From Dactylellina haptotyla (lineage: Eukaryota > Ascomycota > Orbiliomycetes > Orbiliales > Orbiliaceae), in contig CM062388.1 in the NCBI GenBank assembly GCA_031310005.1, forward strand, positions 2,418,001-2,482,000: a stretch of 64,000 nucleotides of DNA. The letters are read 5' to 3'. The notes below the pieces were generated by a model, which was not told the origin of the DNA, did no database searches, and saw only the letters and a list, made by a program, of their open reading frames with translations. Of this stretch, positions 1-64,000 are shown in pieces. A program made the translations under genes and the position numbers. The first letter of the stretch is position 1. Each line of letters opens with the position of its first letter.

Positions 1-168
1 CAATGTAAGTAACGCATCACCGACCAATGCTAGTCGTTTGTTGCCATCTATTCCGCCTTCCGTTTCGTACGTTACAGCACGACCAGCTGCTTCGAGGGCT
101 TCGGTCAACAGACTGACACTTTGGAAGTGATAGCCTATTATACTTTCAATCTTCGCTTGGTCGACCAT
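1..168 (-). CDS. RNase III-domain protein, N-terminal fragment cut by window edge
   Basis: The minus strand reads 56 open codons from an ATG at 168 to the window edge. The fragment begins MVDQAKIESIIGYHFQSVSL and reaches GNKRLALVGDALLTL at residues 42-56. That stretch fits the RNase III signature (N-x-R-L-x-x-x-G-D-A-x-L), whose acidic residues bind the metal used to cut double-stranded RNA. Fungal genomes often carry small single-domain proteins of this type besides Dicer and mitochondrial ribosomal RNase III relatives; which one this is cannot be told from 56 residues. The start is the only ATG that opens the frame ahead of the domain. The rest of the gene, and any intron, lies outside the window. 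Confidence 0.7.
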   Translation of the reverse strand, partial: MVDQAKIESIIGYHFQSVSLLTEALEAAGRAVTYETEGGIDGNKRLALVGDALLTL

Positions 169-1198
169 TTTTATGTTTGTATTTCTCTCTAAAAATTTAC
201 TTTCAAATGTCGCTTTCGCTTCGATGTAAGTGGATACAGATCTCGGAACCTTCAACGCATTACTGCATATTTATACTCATGAAACTCCCGTCCCCGAACC
301 TCAAGTGACTTCCACTTGCAGCGATGTTTCTTATATGATGCCTGAAATTTTACTTCAGATCTGAATCTATAAAGCTTATATTATCAGGCAACATATAGAT
401 GTCTGTTTAAACCCAATCAGTGCGTTAAGTTGTAGTTAGTAGAAGCAACCTCCTATCACGAGATTTACGGTGGCTGTTTTCGGCTAGTCATAAAGACAGC
501 CCCGCCACGATACTATATCCGGGGTCTCGATATATAACAGGACCCAATACCGTATAGACAAAACATTTGAACTTTAAATATGACCATGTGGGCGATTTTT
601 AGCGTTCAATGCGATGGATCAAAGCAAGGCCGTGACATTATTCTGACAATTATTACACTATTTTATCTATAAAATTTACGTGATATACTCAAACAATAGT
701 ATGCCAGGCAATGTGAGCTTAACGTCAGAAGCACAAACACTCCACCTGCAAAGCAGAAATGTTCGGCATATCCTTCTTAGGACAAAGCAATACCATTCAG
801 ACGTAGGACTGGAATAAAATGTTGCATTTTGTAATATCAACACATTTTTCTACCGATTTTAATTTGATTGACTGCTAGAGAATACTGGGAGACTCTCCAA
901 TGATCACACTGGTAAATTCGATGAATGGATACTTCGTAGAGTAAACTAGTCATTTCATGGTCACAGAGGGTAGAAAGTCATGAACTCGTTGTAAAATTAA
1001 AAAGAAAACTCTCGTTATTTCATTGCTCGTATATCGTTACAATCTTCCTATCTTCAACAAATTTCTGGTTTTCAAATTTGTTCCCCGTATCTCGTTCGTA
1101 GTCTCTAAACTATTTCTAGTTTCTAGCCTACTTTCAATTTATAATACATGTAGTCCACTAAGAAATTTCTTTCTGATTTGGATCTAGCAAGTTGTCGC
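169..1198. other. Intergenic, AT-rich
   Basis: This holds the upstream region of the RNase III-domain gene and the 3' flank of the secreted repeat protein. I see no coding frame of any quality and no repeat. Confidence 0.5.
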
Positions 1199-1900
1199 TT
1201 AACGACGCATGCGGTATGCATTAGCAACTTCAGTCTCGATAACAGTAGCGGTACCCATATCGGTAACTGGGCTGCCATTATCGTCAGTTGGGAAGACAGT
1301 GGTGGTTCCTGGCTCGCCGCTATCAACAGTGGTGGTGGTGGTAACGGTAACTTGTCCGGCGGAATCACCTGGGCAGGTAATCCTGACGGTAGCAGTGCCG
1401 GAATTGGTGATTGGGACGCCGCCGGGACCAGTTGGGAAGACGGTTGTGGTGCCTCGGTCGTCGCCGGTGATGGTAGTGGTGACGGTAACTTGGCCATCGT
1501 CATCTTGTGGTTGTGGTTGGGTTGGGCATGGCTTGGTGACAGTGCGACCTGGTTGGGTGACAGTGCGGCCGGGTCCCATAACAGTGGTAGTAACGGTCCT
1601 GGCGGCCGGTGCAGGGAGGGTGCGGGTGCGGATGACAGTCACAAAATTATTTCTAACGATGGTTCTGTACAAAAGTCTAGTGGAAATCTGAATCTTGATC
1701 GAGGTTCTAGTCACAGTGACGGCTATGAATCCAAAGTTAGTTAGATATTGTTTATCAGATTTTAAAAATCTAGGAGCAAGCCTACGTGGTACGGTTGGGC
1801 AGTTGTACTGCTTCAACAAAGAGGTAGCCTCAGCGCAATGGGCATTGGCGTAGTCGGCATAGATAGCAGCGACGGCGAGAAGAGCGGTAGTGAACTTCAT
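1199..1900 (-). CDS. Secreted Thr/Val-rich repeat protein
   Basis: The start chosen is the ATG at 1900, which opens a signal peptide (MKFTTALLAVAAIYADYANA); an upstream in-frame ATG at 2056 would bury it and is rejected. A 63-nt intron at 1723-1785 is likely: donor GTAGGC, branch CTAAC, acceptor CATAG. It keeps frame either way because 63 is divisible by three, so retained-intron (233 aa) and spliced (212 aa) forms both read through. The mature protein has few cysteines and, after a basic stretch, two copies of a roughly 45-residue unit with GQVTVTTT and GTTTVFPT, ending near GTATV. Such T/V-rich repeats occur in fungal wall and adhesin-like proteins, but there is no GPI signal here, so release outside the cell is the likelier inference. 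The family is not recognised. Confidence 0.75.
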   Translation of the reverse strand: MKFTTALLAVAAIYADYANAHCAEATSLLKQYNCPTVPRRLAPRFLKSDKQYLTNFGFIAVTVTRTSIKIQISTRLLYRTIVRNNFVTVIRTRTLPAPAARTVTTTVMGPGRTVTQPGRTVTKPCPTQPQPQDDDGQVTVTTTITGDDRGTTTVFPTGPGGVPITNSGTATVRITCPGDSAGQVTVTTTTTVDSGEPGTTTVFPTDDNGSPVTDMGTATVIETEVANAYRMRR

Positions 1901-4900
1901 TCTGAATGATTGTTTTTGGTATCTATTAAATAGAGAGAGTGGAAAGACTTGTTTGTCTAGAAGAGAGTGTTTGGTATCAAAGGATTGTAGTAAAGAATGA
2001 TTGACTGAGCTGTTCTGGCCGTTGATGATGATAAAAAAAAAGATTTTCGAGGGCAAGAACCACTCTATTTATGTTTTTTCCATCTCATATTAGGTGTATA
2101 TGATTCCAATATCCCCGATATTTTGAATGTTTACAAGAGGCAAATCAGGTGGATTTTTTGATACAACGCAATATCAGGTTCGAGAGTCACAGCGTAAAAT
2201 CAATTCGCGCAACTAAAATCTGCGCCAATGGTGCTAAGAAGGCACTAACCCCACCATTGCATTGCATATTCTTCATCAAATATCACCTCGCTTGCAAAAA
2301 TTTTAAAATTCAACTTTTAAAGTAGCTATATTCGACAGGCCGTTGCGTTGTGTTGGTGGTCGCAACCGATGTGCCGTCGCTACTTGAGGCCGTTAAGCCA
2401 AGTCCGTCCAAGCCGCCCAGAAATAAGAACAAGTACAACCGAGAGCCACTCGTGATCGCAGAAACCTTCGAACCCGGACTACAGATAAATGTTTCGCCGA
2501 TTTTCACAGGCTGCATCGAATTCAAGCTGTCAGCTAAGCAGGCAGTCAAGATAGTGAGACATGTACATCTCGATGCATCTTCCTGCATGAAACGCCTCAA
2601 AATATCACTAGCCTGACGGGCGGTAGTGGGCACCCTGCAGCTGACGCAATTACTATTTATTACATCTTGAGTTCGACTTTGCTGCAAAATTATCACGATG
2701 CTAACGCCGTTTGGAGCATATTCCCTTCAGGATGCTTGCGCGTTTCTTGTAAACATCAGTCTACATGATAGATATTGAAGATTTTATGCACCCTTGATCC
2801 CGCAATATGCCGGTTGTGGGTTCTTCCTCGGATGGACATGTTCTTGTGAGCTTTTGCATCGATCGTGAGCAAAAATATCTCCACTCACAATGTTTATTCC
2901 TTGTAATACTTAGGTGATTGATAGGTTTAGTGGCATTGGTCAAGTGAAATACAGCCTGCATTGCAGAGAGAAAGCTCCCTTTGGCTATTCTGTGCAAGGC
3001 TAGTTTTATATGTACATTTACATAGATATGTCGAGAATATCTTGGTCTAGGCTCTCGAACACTGTAAATTAGAATCCTTATAGTCATGAGAGCAGATAGC
3101 AGATATTCTAAAAGGAGACTATCCAACGCACACCTTAACTTTTAGCTGCTGCAGATTTAGAATACTCTACTCGGGCTTTAAGTCTATGTCCAAGTCGCTA
3201 CAAATGAGATTTATGCCTACATCATAAAAAATCATCAACAGAATCTACCAGCTTTGCCAACCCCAAGCTTGTGGAGACTAAGCTTTATCTTGTCTGGCTG
3301 GGCTAGCTGGGCTCCGAAGCTTCATCACGGCGAACGGGAAAACTGGTGTATACCAGCATGCATATAACTATAGCGCTAGAAGACGGGAGAGATTTTGGCC
3401 CTTGACACTATCGTGATGGAGTTGCTCGTTCAACCTTCGAATTCCTTAAATCGATGTTGCCCGGCAGGGTTCTTTCGGGACTACCGCTCGCTGCGCCAAA
3501 CGTTGTGGTTGGTCAATGGGCGGCTTTGGTTGCCTTATTGAGTAAAGTGCCAAAAGTGAGCATCCAACAACGCGCGAAGCAGACTCGCCGATGATATCAT
3601 AAGAATATTTCCTGAATCTGAGCGTTTAACGGAAAAGACTTGATATTCTAAGTGCGGAAGATGACAATAGTATGTAATGAAATTTATTTCCACGAGATTT
3701 CATCCACCTTGCCAAATTTCGATAGAACACTAAATCTATTCACAGAAGGAATTCGAAATGTGAGCAACATGTTCGCACCCTATCCGAGTATTACTGAATA
3801 CAACACACCCGGATATTATAAATCCGACGTGCGACAACTGTCGTGATTCCAAGACCTAGAACTTAACGATGCCGGTATCCCGAGGGGTCCAGAAATTCAA
3901 GGCAATCAGATGGGCTCCCCCGCCGCTTCTGATTCCCTCATTTCTCCATCTCAGCCTCCCGGAATATCAATTCTCCAACATCGCTTAATTGTGTTGTAAA
4001 AAAGGTACCAATACCCGCGAACGAGTTAGAGAATATCGAGAGTTGAATTCAAGATCCGTGATTAGCCCTCCCGAGGTTGTATCTTTGCTCTAGATGTGAG
4101 TTAAAGCGGTTATATCGGCCTTGGCTTCAATATACCCCGGTCCTGTCTAACTGAGGAATTCTTACGGTGGTGGTATCACATGCAGGCATATACAGGCCAG
4201 TACTTTTACAGCACAGTGTCAAATACCAAAATGGCTCGCCTTCGCGGTAGCTAGAGGATAGTGGAAGAAAATTCGCTAAATATTGGATCTAGAGCTCTCT
4301 TCATGCTAAATATATTTTCAAGTTCACTAATCGGGTGTAAGAACTAACCACAAAAGTTACATGTTTTCAAACCCTTCGACCTATCGGGATTCCATTGGGC
4401 CGATATTCTGATGCGGTGCAATTATGCAACTTAACTACGATGTAGCAATAGTTATTACACGTCCATATATCTAGAATGGAAATATCTAGTTAAACTCTTT
4501 GAAGGCCCAGGATGGCATTTAATTTACGAGACAAAGTTACACTCCTGATAGAGGTATCAACCTTGCAGCTGTACATGTTCCCAAGGATCTGCGGCAACAC
4601 AAAATCTCTCGAGTTTTGTAACGGAACGGAGCTTGTTAGATTTATCAGGAATCCAGTCTATTCTGCAATGCAACTAATTCCAATTGAAAAAATCAAGAGA
4701 AACGAGATAGCTTTAAAAGCCAACCTAAAGATTATACAAAAAATATTATTAGAATGCGAACGGAGCTATTGTGGCCTCTAAATTAATATATTCTCATGAT
4801 ACTTACACCGCAACACACTCTGAGAACCTTCATGATCGCTACAAAGAATTCTAGAAGTGACGCATTTCGATATTGGCACCATCGGAGCCCCCCTTATCAA

Positions 4901-5185
4901 TGCCGAATATTCCAATAATACAGTGGTCCATAAATTTCAACGGTGAATCTATCGGCTTGCGCCTTTTCATTTAGTTTTTCATCCTGCTTTTAAACATACA
5001 TTTTTTGAATAAGAAAGAAATAAAGAAAGAAACTGGTCTCATTCCCTGCAACCTCCAGCAAATCCGCAAACTAGAATCTAACACTGGTACTGTGAACCCA
5101 GCAACTCGATTCGCCTACATCCTCATCCGCCACACCACTAGAAACTTGTAATTCCAACAGCGGGTATTACATAGCTAGTGAGAAT
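1901..5185. other. Intergenic, no supported gene
   Basis: This 3.3-kb stretch holds only short frames. The longest is a minus-strand frame of 128 codons at 2310-2696, with cysteines around a C-x-C-L motif (RCTCLTIL). It has no signal peptide and no splice-consistent partner exons. A plus-strand patch near 3417-3590 also reads well (LPGRVLSGLPLAAPNVVVGQ) but has no start. Both could be gene remnants; neither can be named. Confidence 0.4.
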
Positions 5186-5804
5186 TTAGACTGGCTGGGT
5201 AGGAGGCTTGGAGCAGTCTCCGTATCGGACAACAATGTTATACCCCTCGGTATCGAACCATTGTCCGCGAACTGTCTCGAATCTGGCGCGATTTCTGCAA
5301 TCTTTGGCAATGGCATCGGCCGCATCAGCGACTTTTTGGCATGAAACGCCAATGGGGGAGGTACGCTGTATCAAGTGAAGGGTTGTTGGTTAGTAAATTT
5401 GGTTTGAAAGGTAATGGGATAGCAGAGGGGATCCCGAGAAATGTGGCTTACATCATTGCAAATTTCGATAGCAGCGCCACCGTCGCACCAGACTCGAGTA
5501 CACGTGCGTGCTGCGGAACCGCACCTGTAATGATAGAGTTAGTCAAGATCGAAATGACTTTCTAGAAAGTAGTGATGAAGATAACTTACTGTCCACGTCC
5601 TCTGAGCCAACCAACACCAATTTGGACAACTCTCTCGTAGGGAGCGTTCAATCCGGGGACTCCGTTGCAGATTGGGCGTCCTTTGAGATAACGGGGAACA
5701 ATCTCGGCTTTGGTAGTCACAGCCTCAACATCGGCGGCGGGAGCCGCAGAAGCATAGTTGGAGAGGGCAGCAGCTGTCAAGGTGATAATAGTGGAGAACT
5801 TCAT
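5186..5804 (-). CDS. Small secreted 8-cysteine protein, effector-like
   Basis: There are three exons: 5804-5590, 5524-5452 and 5365-5186. The introns have donors GTAAGT and GTAAGC, acceptors ACAG, and lengths of 65 and 86 nt; the exons sum to 468 nt, giving 155 residues. The N-terminus MKFSTIITLTAAALSNYASA is a signal peptide. The mature part carries eight cysteines: one in PICNG, four across CGSAARTC and VWCDGGAAIEIC, and three in exon 3 (VSCQKVADAADAIAKDC and RYGDC). The layout IEICND, then SCQKVADAADAI, then a GQWFDTEGYN block, matches from memory a widespread uncharacterised family of small secreted fungal proteins; four disulphides are expected. A role in host or microbe interaction is inference. 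A TATA-like box lies about 150 nt upstream. Confidence 0.85.
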
Positions 5805-7926
5805 GTTGATTTGCTCTTAAGATATATAGCAGATATCTTGTAAGAGTTTTTGGTAAATATTTAAAATATGGGAAATGTCTTTGTAGGTAAGAGAAGCTGA
5901 TTGAAGATGCTGATGGTGATGACAGAGAGATGGACAGGAACTGGCGATTCAGAGGGCTTTATATACTCATTCCTGCCACTGTGAAGCTACTCAACGGGTT
6001 CTCTGAAAAGCCTTACAAGCCATTACCTATGTGAACTTTCACTCTCGCAGGACCCTTTTTCCTTCTGATCTCACGAGCCGTCCACGTATACAATCATCAA
6101 ATGACTTCCACGAACAATGGTAATCTCTTCATTGTTGTGAAAATTTTCCACTTCATCGCCCTTCCAGATTTAGCCCTCCAACCTCCTAAGACACCTACAT
6201 ATCGAACACCTCCGGCATTGGAAACCTAATGCTCACCCGCAGTCCGACCAATTGGCCAATAGGCGTCACCCGTCCAATCCTTCTCAGGTTATACACACAC
6301 CGGTCGACCGCCGTAACAGGCGTCTGTTACCGCACAATAGATGCGACCTTCCCAAACCACCGGCGACAATGCCATTGATAAGATCAGAACAATACGCCAC
6401 GGACATTGCGCGAAACCTGCGCGAAGCGCCGTGTGGGCTTATTAGATCTAATCTTGGCGCGAGTGTGAGTCGCCAAGGCGCACATGCGGGTTATTCTCTC
6501 TGTTTTCAATCTCTCTTTTGCGAATTATCGACTTATGTGTCCGTGGGGGCTTGCGGTACCTAGGCTCAAGCTGCTCATTCGGGATGAGCTCGTGAGATTC
6601 GAAAATGCGCTATAGGGGTTGTGTTCCTAGGGAGCCGCAGTATGCGCAGGGGAGAGGGAGCGGAATTATGAGGTATATCTACATGTTCTGTACATGTTGG
6701 GACCCAGGCGGCAGCCTTGGGGTTCCATTCGTGTCATCGTGACATGGAGTCAATTGGACCCTCGACGAAAAGTACATACCCTTTTAATTTCATAAAACTG
6801 CACAATTGTACAAGTGATGTGTAACTTAGACTAATGATCAGTACTGGGTGACTGGAGAAGTTTATGCAAAATTGGGGAAAGAACTCTAATCATGAGGTAG
6901 CTCCGAGCTATAGATGCCTCAAGATATCAATATTTTCAATCAATATTATTCCGGAATATTCGCGGTTGAATAGCAGCTTCGCTTCGAACCGTAGATCTCC
7001 CGCTGCTAAACGAAGTTTATTCCTCCCAGGCTAATTAACACAAAAAATCTGCGCACCTCCTTAAAAGGTACCAATTGTGAAGCTCAAAGCTGACAATTGT
7101 GTGGTAATAGTACTAGCGTGGGATATGTACCCCCGCGGCACAGCAACAAAATTGCGCAGAAAACCACTTGGAAATACCCTTTCGAACCCGCAGCTTACCA
7201 GCTGGCACCAGAGCTCACGACCAATCGAGAATATGCATCTTCTGAAACAAGACAGGCTGCGTGAAAATATTATGGTAGGTTTTAGGAAGGCGAAAGCGAA
7301 ATCTAGCCGCGCCAGCATAGATACCGCTTGCTTCTAATCGAGAAGCTCATTTCTAGCGATAGTCGCCGAGGAAGTCCGCCTTTGTTCGTTTTTCTTACCG
7401 GGGCACCGCCAATTGGCTTTAGAGAGATTATTTTAGATCGAATTTCTGTGCTTTGATGTTTTCGTTTCCAGTTATATTGATATATATTCGTCCTAATAAT
7501 ACATGAGTAGGAGTTAAGAAAAAAGATATGCTAGCAAGTGTTTCCGCTTCGTCGCCATGCTCTTTTCTCCCCTCTTTCTTCTCTTCTTTTGTTGCTCATC
7601 AATAACATAACGCAGCAGCAGCAATTGTTTTTTTTCGGTTGAAGACATCTCTAAGAATAAGGAAAGAACGACAGCACATCAAGCATTCGCAAAGAGAGGT
7701 AAAAGAAAGCCATTACTACGAGGGAAAAGGAAGGCATGAAATGGAAAAATGAAAAAGTTACCTAAGATCAAAATGAAAAAGGAAGATAAAAAAAGAGAAC
7801 AATGAGAAAAACACCAGTATGCATATATGTTGATCAACCATTCCAAAAGAATATACCTACGACTAAAAGCTCTATCTTTCATGCAACGCTACTTACCACT
7901 CCTAGCTTCTACGACACGCTCATATA
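5805..7926. other. Intergenic
   Basis: This contains the promoter of the secreted protein gene and the 3' flank of the glycosyltransferase gene. Two overlapping frames on opposite strands near 7061-7337 mirror each other and show no protein character. No other structure was seen. Confidence 0.45.
5957..5965 (-). promoter_or_regulatory. TATA-like box of the 8-cysteine secreted protein gene
   Basis: On the minus strand this reads TATATAAAG, about 153 nt before the ATG at 5804. That is a usual place for a fungal TATA element with a leader of around 100 nt. Confidence 0.5.
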
Positions 7927-9277
7927 CTAATGCTGCGGAGGCGGGGGTTGCGCGTTGGGATCCGGCTCGCCAAATATCCTCTCCCGCCCGCACAGGCTGT
8001 CATACGTGAACCAGCCGAGCGTGCCAGGCTCGAGGCCGTTGACCCATGCACCCGCCCTTCTGGGTTCTTCATTGATCTTTTTCGTCCACTTGACACCGTC
8101 CTTGTAGTACCACATTCGAGGCCACCAAAGGTCGATAAAGATCTTGGGCCCGTTGAAGTGTAATAAGGTAGGAATACGATTCGACACCTTGTTCCACGCG
8201 AGGTTCCTCCATTTCCAGGGACTCCTATTGGGGCTGGGACTCTTGCTTGCGGAGAGACCTAGGTCTTCTAAAGGCAATTTCTCTTCGGAAACAGTTTTTG
8301 AGAATGTTGTAGAGGTCCATTCTTCGCTCGGGTTGCGGACGAAAGCGACGTCGTTGTGAGAGTAGGTCATTGTCTGGAAGAGGGAGGAGTAGAAGTCCAC
8401 GGTCATGCTGTTGTCACCCTTAACGATGCGGTCGCCGTAGACTTCGGCGAGGATCAATTGGTCCGAGTCGACCTCGCCTGCGGCCTCGACCTTCTTCCAA
8501 GCTTCGTCGTAGATTGAGCGAACGTCCTTAGCATAGCCGATGATGGTGCCTGAGTTGACCCAACGGGGGCGGAAGTTGTCGTACTTTTGGCGACGCTCGC
8601 GGAGGATAGTTTGACGGTCCGTATCGTCGCCAAAAACGTCGAAAGGGAGCGGAGACTGCGGGATGGCTGTGCAGGCGACGGATTTCATGTCGTTGGGCCA
8701 GCATTTCTTGTCGGCGCCAAAGACAACGGGGGCGCCAAGCTTCAAAAAACGGGAGAGGAGGACCTGGAGAGGCAGTTGGAACCAGACGTCGAATCCGTCA
8801 ATCATCACTATGATGTCGTCATCGCGCGTGCGTTCGTGGAGGTATGTGTGGAAGCCCTTGATCTTTTGGGCGCGGGCGATAGCCTCCTGCCAGTAGGTCT
8901 GATTGTAGTTGATGAGAAAGGGCGGAGGGAAGCCGTTGACGATGGAGGAGAAGAAGGTTTTGCAGAATTTGGCGTTCGGGGCGGTTACAGGGATGAGGAG
9001 GTGGATTTTGCGGTCGTAGTCGGCTTCGTTGAAGAGGGTGAGGTCGTCGGAGGACACGGAGGGGTGGCGCCACGGCTGAAGCTGGTTCAGGTAGGGCACC
9101 TTCTGCGGAGAGTGTTAGCAACAACGGCGGCAACAGGTAGGCAGCTAGACGTGTAGATGAACGCACACTCGAGTGGTAGAAGAAGAGAGTGGAGAAGGCG
9201 CAGAGGAGCATGGCCCCAAGCATGATCTTGCCTCTCTTGTGGCCGAACATGGCCGCGAAGTACCCCTGAGGGTTCAT
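7927..9277 (-). CDS. Type II membrane glycosyltransferase, PLOD-like
   Basis: Exon 1 (9277-9167) encodes a short cytosolic tail and a membrane anchor (GKIMLGAMLLCAFSTLFFY, residues 16-34). A 64-nt intron (GTGCGT...GCAG) leads to exon 2 (9102-7927); the total is 428 residues. The lumenal part reads like the glycosyltransferase domain of procollagen lysyl hydroxylase/galactosyltransferase proteins: DDIIVMIDGFDVWF near 132-145 supplies the D-x-x-D metal and sugar-nucleotide site, DSDQLIL follows, and PTLLHFNGPK is the late histidine motif. A Golgi or ER enzyme adding a hexose to protein or glycan is the inference; donor and acceptor are unknown. The Pro-rich C-terminus (AQPPPPQH) looks disordered. 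Many ATG-poor, CT-rich bases upstream fit a fungal leader. Confidence 0.85.
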
Positions 9278-11955
9278 CGGCGGGAGGACGGGAGGACGTG
9301 CTCCCTGGCGAAGACCGAGAGAGCGGGAACGAGAAACCGTTCGAGAAGCTGCAAGCGGGCGAGAAGGAGAGCCGGGCGAGGTAGACTGGCGACGAGGGGG
9401 GTGGGAGAAGGAGCGAAGGGCGCGGTCGTGGGGGGTGAGGGGGGTAGGAGGTGGTCGTGATTTGATGTCGTGAGGTCGTGTTTGGCGGCAGCAGCAGCGA
9501 GCAGCAGAACAGCACAAAGGAGAAAGAAGGTGTTGCGGGTGAGGTTGGGTGCTGCCAATCACCGCCAATCGCAACACTCGAACGACACTGCAAAAACTAT
9601 CTATCAAGTCCAGTCTGATACGATGGGGAGCGTCGAAGGGCGGATGGGAGGGATATTGGAGGGATACTAGAAGGAAAAGGAGGCGAGTAGCGTGATACGG
9701 CAGGTCGAACGAAAGAAACGCTGAATGGATCTGACGAGATATCTGGAACATGGTCCTCCTGCAAATTAATGCCCCAGGCAAACGTTTCGCAACGGCCGGT
9801 CAGGACCTGGTTCGGGTCGCATTATCCGCACGGGACGCTGTATCTTATTACCACTGCTAACTCCGGTTGACATTATTGTCAAGTCATATATATCATGATA
9901 TTAGATATTCACATATCGCCAATCGGCCTCATCAAGCCGTCTACCGTGAGTATGTGTATACATGTTCAGAGCAAAGGGAGCACCGCGCGGTTTCAGCTCC
10001 AGCAAGTGGCCCGATATGGCTTCCCCAGCCTGGCGAGCCTCCGCTCTGCGACGGTCCTCCGCACCGCACTTGCGACCCGCGACTCCCTTCAGCCCAAGCG
10101 TGGACTCTGCGGAGAGACATCGAGGCAGAAGAGGGCCTTGCGTGGATGAACGAGTATAAAACGAGAACGATTCCCGTCGGAAATGAAATGGGCATCCCCA
10201 AGATATGCAGTCAGATACCTTGCTGCTCCGGCGCCGAAATGTCGTTATTGCATTCTGTCGGCGATACTACTCGAACAAGCTGCTCGCTTGTGCGCACTCA
10301 CACACACTCTCTCTGGTTGCAACCCTGACCAAGCCAAGGCCCTTACTCTCAAGCTGAAATGCTACGCTGCAGAACTTTGGACTGGTTGGGCACTAATGAA
10401 AATAGCCTGAGATTGGCATCCCCCATTAGTCCTGTAAGGCGCGCCGCACTATTGCCTGGGAAGGCAGTCGGAGCCGCTAAGCCTTACCCTTCCGAAATCC
10501 TCTTGTGGCGTCAAACTCGAACAAACAAAAAAATAAAAGCTGACGAATGTCTGACTCGGGCCCTTGCCCGCCGGCGTCATCCTTTTCCAAATGATTGACC
10601 AGACAGTCCGAACAGTGCGCCGCTCCTACTCCTCGACTGAGGCACGGCCGTCCGTTCGGGCGATTACTGATGCATTACATATGCATTATCATTATCGTTA
10701 ATTCCAGATACTCTGGCGAAAAAAATTGCAAATAAGCCTCTCTACTCGTCGAACAGCCAGGAAGCTCCCAGAAGATGGCAAAAGGAGCAGTGTTATTTCG
10801 AATATTTCTGAATACTTCGAATATTTCACCAGATCTAGACCTCCCCAAAAAGACAAAATTGCAGACGTGTGACCTTGATGATACACATGGTGGTTCGATG
10901 TCTTGCGCGCGCGCATGATAACGAGAAGAAAACAGGAAAAAATTCGCTAGCCAAGGGAAGAAGCCTTCCAGAAGGGCAATGTTATCCTGCAAGGAGCACC
11001 AACCCTAACCTCCTTCGGACCTGCCCTTGGGCCCCACCCTGACCCTCCTCGGGCTCGCCTAGCTGCCCCTCAGCCTCTCATTGGCTCCTCTTCAAATCAA
11101 ACGGTAACAGCGGTGATCCTCTGCTCGAACGCCTGATCCAGTGAAGCCTTCAAACATCGTCCGCATATCGTGATTCTTCTGCCGTTCCGTCGACGTCGAA
11201 GCGAGGCAATAACAGGTATATCCCGTCAACATTATACCTTCATTTCCCTTATTGCCCTCTTCCCCCAGCCACGGAACCCAATCTGAAGTAGGTATTCCGG
11301 TACCCTTAAAACGAACTCTTTGAAGGTATCTTACGAGATCGAATTTTAGCGGCATGTGGCCCAGGTCTAGGCACTAGCTCCGTCAGCCCTACCCAGGCTG
11401 ATAATTCTCCCGCATATTACACCACACCACCACCACCTCTCCTCCCACCACCATTAAAATATTCAGACACCGCTCCTCCTTCCTTGCGTAACTTAAGACC
11501 GTCTTTGGTCGTACTTTCTTTTCCTCCTCCTCCTCTTTAATTCTCCCCTTTCGGCCCTCGCGTTTCTCCTGTTTCTTTTCAAGTCAAACGTTTACCCGCC
11601 GTCGCATCTGTCTCCTTCCCTCCTCGCATCCGAGCAAGAACGTCGAGAAAAAGGAACACCAGCCTCGGCGAACGAATCCTCCACGAGACTATCACTGCTG
11701 CTATTGTCGAACAGTGGCTGCTACCGCTACAACGTCCACATGGTCGGTCCCAGGTTCCGAATATCGGTGCAATCGAACGAAGATTCGATTTTTGTGCGAC
11801 GTCCTAATACCACCCTCTCGCCACCGCTAGTCATAATCGCTTTCCGCGGAATATACATTACTAAGACAATATCTAATCACTGAACGGTTCGCCCGAGTTC
11901 ACCTCTCCGTCTCAATCCAATCCGTATATAAACCAGCTATCACCACTAAAGCCCG
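9278..11955. other. Intergenic with promoter and leader of the next gene
   Basis: The left part is the upstream region of the glycosyltransferase gene. From about 11490 to 11600 the sequence becomes CT-rich, as is common just before fungal transcription starts, so the leader of the 12.3-kb gene may begin there. A 47-codon frame opens at an ATG at 11740 (MVGPRFRISVQSNEDSIFVR...) and stops at 11883; it could be an upstream ORF or a first exon. Confidence 0.4.
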
Positions 11956-12092
11956 ACCCGTCGCCGGCAGTTGGTCTCCGAGCTCGAGATTCTGTTCGCC
12001 CTTTTCGGGCCTGTCAAACCCTGCTTTGGGAATCTCACGTCACCAATTGCAACACGCGGCACAGCTATCGAGATTGCACAAGATACGAGCAA
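11956..12092 (+). repeat. Decayed copy of a 140-bp direct duplication (copy 1)
   Basis: This matches 12226-12366 nearly base for base, 270 bp downstream. The first ~80 bp are identical by eye. Copy 1 lacks four single bases relative to copy 2, so it no longer keeps the same reading frame. Confidence 0.85.
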
Positions 12093-12225
12093 CTTCGCCT
12101 ACCGCTAGGCGAAAGTCGTCGCCAAGGGGGAGAAACCATCCCTCAATTCCGTTCGCGATTGAAACACCAAATTCGCCTATGAGATAGTACAGTTCTCGGC
12201 CTCAAGCTCTTACTACGAGGAGCTT

Positions 12226-12366
12226 ACCCGTCGCCGGCAGTTGGTCTCCGAGCTCGAGATTCTGTTCGCCCTTTTCGGGCCTGTCAAACCCTGCTTTGGG
12301 AATCTCTCGGTCACCAATTGCAACACGCGGCAACAGCTATCAGAGATTGCACAAGATACCGAGCAA
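12226..12366 (+). repeat. Coding-like copy of the 140-bp direct duplication (copy 2)
   Basis: This partner of 11956-12092 keeps an open frame with good codon quality (SELEILFALFGPVKPCFGNL, then RQQLSEIAQDTEQSIAHRQ). That frame extends back to about 12160 and forward to a GTACCT donor at 12385. An intron 12385-12475 ending CTCCCAG would join it in phase 0 to the downstream gene. Confidence 0.8.
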
Positions 12367-13900
12367 TCCATCGCTCACCGCCAGGTACCTCATAATCGTC
12401 GTCGTATACCTCGTCCTCCACCGCAAAATTACAATCGCCCCACAAGCAGGATGGAACGGCTTCACGATCTCCCAGCGACGACCCTTCCGCGATCTATTCC
12501 GCCGGAGGGGCAGACAGCCTATCCCTCGTCGCGGGTCCGATGCTTGGGATGATAACATCTCAGAAGAAGAACTCGGCATTCTACGCCCTACCCACTCCAG
12601 AGCACCCTCCGATCCGTTCCAGGACCCTTATGACCCCTACAGCCCTTACCAACAGCACACACGTTCCTCTTCATATCATTCCAACCATTCCACCCTCGAA
12701 CGTGATACATCCAGCCGCGCCCGCCCCTCGCTACCTAACGACTTCTCTGACGACGAAGACCAATCCTCTCTACCCCACTACTCCGCCCCGCCACCCGCAC
12801 ATTCCTACAACCGCCCCGGTACAGCCACCCCGTCGACATCGGCCGCGAACACCTCCCAACCGCGCTTCACACCGACTTCCTCCCCGCCGCACGGCACCCC
12901 TCCTCCAAGTATAATCCACCACATCGACTCCTTCCGCATGGAAACCCTAGAAACCACGATAACCGATATCCGTCTGACCCTCGAAAGCGCAAACACAATA
13001 TTAACACAAGTCTCCGACCTCCCAGACGACGACTCGGACGACGACTCTTCCACCCCGCCGCTACTAAAACCGCAAGATCTCGCGAAAATCAACGAACTCT
13101 CATCCCTAGTAACTTACCACGAGGGGCTCCTCGAAGTATACGACGGCAGCTCCGGCGGCGGCAGCAGAGGCACAATAGACAGCTATACCGCGCGACTACC
13201 GAAATTCAAAACCCTCGTAGCGCAGGGTATGGCGATAATTATGGCAGCCGAACGGCGGCGAACGCGGAGTACCTCGCACAGCAGCAGCGCCGGTGCCGGC
13301 GGCACGTTTAGTTCCGGTATAGGCAATACTTTCGCCAGCTTCTTCTCTGGATACGGTGGTGCCGGTGGTGGGAACACAATAAGTTCCACGAGGAAGGATA
13401 GTACGGCTACTACTAGCACTATAACTGGAAGACCGCAGGAAGTCAAGAAGACGCAGTTGTTAAGTCGCTATGCGGACCTGAAGAAGACGGAAACATTCGC
13501 GAAGAATAGTTTACGACAGCTGCTGGAGCGACGGGAAGCGCGGAGGGGCAGTCCGGGGAGTGAAAACCGGGAGATGGAGTTGGAGGTCCGTAGTTTGGGA
13601 TTGCGCGCGTTCAGGGAACGAGTCGCGCTGGGCAGAAAATTAGGCGTGGAGGATGAAGATGAAGAAGGAGAGGAAGTTTGGGGTCTCTCCGGGGTAGATG
13701 GAGAGATTGGCGGTGAAAGGGTCGTGGTTAGTCCTATCCCCGGTCATCAGGGGCGAAGAACAGCATCCAGAACGATAGTTGAAGAAGACAGCGACGATGA
13801 ACCGCCGCTGCCCCCGCCGGCATATGATGATGGCGGTGACAGAGGCAGGAGTAGAACTGCTGCAGAGCAGGAGCTATTGGATAGTAAGGAGCTGCGATGA
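12296..13900 (+). CDS. Uncharacterised low-complexity protein, start uncertain
   Basis: The frame is open for 534 codons and ends at TGA 13898-13900. From about residue 60 onward the composition is convincingly coding: a basic patch (RRPFRDLFRRRGRQPIPRR), an acidic ISEEELGIL, a long Ser/Pro/Tyr-rich disordered part, and a helical core (ETTITDIRLTLESANTILTQ). A second helical part near 385-460 (LKKTETFAKNSLRQLLERRE) and an acidic tail follow. The first 60 residues look like non-coding sequence read through (ARYLIIVVVYLVLHRK), so a spliced start is likelier: a phase-0 intron 12385-12475 would join an upstream exon ending TEQSIAHRQ to RRPFRDLF. I do not recognise the family; coiled-coil scaffold is the most I would say. 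Confidence 0.6.
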   Translation: MGISRSPIATRGNSYQRLHKIPSNPSLTARYLIIVVVYLVLHRKITIAPQAGWNGFTISQRRPFRDLFRRRGRQPIPRRGSDAWDDNISEEELGILRPTHSRAPSDPFQDPYDPYSPYQQHTRSSSYHSNHSTLERDTSSRARPSLPNDFSDDEDQSSLPHYSAPPPAHSYNRPGTATPSTSAANTSQPRFTPTSSPPHGTPPPSIIHHIDSFRMETLETTITDIRLTLESANTILTQVSDLPDDDSDDDSSTPPLLKPQDLAKINELSSLVTYHEGLLEVYDGSSGGGSRGTIDSYTARLPKFKTLVAQGMAIIMAAERRRTRSTSHSSSAGAGGTFSSGIGNTFASFFSGYGGAGGGNTISSTRKDSTATTSTITGRPQEVKKTQLLSRYADLKKTETFAKNSLRQLLERREARRGSPGSENREMELEVRSLGLRAFRERVALGRKLGVEDEDEEGEEVWGLSGVDGEIGGERVVVSPIPGHQGRRTASRTIVEEDSDDEPPLPPPAYDDGGDRGRSRTAAEQELLDSKELR

Positions 13901-14390
13901 TTAGCGCTTATCTATATGATTTAAAGTGGAATTTTTATAATATATTAGCGGGAAAAGCGGGGGAAAGCAGCATACTTATATACGAGCATTTTTTCTGCTA
14001 TCGATATCGGGATACCTTCTTTTGCAAGTGGGCTTTGGGTTCGGGTTTTCTTTATATATATATACCTTCATGTATGAATAATACCTCTTTTTCTTTTCTG
14101 TTACGGCCGAGTCGTACCGCTCTTTTTGCATGGGAGTCTTTTTTGCCTTTCTATGCAGCTTTTTATTACGAATATGATATCCGAGCTGGTTCTTTAGCCT
14201 GCATTACTTATTATATTTAGCAATATATTGAAAGTTTTTCAGGATAAATATGTGGATTACAGTCGTTCGATTCGTAGACAGTAGAGGAAGGAAAGTAATT
14301 AGTTATATTAATTTAAATACATTGACTACTATACAATTACACTTGTTCAAAGCATCATTTCAATCGAGATTTGGTAAGAAATGTCTCTTC
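13901..14390. other. Intergenic between convergent genes
   Basis: This is an AT-rich 3' flank shared by two genes that end towards each other. Short frames inside it are translated AT-rich sequence; nothing else is seen. Confidence 0.5.
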
Positions 14391-16347
14391 TTATCCCAAA
14401 AGCGAGCCAAGCAATCCGCCGGACGTCTTACTGAGCCCGCCTTTGACCTCATTGGACTCAGTGCTATAAACATAGAAAGCAATGGTTAGCAACCCAAGAA
14501 CGTGACTACAGCGGGTTTGGGTCCGCTCTGGCAAGTGGGGTGGAATATGTTGACCGCATATTCCATAGTTCTAGACATACATTCCAAGGACGTTCCCGAC
14601 TATTGATAGATCAATTGTTAGCAACGTATTAACCATCGCGGGATCCGTTCACTGGATAAGTATTGATCGAATGTAGCATGCAAATTTACTTACTGACTCT
14701 GAGCCCGCGTACCTTATTTACCACCTCTATAGTATGCCCAGCCGGAATCATAACGTCGACATCGCCTGTGAGTAGATTAATTGTTAGCAACTTACTAACT
14801 ATAGCGAGATCCTTTTACAGTCTCGTAAACAGACTTGTGTTGTGCCGAGATGTGTTTGCGTACGCTTTAATGTGGCAACCTCAACAATTCTTTTGGATAA
14901 TTGCCCACCTATCGATAATCAGTTGTTAGTAATTTAGTAACTGTAATATGATTCCTTTATCAAATATCTATTAAGAAATATGTTAACTGTATAATTACAT
15001 ACTTTTTAATGAGTCCTTAGTCTGTAGTCCGAGTGGTTTATCCGATTTTACCCCGCTAATATTTAGTAGAGAATCGTTAGGGTTTGGAGTTTGAGCAGTA
15101 GGATTTTGTATTTGATTGACGACATCGCGCTTGAGGACTGATTCGAGAGTCTCCTTTGGAGATACGGGAACTGAATCATTGAGTTTTCGTGCTGGGCTTT
15201 TAATAAAGGCGATAAGTTTATCCAAATCCACGCCTGATGCTTTTAATAGTTTGCTTATTTCCCTGACTGAAATAGATCGATTGTTAGTAACTTAGTATCT
15301 ACAGTGAGATTATTTCGCTAAATGGGTGTTGATAATCATATCATATGGGCAAATATTCATACCACGTTCCAATAGGTCTATAAATAGAAATACCGCCTTT
15401 GGACCCAGTTTGTTGGCCAGTTGGTTTAACATAAGCGGTTCTAATAACTTCACGCCAGGTTTGGGAGCTGGAGCATTAGGATTTTTGGTTAGGTTGCCAT
15501 CCACGCCTGCTGCTTTTAATATCTCTTGTAGTTTCGGGGCTGTGAACAGATAGATTCGTTAGTAGCTTAGCAGATACAATGAGATCACTTCACTGATTGT
15601 GCGTTAATGATCATATCATATTGGCTGTATATGTAGGTACCTTCAAATACGTTATTAGTTGATGGCCTACGTCGTCTGCGCGCCCTTTTCTCCATCATAT
15701 TTCCTATTAGGCTATCATCAGTATCTTGCGACATTTTGTTAAAGCCGTCAAGTTGTTCCTCGCCTACAAATCGATCAACCGTTAGTATCTTAGTAGTTAT
15801 AATAAAATCCCTTTACTAGCTAGCTGTTAATAAATATATTATATTGATATAGTTTATACCTTCCACTGGTTCAACAGTCTCTGGCTCAAGCCGCTTTTCT
15901 AGTTTTGACGTGGCAATATTCCCTATGGAATCGTTAGGATTTAGAGTTGGAGTATTAGGAGATTGTAATATACTATTCTGGAAGCTAGTTATCCCGTCTA
16001 TTAATAGATCAATCGTTAGTAAATTAGTAGCTTCAGCGAGATATCTTCACTGAATAGTCATTATTGGGCACATCATATAATATCCATATGTACGCACCTC
16101 CCAACAGACCTCCAAATTGAGGTTGTGGCTTTGAATCTCGATTTAGCCCAGGAATATCTAATCGCGGAGCCCGGTTTGCGTTGCTACTGACCAGGCTCTT
16201 AGAATTGAGAGGTAGTACTCCAGGTAGGTTATCTCCTCCAGGTAGTCGAGGTAGTCCTCCAGGTCGTTTATTCGGCACGGGCGGTCCCACCGGGGCCGCA
16301 ACTATAAGGGTCGCGGAAGCGAGAAAAACAATTGATTTAAGATTCAT
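14391..16347 (-). CDS. Secreted Kex2-site propeptide built of repeated exon-intron modules
   Basis: Nine exons were found: 16347-16098, 15997-15860, 15763-15641, 15539-15363, 15266-15003, 14908-14864, 14765-14694, 14599-14581 and 14463-14391. They sum to 1,161 nt, or 386 residues. A signal peptide (MNLKSIVFLASATLIVAAP) opens exon 1. Introns 1-7 are all phase 1, so exons 2-7 are symmetric modules; intron 8 is phase 2. Exons share sequence: NPNDSIGNI in exon 2, DDSLIGNM in exon 3 and NPNDSLLNI in exon 5; EILKAAGVD in exon 4 and KLLKASGVD in exon 5. Five KR sites (118-119, 155-156, 275-276, 323-324, 332-333) suit Golgi Kex2 cleavage into peptides. Exon 1 and exon 9 both end near GGLLG. There are no cysteines in the reconstructed protein. 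An earlier in-frame ATG at 16374 spoils the signal peptide and is not preferred. The family is unknown; secretion and processing are inference. Confidence 0.75.
14464..16097 (-). repeat. Eight related introns in one gene
   Basis: The introns are 16097-15998, 15859-15764, 15640-15540, 15362-15267, 15002-14909, 14863-14766, 14693-14600 and 14580-14464 (100, 96, 101, 96, 94, 98, 94 and 117 nt). Most share a 3' half with a GATCTC-like block, then a double branch-site-like motif close to CTAAGTTACTAAC, then AATYGATCTATT and AG. Introns 1, 3 and 4 also share an ATATGAT block in the 5' half. They are longer than most introns elsewhere in the window and look alike because whole exon+intron units were copied. 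Confidence 0.85.
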
Positions 16348-16467
16348 TTTCAAGCTCCTCGAAAATGCTTTCAATAGATCAGAGGTTGGGCTATGTATAT
16401 CTTATTTTTAAAATACTTGGTGTTTGAATTGTAAAGTCGATGAATGTTTAAGAAGTTTTGAATGTTG

Positions 16468-16474
16468 ATTTATA
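16468..16474 (-). promoter_or_regulatory. TATA-like box of the modular secreted gene
   Basis: TATAAAT on the minus strand lies about 120 nt before the ATG at 16347. Confidence 0.4.
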
Positions 16475-16659
16475 ATGGCAGACTCTATAGGTATTCTGAA
16501 GCTATGAATTTATCTCGCTTTGTAAAGATGGCAGGAGAAAACTATATATATTATTCACTAACAATTATCATTTACGGTAAACTTCAAAACACTAGTAAAT
16601 TGATCCAAAAATCAAATATCTAGGACGCAGATCAATATATTCTCTATATAACCACTCTA

Positions 16660-17000
16660 ATACTTTTATCAAGAACACCTATTACTCTCGTTAGGCTCCC
16701 ACTGTTACAATGTTGTAAACCGTGGTTATTTCTGCCCCTTACGCGTTCTTCAAATCCGATTTTGTTGAGTTTTCCAATACGATTTTGTGTTGGCTGGATT
16801 TGCACAGGATTGTTCATACATGCATCCAGGGTCAATCAAGTTTCGGGGCAGTATTCTTGTTTTTGAATCAGACACCAAGGGGGAATAAAAGAACCAATTG
16901 AACCATGTCTAAATATATTTCTATTTAATTAAATTTATGAGTATTTTAGAGCGAGAATTGAAAGCATTTCTCAGGTTTATAGTCCAAATTACGAATGGTA
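16660..17000 (+). repeat. Decayed direct repeat, left copy
   Basis: This pairs with 17370-17720 at an offset of about 730 bp. Shared landmarks are a TGTTA(C/T)A-TTGTAAA start, a CTGCCCCTTAC block, TTTCGGGGCAGT, and an ATTTTAGAG(C/A)GAGAATTGA block. The sequence between landmarks has drifted. It could be an old solo LTR or a MITE-like relic; the edges are not sharp. Confidence 0.55.
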
Positions 17001-17369
17001 TACATCTACAGCGACCTGCTCATTAAGTAAGCTGTCGACATCAAACTTGGGTACTTTAGTTCAAATAGATCTCAATCGATAATGTGGAGAAAATGAGCCG
17101 CCATACCTTCAAGCAGGCAGAGTGATGTTCTGGATATAGTGAAACGTGTTTGTCAGTGAATATTCTATTGTATGTTCTAAAGTAGTCCATCTCAGCTTAT
17201 TAAAGAGGGCAGCAGATAATCATCATTCACCATCAATGTCACAGAGTGTACATTAAAAGAGAGCATTAGCAAATTTGTTTGAATGAAATTTCTATGAGGC
17301 AATGGCCAGTTCGTCAATTCCTCTCTACAACACGATGATTTTCAAAAGCAGATATTGCTCTTCAGACTC

Positions 17370-17720
17370 CCGTTGTTATATTGTAAATTGCGGTTATTGC
17401 TAGTCTTGTGGGTGTTACCTCTGCCCCTTACTCGTCCCGCGGGCCAGCACGCTCCGCGCGGAGTCCCTTACTGATCAAAGTGTTCTCATAGAATACAACA
17501 AATTGTGTTGTGGATCAGCACAGAGTTAATCGAATTGTTCATTCAGGCGATAACGATGAATGGGCCAATCGCGGTTTCGGGGCAGTTGCCTAGTTTGTGG
17601 GCCAGACGACAAGGTAGGATAAATAATTTGTGAATTGTGCTCATCCTGTGTTGGCAAGGGTTGTGGGAATTTTAGAGAGAGAATTGAGAGCATTCCGGAG
17701 TATTCCTTGGGTCTGTGACG
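17370..17720 (+). repeat. Decayed direct repeat, right copy
   Basis: This is the partner of 16660-17000. It carries an extra GC-rich stem-like stretch near 17435-17465 (CCGCGGGCC...GCTCCGCGCGG) that the left copy lacks. No target-site duplication could be fixed by eye. Confidence 0.55.
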
Positions 17721-17950
17721 GAAAATATGAGAAAGTGGCATCAACGCAACGACCTTGCTTGATCATCCACCTCGTAGATTACTCGATCGACATCGGGAGA
17801 GAAGCAATTTTTTTATTAAGAACGGGCGAAATGGGCTGATAAATCGCCGTCTTAAATGCATGAAAATATGATTGTGAGAGGGATATAATGCGTATCAATC
17901 AATATGTGTATCTCCTATCCTCTTTGATAATGGGATGAATTTTAGAGTAC

Positions 17951-17967
17951 TATAAAAACCTATAAAG
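17951..17967 (+). promoter_or_regulatory. Paired TATA-like boxes of the short modular-family gene
   Basis: TATAAAAA and TATAAAG lie ten bases apart and about 150-165 nt before the ATG at 18118. The leader after them shares a CAAGTATTTTAAA stretch with the leader of the head-to-head relative at 16347. Confidence 0.4.
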
Positions 17968-18117
17968 CACGCTAATCCAACCCTATCATCTCAGTTCATA
18001 AATATTCTTCAACTTAACAATTACAGGAATTAAATATTTCAAGTATTTTAAACACTGCGGTACCGGACATATAGTCTATTATTCAAAAATTCTTTAACAA
18101 TTCCAATACACTCTAAA

Positions 18118-18550
18118 ATGCGTCTTACACTATTTCTTATCTTTGCCTTTACAACTTTGATAATTGCGGCTCCCCTAAATCCAATCTTACCAAATGGAGG
18201 ACTCGAAAGAATTAAACTACCTAATGGCTTGAGTCAGGATGAAGCGGTGGAGCCCAAGGCTGTGGACAAGAAGGCAAAGTTGTTGGGGCGTACGTAAATT
18301 TCCACGATATGCGATTTCTTGATCAATAGTCCCCCAGTAAGAGGATCTCACTATAGCTACTAAGTTACTAACGATTATTCTATTGGTAGGCGGGCAAAAA
18401 GAGATTGAGAGGGGTGTAGAGGATAGGATTGTAATGCACACCGCCGATCAAGTGATCGAAGACGCGGTAGACGAAGTTGAGAAGGTTTTCGAAGGTATCG
18501 CTGAGGATGACGGTCCATCCAGTGATGATTTCAAGCTAGGGCATGCGTAA
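18118..18550 (+). CDS. Short relative of the modular secreted protein
   Basis: There are two exons, 18118-18289 and 18390-18550 (172 + 161 nt), giving 110 residues. The signal peptide (MRLTLFLIFAFTTLIIAAP) lines up with that of the nine-exon gene (MNLKSIVFLASATLIVAAP). The first exon also ends LLG, and the intron is phase 1 and exactly 100 nt, as intron 1 is there, with the same CTAAGTTACTAAC end. Exon 2 is acidic and helical (DQVIEDAVDEVEKVFEGIAE) and stops at TAA 18548-18550. It has only dibasic KK, no KR, and no cysteine. It stands head to head with its longer relative, 1.77 kb between start codons. Either it is a truncated copy or a minimal family form; function unknown. Confidence 0.65.
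18290..18389 (+). repeat. Ninth copy of the repeated intron
   Basis: This intron has donor GTACGT and acceptor GGTAG. It carries GATCTCACTATAG followed by CTACTAAGTTACTAACGAT, the same 3' half as the introns of the nine-exon gene on the other strand. Confidence 0.85.
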
Positions 18551-19149
18551 AAAGCCGAAATCCTGAAAGGTACGTAAATATATTTACCTCTGTCACAATT
18601 CCAGAAATTGGCGGATCATTAGAATCAAAGGCATTAATAGAAGCGTTAGTAAAGGCATCATGGGCGTGGTAGTCACGGGCAGGTTCAAGGACTGCATTCT
18701 GTAGCAAGACCCCTCGTATTTTCAGGAATGATCGCTCAGATGGTGGTAATTTCTAGTTTTCTTCGGATATTGCCACAATCCCTATTGCAGCATCATATAG
18801 TTGATTTATATCTACTTTTAATGTGCTAAAACTTAGAGCCAATGCAATATTAATTGAGTCCTCAAAGCCTGTAGTCTAAATTTTTGAATCGATTCTGTTA
18901 GAAAATATATCCTTAGGTGTTGAGCGAGAAACAACGACCGCTACGACCATTTGATAAACGGAAGTAGCGAAACAACTAGAAATCCAAGATGCACAAAATT
19001 TGAAAACTTACAAGTAGGGTCGAGTTTCTCGATGTATCATTGAGGATATCAACAAGCCTTGCCGGGTCACTCGCAAAGCTTACCATTAAGTTTCCCACTC
19101 CCTGTGCCACGACTTCACCATAAATCTATTTGGCGCTGAGACTACTCAT
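18531..19149 (-). pseudogene. Broken two-exon gene, unknown family
   Basis: An ATG at 19149 opens MSSLSAK, then a TAG, then IYGEVVAQGVGNLMVSFASD and on to a GTAAGT donor at 19011. A 136-nt intron (branch TTCTAAC, acceptor TTTAG) joins in phase 0 to 18875-18531, which reads on (STLKVDINQLYDAAIGIVAI, later KLPPSERSFLKIRGV) to a TGA at 18531-18533. A second in-frame TAG follows SEEN. The frame is otherwise whole over about 160 codons, so two point changes seem to have closed a real gene. Each TAG could be a former TGG tryptophan, a change that repeat-induced point mutation would give, but that is inference. Its 3' end overlaps the stop of the plus-strand gene by 20 bp. No homologue is recognised. 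Confidence 0.45.
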
Positions 19150-20096
19150 ATTATGATAAATAACTGCCAGGGATCAATTTAAACGATTTTGAAGGTGGCT
19201 TATATAAGAATTTCGGGTGATTGTAGCCACATTATTAAGTTGTAAATCTATATTATTCAAACGAAGTTGATGGGCGGATAGCGAGCTATTTATGTCCTTC
19301 TCCGCTTCTGAGTTGGGTACACAGAATCGCTATCTTGGGTCATTCACTTGCGCAGTAACTATCCCAGCTAGATTATTTAAAACTGAATATCACATTGGAT
19401 ACGATACGTAGTAGATAGAGCTCATACTCGTGTAAGACAAAGTAAATAACATGGGTGAACAGTGTTTAACCTTGAGCTCAGGCGTCTCTCGTGCCCGGCT
19501 ATAGAGTTCCCACTCAGAATATTAATCTCTCGCGAAACATTCACATCTATTAAAACACGAGGGATTCTATTTACCCTGTCGTTAAAAATTCCCGAGATCG
19601 CACACCGGATCAGCTGAGATTTCGGCACTTCGGAATAGCTGAGTTGTGGGGTCAAATCTTGTCTCGTAAACCAGCCGCGAAGCACGAAGATCAAAGCTCG
19701 AATATAATCGAACACGGACGCCATGGCGCGCGCCACATCGCACACAGGAAGATGTTTCTATGTTGCACTGCAATAGTTGCACCACCACATCCAATATTGC
19801 GAGTATTGATTTTACACGATACGGAAACGAGACTCTCGGGTGGTCTATGTCCCCGTTATATCGGTCGCGGTCGGCATGAAGCGTAGCGCCCCACGACCAA
19901 CTCAGCTGAGTTACCCGGCACAAAGGAGTATCTGTAATGGGCAATTCTCAGCGAGAATCGATAAATAGATATACCTTATTTACAAGCTCGTCATGCTCCA
20001 TAAATTTTGAACTGTCTAACATTATCGTTCATATATAGTGCAAACTAAATTCGTGTATATACCAAAAATATCTAACTATAACAGAAAAATCCCCTT
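19150..20096. other. Intergenic
   Basis: Overlapping frames on both strands at 19422-19944 are uninterrupted for up to 120 codons but show no protein character in either direction. Nothing else was recognised. Confidence 0.4.
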
Positions 20097-21942
20097 TTAA
20101 GCAATCTTTTCAATCTTCTCAGACCTTTCCACGTTCTTCTCAGAAGCGGTATCGATGTCTTCGGGACTGGAATCACCAGGTCTCACTACTCCAGAGTTTG
20201 TCCTCGACCGCGCAGCGACAGCCCGGTGTCCATCGTCCAGGCCAGCGCCATAACGCAACGCCATCTCCTCGACTTCCTCGCTAGAGAGCAGAGGGAGCTC
20301 GGCAGCGGCTTTGACGTACGATACATTCTCGCAGTATCCCTTCGCGAAAATAATGTCGATTTCCTCGAGCGAACGTCTGCTGGTTTCCGGGTACCAAAAG
20401 TAGCTATAAATTTTAATTAGTAAGGACTCATCACCAAAGGAACGTCACGTAGAAGAGTAAACTCACATAACAGGCAAGAAGCAAGCGTTCACGCAGGCGA
20501 AGAACAGATATGTCCCCCACCCAATTCTATCAACCATAATCGGGGTAACCAGCACGATCAAAAAGTTGAACGCCCAGTTGGTGCAAGTCGACACGGCGTT
20601 CGCTTTAGCTCTGGTTCTAAGCGGGTTGATTTCCGCAGGATACAACCACGGCAACGGCAACCAACTGGCACCGAACGCCGCGATGTAAACGAATAATCCT
20701 GCCGCTGCGCCCTTCGCCGCATTTGGTGTTCCGGGGATCAGTCCCGCGAAGGTGATAATCATACCGGCCATCTGGCCGATAGTACCCCACAGGAACAACT
20801 TGCGGCGGCCGACACGCTCGATGATGAACCAGGATGCGGTGGCGAAGATGGAGTAAACGATCATATTGACACCGCCCATGACCAGCGAGAAGTGTCTATT
20901 CGGACTGATGGAGGTTTGGAAGAGAATAGGGAAATAGTAAATGACCGCGTTACAGCCGCCGACCTGCTGCATGAGCTGCGAAGAGGCACCGAGGAGCATA
21001 CGGCGGAAATGCTGGGTTTTTCCGTTACTAACCAGCTCGGAGAACGGGGTGACGTGGGATTTGCCATCGGTGGAGATTTCGGTGCCCGATGCGGTGATGG
21101 ATTCGAGGATGATACGTTTTTGGATCTGGGTTTCGTGCGATTCGATAGTGTGGCCTGAGATTGCGGCGATGACTTGGGTGCCTTCCTTGTCGCGGCCGCA
21201 GGAGAGAAGCCTTAATTTGTTGTTAGTAGGGTTCTTGCACATCTGAGGGGATAAATATAGCATACCAACGAGGGGATTCGGGGAGGAAAGTCATGCCGGC
21301 CAAGATGATGAGGCCGAAAACGATTTGGAAGGCGATAGGGAATCGCCAGCTGAAGCTGCCCGCGTACCCGCTGACACCAAAGTTGAGCCAGTAGGAGATC
21401 AAGGTTCCAAAGGCGATAACACCGCCCTGGATGCAGATGAGCAATCCTCTGTTCTTCGTACTAGCGCACTCTATATAATATCATTAGCTACTTCTTTGGG
21501 ATCCGTAAGAGAGGTGGATATTCATACCAGCCTGATAAGTCGGAATACTACTGGTATTCATCCCATTGCCCACACCGGTGATGATTCTCCCCGCGATAAA
21601 CTGTCCGAGACTTCCAAAACTGGTAACCTGAATAACCGTTCCAATAATCATAATCGTCGCGCCGCCCATTATACCCTTCTTACGGCCGATGACATCGCCG
21701 AAGAACAAGATGAACAGAGCTCCACCGAGACATCCGATTTCGTATAACGACGTGACGAGACCCTGCATCGTGCTGTTGTCTTTCGTCGCGGGGAAGGTAT
21801 CATTAAAGTCCGGGTGGGTGATTAAACCGGACATGACGCCCTGGTCGTACCCGAAGAGGAGGAAGCCGACGGTACATATCGCCGAGATGGTGAGAGAGAG
21901 AGGTTTGCCATAGAGGCCGAGGTAGCGGCGTTCTTCGCCCAT
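20097..21942 (-). CDS. MFS sugar porter (hexose transporter-like)
   Basis: Four exons (21942-21528, 21470-21266, 21210-20467, 20403-20097) give 556 residues; introns are 57, 55 and 63 nt with frames that agree. This is a twelve-helix plasma-membrane symporter of the sugar porter branch of the major facilitator superfamily. The family marks are in order: GYDQGVMSG in helix 1, GDVIGRKKG after helix 2, AGRIITGVGNGM, PESPRWLL before the central loop, QQVGGCNAVIYYFPILF in helix 7, ERVGRRKLFLWG, PAEINPLRTRAKA, and PETSRRSLEEID at the end. Helix 7 QQ..G.N and PESPRW are typical of hexose carriers. The substrate (glucose, other hexose, pentose or polyol) cannot be told. A Ser/Glu-rich cytosolic tail could carry regulatory phosphorylation or ubiquitin sites. 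Confidence 0.93.
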
Positions 21943-23221
21943 AGCGCTGGACGTATATAGTTTATTCTGCGTTTAGTGGTCGTAACTTCAATTTCTTCGT
22001 ATACACGTATCACAGTAATATCGATTGATCGACAGGTAGTATTCCTCAATTTAGATAGTAAAAAATGAATGAAAAGAATGAGGAGGCTCAAAAAAGAGCG
22101 GAGAGTGATTACTGAGGAGCAAAGAGAAGCCTGCGCAACCATGGGGAGGCTAACAAGGTGTGAACTATATACCCTTCCTTCCTACCATCTTTTCGCAAAT
22201 GAAAAGTAACAAGATATACTGGACTGGATACCTGCTCCATCCTACCTGGACGATCTCCATGCTCGCAATCGAAAATCCTACCGCTACAACCTTCGATTTC
22301 ACATGTTTCTTCCACGAGATTGAAAAAGAATTTTTCATTTTTGTTAGTAAGATTAGCGGTGGTACCCCAGATTTCCATTTGTTAGACGATTCCTCCTTCT
22401 GGTAGCCTTAGCCGTTTCCCCAGGCCTGCCCAGCTTCTGATTCCGCACGGAAAGTGACAGGTACGAAGCAGGTCTTTACCGCATTGACGTCTAGATCCAG
22501 GTGGTACCTGGCGGGTTGCCGAAACAGAAAGAAGGAATATCAAATGCTCCCAACTCCTCCCCATGCTAATCGCTTTCGGTTCTCGGTTTTTTCCCACTTT
22601 CTTCCAACGCGAGGAGTGTAAATACAAATACCGCAGGTGTGACGTTTGGTGGATTTCTCCGAAAGATAACAGGGCTCGCCTTTCGCTGCTTGTTTTTTTG
22701 CGAGGTTAAGCTTAAACCCCTGCCCGGGCGAGGTGCGGACCTGCCGAAAAGCGGATAGATGGACATGGTGACTAGGAAAAAAACTTTCCGATGCCATGTT
22801 TTTTCGGGCTGGGCGATGCGGAGTGTGAGGGTAGCGTGTGAGGAATTCTGTTTATCAGTCAGAAGGGAAGCAGGTTGGCCGAGGGAGAATCAATGGAGGG
22901 AACGGTAAGATGATTTCATGGGTTGCAGGCTGTAACCATCTGTGTTACACTAACGATGCCGATTAATGTTCCGAGTTTGGTAATTTCCGGATTTGGGTGT
23001 CGGCAAACCAGACCTTCGAGAACTTATCAACCGTGATATTAATTTCTACGAGAATGTGGAATATTCAGATAAGTTTCATAAATTAAATTATAACTATCAC
23101 AAATTCGCTCAATTATCAAAATATAATGCTAAACCCGCGCTTCCAAACACCAAATATATGCTACCAAAACATTAAATTTCCACCATATATACCCAAGCGC
23201 GCAGCGTAATAAACGAGTATA
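21943..23221. other. Intergenic, transporter promoter side
   Basis: This is the upstream region of the transporter gene and the 3' flank of the long low-complexity gene. No coding frame or clear repeat was seen. Confidence 0.45.
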
Positions 23222-26200
23222 TTAATAATAACTATCCCACCCAAAACTAACCGCGTTCGCACTGAGCTTATACTCAGGTTTATCAGCAGTATCATAACTA
23301 TGCCCTTCCCGTCTATTCAGATCCTCTGTATCCTCCCCTTGCTGCATACCCGGCGGCAATGGTAGCTCTGGTAGCTCTGCAATCATGGGGTTCATATCAT
23401 ACGGCGACTTGGTGTTATTCGAATGCGCGAAACCCGTAGATCCCGGCATTTCCATTATGTGTGAGGGGGGTTGCGGGAGCGGTGGGATTTGTGGGTATGA
23501 TGTTTGTTGGTTATACGCGGACGCTGATTGAGGGGTGTTGGGTGTAGCTGGGAAAGTATTCGCGTGATGTAGCTGCTGCGGGGGCGGCTGCGTGTAGTTC
23601 ATTTGGTATTGTTGCTGCTGCTGCTGCTGCTGCAGGGTAGTCTGAGGGAATGATTGGTGGATCTTTGTAACCGTTGGGGTAGAAGTTTCGTGGAATAGAT
23701 GCGGGGCATGGATGGCTTGGTTCGCAATCGTGCTATGATGACCTGCTTGCTGGTTTTGGAATTGCGATGTTGGCGGCTGGTGGGCTACCATATTCGTAGT
23801 TGTGCCTGCGGGAGCCATGTTTGCAGTTGGCGTGTGAAAGGAAGCGGGGAGAGAGCCCTTTCTGACAGTGAGACCTGGAACGTCGACGCCTGGTGCAACG
23901 TTTTCGAAGTATCCTTTTGGAATCTCGGGTGGGGTCGGAGGGAGGTTCTGCTGGGGTAGTGCTGCCTGCTTGGGCAGCCCTGAAGGCGCTATTGGAGCAA
24001 CAGGTGCTGGCGGGATGTCCAGCGGGGCGACTGACTCCTGAGCTGGGAAAGACGGCGGGGGTGGGGGTTGACCGAATGGAAGAGAAGGTGGGGGCGGCGG
24101 CGGAGCGAATGCTGGATTAGTGAAAATAGTCTCATGAGATTTTGGCTGCTTCTGCGTCAACGGTTCCGTTTCATGGGCCGTGGGCTCTTCTACTAGCGGT
24201 TCCGGTTCTCCAGAGTTAAATTTACGCCGCTGGACAGCCTTGAGAGGAGGCGGTTTCCAGCCCTCCGGTTCCTCTTCCGCAATTTCAGTGGGCGTAGGTT
24301 GCGGTGTAAAGTTCTGTTGTGGTGCCGCCCCGGGGTTCTGCTGATAACCTTGCTGGGGAGCATTCTGAAAGTTCGGGTGACGGATAGGCTGCTGAGGGTG
24401 TGCGGGCTGGTTGAAACCTATGTTCGCCATGTTTTGAGCGTGCGACGGCGGTATCATCATTGATACCGGCCGCTGGACGGGCTTCCTCGACGGGAAGCGC
24501 TGGACCAGAGAAGACGACCTCTGAGGCTGGTTTGCACTTTGAGCGGATGACTGCGGCTGGCCCCAGGAATTCGAATGCGGCGGCATGTGAGGATGAGCCG
24601 GCGGCTGTTGCGCGCTACCAATCTCGACCGCATCGGACGGAAGACTGACGACGCTCCATCTGTGAGACGGCGGCTGGTGATTCTGGCCGTTGAATGAAGT
24701 CCGCGCAGGTGGGCTCTGCGGGTAGGATATCGGTACTGGCGAGTTGAATTGTGGGTCAGGCTTGGAGAACCCAGCGGCGCCGTCCATTTCATAAAAGTTC
24801 GTCTGCGGTTGCCTCGCTGGTGGTTGGTTGAAGCCTCCCTGCGTCGTAGAATCGACAACTTGCGGTGCAAACACAGAGCTTGTCCGTGAGAGTCTGTTCT
24901 TCTTGCTATCAATTGAAGAGGGCGAGGTTGGATTGACCTGATTATTCGGCACCTCATGCGCCTCAGGTTGATTCTGTAGCTTGACGCCCGGCGGCAGGTT
25001 TATCTGGACCTTTGGTTCCTCCAGCTCCTGGGCGTCCGGATACTTCGATCCGTTCTGTAGGCCCTGCAGCTTGTCTCGGTCTTGTTGTTCCTCTCTCCTC
25101 TTAGCCTCGATACGGCTCTTCTCCCTCCGCTGGACGGCTTGCAGGGCTGCCAGCTTGCGCTTCGACATCTGTTCGAGCTGCTTGGGGTCTGCCTGCACAC
25201 GTTGAGTCGGGGCGGAGGCGGTGTTCACGACAGAATTATACGGCGGCGGGGCGCCAATGGCCGCATTCGGGTCCACGGGAGCCTGGCCGATATAGCTCGC
25301 ATTTTGGACCGACACCCCGGGGCCACCGGAGAACACCTGTTGCTGGAACTGAGAGGGTGCGCAGGGAGCCGGCCCCAGTGTCGCTGGGACGTTTCCGGGC
25401 ACTTTATGTGCATGATGGACAACGGGACTCGTCGGGCTGGCGACCCCTCTCCCAGCTCCCGGGAGGCGTATTGCGCCCCTCGCTCTCGCAGCGCCTCTGC
25501 CTCTGGTCGCAACAGGGGCGTAGGCTTGCTGGGGAACGGCGGCGACTGCTCCTCCTCGCCCTCGTCCGCGGGGGGCACCTCTCCCTCTGGCCGGTGCTCC
25601 TCTTACAGCGTAGTGTACCCCAGCTGGCGCGGTAGCTGAATGCATCAACGGCGGCGGACACCCGGCACCAGCGCCGACGGTCCCAAAACTCTGTGAATGC
25701 GGCCTTCCCCTCAAAGCCGGTCCTCCCCGACCCCTCTGAGGTTGGGGTGGGTGCGCGCCTCTCAACGGTGCACCGTAGATGGCACCAGCACTGGCACCTC
25801 TGCCTCTCGCAGCAGCCCCTCCCCGTCCTCTCGCCTTCTTTACAGCCAGTGCAGCCCCTCCAACCAAAGCAGCTCCCGCGACTGCCGCCCCACCGACGGC
25901 GAAGGCAGTTCCCAAGCCGCGATGCGATGCGCCTTTATGTTTCCCGTGGCCTCCGTGTCCACCGTGCCCAGCGTGCTCCTCGGGTTCTTGAGGGTCCTCG
26001 TAATGCCCGTAAGTCGTCGGCTCTTGGTATTGTGCGTCCTGTTGACTATAATCGTATCCAGAGCCGTCATCCTGATCATAATAGGAGTTGCTTTCACCGT
26101 CGTCGTATGTTTCGTACGTCGTAGGTTCTTCGTAATATCCGTCCCCCGCATCCTGGCCAATGTAATTCGCGCTGTCATCGTAGTACTCTTCTTCTTCATA

Positions 26201-26461
26201 CGCCTCCTCGTACGCCTCCTCTTCATAGTACTCTTCCTCAGCGTAAGCTTCTTCTTCGATAGCGTACTCTTCTGCAGCTACCTCCTCGTCACCGCCGTCA
26301 TCGCCACCGTCGTCACCATCATCATCGCCACAGTCACCGTCCTCGTCAAAAGCGCCGGCTACCAGGCTCAGAGCTTTACCGGCACCACTACCCTTGCCGG
26401 TGAAGCTTTTGAGGGCAGCTGCGCCGAGTTTTACACCAGCAGACAGAAAGAAATCCTCCAT
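23222..26461 (-). CDS. 1,079-aa disordered protein with acidic, RGG and polyQ parts
   Basis: The frame is a single exon of 1,080 codons. The ATG at 26461 is preferred over the in-frame one at 26515 because it starts a helical head (MEDFFLSAGVKLGAAALKSF) of the kind seen in fungal proteins with a short conserved N-terminal motif. An acidic Asp/Glu/Tyr stretch (roughly residues 35-145) follows, then a His/Gly patch (HAGHGGHGGHGKHK), a hydrophobic Ala/Gly/Val segment that may dip into a membrane (AFAVGGAAVAGAALVGGAAL), and RG-rich repeats (RGRGAPRGRGRGG). A charged coiled coil (RKLAALQAVQRREKSRIEAK), long Pro/Gln/Asn disorder and eight consecutive glutamines follow. RGG and polyQ parts suggest RNA or condensate association, but this is inference only. 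No enzyme domain is visible. Confidence 0.8.
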   Translation of the reverse strand: MEDFFLSAGVKLGAAALKSFTGKGSGAGKALSLVAGAFDEDGDCGDDDGDDGGDDGGDEEVAAEEYAIEEEAYAEEEYYEEEAYEEAYEEEEYYDDSANYIGQDAGDGYYEEPTTYETYDDGESNSYYDQDDGSGYDYSQQDAQYQEPTTYGHYEDPQEPEEHAGHGGHGGHGKHKGASHRGLGTAFAVGGAAVAGAALVGGAALAVKKARGRGGAAARGRGASAGAIYGAPLRGAHPPQPQRGRGGPALRGRPHSQSFGTVGAGAGCPPPLMHSATAPAGVHYAVRGAPARGRGAPRGRGRGGAVAAVPQQAYAPVATRGRGAARARGAIRLPGAGRGVASPTSPVVHHAHKVPGNVPATLGPAPCAPSQFQQQVFSGGPGVSVQNASYIGQAPVDPNAAIGAPPPYNSVVNTASAPTQRVQADPKQLEQMSKRKLAALQAVQRREKSRIEAKRREEQQDRDKLQGLQNGSKYPDAQELEEPKVQINLPPGVKLQNQPEAHEVPNNQVNPTSPSSIDSKKNRLSRTSSVFAPQVVDSTTQGGFNQPPARQPQTNFYEMDGAAGFSKPDPQFNSPVPISYPQSPPARTSFNGQNHQPPSHRWSVVSLPSDAVEIGSAQQPPAHPHMPPHSNSWGQPQSSAQSANQPQRSSSLVQRFPSRKPVQRPVSMMIPPSHAQNMANIGFNQPAHPQQPIRHPNFQNAPQQGYQQNPGAAPQQNFTPQPTPTEIAEEEPEGWKPPPLKAVQRRKFNSGEPEPLVEEPTAHETEPLTQKQPKSHETIFTNPAFAPPPPPPSLPFGQPPPPPSFPAQESVAPLDIPPAPVAPIAPSGLPKQAALPQQNLPPTPPEIPKGYFENVAPGVDVPGLTVRKGSLPASFHTPTANMAPAGTTTNMVAHQPPTSQFQNQQAGHHSTIANQAIHAPHLFHETSTPTVTKIHQSFPQTTLQQQQQQQQYQMNYTQPPPQQLHHANTFPATPNTPQSASAYNQQTSYPQIPPLPQPPSHIMEMPGSTGFAHSNNTKSPYDMNPMIAELPELPLPPGMQQGEDTEDLNRREGHSYDTADKPEYKLSANAVSFGWDSYY

Positions 26462-27810
26462 TGCTCTGACAGGGACTACAAGCAGATACGAAGTCCGAGT
26501 GTCTGTGGCTACCAATCAATTGTCTGTGTAGTTGTATCGTAAATGTATCGCGGGATCGAACAATTGCGTTGTCGTTCACATTCCAACGCTATTACGGCCG
26601 CATCTATCCGCGTTGAATATCGAAAGTCCACTGCGTCGCGTACGTATGACCGGAATGCAAAGATATAGCTGGTATTAATACCAGTACGTCGTCAGAGGCC
26701 GGGAATATGGTATTATGGGGACTATCAAGAATCAGGAGAGTCGGTATCAAACCGGGAGCAGACGAGGCTATGAACTCCTCCAGTGCGGCTAACCAGCATT
26801 AAGTTTGCCCCTCGCAGAATCCCTATTCATATGATGGGCTCCCGTATTCCAAATCGCCCAGCCAATTCGGGATCCACCATGCGCTATGCGGCTCCAAGGT
26901 CCTTCTTTCAGCCCCACCTTAGTCCTCAAGTCCCCAGCCAGCGGGGGAGGCCAGCTGGTCGGAATCGAAATGAAATGAACTCGGAATGTCGCATTGGTAC
27001 AGGCCACAATCCCGCCAGCGCTTCCGCTGCTTAACTGCAGACAGTCATGCCACCAACATTGGTCGAAATTTGGGGCGAGGCTGCGGGCTTTCCTTCTGAG
27101 AATCTGTGCGAGGAGCGTTTCGAGCTTCAGCCGTTCCGCACTATTCCCGTTTCAAACATACGGGCTTGCCTGCTATTTGAAGGCAAAAACCTGCGATACC
27201 TTTTTATTTTTGAATCTTGCGTGATACTCTTAAGAAACATCTTGTAGAAGGACATTTTATTTTTGCCTCTTTTTAGTTATCCCGTCCTTTTCACTGTTCA
27301 TTCGGTGGAATGTAAATGTGAGAGGTACAGCTAGCCAGGTGCGAATCAAATGGGGTCAAAAAAAGTGTCCGACCTACATACCAAGCAAAGCTCCAAGCTG
27401 GCCCATTCCATTGGACTCGACTAGCGAAGAGCTAACTTGAAACCGCGGGATCAAAGAACAAAAATACCCCCAGCCCACGCGTCCCGACCAATTTAGGTCA
27501 CTTTTCAAAGGGTCGAAGTCCAGGCTCTTTTACTTGAAAAAAAAAGTCGCCTGGTGGACCGAGAAGACCAAAGGCGCATCTGCAAATGCGGCTCTTCGCA
27601 GGTTCGAATTAATATTCGAGGCTGAGATAAAACTTAAGATCGAGACTTTCCCCCGTGCACGCCCGCTTCCTCTCAGCATTTCCCCAGATTTTTTTGATTC
27701 CTTTATCGACGCTGCTCCAGAATATCGGTCCTTCAGGGATCTAAACGATTCGCTTCGAATTCCGATATCTTTAATATCCCGATTCAGAAGATACAGCTCC
27801 GCAACAAAAA
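26462..27810. other. Divergent promoter region
   Basis: This separates two genes pointing away from each other and should hold both promoters. No supported gene; short frames are not coding-like. Confidence 0.45.
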
Positions 27811-29291
27811 ATGGCTACCGTCGATCCGAATAATCCGACGACCCTGAATTCGATCTACTCCGTCGGACAGCAAGCCGGTCCCACCCCGACTTCATCCTCG
27901 ATACCAGCGTATTCCGACTCAGCGGATAAAAACCTAATAGGCACCTGCCGACTCACAAACTTCACAGACGCAACGGGACAAGGAATATTCAGTAACTCCT
28001 TCCGATGCGAGAAACTCATCGCTGCGAGTTCGGTGAAAAGTAACGGCGGAGCGATCGCTGCTGCTGTTGTATTCGCACTACTATTCGCTGCCGCGGCGGG
28101 GTTGCTAGTGTTCGTGTGGTGGAGGAGTCGAAGGATTAATGGTGCCGGTACTTACACCTTCTCACATGCATTAATCGCATGTCGATATATAATATATCAA
28201 AGCATAAAATACACTAACGTTGAGATACCGTCCAGTAGGAAATACAGCATACCCCCTAAAAGAAAACCCAGAACATCCCCAAAACGCCTCGGAACTTTCA
28301 AGTCTACAGCACCAACTATCCCTGGAACGACGCCGGGTCGGCGATCTCCAAGCCGCGCTGCTCTCGCAATCATCGCAATCCGCAGGCGCAGGATGGAGCA
28401 GCGCGCAACCAAAGGACGACCGGGAAGTCAAACGCTCCTTCGCCGCGATCTTTGGCGAGATTAAAGACTTTGCGGGTAATTACTATCGTGGCAGCAGGGC
28501 GGTGAATCCAGCGGACATCAGAGGCGAGCTAGACGATATCCTCAACGAATGCATCACTTCGTGGGATAAATCGCTCGCAGACCAGAAGGGACGTATGCTC
28601 CTCGTTCGGATTATCGTCGGTGAAATTCTAAGAAGGGCCTGGGTGGACGGGGAGTTTATGGGACGAAAAGTCGGGAAGGCAGTACATGTCGTTGAGCGGG
28701 AGGTTACAAGCAGTGGTACGTATTATTTATATATATTCACTCACAATATTAATAAGCTAGCTATAAGTACGAGAATGCTAACTTGATACTTTTACCCGAA
28801 TAGCGAGCGTTCAGCAAGCGCAGCTCTGGCGTCTACAAACTCTCACACCGTTAATCAACACCATCGACTCCGCGTCTCGCAAGAAGAACGTCACGGCGAT
28901 AACAGACCACATCGTCACCCTTTTGGAACCGTTCGCCCAACAGCAGAATCAGTCGGCTGCGAAGAAATATCTAGAGAATACGGTCACCCGATTGAGCGCG
29001 CTGTATTTCTCCCTGTCGATGCAGAATGCGTGGTACGAGATAACTCCGTACTTCACGCTCTCCGGAACGCAAATCAACAGCGAGGACGCGGTGTACGAGC
29101 ATGCTACGTGTGATGATGTCGAGCAGCGGTTCGATACAGGTACTGGACAAGATGGGAGGGAGTGGAGCGCTGCTGAGGGGAGAGAGGTTAGGGGATTTGT
29201 GTTCCCCGCTGTGATCAAGCATGGGGACGGGAGAGGTGGCGGGTGGGAAGATGGGGTTGTCGTTGTTTTCAAGGCACAGGTTGTGCTATGA
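27811..29291 (+). CDS. Single-pass membrane protein with a helical C-terminal domain
   Basis: Three exons (27811-28147, 28236-28715, 28804-29291) sum to 1,305 nt or 434 residues; both introns are 88 nt and phase 1. The N-terminal ~75 residues are Ser/Thr-rich with two cysteines (GTCRLTNFTD...SFRCEK) and lack a cleavable signal. One strong membrane helix follows (GGAIAAAVVFALLFAAAAGL) with a WWRSRR stop-transfer, so the N-terminus faces out. After a linker a helical domain begins (EVKRSFAAIFGEIKDFAGNY) and includes LDDILNECITSWDKSLADQK and RIIVGEILRRAWVDGEFMG. This domain resembles regions seen in many uncharacterised fungal proteins that start with an outer segment and one helix. Surface sensing is a guess. 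No enzymatic motif was found. Confidence 0.8.
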
Positions 29292-32200
29292 CAGAGTATT
29301 GACTAGCATGATGGTCCGTCGCTCTATGAATTCATAGTTTTTAATGGATAATGTATTATGATGCAATTTACCTCGCAATGATGAGACATTTGATATAACA
29401 AGGGATCTGTGATCTGAAGCGTTAATCATTCAATGTGCGTATCCCGGCTACGTGTGCGGTCCGTCTACTCGCAGGACGTATGTATTTTTGATCTGTCGGT
29501 TAGTCAAATGGCGAGCGCCCCGGATTAGGCATGAGCGGTAGAATGCCGCTCTGTTCCCTAGATAACCAAGTATATGCGTATAACATATGTTCCAGTTACA
29601 GGTTAAAAGGTGTTAATAATGCATCATCCTAGAATTTTCTAACAATAGTTTATATCAACCTCGCGTTTCTACCATGCGATTTGGTAAAGCTAGCTAGAAT
29701 AGTAAAGAGCGGACCAAGTTGACCAGTATAATAAATAATACATTAGTATTTCGCCCAGCTCTCACCCTAGTCTCGTATTATCGTTTGTCCTAGCTCGACC
29801 TCGAGCTGAATATGAACGATCAAAAGCGCAACCGCACCAATTCCCTCTTCCAATTTTAAAAACTCTTTTACCCCCGAAATCGCGACAAACTCATTTTAGT
29901 AAACCAAGCCATCCAAGAGCTCACATGAACACATTCTCTACCAAGCGTCTAGATTTGACAGCGGAACGGCAGCGGGGACGCACACCATTTATTTCTCCCC
30001 CTTCGCTCCCACGTTTTCAGCCTCACCATCGCGTTTCTTGGAAGTTAGGTGTTGAGTCTGTGGTAACTTTCCCGACTGGGACGCACTTCAGGACCAACAC
30101 ATTGAACCTCGGCACGGGGCTCGGCATCATTTCAGCGGAAGCTAACAGAGAGGTACCAAACCAGGCCTCAAATGATCATGCAAAGCGAAGGATCATTAAA
30201 ATCCCTTGATATTGATATTCGACACACGGCGAGCTCGATACGGATCGTTTAGCCGCCATTGCGAGGCTGGGTTCATTTTTTTTTTTGATTATTAATTATT
30301 CTTGAAGTTCACGGATATAGTGGGTTCCGAAGCCCGACGTGTTCAATCATAACATTCACGAGGTTTTCAGGGTATCGACTGTCGAGTGGGAAAGGATCGC
30401 GCACTGGGAGTATCCATTATCAAATCGCAACTGCTGGAAATCTTAGCAGCGGCTGAACAGATGTTTTTGATCTCGCGAAAATCATAAGACAAAACATGAC
30501 TACTATCGGTTGCAATGTGCAGCTGCCCGTTAAGGGAACATTAATCGATTTGATCTCGTCATCCGAGGGCATGGCGGCCGCAATCGTGCGTCTGAAACTT
30601 CCGGGGCGAGGTAGAAAATAGAAAAGCAAAAGCTTATCTCGTGAACGGCATATTGGAGGGAATGAAAACGGCCGTCCCTAAAGGTTTCGAATTCTCGGTG
30701 CCCTGTTTTCGGTATCTTTCGGATGCTTTTTGATCCTTCAAAAGTGTATTTTTCCGATTCCAGTAGCTTTGCAGTGAGGAATTCCAAATTATTCGGAGGG
30801 AAGAAGTGGGTACTTTGGGTTTCAGTTTATTTTTCTTCGGTGTTCGTTAGACTGGTTTGTGCAATCACGATTGGGGGATCTGGGTTAGTAATGTGGGTGG
30901 GGAGTGTTGGGCAGCGGGTTTAGACGAGGTGATCGGAGCATCCCCAACGATTGAATTGAGTGGAAATTGAGGTGAAAGTTTATCGGGAATGCTGATTCTC
31001 ATGGGGTTTAAAAATCTCAACGGAGACATTTGATGAACCTTGAGAGACACCAGGTTCAATGAGAGTGACCTTAATTTCAATAATTTTTTCCTATTGTTGA
31101 AAAAAAAAGTTCAAATATCCTAGCCTGGTTTCTACGCGGCTCGAGCTCCCAAGCTTGAGCTGTACGAAAGCAAAAAGCTGCGACAAACTGTGGAGACAAT
31201 GGAGCAACTAGCCTGCAGGGAAAAAAGAGGCTGAACAGAAGAAGAAAAAGTTGCGACGGGGAACATGGGTGTCTTGGCAAAGACTAGGACTCGACATCAT
31301 TTGCTTCCAATTTTGGACTTTGAACTTTCGAGCCAGGCGAGAGAAACTTGATTTTGCCTTTAATTTTTGTCGTCGACCGGGGGTGTTTTTTTGTTGCAGA
31401 CCATAACTCGGTATCCTCGCGACAAACACTGATGAGGAATTCCGCCATACCGTCTATCGTATCGATATGAAGGATGGACAAGATGAGGGGTATAACGTTA
31501 GATGTAGCCTTGGGTATAAGCTTGGTATAAGATGACACTCGGCGCTCTCGCCATTCGGAAGCCGAAGCCTCGAACGAGAGACACAGCATTCCTTCATGGC
31601 GTCGGATATGCCCTTTGCTACCCCCGCCGCCTCTTTTCACTGTTTAAATTGGGATCGCCGGAAACTCGTCAACATGGGTTTTTAGGAAACCATGAATCAA
31701 TAAATCAGCAGACACCCTCGTAGGAGCGCCCTAGGGTGTATGGTTCGGAGACGATGGCTTTTTAATACCACATCAGAAATATTAGTGCACGAGAATCCCG
31801 CTTGGGAGTGATAATGATATGATGGATACCATCTCAGAGCGGTGAACACTGTTTGTAGGAAATATCTCTTTTGGCGGTAGTTCGTACGTCGTATCGTACG
31901 TGAGCTTTCGGAGTCCGTAACGTCGGGAGAAGGCTATGTGAATCAAATAGATTGGGAAGATGTGTCACTGTGTGCGCTTCCAATGACGAGGCTGCAGAGG
32001 CTTGTAACAAAGGAAAAAAAAAAAAGAACCGAAAAGCAGCTAGCAGCAGTGAAGAAAAGTGGCCCCACACCTGGTTCGTAGCAGATTCCATTGGCAAAAA
32101 TCCTCCAGATCCCTGATTGGAGGGGTTCTTGCAGGCTTGCAGCACGGCTTGCAGGGGAGGAGAAAGAAGAAAAGTCAAACTGTGCAATTAATTACACCTG

Positions 32201-32577
32201 TGCTTGCTTCTGTGCTTAGCCCGACTGGCGTAGGAGAAAGAAAGGAACTGAACCAAGGCGGCGTCATCGGTTCTCCGCCTTTAAATAAGAACCAGGCTGG
32301 GCGCTACTTTTGTTCGCTTTTTCTTCATTTTAAGACTTCTTTTTTTTTTTCAATCTCTCCAACCAGAGAATATCAATACCAGTCGCCAGACTAGCACGAG
32401 CGAAGTGAGTTTATATACGGTCGCGTGCATTATAATTTTATAATCGCGACCAGCGTCTTTACCCGTCCGCCAGGCTTGCAGGAGATTTCGACCAGCATCA
32501 GAAGAGCTAACAAGCGACCGATCCAGCAGAACAGAAAAACAACAGTTAAAGAGAAAGGAAATCAGAAATCCGACAAG
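29292..32577. other. Intergenic, 3.3 kb without supported gene
   Basis: No frame here has good codon quality or splice partners. Homopolymer runs occur near 30278-30290, 32009-32022 and 32338-32350. The last 200 bases are the leader of the MARVEL gene. Confidence 0.45.
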
Positions 32578-33658
32578 ATGACCGCTAGCAGCGTCTGGCC
32601 GTTCATTCCGTTTATGGCCCTTCGCGGCGCCCAAGTCTTCTTCGCCATCATCGTCCTCGGTCTTTCTGGCTACGTCGGCGGACAAGCTGGATCTGCCTGG
32701 TGAGTAATAGTGTTATCCCCCGGAGCCAGGTTTTGCAGGTTTTGCGGGCTGGTTGGCGACGGACAACGCACGAAAGAAGGAGGAGGCTGGGAAATGCGTC
32801 CGGGTGGTTTTAGCTTAGCGAAGACACCCGGATCCGAACAGCGATCAACCGCAAAAACACCCTCCCGTGATCTTGCGACCTCGTGGTTTTCTGGATCGTG
32901 AATGCATGAAATAGGATATTGAGTAGAATATAGTTGCTAACTGTGATTGAAAAAGGTCTCCTTGGTTTGCCCTAGTCACCGCCATCTTCACCCTCATTGG
33001 CGCCGGTGGCCTTATCGCGGCCTTCTTCGTCGCCCCGGCCTTCACCGCCCCAATCATCACCCTCGGGATCGATGCCTTCCTCTTCCTCTTCTGGCTCATC
33101 TCCCTCGGTGGGTTTGCCGACCAATGGGGCTTCGTTCTCAGTTCCAGCTACTGCTACGGCAATATCTGCGGTTCTATCAAGGGTAACATGGCCATGATCG
33201 TTTTCGAATTGTAAGTTCCGTCTTCCAAATGCTCAATTGGCTGCACTTATAAATATTCATGCATTGGAACAACACGGCTAATAACGTACAGCTTGCTCTT
33301 CCTCGCCACCCTCGTTTTCTCGGCCTGGTGGTTTTATCGTGAGCGCTCCGGAAAGTCTTCCGCAGGTGCGAACCCAGAAGGAGGCCATGCCTCTGCCGGT
33401 GCCATTGCTGGCGCCCCTACTGCGCACGGTACTTACCCGATGCAACAGCAAACCGCGCCTAACCCGGCTCCGACTGAGCCCGTCGCTTTCCCACAAGAAA
33501 GCCAGTACCAGTACCCTCCCCAGAGCCCGCCTCCTCAGCAGTACACTCAGTCCCCGCCTCCTCCAGAGGGTCAGCAGCAGTACCCTGAAATGCCGGTTCC
33601 CAACCAGCAAGGAGGGTACCAGCAGCCGTATCAGCAATACCCACCCCAGCAGCATTAA
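32578..33658 (+). CDS. MARVEL-domain membrane protein
   Basis: Three exons (32578-32699, 32956-33210, 33292-33658) give 247 residues. The first intron is long (256 nt) for this window, the second 81 nt; both are phase 2. Four membrane helices span about residues 12-30, 45-67, 72-95 and 125-145, as in MARVEL proteins that organise plasma-membrane microdomains and vesicle traffic. The loop after helix 3 holds a cysteine pair (YCYGNIC). The C-terminal hundred residues are Pro/Gln/Tyr-rich (YPPQSPPPQQYTQSPPPP) and surely disordered, a frequent feature of fungal family members. The exact role is unknown; the yeast relatives Nce102 and Fhn1 act at eisosomes, but closeness to them was not tested. 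Confidence 0.88.
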
Positions 33659-34497
33659 AATCGGAAAAACACTTATAAAACCCAGAAAAATATAGTGAAT
33701 CTAACGCTGACATGATGAAACTCTAACGTTTGCTTCTTGTTATTTGAAAAATGCACTTTTTCTGATTCCCGTTTTGTATCGTTTCTTTTTCGTTTGTTGT
33801 TTTTGCGCACGCTTATTGCATGTTGCCTTTTCAACTGTACGCTCAGGCTTTTCCTGTCGTGCAGTTCGATCGCTTTCATGCATTGAAGGGATATAGGATA
33901 TTTGGTAGAGGGGAAGAGAGAAGGAGAGAGAAAGAGGTGGATACATAATTCGCGATTCCCTAGAGTTAGAATCTGAGGATCGCACACGCTCCTTCAAAGC
34001 ATTAGGCTACGGATTTGTTAACGCGACTCCTTTTTGTAACAAATACCATGAATCGCATTCTCTCTTTTTTTCATTTTCTCTCGCAGAAACCCAGGTAGCA
34101 GCTTGTGAAGAGGAGGAAGATACGATTTTGTATATTCCGGCAACATACAAACTTTACGAATTTAATAACTTTTCACTTCAAAATCGGCAGTCGCAGTAAT
34201 TATCAACCAGCTCGTGATAAGCACGAACAATTGCAAAATTATAATCTTTAATGATGTCATGTCATCATTGTGACCCCCATCAATGTGAGACTTCTGCTTA
34301 GCAATGGCCATTGTTACACTATGATTTACAAGTCTACAGAACTTCGGGTTTTAGGTTTCGGTAGCCAATTGCCGGCTCTAGCATCTCCCTATACGGTAAT
34401 GATTAAACCCGAAATGAGCTGATAGTGAAATATCGAGATTAATAACAACAATTAGTTTCAAAGCTTAGTTCAGATACTATTGCGTGATGGGAATACC

Positions 34498-34782
34498 CTA
34501 GTTGCAAGCAAGACCAAATGCAGGGCCGGATGCTGGTAAGTATCTAAGCGGGGTAGGTGCTCGACGTATTCGGGAAGCCGGCTCCCTTGCGTTTTCTTTG
34601 GCTGCCGTGCTGAGGTAATTGTGGGATTTGTAAGCTCCTGTTACGTTATCCAGCTGAAGGGATGCAACAAACGCGCAAACACTACGACCAAATACGCTAA
34701 CATCAAATTTGTATCTACCGTTTTCACATTCCATAATTTTTTGTATTTGTGATACGAAGGGATTACCAAGCGGGGTGTTCAT
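34498..34782 (-). CDS. Possible remnant of a ribonuclease-like secreted protein
   Basis: A 94-codon frame reads MECENGRYKFDVSVF and, a little later, NVTGAYKSHNYL. The spacing resembles the core of fungal T1/F1-type ribonucleases and the related RNase-like effectors (C..G.xF, then G.Y..H.Y). No signal-peptide exon is visible upstream, where a stop lies close in frame, and the second half (ARRAPT-like, Arg/Pro-rich) does not look like the family. It may be a decayed copy or chance. No function is claimed. Confidence 0.25.
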   Translation of the reverse strand: MNTPLGNPFVSQIQKIMECENGRYKFDVSVFGRSVCAFVASLQLDNVTGAYKSHNYLSTAAKENAREPASRIRRAPTPLRYLPASGPAFGLACN

Positions 34783-34848
34783 TGGAGCGATATCGTTTCA
34801 AGATATGATATTTAAAATGTAATAGCTTCTTGCATATAGTAGGGTTAG

Positions 34849-34857
34849 TATATAAGG
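34849..34857 (+). promoter_or_regulatory. TATA-like box upstream of the SDR gene
   Basis: TATATAAGG lies 303 bases before the ATG at 35152, so the predicted leader would be about 270 nt unless another start site is used. Confidence 0.4.
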
Positions 34858-35151
34858 AGCCGTCAGAGCTTCGTTACATTCGAATTCGTATTCCATCAAC
34901 AGTTTCAAAGAATCATTAGTATAACACATTTTCCAACAAAACCACCGTCTTCAGATACCTCCCTCAGATCCAATCGATTTAATAATTAGCACCTAATATC
35001 AATTAATATATATATTGAATACTATTTCTTCGACTTTCATCTCTTGTTCCCAACAGCTCATAAAATATACACCACTACTCAACATATCGTGTACTCAACC
35101 AACTTTATTTATAAAGCTGAAAAGCTATTGATATAAGATCGATCGTCCACG

Positions 35152-36225
35152 ATGGCCAGCATACTCATAGTCGGCGCAACAGGTTACATTGGCGGGGCTG
35201 TCTTGACCCGCCTCCTTTCTGCAAACCCTTCTCTGAACATCACTGCCCTCGTCCGTACCGATGCCAAAGCAGACCAGCTTAAAGCAGCCCACCCTACTAT
35301 TAAAACCGTCCTTGGAGACCTCGATTCCTCTGAGACCCTGACCACCCTGGCCGCCCAGCACGACATCATAATCAACGCCGCAAACAGTGATCACCCAGAA
35401 CACATCACCGCCATATACGAGGGTATGGCGCAGAACAAAAGCGGGAAACCAACATATCTGATCCACACCAGCGGCACAGGTATCACGCTTGATACATCCC
35501 TCAAAAATGCAGGTGAAGCCGTTCAGAGCGAGATTTCGGATAAAAACTGGGACGACGTAGCGGATTACACTGAGCTTGTAAACTTCCCCTTGGAACAGCT
35601 ACACCGTAACGTGGACGTTCTCGTTCAGGCGCCGCCCGTTGATAGAAACCCAAACATCAGATACGCTATTATCTGTCCGCCGCTGATTTGGGGTGAGAGC
35701 AAGGGGGCGATAAATACGAGGAGTATTCAGATTCCGTTGATTATTCATTCTGCTTTGCAACGGGGTAAAGCGTTCCATATCGGTTCTGGAGAGAATAAGT
35801 GGAGCCACGTCCATGTGGAGGACTTGGTCGATTTGTACATCTCGCTCATTGAGGATGCATCGAAGGAAAATGGTGGAAAGGCCGGGTGGAGCGAAAATGG
35901 TGGGTGGTATTTCGCGGAGAGTGGAGTCACGACTTGGGGCGAGATTACGAGGACAATTGCCAAAGTTGGATATGAGAAGGGCTTGTTCAAGTCTGATGAA
36001 GCCGAAGCGGTGGATGTGCCGACTGCTGCAAGTTTAAATCGCCTAGGGCCTGTTCTGTGGGGATTGCAGAGTTTGACGACAGCGACAAGAGCGAGGAAGG
36101 CGTTCGGATGGGATCCCAAGGAGCTCAACATCCTGGGGTCATTGGAAGGCGAGGTTGAAGTTGTGTCGAAGAAATCACAAGGGGGTAGATGGGTTAGTAC
36201 GTATCCATCCTTGACAAAGGGTTAA
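35152..36225 (+). CDS. NAD(P)-dependent epimerase/reductase of the SDR superfamily
   Basis: This is a single exon of 357 residues. The Rossmann fold opens at once with ILIVGATGYIGGAVL; GATGYIGG at 8-15 is the G-x-x-G-x-x-G dinucleotide site of extended and atypical SDRs. ALVRTDAKADQL supplies the second strand, and IIINAANSDHPEHI follows the fourth. The usual Y-x-x-x-K is replaced or displaced, which puts it nearer the atypical, NmrA-like or nucleoside-sugar-epimerase-like proteins common in fungi. IICPPLIWGES and WSHVHVEDLVDLY are the later conserved strands of this group. It is cytosolic, with no signal or membrane segment. The substrate is unknown; regulators, reductases and isoflavone-reductase-like enzymes share this fold. 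No biosynthetic cluster surrounds it. Confidence 0.88.
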   Translation: MASILIVGATGYIGGAVLTRLLSANPSLNITALVRTDAKADQLKAAHPTIKTVLGDLDSSETLTTLAAQHDIIINAANSDHPEHITAIYEGMAQNKSGKPTYLIHTSGTGITLDTSLKNAGEAVQSEISDKNWDDVADYTELVNFPLEQLHRNVDVLVQAPPVDRNPNIRYAIICPPLIWGESKGAINTRSIQIPLIIHSALQRGKAFHIGSGENKWSHVHVEDLVDLYISLIEDASKENGGKAGWSENGGWYFAESGVTTWGEITRTIAKVGYEKGLFKSDEAEAVDVPTAASLNRLGPVLWGLQSLTTATRARKAFGWDPKELNILGSLEGEVEVVSKKSQGGRWVSTYPSLTKG

Positions 36226-36542
36226 GTTTGTCGTACTATTTGTAGTCTTAGTCTAGACACCAGTGGTCGAAACTGTATCAGCGCATAAAAGCTTTCTTTG
36301 GATTCCATCCATCATAGCGGTATGTCTTTATAAGTAGCATTTTACTATTAAAATACAAGATCTTCGAAATTACTTCCCAATCTCAAGCTCGATTACTAGT
36401 GTTAACCTGGCGAGTTTTAAAATCAGTGTATTAAATCCCGTATGTAAAGTTAAAGTATGGTACAATCTGAGAGTTTAGAAACAAGATAAGATGGAATATG
36501 GCTGCAACCGAGTAGATAAATTGGGCTGCTGAAAAGTATAAA
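36226..36542. other. Short intergenic between convergent genes
   Basis: Shared AT-rich 3' flank; nothing else seen. Confidence 0.5.
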
Positions 36543-37724
36543 TCAAAAGACGCCTCCGACGAGTAATCCAGCCATTCCGAAGATTGCAAGTAGCCCTCCA
36601 GACCCCAATGGGCCCGCTTTTCCACTTCCCCCGGTCGAAATAATAGTAGCAGCGAATTGTGGAACATCAGTCGCAGTAACTGGGATTACCATACCACTTT
36701 GCATATTCACTGTATCCGTGGGACTCGATAGCTCTTGCGTTCCCGTCATCGGAACGCTTGGCGATATTAAAACGTTTGAAATGATGTACCCGGTTTGCAC
36801 GATCGTCTTCGAAGGAGGAGGTAATCTGGTATCCGTGTAGAGGACTGTTTCAGATGTGGCGGTTGATTCTCCGTCGGGGAGAGCGATTATTCCGACGGGG
36901 ATAAGTATGCTTGAAGACATCCCATCAGTAGAGATAGGAAATGGAATATAAGAGGTAGGAGGAGAAGACAGAGGAGGAGGCGTTCCCATCGAGGAACTGC
37001 TGGCTTGTAATTGCTGACTAGATGAAGCTCTGGATGAAGTGCGTATACTGGGATATGAGGAGGTCCAGGTCGACGATTCCCTGGTTGCGAGCTTAGATGA
37101 GGTTGGTGGAAACTGCGTAGACTGTGTTTCCTCATTGGAGATGACTTGGGATGTGGTCACGGGTGCAGGACCAGGAACCATATAAATTGTTGAGGGGGAG
37201 TATGATATCTGAGAAGTTGATTCCGTGGTTGATGTAGAGGGAATGGAAACAATTGCACCGGGTTCTGTCCCAGGAATTCCTGATATAATAGCACCTGGCT
37301 CGGTGCCGGGCACCTCTGATATCACTGCACCGACACCTGTATTGACAGTCGAAGAACTACTAATTCTCCCAACCCCTTCTCCTCCTCCTCCAACTACCTT
37401 TGTTACTGTTTGGACTCCCGTAACCGTGTGCAGGACTGTTTCTATCACTGATACAACGACCGTGCCCGTCACATATCCTCCGGGCGTATCTGATGTTGAG
37501 TTTGTCGGCATATCTGCATGGCGTAAATATATCCTGCCATTTTGCCTAGGTGGAGGTTTGTCGAAAGGTATTGATACAGGGATAGCATTGGTGAAGGTTA
37601 TATAAAACGAGAGTAGGATGGTAACTTGAAATGAGAACGAAAGAAATCGTGATAGTGAATGTAACGGCGAGAGACCAGTCTCGCGAAATAAATGCATTTT
37701 GAGAGAATGGAATCTGAAAGACAA
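36543..37724 (-). CDS. GPI-anchored Ser/Thr-rich cell-surface protein
   Basis: A single exon of 393 codons. The first ATG (37724) gives a long n-region; the ATG at 37697 would shorten it by nine residues and is equally possible. The hydrophobic core FLSFSFQVTILLSFYITFTNA is the signal. The mature part is Ser/Thr/Pro-rich and holds short tandem units VPGTEPGAIISG and IPGTEPGAIVSI, plus a VTGTVVVSVIETVLHTVTGV stretch typical of fungal wall glycoproteins. The C-terminus (GGSGKAGPLGSGGLLAIFGM...) has a small-residue site followed by a hydrophobic tail, the signature of a GPI signal. It should be heavily O-glycosylated and wall- or membrane-bound. No catalytic domain was seen. Confidence 0.8.
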   Translation of the reverse strand: MSFRFHSLKMHLFRETGLSPLHSLSRFLSFSFQVTILLSFYITFTNAIPVSIPFDKPPPRQNGRIYLRHADMPTNSTSDTPGGYVTGTVVVSVIETVLHTVTGVQTVTKVVGGGGEGVGRISSSSTVNTGVGAVISEVPGTEPGAIISGIPGTEPGAIVSIPSTSTTESTSQISYSPSTIYMVPGPAPVTTSQVISNEETQSTQFPPTSSKLATRESSTWTSSYPSIRTSSRASSSQQLQASSSSMGTPPPLSSPPTSYIPFPISTDGMSSSILIPVGIIALPDGESTATSETVLYTDTRLPPPSKTIVQTGYIISNVLISPSVPMTGTQELSSPTDTVNMQSGMVIPVTATDVPQFAATIISTGGSGKAGPLGSGGLLAIFGMAGLLVGGVF

Positions 37725-40700
37725 TAGATGAAATGAAAAAGAAATGAGCGGTCGTGATTTAACTCATAGTGTCTTTACGCCAATGATCACATGCACCCGT
37801 CTATCAAAGAAAGTCACAGATCCTGAGATCTTGAGTAACGACCGCAACCAGATCTTGCGAAACCGAAAGTACAGGAAGCCGGTTCCAAGATGTGCTAAGA
37901 AACCAGGAAAACGTATAATAGAATATATTTTACGGGAACTTTACCGTATTTAACAGATTTCACTGAAGCGCTTAGCCGTTCACGACATCGTTTAGACTGT
38001 AACAGTATCCCGGGTTCGCATGAGTCTTTCAATACAAACCACGCATACTAAGACCAATCCAGCCAAACTTCTCAGCATAAACAATGGCGGACGGGTGGCT
38101 GCTTAAGAATAGGTGGATCACATCGGTTCAATAGGCTCGCACCCATTCATGCCGATATTCAGTAACCTGTCAAAAGGTATGCAAGTACCCATGATGCATG
38201 CGAGCTAAAATTGACGGTGTGTGTTGCTGGGCGTGGCAATAATGATAGTGTAACAGGGGAGTCAGTGGCTCAGCCAGTCAGGACACAGAAAGCTGCAAAA
38301 CCGCGCGCTTAGCAAAGCTCGCGATATGAAAATTCTTTCGCCTGGTGGCGAGAGCAGGTAATTTAATCTCGACAAGGTGAATCTTTTTTAGGGATATTTC
38401 AAGACACTACAGGCTTCAGGTAGGTAAACATGGATTTGAGTGCACAGAGGATGTCGAGTCTGCTCCAGCCACGAAAGCTTGGGCGCTGGCGGAAAACGCT
38501 TCAGCTACATGCAACCACGATCCAGGATTCCGCTCTGACAAACCGAACGGCTGAACTGAAGGGAGTGAAGTCATCTCTGGCACAAGCTACAGTAAGCCGG
38601 CCAAATTTAAAACTTCAAACTGAGCGCATAATAAAACCACCAAATGCAAATTCGATGTTGTATACTGTCCCAAGTGGGGTTTCGCAGAGTTCTCTGGATG
38701 TGTTGTGCAATTGTGTCCCTCACCGGTTTATTATTCTTCGTGCCCAGCGACTTGGAAGTTGGTTCCTGCAGCTTTGTTCGAATTTACAATAATATTGTTT
38801 GAAATATTCGACATCATGAGCGCTCGCAGATGGCGAAAGGAATATCGATAACTCATCACTGTAGGCATCAACATTGTTACGTGTCGAGAGTCGACAGTCC
38901 AGACTCAGGATTCGCTCGCCGAACGAAAACGGTCGGATATCTCAGGTGGGTTTCTCAATTTCTGCCTACAACACTAACTGTCAGATTTACGAGAAAGTCT
39001 CGAACAGCCTTTCCTCCTGTTCCTACGCCTGTTCCTACGCCTATTCCTTTCTGTACAAACGATAGAGTGATACGTATTACTCCTCGCTTTCTACAGTTCG
39101 GGTTCGGTCTGAGACTTAAATATGTATTCGAGCTCGCTTTGTTGCTTTATAGCAGAATCTGGCCAAATCCAGGAGACCGTCTTATCGCCGTCATAAATAA
39201 TTTTGAATGGAATTAATGCGATAACGATCAGAAGTTACAGAGAGTATGCCTTAGGATATGGTCAATATAGGCGGATTAAGATCGCCACCAGGTTTTCAAA
39301 TCCGAATCTTCGCAATACCAGGTGTTTAAAATCAGAATCCCCTGTGCCACTGCCCGAGTACTTCCATGTATTTGTGTTCTTACCGCGATTTCCCGGTATG
39401 GCTGACATAAACACCAAACGGCAAATCCCATTCGGAATATCGATTCTCCAGCTCCTCGGTAGTTACACCAATGGTGCCACTTTAAAACTCTCCGTTAGCT
39501 TCGAACGCCCGTCAGAAACTTCGATCGCGGACTCGTCTATTAGCGAAAAGCTGCAGTCTGTCACGCCATCGTATTAATCAGTTGAACGAGCTTGTTCGAA
39601 CTGCAAGAGTTTGCTAAAAATTGTCATCACATCCTGGGCTTATTACCAGTTTGGGGCGCCACTGCCAGGGCCGCTCGGTCCACGTCGCAGCACCCAAGCT
39701 GACCCGCGCAGCAACTTTTAAAACCCCCCCACTTATTGGGCCGACCGACCGTGTGGAGGAGTGATGAATAATCTAATAATAGAACCTCAACCTATTGAAA
39801 GCTTGTTCGAACATGTTCCGACTCTTCAACACGGAAATTTAAAACAGCAGAGAGCAATTGGACAGTGGGGCTTATTCACGACTTCAGATTTCTTCCCAAA
39901 TTAAAGAAGATAAAGTGTGGCTTACCTAGCGAGCCTTATTTGTGTTACAGTGGGTTATCACGAAGATGAAATACATTCGCCTCAATCAATCGGCAGCCTC
40001 CTAAATACGCCCCCGTGCTGGAAAAATCGCAAGGTCTCTCGCGGTTTACTCCCATTTGAAAGTTTCCATCGGCGTCCTGGACCGATCGGCGGGGTGCATA
40101 TCCCCGATTCCCGTGCGCAATCGAGCAGCGTTGACTGGTCCGAGAACCGATCTCCAAATCATTCTTCATCGATGAGGAAGCAGTTTTGTGAAGTTCTACA
40201 ATTCCGTTATCCTCAATTGTAGAATGAATGATATTTTTACCCATCGTACACGTATACCCTGCTATCGCACAATCTGCTCTGTGGATCCCATCGCCATGGC
40301 TTGAACCTTCATGGATAGACCCGGCCACACAGGGACATCGATCCCCGCCTGTGTCGAAATATAGACTACACTTGCCGACATTTCACAACCTTGTACATCG
40401 TGTCCAGAAAAAGGTGCCTTCCTCGCCCCACCCGCAGGTACATGTACTTGCACATTTTCTCAAAGCCTCCTCCTTCTGTTCTGCCCAAAAGAAACTTTTT
40501 TAGAAAAGGAAAAACGGGGAATCCAGATCCGTGTGCGACCCTGGCCGCATGGTTCCGGGATTTTATTTGTAGGTATTATAGGAAATTATTACTTTTCCTT
40601 CAAACCCCAAAACCGATTAACTCTAGCCTAGCGTTTCCTTCTCGATAAAGTCTAGATTTTAAACTGTTAGGTTCCTACAGGATTCGGTTGCATATAGTTT

Positions 40701-43700
40701 TCTCGGGTTCTTGTTTTTCCCGACACTTCTCGTTATATTTTCCCACAGCCGTATGTGCTGGAGATCTTGTGATACGGCGCACATATCAAGGCAGAGAAGG
40801 AGTGGCTAACTCGAGGGGAAAGGAATGTAACCTGTAACGTTATAGACTCGTCGCCGAAGTGTTGCGGTCGTAAATATTGTGTCTTGTATTGTGTAGTAAT
40901 CGGTGGAAAGGCTACGTTGATGTTTCTCTTCCTTGCTGGATTGTCGACCCAAGGCTACATGATAACGCGAACGGGATTATTATTCTGTCCCTGCGCTTTT
41001 CCCCTGCGAATTTGGCTTCCGGGAGATTTTTGGATTCCTCATCGTCTTGCGTAAGAGACCGGGAGTCACTTTTCGTCAATATTGTTACACGAGACGTTCG
41101 GCCGACAATATAGTAGTAGTCGTATATTTACTGCACCGAGTGCATCAGGATTATTCTCAATGTTTTATTCTTGGGCTCGGACTGCACTCATAAATTAAAC
41201 GCAGCCTCCGAGATAATTAATCGGTAAAGCCACTCGTATCATGAAAACGGAAACACGCAGTGAGAACAGGGCCGGTCAAACAGGAAAAGAAATCTCGATG
41301 ATATCTCATGCCAAGTGCGTGAGGCTCGAAAAAAATATTTCCAAGTCTGAGACTGCGACTTCGCCGCCCTTGGCTGGATGCTAAAAGTGTTGCGGGGATG
41401 CGAGTCGTAGATCGATGCACTTCGTGCACGCGCATGCACATGTGCTGTCGAGATCCCCGTTCACAAGTGCAAGCAATATCGAGCCGTGTTCTTTTTTTTC
41501 CTTCCCCTTCTGCTAATATAACGTGATTGTTATTCCCTTATATTTAAAACTTGCATTTGCAGGCGCCTTTTTAGCTTTTTCCCGGTGGCTCAGCTTGAAA
41601 CCGCTTTCTGCCGAAGCGGACGCAGAAACAATGCCCACCCGCGTCGCTTGGCTTCGTCACTTACCGGGCTGCAGTTTAACCTGCAGGACGCGCGGGAACG
41701 GAGCAGAAGCAGAAGAGAACAAGAATAAAATGGATAAATTCTATCTAAATCGGGAAGCTTGGGGTGTCCGGCACATCACTCGCGAAATTATGTGGCGGCC
41801 GGTTTACGAGGTTTTTGAAGCAGACCGCGGTGAAATACACGAACAATAACCTCGGGTCAGTGTGAAGGGGGAAATAAAGTAATCGGAGGGCTATTTGAGA
41901 ATACGAGAGGCTTGATAAAATAATATAATGCTACCGTGGCTAAACCTGCTTATCGACGAAAAGTGATCGTCGGGTCCAGCACAAGGGGCTTGCTGCTAAG
42001 GTTTTGGCGACCGGGACACAGCAAATGCGAGGGTCAAGATTGCAAGGAAAACTTCGTTTCCAATTGCCATTTATTTATTTGATAGTATTTACATAAGGCG
42101 CGGTATTTTGAGAATTTATTTGGTAAGGAAAGCGGGCCTTCGCGCAGTGCGAGTGGAGATCATTGACGCAGAATAGCCCGGTCTGCGAGTGCAGCGAAGT
42201 CAGAAGCAGCGCGAATGAACGGCTGAAACTTTCGATCGAGAAGGAAATCGAAACATTAAACCTCTAAATCCCGTTTTAGAATTATTTGTTCAATCGTAAA
42301 TTTTCCACAAAAATTTTGCTGAGGCTGAAAGTATCTTAACTTCCAGACTTAGTTGAATCTGCGGCACGGGCTCTTCAAAGGAGAAGTGCAGCTTGTACAG
42401 GTCGGCGAGAGGTAGGAATTCGAGGAATCGAAATCGCGAAACCGCTCGAAAATAGAAGGCTAGAGCTTCATCTCCTTCTGTTTCGAGTTTTTGGCTATGT
42501 CAAAGATATTTGAGCCTGGTGGGCTTGTATCGATGGGTTCCCTGGCAATCGGCTGTACACTCGAACAGCAACCCCGGCCATCCGTTTCATCTTGCCAGTT
42601 TTCTTCGCAAACTATCAGAGTGACCCCATGGTCGTTTGGCCCAGTCTAACTGGGCGAGCCCGCGCGATCTCACCAAGTGCTTACTGTGTGCTATTCGGAA
42701 CCAAGGTCCAAATCTTATTTCTTACCCACGAGGAAAAACAACTACCAGTTGTGGGTGGCAGTGAGCTGTGACCGTTTCGCTGGATGCCCAATGCAAAGAC
42801 CTTTTCTTTTCGAAAGAATCGGTGGGGGACCGGGGGGGTTCCACATCTGTGCGACTATCACTGAAATCCTTGACTGCTATTGGAAGTCAGACCCATTTCG
42901 AGCAGCTCCCAACACCGCCTTACAGATAGTGTGAAGTACTTTCTTTCTGGTGTTCCAAGTTTTTTTGTTTTTTGGGTTGTTGCTTCCAAGCTTCCTTCTT
43001 GCGGCTCCGCCCCTTAGTAAATATAGTCCCCACCCGGGGCACCAACGTGCAATTTAGAATATTTGGAAAAAAACCGGCCAAGTACCTCCTGGGGTGGGTT
43101 GAGTTTTAAATAATGTATTTTTATTTTGGTACCTTTTCTTTTTACCTGAGAGATTCGATCGAGTAGCTGTTCGGGCTGGGGTTGTCTCGTTTTGAAATAT
43201 ACTTCCTGTCAGAAAAACAGCAGTAGCCTGGGTGCTCCACACTACCGGGCTCATTCCACCCACCCACAAAAGTAACCATATAATACCAGGACGGCACCAG
43301 ATCGCGTCCCCAAATGATGACTGCCTGAACGGATAGCTACTGCTCAAGCTAGAAGGCAGATATAACAGAGCTGGTAGCCCGGCCCTTACGTTACGTTTCA
43401 ACCGCTCTTTAGTCTTTTTTTCTCCTAGCGAAATAAAAAACAAAAAGCGTTATATATCTTATAGCTGCTAAACCCTGAGGAAAAAAGAGAATCCAGATCT
43501 CTTTTGCTTATGAATCAGCGATTAAATCTTACGATCATCTACCGAACTAGAAGCTTTTATCGCTCGAGCTCGGACACGCCGCGTAGGGAAGACCGACCGC
43601 TGTCACCGACTCTTCACCCTTGAACGACAAACGCCAAATCACTGTACAGCATAGTTACGCCAATTTAGAAGGAAAGATTTCAGGTTGAATTTCAATTGGT

Positions 43701-43721
43701 GCTTGGAAGCTATAGTACAAA
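37725..43721. other. Six-kilobase stretch with no supported gene
   Basis: Both strands were read. Frames reach at most 129 codons, lack splice-consistent partners and do not resemble proteins. The stretch is not strikingly AT-rich and shows no clear terminal repeats, so it is not an obvious transposon. It could hold long leaders, a non-coding RNA or fast-evolving small genes that I cannot see. Confidence 0.4.
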
Positions 43722-44966
43722 ATGGATACCAGACCGAAATCGTCATCACGCACCGCAGTCCGACATAAAAGACGGATGGGGACAGCGTCGTCGTCCTGTT
43801 CCAAATCATTTGCGAGGTATTGCGTCGCTCTCCTGGGATCCTTGACTGCTGTGAGCTTGGCTTCTCCGATACCCGCACCATCTGCACCATCGGTAGCAAG
43901 CTCGAGCTCTTCCCTGTTAAAGGGAGGATTCGAATATGGACGAAAAATTTCACGAAGCATGCAAAGCTCAGTCAATAACTTGAGCTCTCTTGAGGTTCCA
44001 CACTTGGACCTCCACCAACTATACATCCGGGCTAACAAGAGCCCGGCCTCAATTAACAAGGCCGCAACAATCGTTGGCGTTTGTGGCGGCATCGCATTCC
44101 TCTTCGCTATAATAGGCGGAGTCCTATTCTGGCGTGCAAGACGCCAGAGGCACATTCAAGGAAAATGTGGCTGCGGCGAGAAGGGAGTCGCATGCAAATA
44201 TCGACCAGTGAGAGCACTCTCCGACGACGAGGAGGGAGAAGAACAAAGTGGACCGAGAGATCGTGGTATCTCGCCACCTGGATCCCCCCGACAGACTCTC
44301 TTGAGCCCGCCGCCACAGAAGCCATCGAGCGACCGTATCAGATGGTCAGTATCGGGTCCCAGAGACAGCGGTCAATTTTCTGATGTCGAGGGATTCGAAT
44401 ATCCACCAAACTACAAGCCTCCTCCATCGTCGTTCCGAACCCACTCTCCTTCCACATCTGCCGAATTCCTTGTCCCAGCAGGTGTCGCGAGTTTGATCAG
44501 TCCTATCAGCCCACTCCTTAGCCATCGTGGTGTTCCAAACACCGACGATGTGACCATAACTCCACCAAGAACACCCTCGCCGGCCAGATTTGCGAAGCGT
44601 TCGCAGTCACCGGTACCGCATCTGCGAGGGAGAAGTCTGTCCGCTGTTGACCTCCTCTCGAGATCTGATGCTGCCCTGCAAGAGGACCTCGACGCCATCG
44701 TCAGAGAACTGCAGCGTCGTCCGCGAGCGGGTAGTATCGATAGCAGGCTGGCGCCGTCGCGGTCAAATTCGCCGCCGCCTCCCAACGCATCGCAGGATTT
44801 TATCATGGAACTGGAAGCGAGCCCGGGTATGTGGAACGAGGATATGCTGCGCAACAGAGGGGTAGTACACGAGGCGGTTAGTCAGGAGTTCGCAGTCGAA
44901 CTCGATTCGCGGCCGTTGACGTTGGGAGTGAAGCGGACCAGGAGGCTAGCTGCGCGTTTCCAGTGA
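43722..44966 (+). CDS. Membrane protein with a disordered phospho-rich tail
   Basis: A single exon of 414 residues. A first hydrophobic stretch (YCVALLGSLTAVSLASPIPA, about 33-52) may be a signal peptide or anchor behind a basic N-terminus. A second, clear helix is at about 113-134 (AATIVGVCGGIAFLFAIIGG) and ends in FWRARRQRH, so the tail is cytosolic. A cysteine pair (KCGCGEKGVAC) follows. The rest is Ser/Pro/Arg-rich with many SP/TP sites (TPPRTPSPARF, RSQSPVPHL), suiting kinase regulation, and includes one helix (AALQEDLDAIVRELQRRP). No known domain is recognised. The start is the first ATG of the frame and follows a short A-rich context (AAAATGG). Confidence 0.75.
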   Translation: MDTRPKSSSRTAVRHKRRMGTASSSCSKSFARYCVALLGSLTAVSLASPIPAPSAPSVASSSSSLLKGGFEYGRKISRSMQSSVNNLSSLEVPHLDLHQLYIRANKSPASINKAATIVGVCGGIAFLFAIIGGVLFWRARRQRHIQGKCGCGEKGVACKYRPVRALSDDEEGEEQSGPRDRGISPPGSPRQTLLSPPPQKPSSDRIRWSVSGPRDSGQFSDVEGFEYPPNYKPPPSSFRTHSPSTSAEFLVPAGVASLISPISPLLSHRGVPNTDDVTITPPRTPSPARFAKRSQSPVPHLRGRSLSAVDLLSRSDAALQEDLDAIVRELQRRPRAGSIDSRLAPSRSNSPPPPNASQDFIMELEASPGMWNEDMLRNRGVVHEAVSQEFAVELDSRPLTLGVKRTRRLAARFQ

Positions 44967-45948
44967 TTCATTCTTCCTATTTGCTTTCTTTCTTTCTTTT
45001 CTTTCTTGCATGATACCACTTCGTTTCTTGTCTTCTCATTATTTTAGAATAAACCCTTCGCACGCTACTGTGGATACTACTCTTTATTGTGTCGTTATCT
45101 GCTGCGAAGTTACTTGTAATGCATCCGAATGCGGGTGTACACGATGTTACGGCTCTAGTCTACAATCAAACCCGATTGAGAAACCAACAGTTCCTCCGGT
45201 GCTCCAGTTCTTGAGCATACGTCAGTAATAGACCCATGTGAATAGTAGTAATATTGATAGGATACCTCGCTGTACCGGAACTGCACCTGATATTGCATTC
45301 CGGAGCCCTCCAATCCCGATCCAAAGACCGAGACCCCTCGCTGGACAGTGCCATCGCGCCTACGTGGAGGCTCGCCGCCTGTGAGGTGACTTGTATTTCG
45401 TCTGTTACTGCGGGCTAACTGTCATTGCTCAGTCGTGGCCCCTTAAACGTGAAACGAAATATCTTCTCGTCGCGGCATGTGCGTTGTCGCGCGCTCATTG
45501 GCCGGATCTCGACCACATTCCCAACACATTCCGGGTCCTTATAATAGCCTGCACCTCCTGGCGCCCGCCCGAGCCAGCCAGCTGCTTGCTTGCTAACGGA
45601 GCTGGTGCTTGGACACGAGGGAATCAAGTGTCTGATTTTTCACGACCCTGCAAATATCGTCTCTTTGGTGCTGGAATTCTTTCGAGAGAAAAAAGAAGAA
45701 AATACAAAAGAGGGGAGATCGTCTTGCGAGTACAATGGTTCTTCAACGGGTCCCTTTCACCTCTTTGCTTTATTACTCTATCATTTCCATTTGCTTGTTC
45801 TACTTTTTATTCGTCTCGTAAACTGGGATTTTCTTTGACACTGGAAAGCAATTAATCGCATCCGTCGCAACTACCTACACCGATAACGACCACTCAACTT
45901 ACATATATTCGAAACAATTAAAAGAAACACTCGAACAATACCGCAACA
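44967..45948. other. Intergenic
   Basis: Starts with a CTTT-rich 3' flank (44987-45006), then the promoter of the Cys-rich protein gene, with a CT-rich patch near 45770-45800. No gene seen. Confidence 0.45.
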
Positions 45949-47555
45949 ATGGGTCTCCAACGGCCGCAGCGGTCGTCTTTCCACGACTTACCTACCCTGC
46001 CACCTTCGACCCCTCTATCTCTGGCGCCGCTACCCCCACTAGCCTCGACCGTGAACATCCATATCACAAATCACCACCACCACCATTTTGGCATTCAAAC
46101 CCCGCCTTCGACAGCCCCACGCAAAGTTATTGGGTCGAAGAGCAGGGCTGCGTTACTCTCCTCGAAATCATCGAGAAAACCCGAAACCAAATCGCCACTA
46201 TTGCAGAGGATAATTCAAAACTTTTCACCGATATACGGATATCTTACACCCGCTGCCACACCTGCTCCTAGCCCTCTGCAAATAACACTAACAGGAGAGG
46301 AGAGTACTTGGGAAGACGAGGAAGAAGAAGAATTCGAAGAGCAGGATTCGGAGGAACTATCAGAGTTGTCAAGTGATACAGCAACAATCTTCGACGATAT
46401 GCCGACACAGCCAATGGTCAGGTTCTCTGCCTCCGCGAGTTCAAGATACATCGAAGACTTCCAAACAGAGCCTGCGAGTGAAACAGAAGCAGAAGAAGAA
46501 GAGTCGCGGCTGTTATCGCCAACTGGAATCTGGTCGCCGCCACAAATAGACAATTCCTCGCCGGCTTCCAGCATCGCCGAAGAGGATACGCTCACGAGAA
46601 TCTTCGGTACTCTTCACGGTGCTACGTCGAGCAAGCCAAAGCTCCAGCGAAACCATACCAAAAAGGCGAGGCAGCAACTCCCGCAATGCTACGATCACGA
46701 CTTACGGCTACCCGACGAGGAACCTGGATGCGACGTCGTTGCCTGCGACTGGAAACGCAAACGCAACTCTCATAGATTTAACGATTACTCGGCTGGATTC
46801 GTGCAATGCCGGGTCCCCAAATGCGACGTGAGTTCCCAAATCCTTTCGTGTTACCCGAAAAGCTTGAAATACACAAGACTATTGGACTATTCTAACAAAA
46901 ACGAAATGACACACAGGTCTGCATAGCCCATGAAACATACGGCGAGAAATCAGTCTGGAAACTTTCAGCCCCAAAGGGACATACAGCCGAATCCCACCGT
47001 CTCCGTTCGCGCATCAGATATCTCTGCAAGAAATGCCCACAACCTGCGCCCGCTCCTCCCGGTGGAATTGGACCGGTCGAGCTGTGTACCTGCGTACTCA
47101 GGGACGGCGACGGAATACCGACCGACATGTGGTTTCAGTGTAAGGATTGTGCCGAGTCAGCGTGGTTCGACTTCGATTCTAAATTTGGAGGGGTGGATGG
47201 GATTCTGGTACCTCCCAAGCGAGCGAGGAGAAAGAAGAACAAGTACGGAATCATTGTGAGGCCGAGGAAAACCCGGAAGCAGAGACTAGCTGGAATTAAG
47301 GAAACCAGAATCAAGCGGTGCAGTTGCGGGAGTTATGCTCCATCTGATGGGAGGTATGGGGCATACTGCACGTGGTGTTTATGCCCTGTGGTAGGGCTAG
47401 AGATGATGGAATTAGGTGGTGCGGCTACAAAAAGCGGGAAGCAATACATGCCGAAGAGCCAGGGTGGCTCAGGATACGACTCGGAAGACGGCGCGGAAGA
47501 CGAGGATGTGGTAATGGATGACATCATGGATGAGGATAGCGGTATCGGGCTGTGA
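45949..47555 (+). CDS. Cysteine-rich, probably metal-binding protein, unknown family
   Basis: Two exons (45949-46827 and 46917-47555) join in phase 0 over an 89-nt intron and give 505 residues. The first 200 residues are disordered and include NHHHHHFG and an acidic run (TWEDEEEEEFEEQDSEELSE). The C-terminal half is rich in paired cysteines: PGCDVVACDW, QCRVPKCDVC, YLCKKCP, ELCTC, FQCKDCAE, RCSCGSY and YCTWCLC. This pattern suggests several zinc ions in a folded domain. A basic patch (PPKRARRKKNKYG) could be a nuclear signal, and the tail is acidic again. A chromatin or RNA role is possible but not shown. I do not recognise the family. Confidence 0.8.
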
Positions 47556-48073
47556 TTTATCACTTTTTTGTGCACAGGGATGTTCTTGCAACATTTCTTT
47601 GGAGTTCTTCGGTTCATTTTACACACATACACGACGGCATATGCATGAATATCACGATCGCAATACGAAGGAGTTAAATAGCATCTATTGCATACATTTT
47701 ATGGCATATACAGGGCGCTCTTGGTGTTTTTCCTTTTTTATTTCCTTTTGTTTTTGATTCTTCCTGTCTGCATTTTTGATTCTGATTTGAAAATCATCGC
47801 ATCCCATTCATAGAGACATTTATTAGAATATAGCATATCGTTTTTCTGCATCGTCTAAAATTACACTACTCTGATTTCTATTGTGATGTATTCTTATTCT
47901 CGTATTCGTACCGTCGATCTCAATCGCAATTCGAACGAGATCTTAGCAAACGTTGCGTGTTGTGACTTGGATAAGTATCACGGTGGCGGTTGTTGCCTTG
48001 AAGGAAACCTTCACGTAATCGCAAAAACCTAGACATAACGCACGTAAATCTTGATTACTTGGTTGCCTTTAGC
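47556..48073. other. Intergenic
   Basis: 3' flank of the Cys-rich gene and a short promoter for the methyltransferase gene. Nothing notable. Confidence 0.5.
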
Positions 48074-49111
48074 ATGAAATCTCAAATAACAATCCTGGAC
48101 GGTGCTATGGGCACGCTGCTGTGCGACACGACGTCCCCGGAAGCCTCCACCTCGCCATTATGGTCCTCTGCCGATCTACTTCAGAGCTCCGGTCGTCTCA
48201 CGGACATCCACAAGATGTACTTGACCGCCGGAGCGGATATTCTCTCGACAGCGACGTACCAGCTCAGCCGTGACAGCTTACTCCGAGCGGGGGTCACGGA
48301 TGAAGAAAAGGTCAAGGAAACTCATGCTGTCGGGATGAGCCTTGCGTTGGAGGCGATGCACGGATACGATGTACAGGCGCAAGGGACCGGGATCGCCCGC
48401 AGCCCAGGCTCGGTTGCCTTGAGCCTCGGCCCGTTCGGGGCGTTTCTGCAGCCGAGTCAAGAGTATTCAGGGATTTACCCAACTCCTTACGATAAAGGCG
48501 GGGTGGATGCGGTGGAATCGTTGAGGGACTGGCATTACAAACGCTTACAGATGTTCAAGACTGCGTCGCCGCCTGCATTTGAGGGTATTCAGATATTGGC
48601 ATTCGAGACGGTACCGTGGAAAAGAGTGGATGAAATTAAGGCCATCAGGCAGGTTATCGACTCAGAGGAAAACAGGTCGAAGAAGGCATGGATCAGCATG
48701 GTTTACGCTGAAGAACCAAGCGACGAGGATGTGGAAAATATTGTGAAGGAAGTTTTCCAGGATATGCCACCTGGCAGTGCCCCGAGGGGTATTGGCATCA
48801 ACTGCACAAAACTCACTCTCGCCAGGGATATTGCACGAATTTACTCCGATACTGTCAAAGAACTCAGTCTGCCCCAGAAGGATATATTCCTGGTCATCTA
48901 CCCTGATGGTGGAATGACATATGATGTTAATACTAAAACCTGGGAATACGTGGATGGTATTGCGGAAGCCGAAAAGTGGAGTGACCTTATGGCCGATATC
49001 GCAAGGGAGGAAGCCGAGAAGGGGTGCTGGGAGTCTATTATTGTAGGAGGATGTTGTAAAACTACCCCTCGTCACATTTACCGACTTGCTCAGAAGACAT
49101 CTACGTCGTAA
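48074..49111 (+). CDS. Homocysteine S-methyltransferase
   Basis: A single exon of 345 residues, start at the ATG at 48074. It transfers a methyl group from S-methylmethionine or S-adenosylmethionine to homocysteine to make methionine, as yeast Mht1 and Sam4 do, in the cytosol. Domain marks are in order: ILDGAMGT (7-14), the barrel strand ADILSTATYQ, SLGPFGAF, FETVPW, then the zinc cysteines in GINCTK (241-246) and the Cys-Cys pair of GGCCKTTPRHI (325-335). These three cysteines bind the zinc that activates homocysteine, so the enzyme looks complete. It ends 111 bases from the 3' end of the convergent NACHT-ankyrin-SPRY gene. Confidence 0.93.
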   Translation: MKSQITILDGAMGTLLCDTTSPEASTSPLWSSADLLQSSGRLTDIHKMYLTAGADILSTATYQLSRDSLLRAGVTDEEKVKETHAVGMSLALEAMHGYDVQAQGTGIARSPGSVALSLGPFGAFLQPSQEYSGIYPTPYDKGGVDAVESLRDWHYKRLQMFKTASPPAFEGIQILAFETVPWKRVDEIKAIRQVIDSEENRSKKAWISMVYAEEPSDEDVENIVKEVFQDMPPGSAPRGIGINCTKLTLARDIARIYSDTVKELSLPQKDIFLVIYPDGGMTYDVNTKTWEYVDGIAEAEKWSDLMADIAREEAEKGCWESIIVGGCCKTTPRHIYRLAQKTSTS

Positions 49112-49222
49112 TGAAGCACCCAGCTATTTTAAAGGGTTTGAAAAGTTTGATATATTCAACGATCTGAATTATTGGAAGTTTTCTTCTGATATTGTATGCT
49201 ATTTTCCGTTCTCTAAATGCAT

Positions 49223-52200
49223 TCAGATTTTAAGACCATCAAAAATCTCATAGGGTCGCTTAGATGCGAATGGCTTTTGTCCGAGATTCACCTTCAAATG
49301 GGCATTATACGAGATCGAAACAGCCGGGAAGAGCTTAAAGTGTCGAAGCACTTTCCCGCCGACTCCCACAAACTGCCCGTTAAGAGTAAAGAATACCTGT
49401 CCCGTTCGCGTGTCAATCCCGCAACCAACTGTGTCATCCTCTGCACCTTTCCCGTATGGGTGCTTCATTGGTCCATTTTCGGACGAGAATGCCTTCCCGA
49501 TATCAGCTGGAGGCTCGTATATCCCGCCGTCACCGTGGAACCCGATACCATTGTCCCAACCGACGCAAGTGTGGTTAAACTCGTCGTGGTCCCCTACTTG
49601 GATGCCAATTGCGGCGACGCTGAACGACAAAATTGTTAGGAAACATTCTCGCAGAATCATGGTGAAGACTTCGATTTGAGAGGTGCGGTTCGAGGACTCA
49701 CCAGGTATTTTGAGACGTCTTGATCCTTCTCCCCATTGTAACTTCGAAATAATACCGAGTCATCTCCGCAGGAATTGGGTGGTCAGTTAGGATAAGTTGG
49801 TCAGCGTCAACCTCAGTTCCGTCCATGCTATCTATTCAAGTGGTTAGTACCGGCATATAGTTTCAAACTTCTGAATGTTTTAATACCTATAGACTTCCAA
49901 ACTTCAAGACCATCCTCACTCAGCTCACACCAGTCTCCTTTCCTATCGTTAGAAAAGCGCGATGGGTCCTTCGACTTTGAAAGGGTGCCATATATCGTTT
50001 CGTAAGGTAAATCAGGGTAACAAGTTTGGAGTAATTCAATAGTGCCGGATTGAAGGGCAGTATGAAATATAGTCCAACCATCATCATCCGGAGCCTGGTT
50101 CTGCGATTTGAACGTATCTGACGCGTTCTGCGCAACAATTTGAGCAATCTGGGGGGCATTGTATTTCAGTGCTGCTTGCAGCAGTAGGTTGATGTTGACG
50201 TATGGCATAGGGGTAATGGAAAGAAGTGCTTCAAGACATTTCTCAGTTTCGTTTGACATGGCGTCTCGGAAATCAAATGTAATCTCGCGGATAAAGAGGT
50301 CCAAAGCACTATCTCCGTTGAAAGTTTTAGCTGTCCCGTCGGGTTTGAAGGAAACTAGATATTGTAGCATTTCGTAGTTCCGAGAGCGAGCAGCCGCGTG
50401 TAGTGGATTGAATCCATAATCGGTATCTGTAAGATTCAGGAGGTGGGATATTTCATCTTCTTCCAGGTTGTTGAGAAGCATTTCGCCTATTATTCTAGGA
50501 CCGTGTTCCTGTCGGGCGCATTTCCATAAAAGGCTGCGCGAATGAAGGTCCACCTGGAGAATATAATCATTGCTTGATGGATATCCGGAACTCAAAACTT
50601 CAAGAAGGTATTCTACCAACTTGGTATCCATGGCAGTCACGGCTTTTGATAATATTGTTTGGCCATCTTTGTTCCTTCTTCCAGGATCTAGGCCAGCTTC
50701 GATGAGAACTCTTGCAAGCTCTAAACCTGGCACGCCCCAGTAAAAGCTGGAGCCAGCGCAATGCATCAAATAGGTATTTCCACCAGCGTCATCGTCATGA
50801 ACATCAGCCCCCTTAGCTAAGAGAAGTCTCATCCCCTCTAAGTCCCCAAAACGAGCTGCACAGTCGAGTGGACCTTTACTGTCATATGTTTGCGCATTTA
50901 CGTCCGCTCCGTGCTGAATCAACATATCGAATATTTCTCGTCCGGCATCAGCAAAGCGTTTGCGAGCTCCGCCGCGATCTGTTCGGACATCATTCCTAAC
51001 ATATTGCCCAAGGAAGAAGAGATGATGCATAGCAGTTTGTCCAGAGAAGTCAGTTTCATTGACATCGGCTCTCTCCAGCTTTGAGAGCGCCAAACGGACA
51101 AGCTCTACATTTCTGAGCTGCGCTGCGATGTGGAGTGGTGTGTATGCTGTAACTGCTGCGTGGACTTTGATATTCGCCCCTGCTTCAAGAAGTATCTTGA
51201 TGGATTCCATGAGGGTGATCTGCTCGGAATATTCCAAATTGTTCTTTTTTGACGACAACTTGTTGATACATTCAATGAGGGCGGTATTTCCCTTGTATCC
51301 AGCACTATCCACGTTTGCTCCGTAATCAAGCAAGGCCTTAAGACAGGTGGGCTGTAGTAGTGTTGATTGGATAATGGGACGCCTTATCGCCGGAACAAGG
51401 TCAGTCATGTCCAAATCTTCTAATGAAGCGATACCTGACTGCATTAGATAGTCAAGAATGAAGAGCCAGCCTTCTTTAGCGGCTAGCTCGAGGGGAGACG
51501 TGCACCGTTGGTATACGTTTCGCCGGATCGACCCAGCCGCCTTTGCGTACTCTCGATCTAGGCCGTATTGTTGCGCGATCGAAGCATCAGCTACAGCCCA
51601 TCTTTTCCAATTCTGGGGCTGCACGAAAAGCCTCAGCTGCTCGAAGAATATATCCCAGGAATCCCCTATGCGTTCCTCCGCTTTCCAATCTTGCTGAAGC
51701 AGATGGAAATGATGCCTTAGATTTTTCACTTCGTATCTAGGAGCCCTCGAGTGTTCTTTTGGTGAAGATGTGGGCTCTACGCCTTCCGAGTCTAGAGCTT
51801 TGGGACTATGGTTGAACGTGAAATTTGCATCTAGAAGTGGATTTTCCTTTTTCTGTGGGGCATTTTGGTCGGCGGGTGTGTTTATGTTATCAGATCCCAC
51901 CTGAATTTCTGGTTCTGAAGGTTGGATTTGGTCTGGAGGCGCAGGGCTGGGAGTACTACTTTGCCTGTTATGCCCGTTCAAGTGATTCCCGTTTAATTGA
52001 GCATTGTGATTTTCTATATTGTGTTCTAGAATTAGGTAAGGCAATCCAGGCGCAAGTTGTCTCCAATATAAAAGACCGACTTACTAGCATCCCGCGCTAC
52101 CGGTTTCAATTTTTGAAGTTTCTTCTCCGGGAAATTCTTAAACCACAGGTGTTCCCAAAAGTCGAGATTTTCGAGATCGCTAGCGTCGGATGGCGGATCC

Positions 52201-54810
52201 CAAGGCATGTAGCGGTCTTGAAACTCCGTATTATTGAGGGCATACACTGACGGAAGTTAGTTCTGAAATTCTCTGAATAGAGACTGTGCACATACGTATG
52301 TCGATAGCTATAGCTAAGTTTGCTTCTCGTTTATTAATGATGTCGGCAAGGCTCTGTCCATGTTGAGTGACGGTGGCTGAAGAGTAATATCGTTAATTTC
52401 CCAATTTCAAATTTTTGGGAGGTTAGTTAGTGACAGGTCACATACTTGGAATTGCCACTGATAAAGTCCATTGGCCATTTTCGTCCATCTTAACCACAGG
52501 AGTCGCTTTCTTACTATTGGCGCCAATCATATGAATCGCTTCACTTTGTATCCACTCGATAACTGACAGATGGGCGTCGATAGAATCTGTGGCGTCATCA
52601 AACTGAAAAAAGTCTCGTCCAGAGTTCCGAAGATGATACCTTGTTTCCGCGACTTCCGGGTTTGAATACGGGTCACTCAACTTCTTGACGGGCTTTGGAG
52701 CGCCATTTTGGTAAAGGCTTCTTCTTTCGAAGCTTTCCAGCGCTGGGGTTCCAGATCTACTCCTCGGTATTGGGTGATATATCTCCTTGTAGTGTTCGAT
52801 TATTTCCAGTAAGGATATCCCTCTGACCCCCCACACAACCCATTTGAGAGCAAATACTACAAGATGCTGTTCATCTGGTGTTAAGACTTCGAGACTCCTG
52901 CGGTACATGCCTTCTATTGCCGGTGGAAGTTGTAACAGTTTTCGTTCCAGTGTTGATTTTGTCGGTTGTTGAAGATTGGCAACTACCATGGTCGCGTATG
53001 TGAAATTCCCGCTCGCCTTTTTTTGAATGATGTCAACGATTCGGTTTAGTTCTTGCTGGAAATATTCCCCCCGGTCTCCATTTACACGACGTAAGACTAT
53101 ATCTTCTGCCTTCTTCGTGATATACATTCTTAGGTCCACTGCATTGCTCAGCTCATCGATAACAACCATTTTTACACCAGCGGGAAGCTTCTTCTCTTCG
53201 GTACTCAGTTTTACTTGCTTCCTTGCCGATTGGGAGCTTGGGCTATCCTGAAGTAGGGATTCTATGTTAATATTGTCGCGTGAAGAACAAATAACTTTCA
53301 CATTGCCATTCGTTGTCTGGCAAATGTCTTTGAGCCACTGCATAAGGTTTCCCTGTATTCGGTCCTCGCACTCGTCAACCGCATCCATAACAACAAAAAC
53401 AGGACTCTTTATCAATTCCGTAACCTTCTTGAAGACTTTAACCAAATATTCTAGAGAGTTGATACTAACCCCGGTTTCAAGGGGGGCTTGCGTATGCATT
53501 TCTTGAATCATTGATACTTCTTCAATTATTTCTATACATTTTTTAATCAATTCTGGGTTGTCAAATATTGCCTTTTTATCAAGTAGCTGAGAGACCAAAC
53601 TCTCAAAGGCCCTACGAGTATATTGGGTCTTCTCGTCCCCTTTCTTAAAATAAAAAAAGAGAACGATGACACGACTCCCGTCATACGTGAGCCCCAATTC
53701 CATGAGCCTTTTGATCGTGCACGTTATTTTCACGGATTTCCCAAATCCACGTGGTCCTTTCAGACAGATCATAGATGTTGTTTTATTTGTCGGATCCTCC
53801 CACTTTTGGTAAGTTGGATCGTTGAACAGCCATAGAGACATGTTCTTATAATCGTCTCGAATGTGTTCAAACATTGCCATGAACATTTTCGAGGGGATAT
53901 TGGAGGGATTAAATCGTCGACATGAGTTCAGGTAAATCACCCGTAGTTGTTCGTTCTGTAATCTGCTGTCGATAAGTTTCATTTTTTCGTCAATATGATC
54001 AACTTTTATTGTGAGATCATGGAGCGCTGGGAATAGGATCTCTCGGAGCTCGGCAAAGTTGGTATTCAAATTCGAATGTATTTGTGATAGCTGTTCCATA
54101 ACCCTTTCTTGAAACGCATCTTCAGCCAAGGACCTGAGTTTCTGATATTCGCTGATCAAGATATCAATCTTCATTTTCAGGGTATTCGAAAAAGTCTCCT
54201 TGAAGGAGCGTACCAAGCGACTCTTGTCAAGATGATAATGAGTGTGCCAGGAGAAATCTAGGATTAGATAGAGAAGGTTCGGGATTGCCTGTAAAATCTT
54301 GTCTTCTATTTCCTCAAGAGCACCGTCGGGACCAGGAACGTTATAACGGTTCTCGTACAGACGACAATTGAGAACAATTGTTACGATATGCTCGCAACAG
54401 CCAGATATAAGTTCGCATTTATCAAGGTCATCGGTTCCGACTCTGATCAATAAACTGACTGCACTCCACGCCATTGAAACGGTCTCCGGCGCGAACTGGA
54501 GAAAGGAATCCCCAACATCCTTTACTGTTCGCAGGATATTTAGAAGTTTCAGGGCAGGATTGGCTCGCTTACTACTATACTGGTTCTCTGCTTTTGTCTT
54601 CATCGCGAGACAACTATTTATAGCCTTGTCTATGCGATAATCAGTGTTAAGGAAGACGGCAGTCGCGGACTCCGAAAACCGCCTCGAGCTCCTTAACTCT
54701 GTAAGGAAGATTTCTTGGGCTTTGTCCCAGCATGGCGATGGGGTGGACTCAGGTGGTCTAAAGTTCCAACTTGGCGTCTGGGGCAATGTCGGAGTCGAAG
54801 CCCTGCTCAT
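49223..54810 (-). CDS. NACHT-ankyrin-SPRY STAND protein (NLR-like)
   Basis: Six exons (54810-52446, 52376-52296, 52246-52085, 52025-49887, 49831-49702, 49619-49223) sum to 5,274 nt or 1,757 residues; introns are 69, 49, 59, 55 and 82 nt. Residues 1-300 are a helical N-terminal domain of the kind found in fungal STAND proteins (DSFLQFAPETVSMAWSAVSL). The NACHT-type NTPase has Walker A KGPRGFGKSV at 351-360 and Walker B VFVVMDAVDEC at 471-481. Exon 4 encodes ankyrin repeats (for example GNTALIECINKL, YTPLHIAAQLRNVELVRLAL, GFNPLHAAARSRNYEML) over roughly 870-1500. The C-terminus is a SPRY domain (YYFEVTMG, VGWDNGIGFHGDGG, VGCGIDTRTGQVFFTLNG). Such proteins act in non-self recognition and programmed cell death in fungi; ankyrin and SPRY parts would be the ligand sensor. 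All reading frames are whole. Function is inference. Confidence 0.9.
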
Positions 54811-55572
54811 GTCGTGTTAACCTTGGCGCGACTTTTGCGTTGGTGTGGTATTCTCCCTCCAAGTACGCGTATCGAGTAAGTTCTGAGCTGGATTCAAGGG
54901 CCTTCAGACAATTGCCTATACAAGATGGTGCCTAATTCCAGCTACGTGGTAGGTGGTGTGTCTGCAAAGGAGTAGCTTCGGGACGGAATGAAGAGCTAGA
55001 ACATCAAGCCCCTTACGGTCTGATCGATTGGTGCTACTCATGTCTGCGCGGGGTTTGCTCCGTCTGCGACTGGCAGGGCTAAGGCTTGGCGCTATGTACT
55101 ACGTCTCTTCCCAATAGTTGTAGCCTATGGGGGTCAAAACTGCATTATAATTCACGCACGTATATCTCACTTCAGTTATTTTATACTTTCCATAAAAAAA
55201 AAGTACAAATAATAATGTTTTCTGAGATCTTTCTACTAAATATTCAATTAAAGTTTAAATTATTTTCGCTGGCCAGCTTATAGTGAGAGAGACGCTAACA
55301 AGCTACATTAAGAATTAATTTGAGATATTCTAGAAATGACGATGGCCGCAAGTTGCTCGGAGTGAACCAATATAGACGAGGCCGGCGGCTGGTTGGTGTT
55401 GAAAACCAGTGGACGGTGATATTGAATCACGATAAGTAATAAATCAAAGATTATATCACACGGAGACTATAATAGCTACCGAGACAAAATAGCTACATAA
55501 ATTCCTATCTTTCGGGTTGTGTGGTTTCTTGCTCAATAGTAAGTAACCATGAATACCAGAGCTTTTTTTTTT
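54811..55572. other. Intergenic
   Basis: Upstream region of the NACHT gene and 3' flank of the GPI-anchored Cys-rich gene, with an A-run at 55195-55202. No gene. Confidence 0.5.
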
Positions 55573-56268
55573 TTACAAAATGTGAACTATATAAAATGCA
55601 AAGCATACAGTTCCCCAAAGCTTGGGGCTTGAGTAAAATGTCAGAGAATTCGAATTATTAGGAACTGTAGCCGTTGTGAAAGTAACTGTCCCTGTTGTCG
55701 CCGTTGGGATGGTACTAGTTGGTGTTACCACAGGCGAAGTGGTGTCTGTACCCCCGCCCCCATTTCCACCATTGCTAGCGACAATCCCATTGCAGCCACC
55801 TGTTAGCGAACAGCATCTCTGTTCCCAAGACCCAACCGTTCCACCTCCATTTTCGCACTGTGCGCAGTCATTGAACGCTTGGTTGAAGGTATTAGGATAC
55901 ATCGCATCGTATGCCCCCGCACACACGCATGAAGCATCACCAGCTGTACAACCGGATATGATGTCGCTAAATAACTGACAAGCTTGGGTACAATCTTGGG
56001 GGACTGATTTGCAATTCTGGCGGAATTGGTCCGGCGCAGATCCAGCTCCTTCGCAGGCGACGCAAGCAGCGTTTGAATTAGCGAACGAGAGGTCATTGCA
56101 GACGCAGTCTAGATAGATGGCTTCTTGACCAGCGTCATGTTGGCAGAACTCGAGAAGGGTTTGGTAATTTGCGCAGGCATCAGCACAAGCATCTTGCGCT
56201 TGCGACGTTGTAACTGAGAGTGCCAATATCATTATCACGCAAACAACGCGACTGTATTGGGGCCACAT
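55573..56268 (-). CDS. GPI-anchored cysteine-rich surface protein
   Basis: A single exon of 231 residues. The signal peptide is VVCVIMILALSVTTSQAQ. The ectodomain has two similar cysteine modules. The first (about 27-95) runs CADACANYQTLLEFC, YLDCVCND, AACVAC and QNCKS; the second (about 96-155) runs DCTQACQLFSDIISGC, SCVCAGAYD and DCAQCENG and ends with RCCS and GGCNG. A Thr/Ser/Pro linker precedes a hydrophobic tail (LWGTVCFAFYIVHIL), a probable GPI signal. The pattern recalls CFEM-like surface proteins but has more cysteines than the eight of one CFEM domain, so the family is left open. It should sit on the outer plasma membrane or in the wall. Confidence 0.8.
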   Translation of the reverse strand: MWPQYSRVVCVIMILALSVTTSQAQDACADACANYQTLLEFCQHDAGQEAIYLDCVCNDLSFANSNAACVACEGAGSAPDQFRQNCKSVPQDCTQACQLFSDIISGCTAGDASCVCAGAYDAMYPNTFNQAFNDCAQCENGGGTVGSWEQRCCSLTGGCNGIVASNGGNGGGGTDTTSPVVTPTSTIPTATTGTVTFTTATVPNNSNSLTFYSSPKLWGTVCFAFYIVHIL

Positions 56269-56936
56269 ATTGAATCGATGGTGGTACGAAAATCGACAAT
56301 AATTCCCTTAGCCTTTTGTGGTACTAATTAATTATAATTCGGGAAAGGAAGTTTGAGGGCAGACTGACTCAGTTATTCGTCGAATCAATCAACCCTTTAT
56401 ATTGCGATATATCGCTGTATCCGTGTTATGATGCTTGAGAAGGTTAAATCTGGATGAATGATTACCTACGAAAGATTGAAACAGAGAATGAATTTATTTT
56501 CGTGAGGATTCCCGTATCTGCACATTGTTAGTCACATATCTTTCAGCCCTGATGTTAGACTGGTCGAGTGGCCCAGCCATGAAAGAATAGATTCGAACAC
56601 CAACGTCTAGATCCAGCTAGATCTCAAACGCTTGAGTACTTGAGAAATTTTAGCGTTCAGCTTGCATTAGCGTATATACAAGCTTTGCCACTTCCGTTCG
56701 AGATCTTGGCGGAACGTGAACATCGTTCTCTTTGAACTAAAGCTCCCACAAACTCTCATCTACAAACTCATGGCAGGGCTGGAGTCTTCCGTTGGTGTCA
56801 TAAATAATTGTCTTCCCCGGCATAAACTGTGAGACGTTAACTCATGACCAACCCTTCAAGCATTCAAAAACGAATGATTTTCTGAAAACCTCCTAGTAAT
56901 TCACAGACTGAGCGAGTAGAAAGGCAAATACCGACC
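56269..56936. other. Intergenic
   Basis: Upstream of the GPI-anchored gene and 3' flank of the small membrane protein gene. Nothing recognised. Confidence 0.5.
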
Positions 56937-57299
56937 TTAGAATTGAGAATATCCGATAAGGGATAGTGTAATGCCTGCCAAAGCAGACGCACCAATCATG
57001 CCAAGCATTGGTCCCTCTCCCTTTTGAACACCGGACAAGACTTTTTCTGGGAACGCCATACGCCAAAGTCCAAGTCCCACATAAACCCATCCGAGACCCG
57101 TCACAAGTGCGGCTCGTGGAGGGTTCCAGATATTGTGGGACTGAACAATCGCAACACCGCTAGCGAAGAATATGATACCGTTTAGGTATACCACTGTTGG
57201 AATATTCTGCTCGAATATATGCCAGTTTCGAGTCTCTAAGATTGCATTTGCGACTAACGTCGGACCCATGATACGTGCGAGTGTAACTGTTAGAGACAT
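56937..57299 (-). CDS. Small four-helix membrane protein, unknown
   Basis: A single exon of 120 residues. Hydrophobic segments lie near 5-20 (LARIMGPTLVANAI), 33-53 (IPTVVYLNGIIFFASGVAIV), 62-82 (AALVTGLGWVYVGLGLWRMA) and 98-117 (MLGMIGASALAGITLSLIGY), linked by short loops, with a charged FPEKVLSGVQKGEG loop before the last. It has no signal peptide, cysteines or known motif. The stop follows GYSQF. It faces an F-box gene across a 371-bp shared promoter. An organelle membrane protein is plausible; no function is proposed. Confidence 0.75.
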   Translation of the reverse strand: MSLTVTLARIMGPTLVANAILETRNWHIFEQNIPTVVYLNGIIFFASGVAIVQSHNIWNPPRAALVTGLGWVYVGLGLWRMAFPEKVLSGVQKGEGPMLGMIGASALAGITLSLIGYSQF

Positions 57300-57670
57300 T
57301 TGGTGCTATTATTCGTATCAATTTCCTTCGACCTATAGGGATTCGAAAGAGCTTAAGCATGTCCGTTATTTCCCCGCCGGGCGATATTTTCTGTTGTAGT
57401 TTGAAGACCCACATCCAACCGACCCAGCGCAACAAACGACCCTGGACACAACCAGACTATTGCACACTTAAATGTAGATGTACATGTACATGTACATGTA
57501 CACCTAGAATGGTCAACGCGACAACGAGTCCCTTCTCCAGCTGGTCTCCGCCTTGAATTACTCTACCCGACGCGAAGTTATCAGCAGGTGTGTAGCAGCC
57601 AGTGGTCACATCGTACTTTAGAGCAGTATACTAGCATCCACGCCCTCACCATTGATCATCCTGGAGGAAA
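57300..57670. other. Short bidirectional promoter region
   Basis: It separates the divergent small membrane protein gene and F-box gene and contains a TGTACA microsatellite at 57479-57502. No TATA box stands out on either side. Confidence 0.45.
57479..57502. repeat. (TGTACA)4 microsatellite
   Basis: Four perfect units of the self-complementary hexamer TGTACA, which can also fold into a hairpin. It lies in a shared promoter. Confidence 0.9.
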
Positions 57671-58444
57671 ATGTCACAGGCAACACAAACCGATCATTTT
57701 CAGAAGCTACCTCTAGAAATTCTCATTACCATCTTCCAATACGTTGACGATCCATATTTAATTCTCAAGTTAAGAGCTTTAAGCCACTCTTCATGCGCCG
57801 CCGGGAATCTTGTCTACCCTAATGGCTATCTCGAAAAGAGACTACCCATTGCACTTTGGGAAAGAGTATTCAGTCACGTGTCCAGCTATAAGACTCTGAC
57901 TAGGGTTGCAAGAACTTGCAAAAGCTTCCGCAAGCTACTCCAACAAACTGAAGCTCCGTCTCTAAATCGGCGAATTTTTAGAGGGGCTTATTCTCCGGGT
58001 GGATGCATAGATGAAATAAAATTTCATCCAGCTTTCCGGAAAGTTTTCCGTTATCTCGACAATCCCCGCAGCCAATTGTATGTGAAATTCCCACGGCGGA
58101 TTATCCTCCGAAAACAGATAACCCTTGATCGGAAGAATCCGATGTTGGAAGAAAACGCAACATATCCTCCAGTAAACAAAGCGTTAATAGAATGGGGTGG
58201 CTTTAGCTATTTCCCTATCGTTCCGGTCCTTATTACTGGTAAAACTGAACGTTCCCCAGTTACTGTCGGCGATGTTTTTTGGGCTTGCGAGAAACTTCTG
58301 CGCACGCCTATGAATGAAGACCAAGCCGAGAAGTACAAAAGCAGTAGTTTTTCAGGGAAATGGTACGAATATGTTACGCCTAAAAAGACAAATCGACTCC
58401 TACAGCCAATTACGGATTTACCAAAACCCATCAGGTTTCGCTAG
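57671..58444 (+). CDS. F-box protein, C-terminus shifted out of frame
   Basis: The frame gives 257 residues. FQKLPLEILITIFQYVDDPY (10-29) is an F-box, the part that binds Skp1 in SCF ubiquitin ligases; a second similar motif RLPIALWERVFSHV lies at 57-70. The middle (ALIEWGGFSYFPI, SPVTVGDVFWACEKLLRTP) matches, from memory, a large fungal F-box family with a TVGDV motif. The frame stops at TAG 58442 right after PKPIRFR, while the family tail continues in another frame (see 58445-58671). One base lost or two gained near 58430-58441 explains this; no GT..AG intron fits. It is either a broken gene, a shortened allele or a sequence error. Confidence 0.72.
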   Translation: MSQATQTDHFQKLPLEILITIFQYVDDPYLILKLRALSHSSCAAGNLVYPNGYLEKRLPIALWERVFSHVSSYKTLTRVARTCKSFRKLLQQTEAPSLNRRIFRGAYSPGGCIDEIKFHPAFRKVFRYLDNPRSQLYVKFPRRIILRKQITLDRKNPMLEENATYPPVNKALIEWGGFSYFPIVPVLITGKTERSPVTVGDVFWACEKLLRTPMNEDQAEKYKSSSFSGKWYEYVTPKKTNRLLQPITDLPKPIRFR

Positions 58445-58671
58445 CTGAGCGCGAGCTCGAGCTCGATATCCCAAGAAAGCCCAGGTTGTATTTCAGCTCA
58501 ACCAACCCAGAGAGGTTTCAATACGACGGCATTTATACAGAAAATTTAAGTAACGTGAGCGTGTTCTTGAGATGCTATGCTGATTTAGGGTCCGTTGCAT
58601 TTGCAATTAAGGGGCCAAGGTTTACACAACCCGCCCCTTCTAGCGGATATATACCCCATAGTTACAGGTAG
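58445..58671 (+). pseudogene. Out-of-frame tail of the F-box gene
   Basis: In the frame shifted by two bases the sequence reads SLAERELELDIPRKPRLYF, then QYDGIYTENLSNVSVFL and YADLGSVAFAIKGPRF before a TAG at 58669. A D-G-I/W...G-x-V-x-F-x-I-K-G-P ending is what I expect at the end of this F-box family. It continues directly from the stop of the upstream part. Confidence 0.6.
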
Positions 58672-58758
58672 GGAACCCGAACCCGGTAACCTAGTTTCAC
58701 AGAGTCTAGGAACGAATTAATATCATCTCGGGGCATGTATTTCATCTTTTGTAAGGTA

Positions 58759-60555
58759 TTATACGTCAAACTCAGTCTCGTCTGCATTTCTCAAAAACGT
58801 AAAGAACCATTCAACCATGGAGACGTGCCCCTTCATTTCCACACACTCGTTTAATCCATGCAAGCTTGCTCGCTCAGCAGGCATCGGTGCGTATCTGAAA
58901 ATGTTATCTGTAACATTAGCATACCACTTCATATCTGTATTTCCCATATTCAGCCCAGATGTAACGATAAACTCGTCCCCAAATACAGCTCTCGTGGTGC
59001 CTGCTATAAGTCGGTAAGGAGTCGAGATGTCCGTTCTTATGGGAGTGAACGCCGAGGGGTTCTTTTCATCTTGCAGTTCTAGCGTGATTGATAATTGGGG
59101 GTAAGTTGCATTATCGGGGTATGCCATAAGCTCCAGCCCATGCTTTTGAGCCACTTTCGCCGCTAGTTCCTCTGTTCTCCCGGTTACTTCTGACCAATTT
59201 GAACCTCTCCTGATACGGTGGTTTATAAATGCTGTCACGGATTGTGGGAGAGCGTTGACTTTGATACCCCCATCTATCTTGGTAACCGCGATAGTGGTTC
59301 TGACATCAATCTCGTAACGGGGAACCAATTTGACTATCCCCTCCGCTAGGCTTTGTCTATCTCCATTTCGGATGTAACCCTTTAAATCGTCAGGGAATTC
59401 TGTGGCATAAGCTGCCGCACAAGTTAGAAAGTTGAAGAGAGGATTATCTTCGGCAAGTCGTATATCGTAGGGATGATTTTCGATCTCGGTAATCAGCTCC
59501 GCCATTATCCCTATCCCTGTATGCCGCGGAGGAACAGACGAATGGCCGCCTGGCGTTCGAACTGTGATTTTTTGATTGGCATATCCTTTTTCTGCGGTGC
59601 TGATGACCATGAATTTCGACCCAAACTGATTAAACAGGGCGGTTCCTTCATCTATAATCAAAGCCACGCCTCCAGGACCGTATCTCTCGTGGAGAGCAAG
59701 TCCAATGTTCTGCGCTCCTTGCTCACCACCATTTTCTTCGTCGAATCCGAAACAGAGGAGAACGGTTCTCCTTGGTTTAAACCCAGCTTTTAGGAGTAAT
59801 TGAACCGCTTCCATCACCGCGAACACCTGATTCTTATCATCTAGTGCGCCCCTCCCATACAGTTTCCCATTCGTATCTAAATACCCAGAATAAGGAGGGT
59901 GTGTCCATTCGCTTTCGGTTTCTGCCGCTACACCCACGGTATCATAATGCCCAGCGAGGGCGATAGGCTTGAAGTCGGGATTAGAGCCAACCCAGGTATA
60001 CAAGAGGCCATAAGTATTGACACGCTTGAGCTTCAATCTCTTATGGAGTAAAGGAAAGGTATCTTTCAACAAATTAACAAACTTCTCCATCTTTTCCCAC
60101 TGCTTATCTCGGCCGACAAGTCCGAATTCATCATTGATATCTGTTCGAGTCTGTACTGCTTTCCCTAGGATCCCCGCCGAGTAGCTCAAGTACTCTGGAG
60201 ATCTTAAATTCTCCAGAGCGATATCGATTTCCGGGGTGCTTTGAGACGGCAGTATCGGCCCAACTCGAGGACACAGATCAGCCAGGGAGGTTGGGGGCAG
60301 ACCGCTTGGTGTTTGAGATATGTCACGATTGAGACTAAGTCGCCTTTCTCGGAGGCTGATAGGTTGGAAAAGCTGATAGCCGAACAATATTATGACGAGC
60401 AGAGATATTGCCCGAAATATGTATCTGTTGTAAAGGTACCTGAGAATCGATTGTTGTTCTCGACGCTTGGTCGCTCGTTCAATAGCCGTAGCCTCTCGCG
60501 GCGGCAACGCGTGTGTGTCTGTTTGCCCCATGCGTACAACCGTCTTCCGTGCCAA
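58759..60555 (-). CDS. Carboxypeptidase S-like M20 metallopeptidase
   Basis: A single exon of 598 residues; yeast Cps1 is a comparable 576. A basic N-terminus is followed by one membrane anchor (AISLLVIILFGYQLF, about 49-63), so the enzyme is type II and should reach the vacuole lumen. The di-zinc site is seen in AGHYDTV (201-207), GRGALDDK (234-241; bridging Asp) and DEENGG (272-277; catalytic Glu then metal Glu). TPGGHSSVPP is the dimerisation-domain histidine, and ASLHGLNE near the end gives the last zinc histidine. All key residues are present, so it is probably active in C-terminal trimming of peptides for nitrogen supply. ATG at 60531 (MGQTDTH) is an alternative start. Confidence 0.93.
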   Translation of the reverse strand: MARKTVVRMGQTDTHALPPREATAIERATKRREQQSILRYLYNRYIFRAISLLVIILFGYQLFQPISLRERRLSLNRDISQTPSGLPPTSLADLCPRVGPILPSQSTPEIDIALENLRSPEYLSYSAGILGKAVQTRTDINDEFGLVGRDKQWEKMEKFVNLLKDTFPLLHKRLKLKRVNTYGLLYTWVGSNPDFKPIALAGHYDTVGVAAETESEWTHPPYSGYLDTNGKLYGRGALDDKNQVFAVMEAVQLLLKAGFKPRRTVLLCFGFDEENGGEQGAQNIGLALHERYGPGGVALIIDEGTALFNQFGSKFMVISTAEKGYANQKITVRTPGGHSSVPPRHTGIGIMAELITEIENHPYDIRLAEDNPLFNFLTCAAAYATEFPDDLKGYIRNGDRQSLAEGIVKLVPRYEIDVRTTIAVTKIDGGIKVNALPQSVTAFINHRIRRGSNWSEVTGRTEELAAKVAQKHGLELMAYPDNATYPQLSITLELQDEKNPSAFTPIRTDISTPYRLIAGTTRAVFGDEFIVTSGLNMGNTDMKWYANVTDNIFRYAPMPAERASLHGLNECVEMKGHVSMVEWFFTFLRNADETEFDV

Positions 60556-61245
60556 TTCCTACGGATCTCAGAATTCGATAGGATCTGACAAGATTGGAGG
60601 CCCTAGTCGAGATGAAAGTCCTAGCTTACGGCTTTCAACGTGATTGAGATTGAGAGCACCAGTTGTCCAAAGCTTGGCACGATTTGTGACCTTAACTCCG
60701 GAGATTTCGAGTTTGCCGTCACAAATTCCGAAATATGCAGCAGCTTTGGCATTCTATCAAGGGTTTACATTCTTCGGGAATGCGGTAACGTTGCCTTCCG
60801 GAGTTCCGATGCTTGACATCATGCATCAGCGCGCAGTTTGCATCTGATGCCTCTTTGAGTGTGTAACCTGCAAACATCCAACAGCAACGCATCTTTGAGA
60901 TATCGCGATATCGAACTCAGAAATCAAGACCCGGTCACATACAGTCTCTCAACCATCCACACCTTCTACTCGAACATGATATTCAAGATTACAGCCCGTA
61001 ATCACACCGCACGGTAAATTTGATTTTCTTGGCCAAGGCAACAGGTATTTTTATTGTAATATCTTACACAAGAATAAAAGGCTTGTTTTGAATAAAAAGA
61101 ATAACAAGAAATAGCAAAATGGAAAAAAATGGCTATATACAGCTCGAAATCCCGAGCGTCATACTATGTGTATGTACTCTCAAATTATATACTATTTTGA
61201 AACCCCCATTTCGGAATCAAAGTTCGAGTTGGTAGAATAAACTGT
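60556..61245. other. Intergenic
   Basis: Upstream of the peptidase gene and 3' flank of the xylanase gene, AT-rich near 61040-61150. No gene seen. Confidence 0.5.
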
Positions 61246-62787
61246 TTAACAGTTGATACCAGAAACGAAACCGGTGTACGCAGACTTCTTGTTGAAGTTA
61301 GCATCCCAGAGGAGAGCGTAACCTTGGCCGCTGAAGACGGACGGAATCCAAGAGTCCTTGTCGGAGACACCCCCTGTAATTAAATTAGTTAGTGTTTGAG
61401 CATCAAGATATAGGAATAAATTAGAATTATTAAAACTTACAGATGGTGATACCAGAGCAGGCGGATTGTTTCATGCAACCACAGACAACGTTTTTGTAGT
61501 CGGTGACTTGCTGGCTGATCTGGCTGCTGCTTGGGGAGGAAGAGGTACGGATGTCCAACTCGGTGATCTGGACCTCGGTGTTGGTGGTGGCCAAGCTGTC
61601 GAGAGTGCTCTTGTAGGATGGGATGGCACCGTTGCCGACGACCAAGTGGGACTGGGTTCCGACGCAGTCAACTGGAACACCACGGCCCTTGAGGTCTTTG
61701 ACAAGCTGGACGAAGTTGGTGAGCTTAGCGCTGGAGTAGTCGAGATTATAGCTAAAAAAGAAAAACGGATATTAGTCTTTATTTATGTTAAAAATAGGGG
61801 GTTTAAAATGGGGAGCGTACTCGTTCAAGCAGAGCTTGGCAGCAGGGTCGGCAGCCCTGGCAGCGTTGAAAGCAACGTCGAGGAAGGTCCAGTCACCGAA
61901 GACATTGGAAAAGACGGAGGAACGTCTGGATCCGTCGTCCATGAAGACTTCGTTGGCAACATCCCAAGCATAGATCTTGCCCTTATATCTGGTCATAACA
62001 GTGTTGACGTGAGACTGAATGACGGAGGTGAGAGTAGCCTTGTTATTGATATTAGAGACCCTGTTCATCAAAGTTAGTCCAAAATTCTCACAAATTCCTA
62101 TCAGTATGATTAATCCGATGCTTACCAATTTGGGAGCTGAGAGTGCCAAACGAAAGTGTGTCCACGGATAATCTTTCCGTTAGTTTGAGCGAAGTTGACC
62201 AGAGAATCGGCATTACCCCAGTTGTAGCTGTTCTGGCTGGGTTCGATGGATTCCCATTTCATGGAGTTCTCAGGAGTGACCTGACCGCCCTCAGCCTTGA
62301 TGATGTTGGAGTTCTGGGTGTTGCTGAGGGTACCCGGGTCAGCGCAGAAACCGACGTACTTCTTGCCTTTAGCCTTGATCAAAGCATCAAGACCGGTGCC
62401 AGTTGGGGTGCTAGCAGTGGTTGTTCGGGTGGTCGTCGACAGAGTGGTGGTGGTGGTTGTCGTAGGAGTGGTGGTAGCCGAGGTGGTGACCGGGGTGGTC
62501 GTCCTGGTGGTGGTGGAAGCGGTGGTTGTGCGGGTGGTGGTAGCAGCGGTACCAGACAAGCACTGGGCGTAGTATGGATTCAAGGTGGAGCAGACAATGT
62601 TGGATCCAGAGCAGCTGGTAGCGCCAGTCCAGCCAATACCACCGCCTATAGATAGCATCAATTAGAATATGAATAGCCAGGGACATATATAGAATATAGC
62701 ATTCGGGAACTTACACTGTCCCCAGAGGGATTGCTGGGCAGACACCAAAACTGGTGCCGCAAGGGCAAGGGCAACATAGGTCTTCAT
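61246..62787 (-). CDS. GH10 endo-1,4-beta-xylanase with CBM1
   Basis: Five exons (62787-62715, 62645-62126, 62060-61821, 61751-61441, 61373-61246) give 423 residues; introns are 69, 65, 69 and 67 nt. A signal peptide ([17 protein letters not shown]) is followed by a fungal cellulose-binding module ([15 protein letters not shown]... YYAQC, to about residue 57), a Thr-rich linker that should be O-glycosylated, and a GH10 barrel. [13 protein letters not shown] is a family block; the acid/base Glu is E235 in WDVANEVF and the nucleophile is E342 in [18 protein letters not shown] is also conserved. The enzyme cuts the xylan backbone of plant walls after secretion. Exon joins restore all of these motifs, which confirms the splice sites. 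Plant-associated or litter-decaying life is the inference. Confidence 0.95.
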
Positions 62788-62979
62788 CGTGAATGGTCGG
62801 ATATTCAGATTACCAGATCCAAAATGTGTAGATATAAAATAGAAATATAAAACCCGAAATGCAACAAAAAAGGACGGCTGATATTTTCCAGATCACTGAT
62901 CGGTTAGGACTCTCTCCACTACAGGACTAGAATCAAGATAGGTTTCATCTGAGGTCTAGGGGAAGGGCCATCGAAGGGT

Positions 62980-62986
62980 CTTTATA
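62980..62986 (-). promoter_or_regulatory. TATA-like box of the xylanase gene
   Basis: TATAAAG on the minus strand, about 195 nt before the ATG at 62787. Confidence 0.5.
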
Positions 62987-63157
62987 TCACTCTTCTCCCC
63001 TCCCGTTTACGTCGCGTCGATATATTAGATATTAGAGTACTACCCATGCCACTGGGCATGATGAAACTGTGGATACTATAAGAAAAGCCATGACAGGCAA
63101 GACCCACCCCCAAGTGCCGTTTCCCCGGCCGCTCGTCTTTTGTCCGCCAGTCTCCAA

Positions 63158-63165
63158 GGCTAGCC
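63158..63165. promoter_or_regulatory. Candidate XlnR/Xyr1 site upstream of the xylanase gene
   Basis: GGCTAGCC is palindromic and carries GGCTAG on both strands, a match to the GGCTAR site of the fungal xylanase activator. It lies about 370 nt upstream of the ATG. A GTGGGG match to the CreA consensus lies at 63235-63240. Six-base matches are common by chance, so this is only suggestive. Confidence 0.35.
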
Positions 63166-64000
63166 AGCCAGCGAGTCCCGGAAGATAATGTCATGTTCCT
63201 CGATAAATTTCCCTGAAGATCCGCCTGGTGGCTTGTGGGGCGTTAAAACACCGATGGAGAAGTTCGGGCTGTCCATCCGAACTTTTAAGATGGACCATGC
63301 AGAACAGACGTTCAATGGCAAGGGGCACGACATTCTCTGCCATTCTCACTCATTATAGCCTGTGTCCACCATCCAAGGTAACCGCACAGGTTTGCGCTTG
63401 GTTCCTGTAGTTTATCCGGCCATTTAGCCGCCTACCCCGAAATAAAGATATATATTTTAACGGTTTGGGGAAGGAGAAGCTGCGCCCGTCAGTTTTCGTG
63501 AGATCCGGAGCAGCGCATTTGCCTTTGCCTATCAACTGGCGCAAACCAGCGTGATTTGCTCCAGAAGGCGTGGCCCATGTTGGGGTTAAAACGCAGGGGT
63601 GGCTGTTCGGCCCGTCATCAGCGCAGGCAGTCCCTGGCATGGTCCCACATGACGTTTCAAGTACTTCGCAACAGCGACAACACCTGAGGCAAGGCGTATT
63701 GCCATACTATTATTTTGAAAGAGTACTTTGCATAGCTATGCATAGATCGAGATTCGTGAGATTCCTTTACCCGATCCAAATCACAAACCATGGAGCATGC
63801 CATGAAAGTTCAAGTATTGTACAATTGTGTTGAATGAGTATACCCGAACTTGACCCCGTAGACTATTCGAGAACGCACACGGCATGTGAACACTAGATAA
63901 TACTAGTTTCCTCTAAATCTCAAACCACAATGCTTTACAATATATTACCAATAAGCCCGGAAACGCTAGACCCGATCACCCTTCAAATCTGTGGACTCAT

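Follow-up and report, generated by a model that had tools for sequence, protein, structure and literature searches.

Among the closest described systems, the small secreted salivary gland protein (SSSGP) genes of the Hessian fly are clustered secreted-protein genes that include an inverted copy; divergence falls on their mature region, and the leader, the exon for the signal peptide and the intron are kept (PMC2955719). Aphid bicycle genes encode putative effectors, carry many internal exons of one phase and diverge fast, and internal tandem duplication seems to have lengthened megacycle genes, which have intron positions in common (PMC9168663). Schistosome micro-exon genes (MEG) encode secreted proteins in numerous exons, most of which have a length divisible by three (PMC10526429). 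Paralogous introns of Plasmodium var genes outlast the similarity of their exons and appear as false positives of introner searches (PMC9860276), and sequence-related introns have been reported in ascomycetes (PMC8469720). Dactylellina haptotyla has 3.3 exons per gene and a mean intron length of 108 bp, and tandem duplication followed by rapid divergence, with repeat-induced mutation as a driver, has been proposed for its small secreted proteins (PMC3828140). The layout of the locus described here, for which an earlier note on this DNA knew of no named family, has parallels: SSSGP, bicycle/megacycle and MEG genes share parts of it.

The window (64,000 nucleotides; C10:2418001-2482000) was analysed together with the genome to which it belongs (39.8 Mb, 11 contigs). 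Gene 1 (minus strand, 16347-14391) was read as nine exons (19-264 nt) and eight GT-AG introns (94-117 nt) encoding 386 aa, with introns 1-7 in phase 1 and intron 8 in phase 2; the eight introns, seven of them in phase 1, given in the earlier note were thereby borne out as a gene model. The 3' end of the gene is doubtful, and the putative intron 8 may be absent; when it is left unspliced, the frame runs from exon 8 into a TAG at 14573-14571. Coordinates of gene 1, of its divergent neighbour (gene 2) and of the region between them are collected in Table 1.

Table 1. Features of gene 1, gene 2 and the region between them (window coordinates; bits are leave-one-out profile scores unless stated otherwise).
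Feature	Position	Strand	Description
Gene 1 exon 1	16098..16347	-	Signal-peptide-like start MNLKSIVFLASATLIVAAPVGPP, judged by eye
Intron 1	15998..16097	-	Phase 1 family member, 46.7 bits
Exon 2	15860..15997	-	NPNDSIGNI; KR site
Intron 2	15764..15859	-	Phase 1 family member, 37.2 bits; 67/93 identical to intron 5
Exon 3	15641..15763	-	DDSLIGNM; KR site; weak protein similarity with exon 2
Intron 3	15540..15640	-	Phase 1 family member, 44.9 bits; 74/96 identical to intron 4
Exon 4	15363..15539	-	EILKAAGVD
Intron 4	15267..15362	-	Phase 1 family member, 51.1 bits
Exon 5	15003..15266	-	5' part similar to exon 4, 3' part to exon 2; longest internal exon
Intron 5	14909..15002	-	Phase 1 family member, 17.5 bits, E 1.9e-4
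Exon 6	14864..14908	-	45 nt; KR site
Intron 6	14766..14863	-	Phase 1 family member, 34.7 bits
Exon 7	14694..14765	-	72 nt
Intron 7	14600..14693	-	Phase 1 family member, 37.6 bits
Exon 8	14581..14599	-	19 nt
Putative intron 8	14464..14580	-	Phase 2; outside the intron family
Putative exon 9	14391..14463	-	Based on open frame and splice signals only
Upstream region common to the divergent pair	16348..18117		Leader stretch alike, 41/48
Gene 2 exon 1	18118..18289	+	Paralogous signal-peptide exon MRLTLFLIFAFTTLIIAAPLNP; protein score 0/2000 shuffles
Gene 2 intron	18290..18389	+	Phase 1 family member; family model 51.4 bits, E 6.9e-15; leave-one-out 47.1 bits
Gene 2 exon 2	18390..18550	+	Terminates at TAA

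Introns 1-7 are related beyond their splice signals and form one family. Their lengths are 94-101 nt, they were aligned over 101 columns (mean column identity 73%), and all retain GT-AG ends and branch sites. Leave-one-out profiles, splice signals included, recognised each of the seven (17.5-51.1 bits) and the intron of the neighbour (47.1 bits); in introns 5 and 6 the profile match spans only part of the length. Intron 8 scored 1.8 bits (E 16), and a search with the family model at a cut-off of E<=10 did not pick it up; the earlier claim that all eight introns are related was thus not confirmed, and holds for introns 1-7 in the profiles. For the core comparison, donor, branch site and acceptor were cut off and the eight gene 1 introns and the gene 2 intron were compared in all 36 pairs; as control, 43 intron-like segments of this genome (pattern-defined GT...CTRAC...AG segments, not validated introns) were paired at random 20,000 times. 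Nine of the 36 pairs scored above every control pair, and the remaining 27 overlapped the control range. Introns 5 and 6 each have one core pair above all controls, and intron 7 has none (best score 23, with intron 6, reached by 66/20,000 control pairs). Since not every core pair beats the controls, the family rests on the profiles together with the links between the better pairs.

Mean pairwise intron identity rises from 0.50 in the 5' part to 0.62-0.71 ahead of the branch site and peaks at 0.94 in the branch site itself, which means that the 3' similarity is partly splice constraint. The branch-site pair TACTAANNTACTAAC is not unique, since it occurs exactly 10 times in the genome and only half of these occurrences (5) fall inside this locus; under a looser definition it was found in 6 of the 8 family introns versus 1 of 85 control segments. 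In a tree of the introns (200 bootstraps), introns 3 and 4 paired at 77% and introns 2 and 5 at 60%, the same pairs that are seen in the exons, with modest bootstrap support overall (42-77%). The idea that the introns conserve a hairpin ahead of the branch site was considered and rejected (79.2% paired versus 76.8% in shuffles, reached by 150/500), and none of the eight family introns was more stable than its shuffles (z-scores -0.88 to 2.04).

Two exon pairs carry the similarity across splice junctions. The 3' part of exon 5 aligns with exon 2 over 108 nt, gap-free up to the donor (64% identical), and the alignment continues, with 4 gap columns, through introns 2 and 5 (67/93, 72%). Exons 4 and 5 are alike at their starts over 41 gap-free nt (71% identical), preceded by the alignment of introns 3 and 4 (74/96, 77%; 5 gap columns). 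On this evidence exon 5 resembles a complete unit, of which exons 2 and 4 resemble parts. Among 55 exon pairs compared as DNA, only 2-5 and 4-5 beat all 300 shuffles (0/300 each), followed by 2-4 (reached by 1/300) and 7-9 (2/300); exons 3, 6 and 8 have no partner near the level of the best pairs in this comparison. As protein (1000 shuffles), exons 2-5 were reached by 0/1000 and exons 4-5 by 11/1000, the latter match running through a stretch other than EILKAAGVD/KLLKASGVD, and exons 2-3 were weakly alike (2/1000 as protein among 45 pairs, 81/300 as DNA). Exons 3-5 lay outside the ten best protein pairs and the fifteen best DNA pairs. Of the exon likenesses that had been noticed among exons 2, 3 and 5 and between exons 4 and 5, 2-5 is borne out as DNA and protein and 4-5 as DNA; 2-3 is weak and 3-5 is not among the best.

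Downstream of the eight family introns, the first 12 bases of the exons resemble each other more closely than did 5000 sampled sets of eight same-phase sites from gene 1 (0/5000) or 5000 sets of eight drawn from 85 pattern-defined acceptors elsewhere (0/5000); the last 10 bases before the family introns are less clear (43/5000 and 3/5000). The likeness of exon starts fits block copying and could also reflect a target preference of inserted introns. For the two pairs in which DNA similarity crosses the junction, duplication of exon-intron blocks is, on sequence grounds, well supported. For exons 3, 6, 7 and 8 we infer it from the introns and from the exon starts (about 12 nt); these exons have no clear DNA likeness, so that intron-only gain is possible there. 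The tandem copying of a phase-1 exon with its intron that the earlier note proposed is accordingly carried by two block pairs and is less well supported for exons 3, 6, 7 and 8; intron 8 lies outside the family.

Between exon copies, pN was 0.34 and pS 0.33 (48 aligned codon pairs; exons 2/5, 0.36 and 0.38; exons 4/5, 0.31 and 0.20), and pN was at least pS in 1113 of 2000 bootstraps. Differences numbered 51/149 in exons and 48/189 in introns, which is not significant (Fisher p 0.09), and the comparison of rates rests on the small sample of 48 codon pairs in two cross-junction block pairs. Between copies the exons appear to have changed without visible amino-acid constraint and no slower than the introns. 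The observation that introns are as well kept as exons is correct for the two cross-junction pairs (introns 72/77%, exons 64/71%) and is better read as freedom of the exons: the introns look well kept because the exons are hardly constrained, and pN close to pS accounts for the observation without special intron conservation. Repeat-induced point mutation was rejected as the main cause of divergence, as transitions exceed transversions only moderately (611 versus 392 summed over the intron pairs, and 22 versus 17 between exons 2 and 5), and this moderate excess gives no clear pointer to the driver proposed for small secreted proteins of the species. The repeat-induced point mutation indices of gene 1 (1.03 and 1.00) pass the usual thresholds, as do those of 7 of the 64 kilobases of the window.

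Applied to the window, the family model found one strong member outside gene 1 (18290-18389, 51.4 bits; next match 9.4 bits). The family is therefore not confined to one gene: this eighth member lies in a divergently transcribed neighbour, gene 2, which was discovered through its intron and had been missed by a protein search of the genome with gene 1. The intron compared between the two genes agrees at 70/96 positions, and the leaders at 41/48, with a score of 32 just above the best of 1000 shuffles, 31 (0/1000). The signal exons are alike as protein (0/2000 shuffles) and not as DNA (310/1000). In this one gene pair, intron and leader are alike and the signal exon is alike only as protein; gene 2 exon 2 showed no significant likeness to the exons of gene 1. 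The region upstream of both genes holds a 34-nt direct repeat (16935-16968 and 17661-17694). The gene 2 protein had no relative at E<=1 (4 candidates scored). Past the gene 2 stop, a stretch at 18560-18600 (GTACGTAAAT) resembles the family donor end and gave no strong model match. Stop-broken open frames lie on the minus strand at 18530-19750, and the pieces tested had no Pfam match. A third gene copy seen by eye near 18850 was unsupported in self-comparison.

Further copies were sought in the 39.8 Mb. Searched as DNA, the family consensus had 5 hits, and two patterns that tolerated 3 mismatches at most had 7 and 3; every hit falls within this locus. The DNA query recovers 4 of the 7 gene 1 introns and the patterns 6/7 and 2/7. 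DNA searches with gene 1 and with 16360-19500, and protein searches with gene 1 (7 matches, all within gene 1) and gene 2, likewise returned this locus only. A 15-place pattern (3 matches in all) had one match on contig C8, a place to which the family model gives only 4.4 bits. Introners spread through the genome are unsupported, as DNA, protein and pattern searches stay in this locus, and the lack of any further copy in 39.8 Mb argues against dispersed introners; the searches miss some known members, so that remote copies elsewhere are possible. Close direct repeats at E<=1e-4 occurred in 4 of 20 sampled 10-kb stretches, each of them a stretch with an open frame and without a CTRAC...AG signal. 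Other repeats seen were a 160-nt direct repeat in the window (11956-12109 and 12226-12385), whose copies are 93% identical and lie where an open frame (12296-13900) begins, and a coding repeat at L033 9423-9997, cysteine-rich and some 70 codons long, which occurs in three copies within one open frame.

The gene 1 protein, searched in a form with one extra residue at the first junction, matched no Pfam family above cut-off. No relative at E<=0.1 was found among 8000 candidates scored (annotated proteins only, 0.55-1.75 times the query length), and on these searches the protein is an orphan. In contrast, a Dactylellina haptotyla protein is 92% identical over 99% to the protein encoded at 23222-26482, and after it comes one of Arthrobotrys megalospora at 43%. 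Judged by this single protein, the DNA belongs to D. haptotyla, which traps nematodes, or to a close relative. The gene 1 protein has no cysteine in 386 aa and holds 6 KR pairs versus 1.6 expected (6 reached by 32/10,000 shuffles), the segments between which, by eye, are poorly kept repeats and not near-identical. A probable role as a secreted effector, possibly cut by Kex2, is consistent with the signal peptide judged by eye, the absence of cysteine, the KR pairs and the lack of known relatives.

We consider it likely that gene 1 is an orphan secreted-protein gene that grew by repeated duplication of exon-intron blocks, accompanied by one inverted gene duplication and fast exon divergence. 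Each block would have been a phase-1 exon with its phase-1 intron, copied most simply when related introns took part in unequal crossing-over or replication slippage; gain or loss of a block keeps the frame, as all family introns are in phase 1. The exons would then have changed nearly without amino-acid constraint, and exons 3, 6, 7 and 8 would have lost the visible kinship that the introns still show. A separate inverted duplication would have produced the divergent neighbour, which has the first intron in common with gene 1 and resembles it in signal exon and leader, and which encodes another mature protein. The product may serve as an effector in predation. Going further, the interchangeable phase-1 introns might act as a recombination scaffold on which exons are added, dropped or skipped in frame, as a fungal counterpart of bicycle and MEG genes. 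This extension is doubtful; if true, copy number and isoforms would vary between strains, and arms-race divergence would fall on the exons.

Compatible with block duplication, though improbable in our judgement, is a precursor of several Kex2-released peptides (KEP-like) in which exon copying is repeat copying: the excess of KR pairs (6 versus 1.6 expected, 32/10,000 shuffles) speaks for it, and the stretches between them lack, by eye, the near-identical repeats given as the mark of such precursors in PMC6339444. Local multiplication of introns alone, copied into the gene as an introner-like element or by reverse splicing, would explain why introns of 94-101 nt are alike over their length while exons 3, 6, 7 and 8 do not resemble the other exons. 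It is unlikely given the similarity that extends 108 and 41 nt into exons, and given that one DNA and two pattern searches, of incomplete sensitivity, found no further copy in 39.8 Mb. Still less do we favour a decaying gene, a pseudogene locus with freely drifting exons, to which pN close to pS and the stop-broken frames beyond gene 2 would point: a 386-aa frame is maintained through nine exons, exon alignments are ungapped beside gapped intron alignments, and introns 1-7 keep GT-AG ends and branch sites.

If block duplication is the right reading, gene 1 is a compact fungal case of gene lengthening by in-frame exon-intron duplication, in which the introns hold a record that the exons have lost, and intron families could lead to those relatives of orphan secreted proteins which escape protein searches. 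A literature search by titles and abstract starts, with subscription papers mostly outside its scope, recognised no comparable fungal case. Fungal introner-like elements are likewise families of similar spliceosomal introns, and they have stable intron secondary structure; the family introns here are no more stable than shuffles. Introner-like elements are dispersed in unrelated genes and alike only up to about the borders of the intron, whereas this family occupies one locus within the limits of the searches, and the similarity in gene 1 passes the intron borders (by 108 and 41 nt; in other pairs at exon starts only). In Plasmodium var genes the outlasting introns are common to genes of a large family; in the present locus they are found within a single gene and the gene next to it. 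Bicycle genes carry paired CYC motifs, and the gene 1 protein, having no cysteine, has none. The internal exons of bicycle genes are almost all in phase 2, with about 17 exons on average, unlike the phase 1 of gene 1 (PMC9168663). Most MEG exons measure 15 bp and none exceeds 81, with introns up to 5 kb (PMC10526429), a short-exon, long-intron layout that gene 1 does not have (exons 19-264, introns 94-117). The SSSGP genes are from an insect, and in PMC2955719 the pattern is one between family genes and not an intron family inside one gene; unlike theirs, the signal exon DNA of the fungal pair is not kept (310/1000 shuffles). With these differences, the layout of gene 1 is unusual for a fungus and resembles the fast-evolving secreted-protein genes of parasitic animals.
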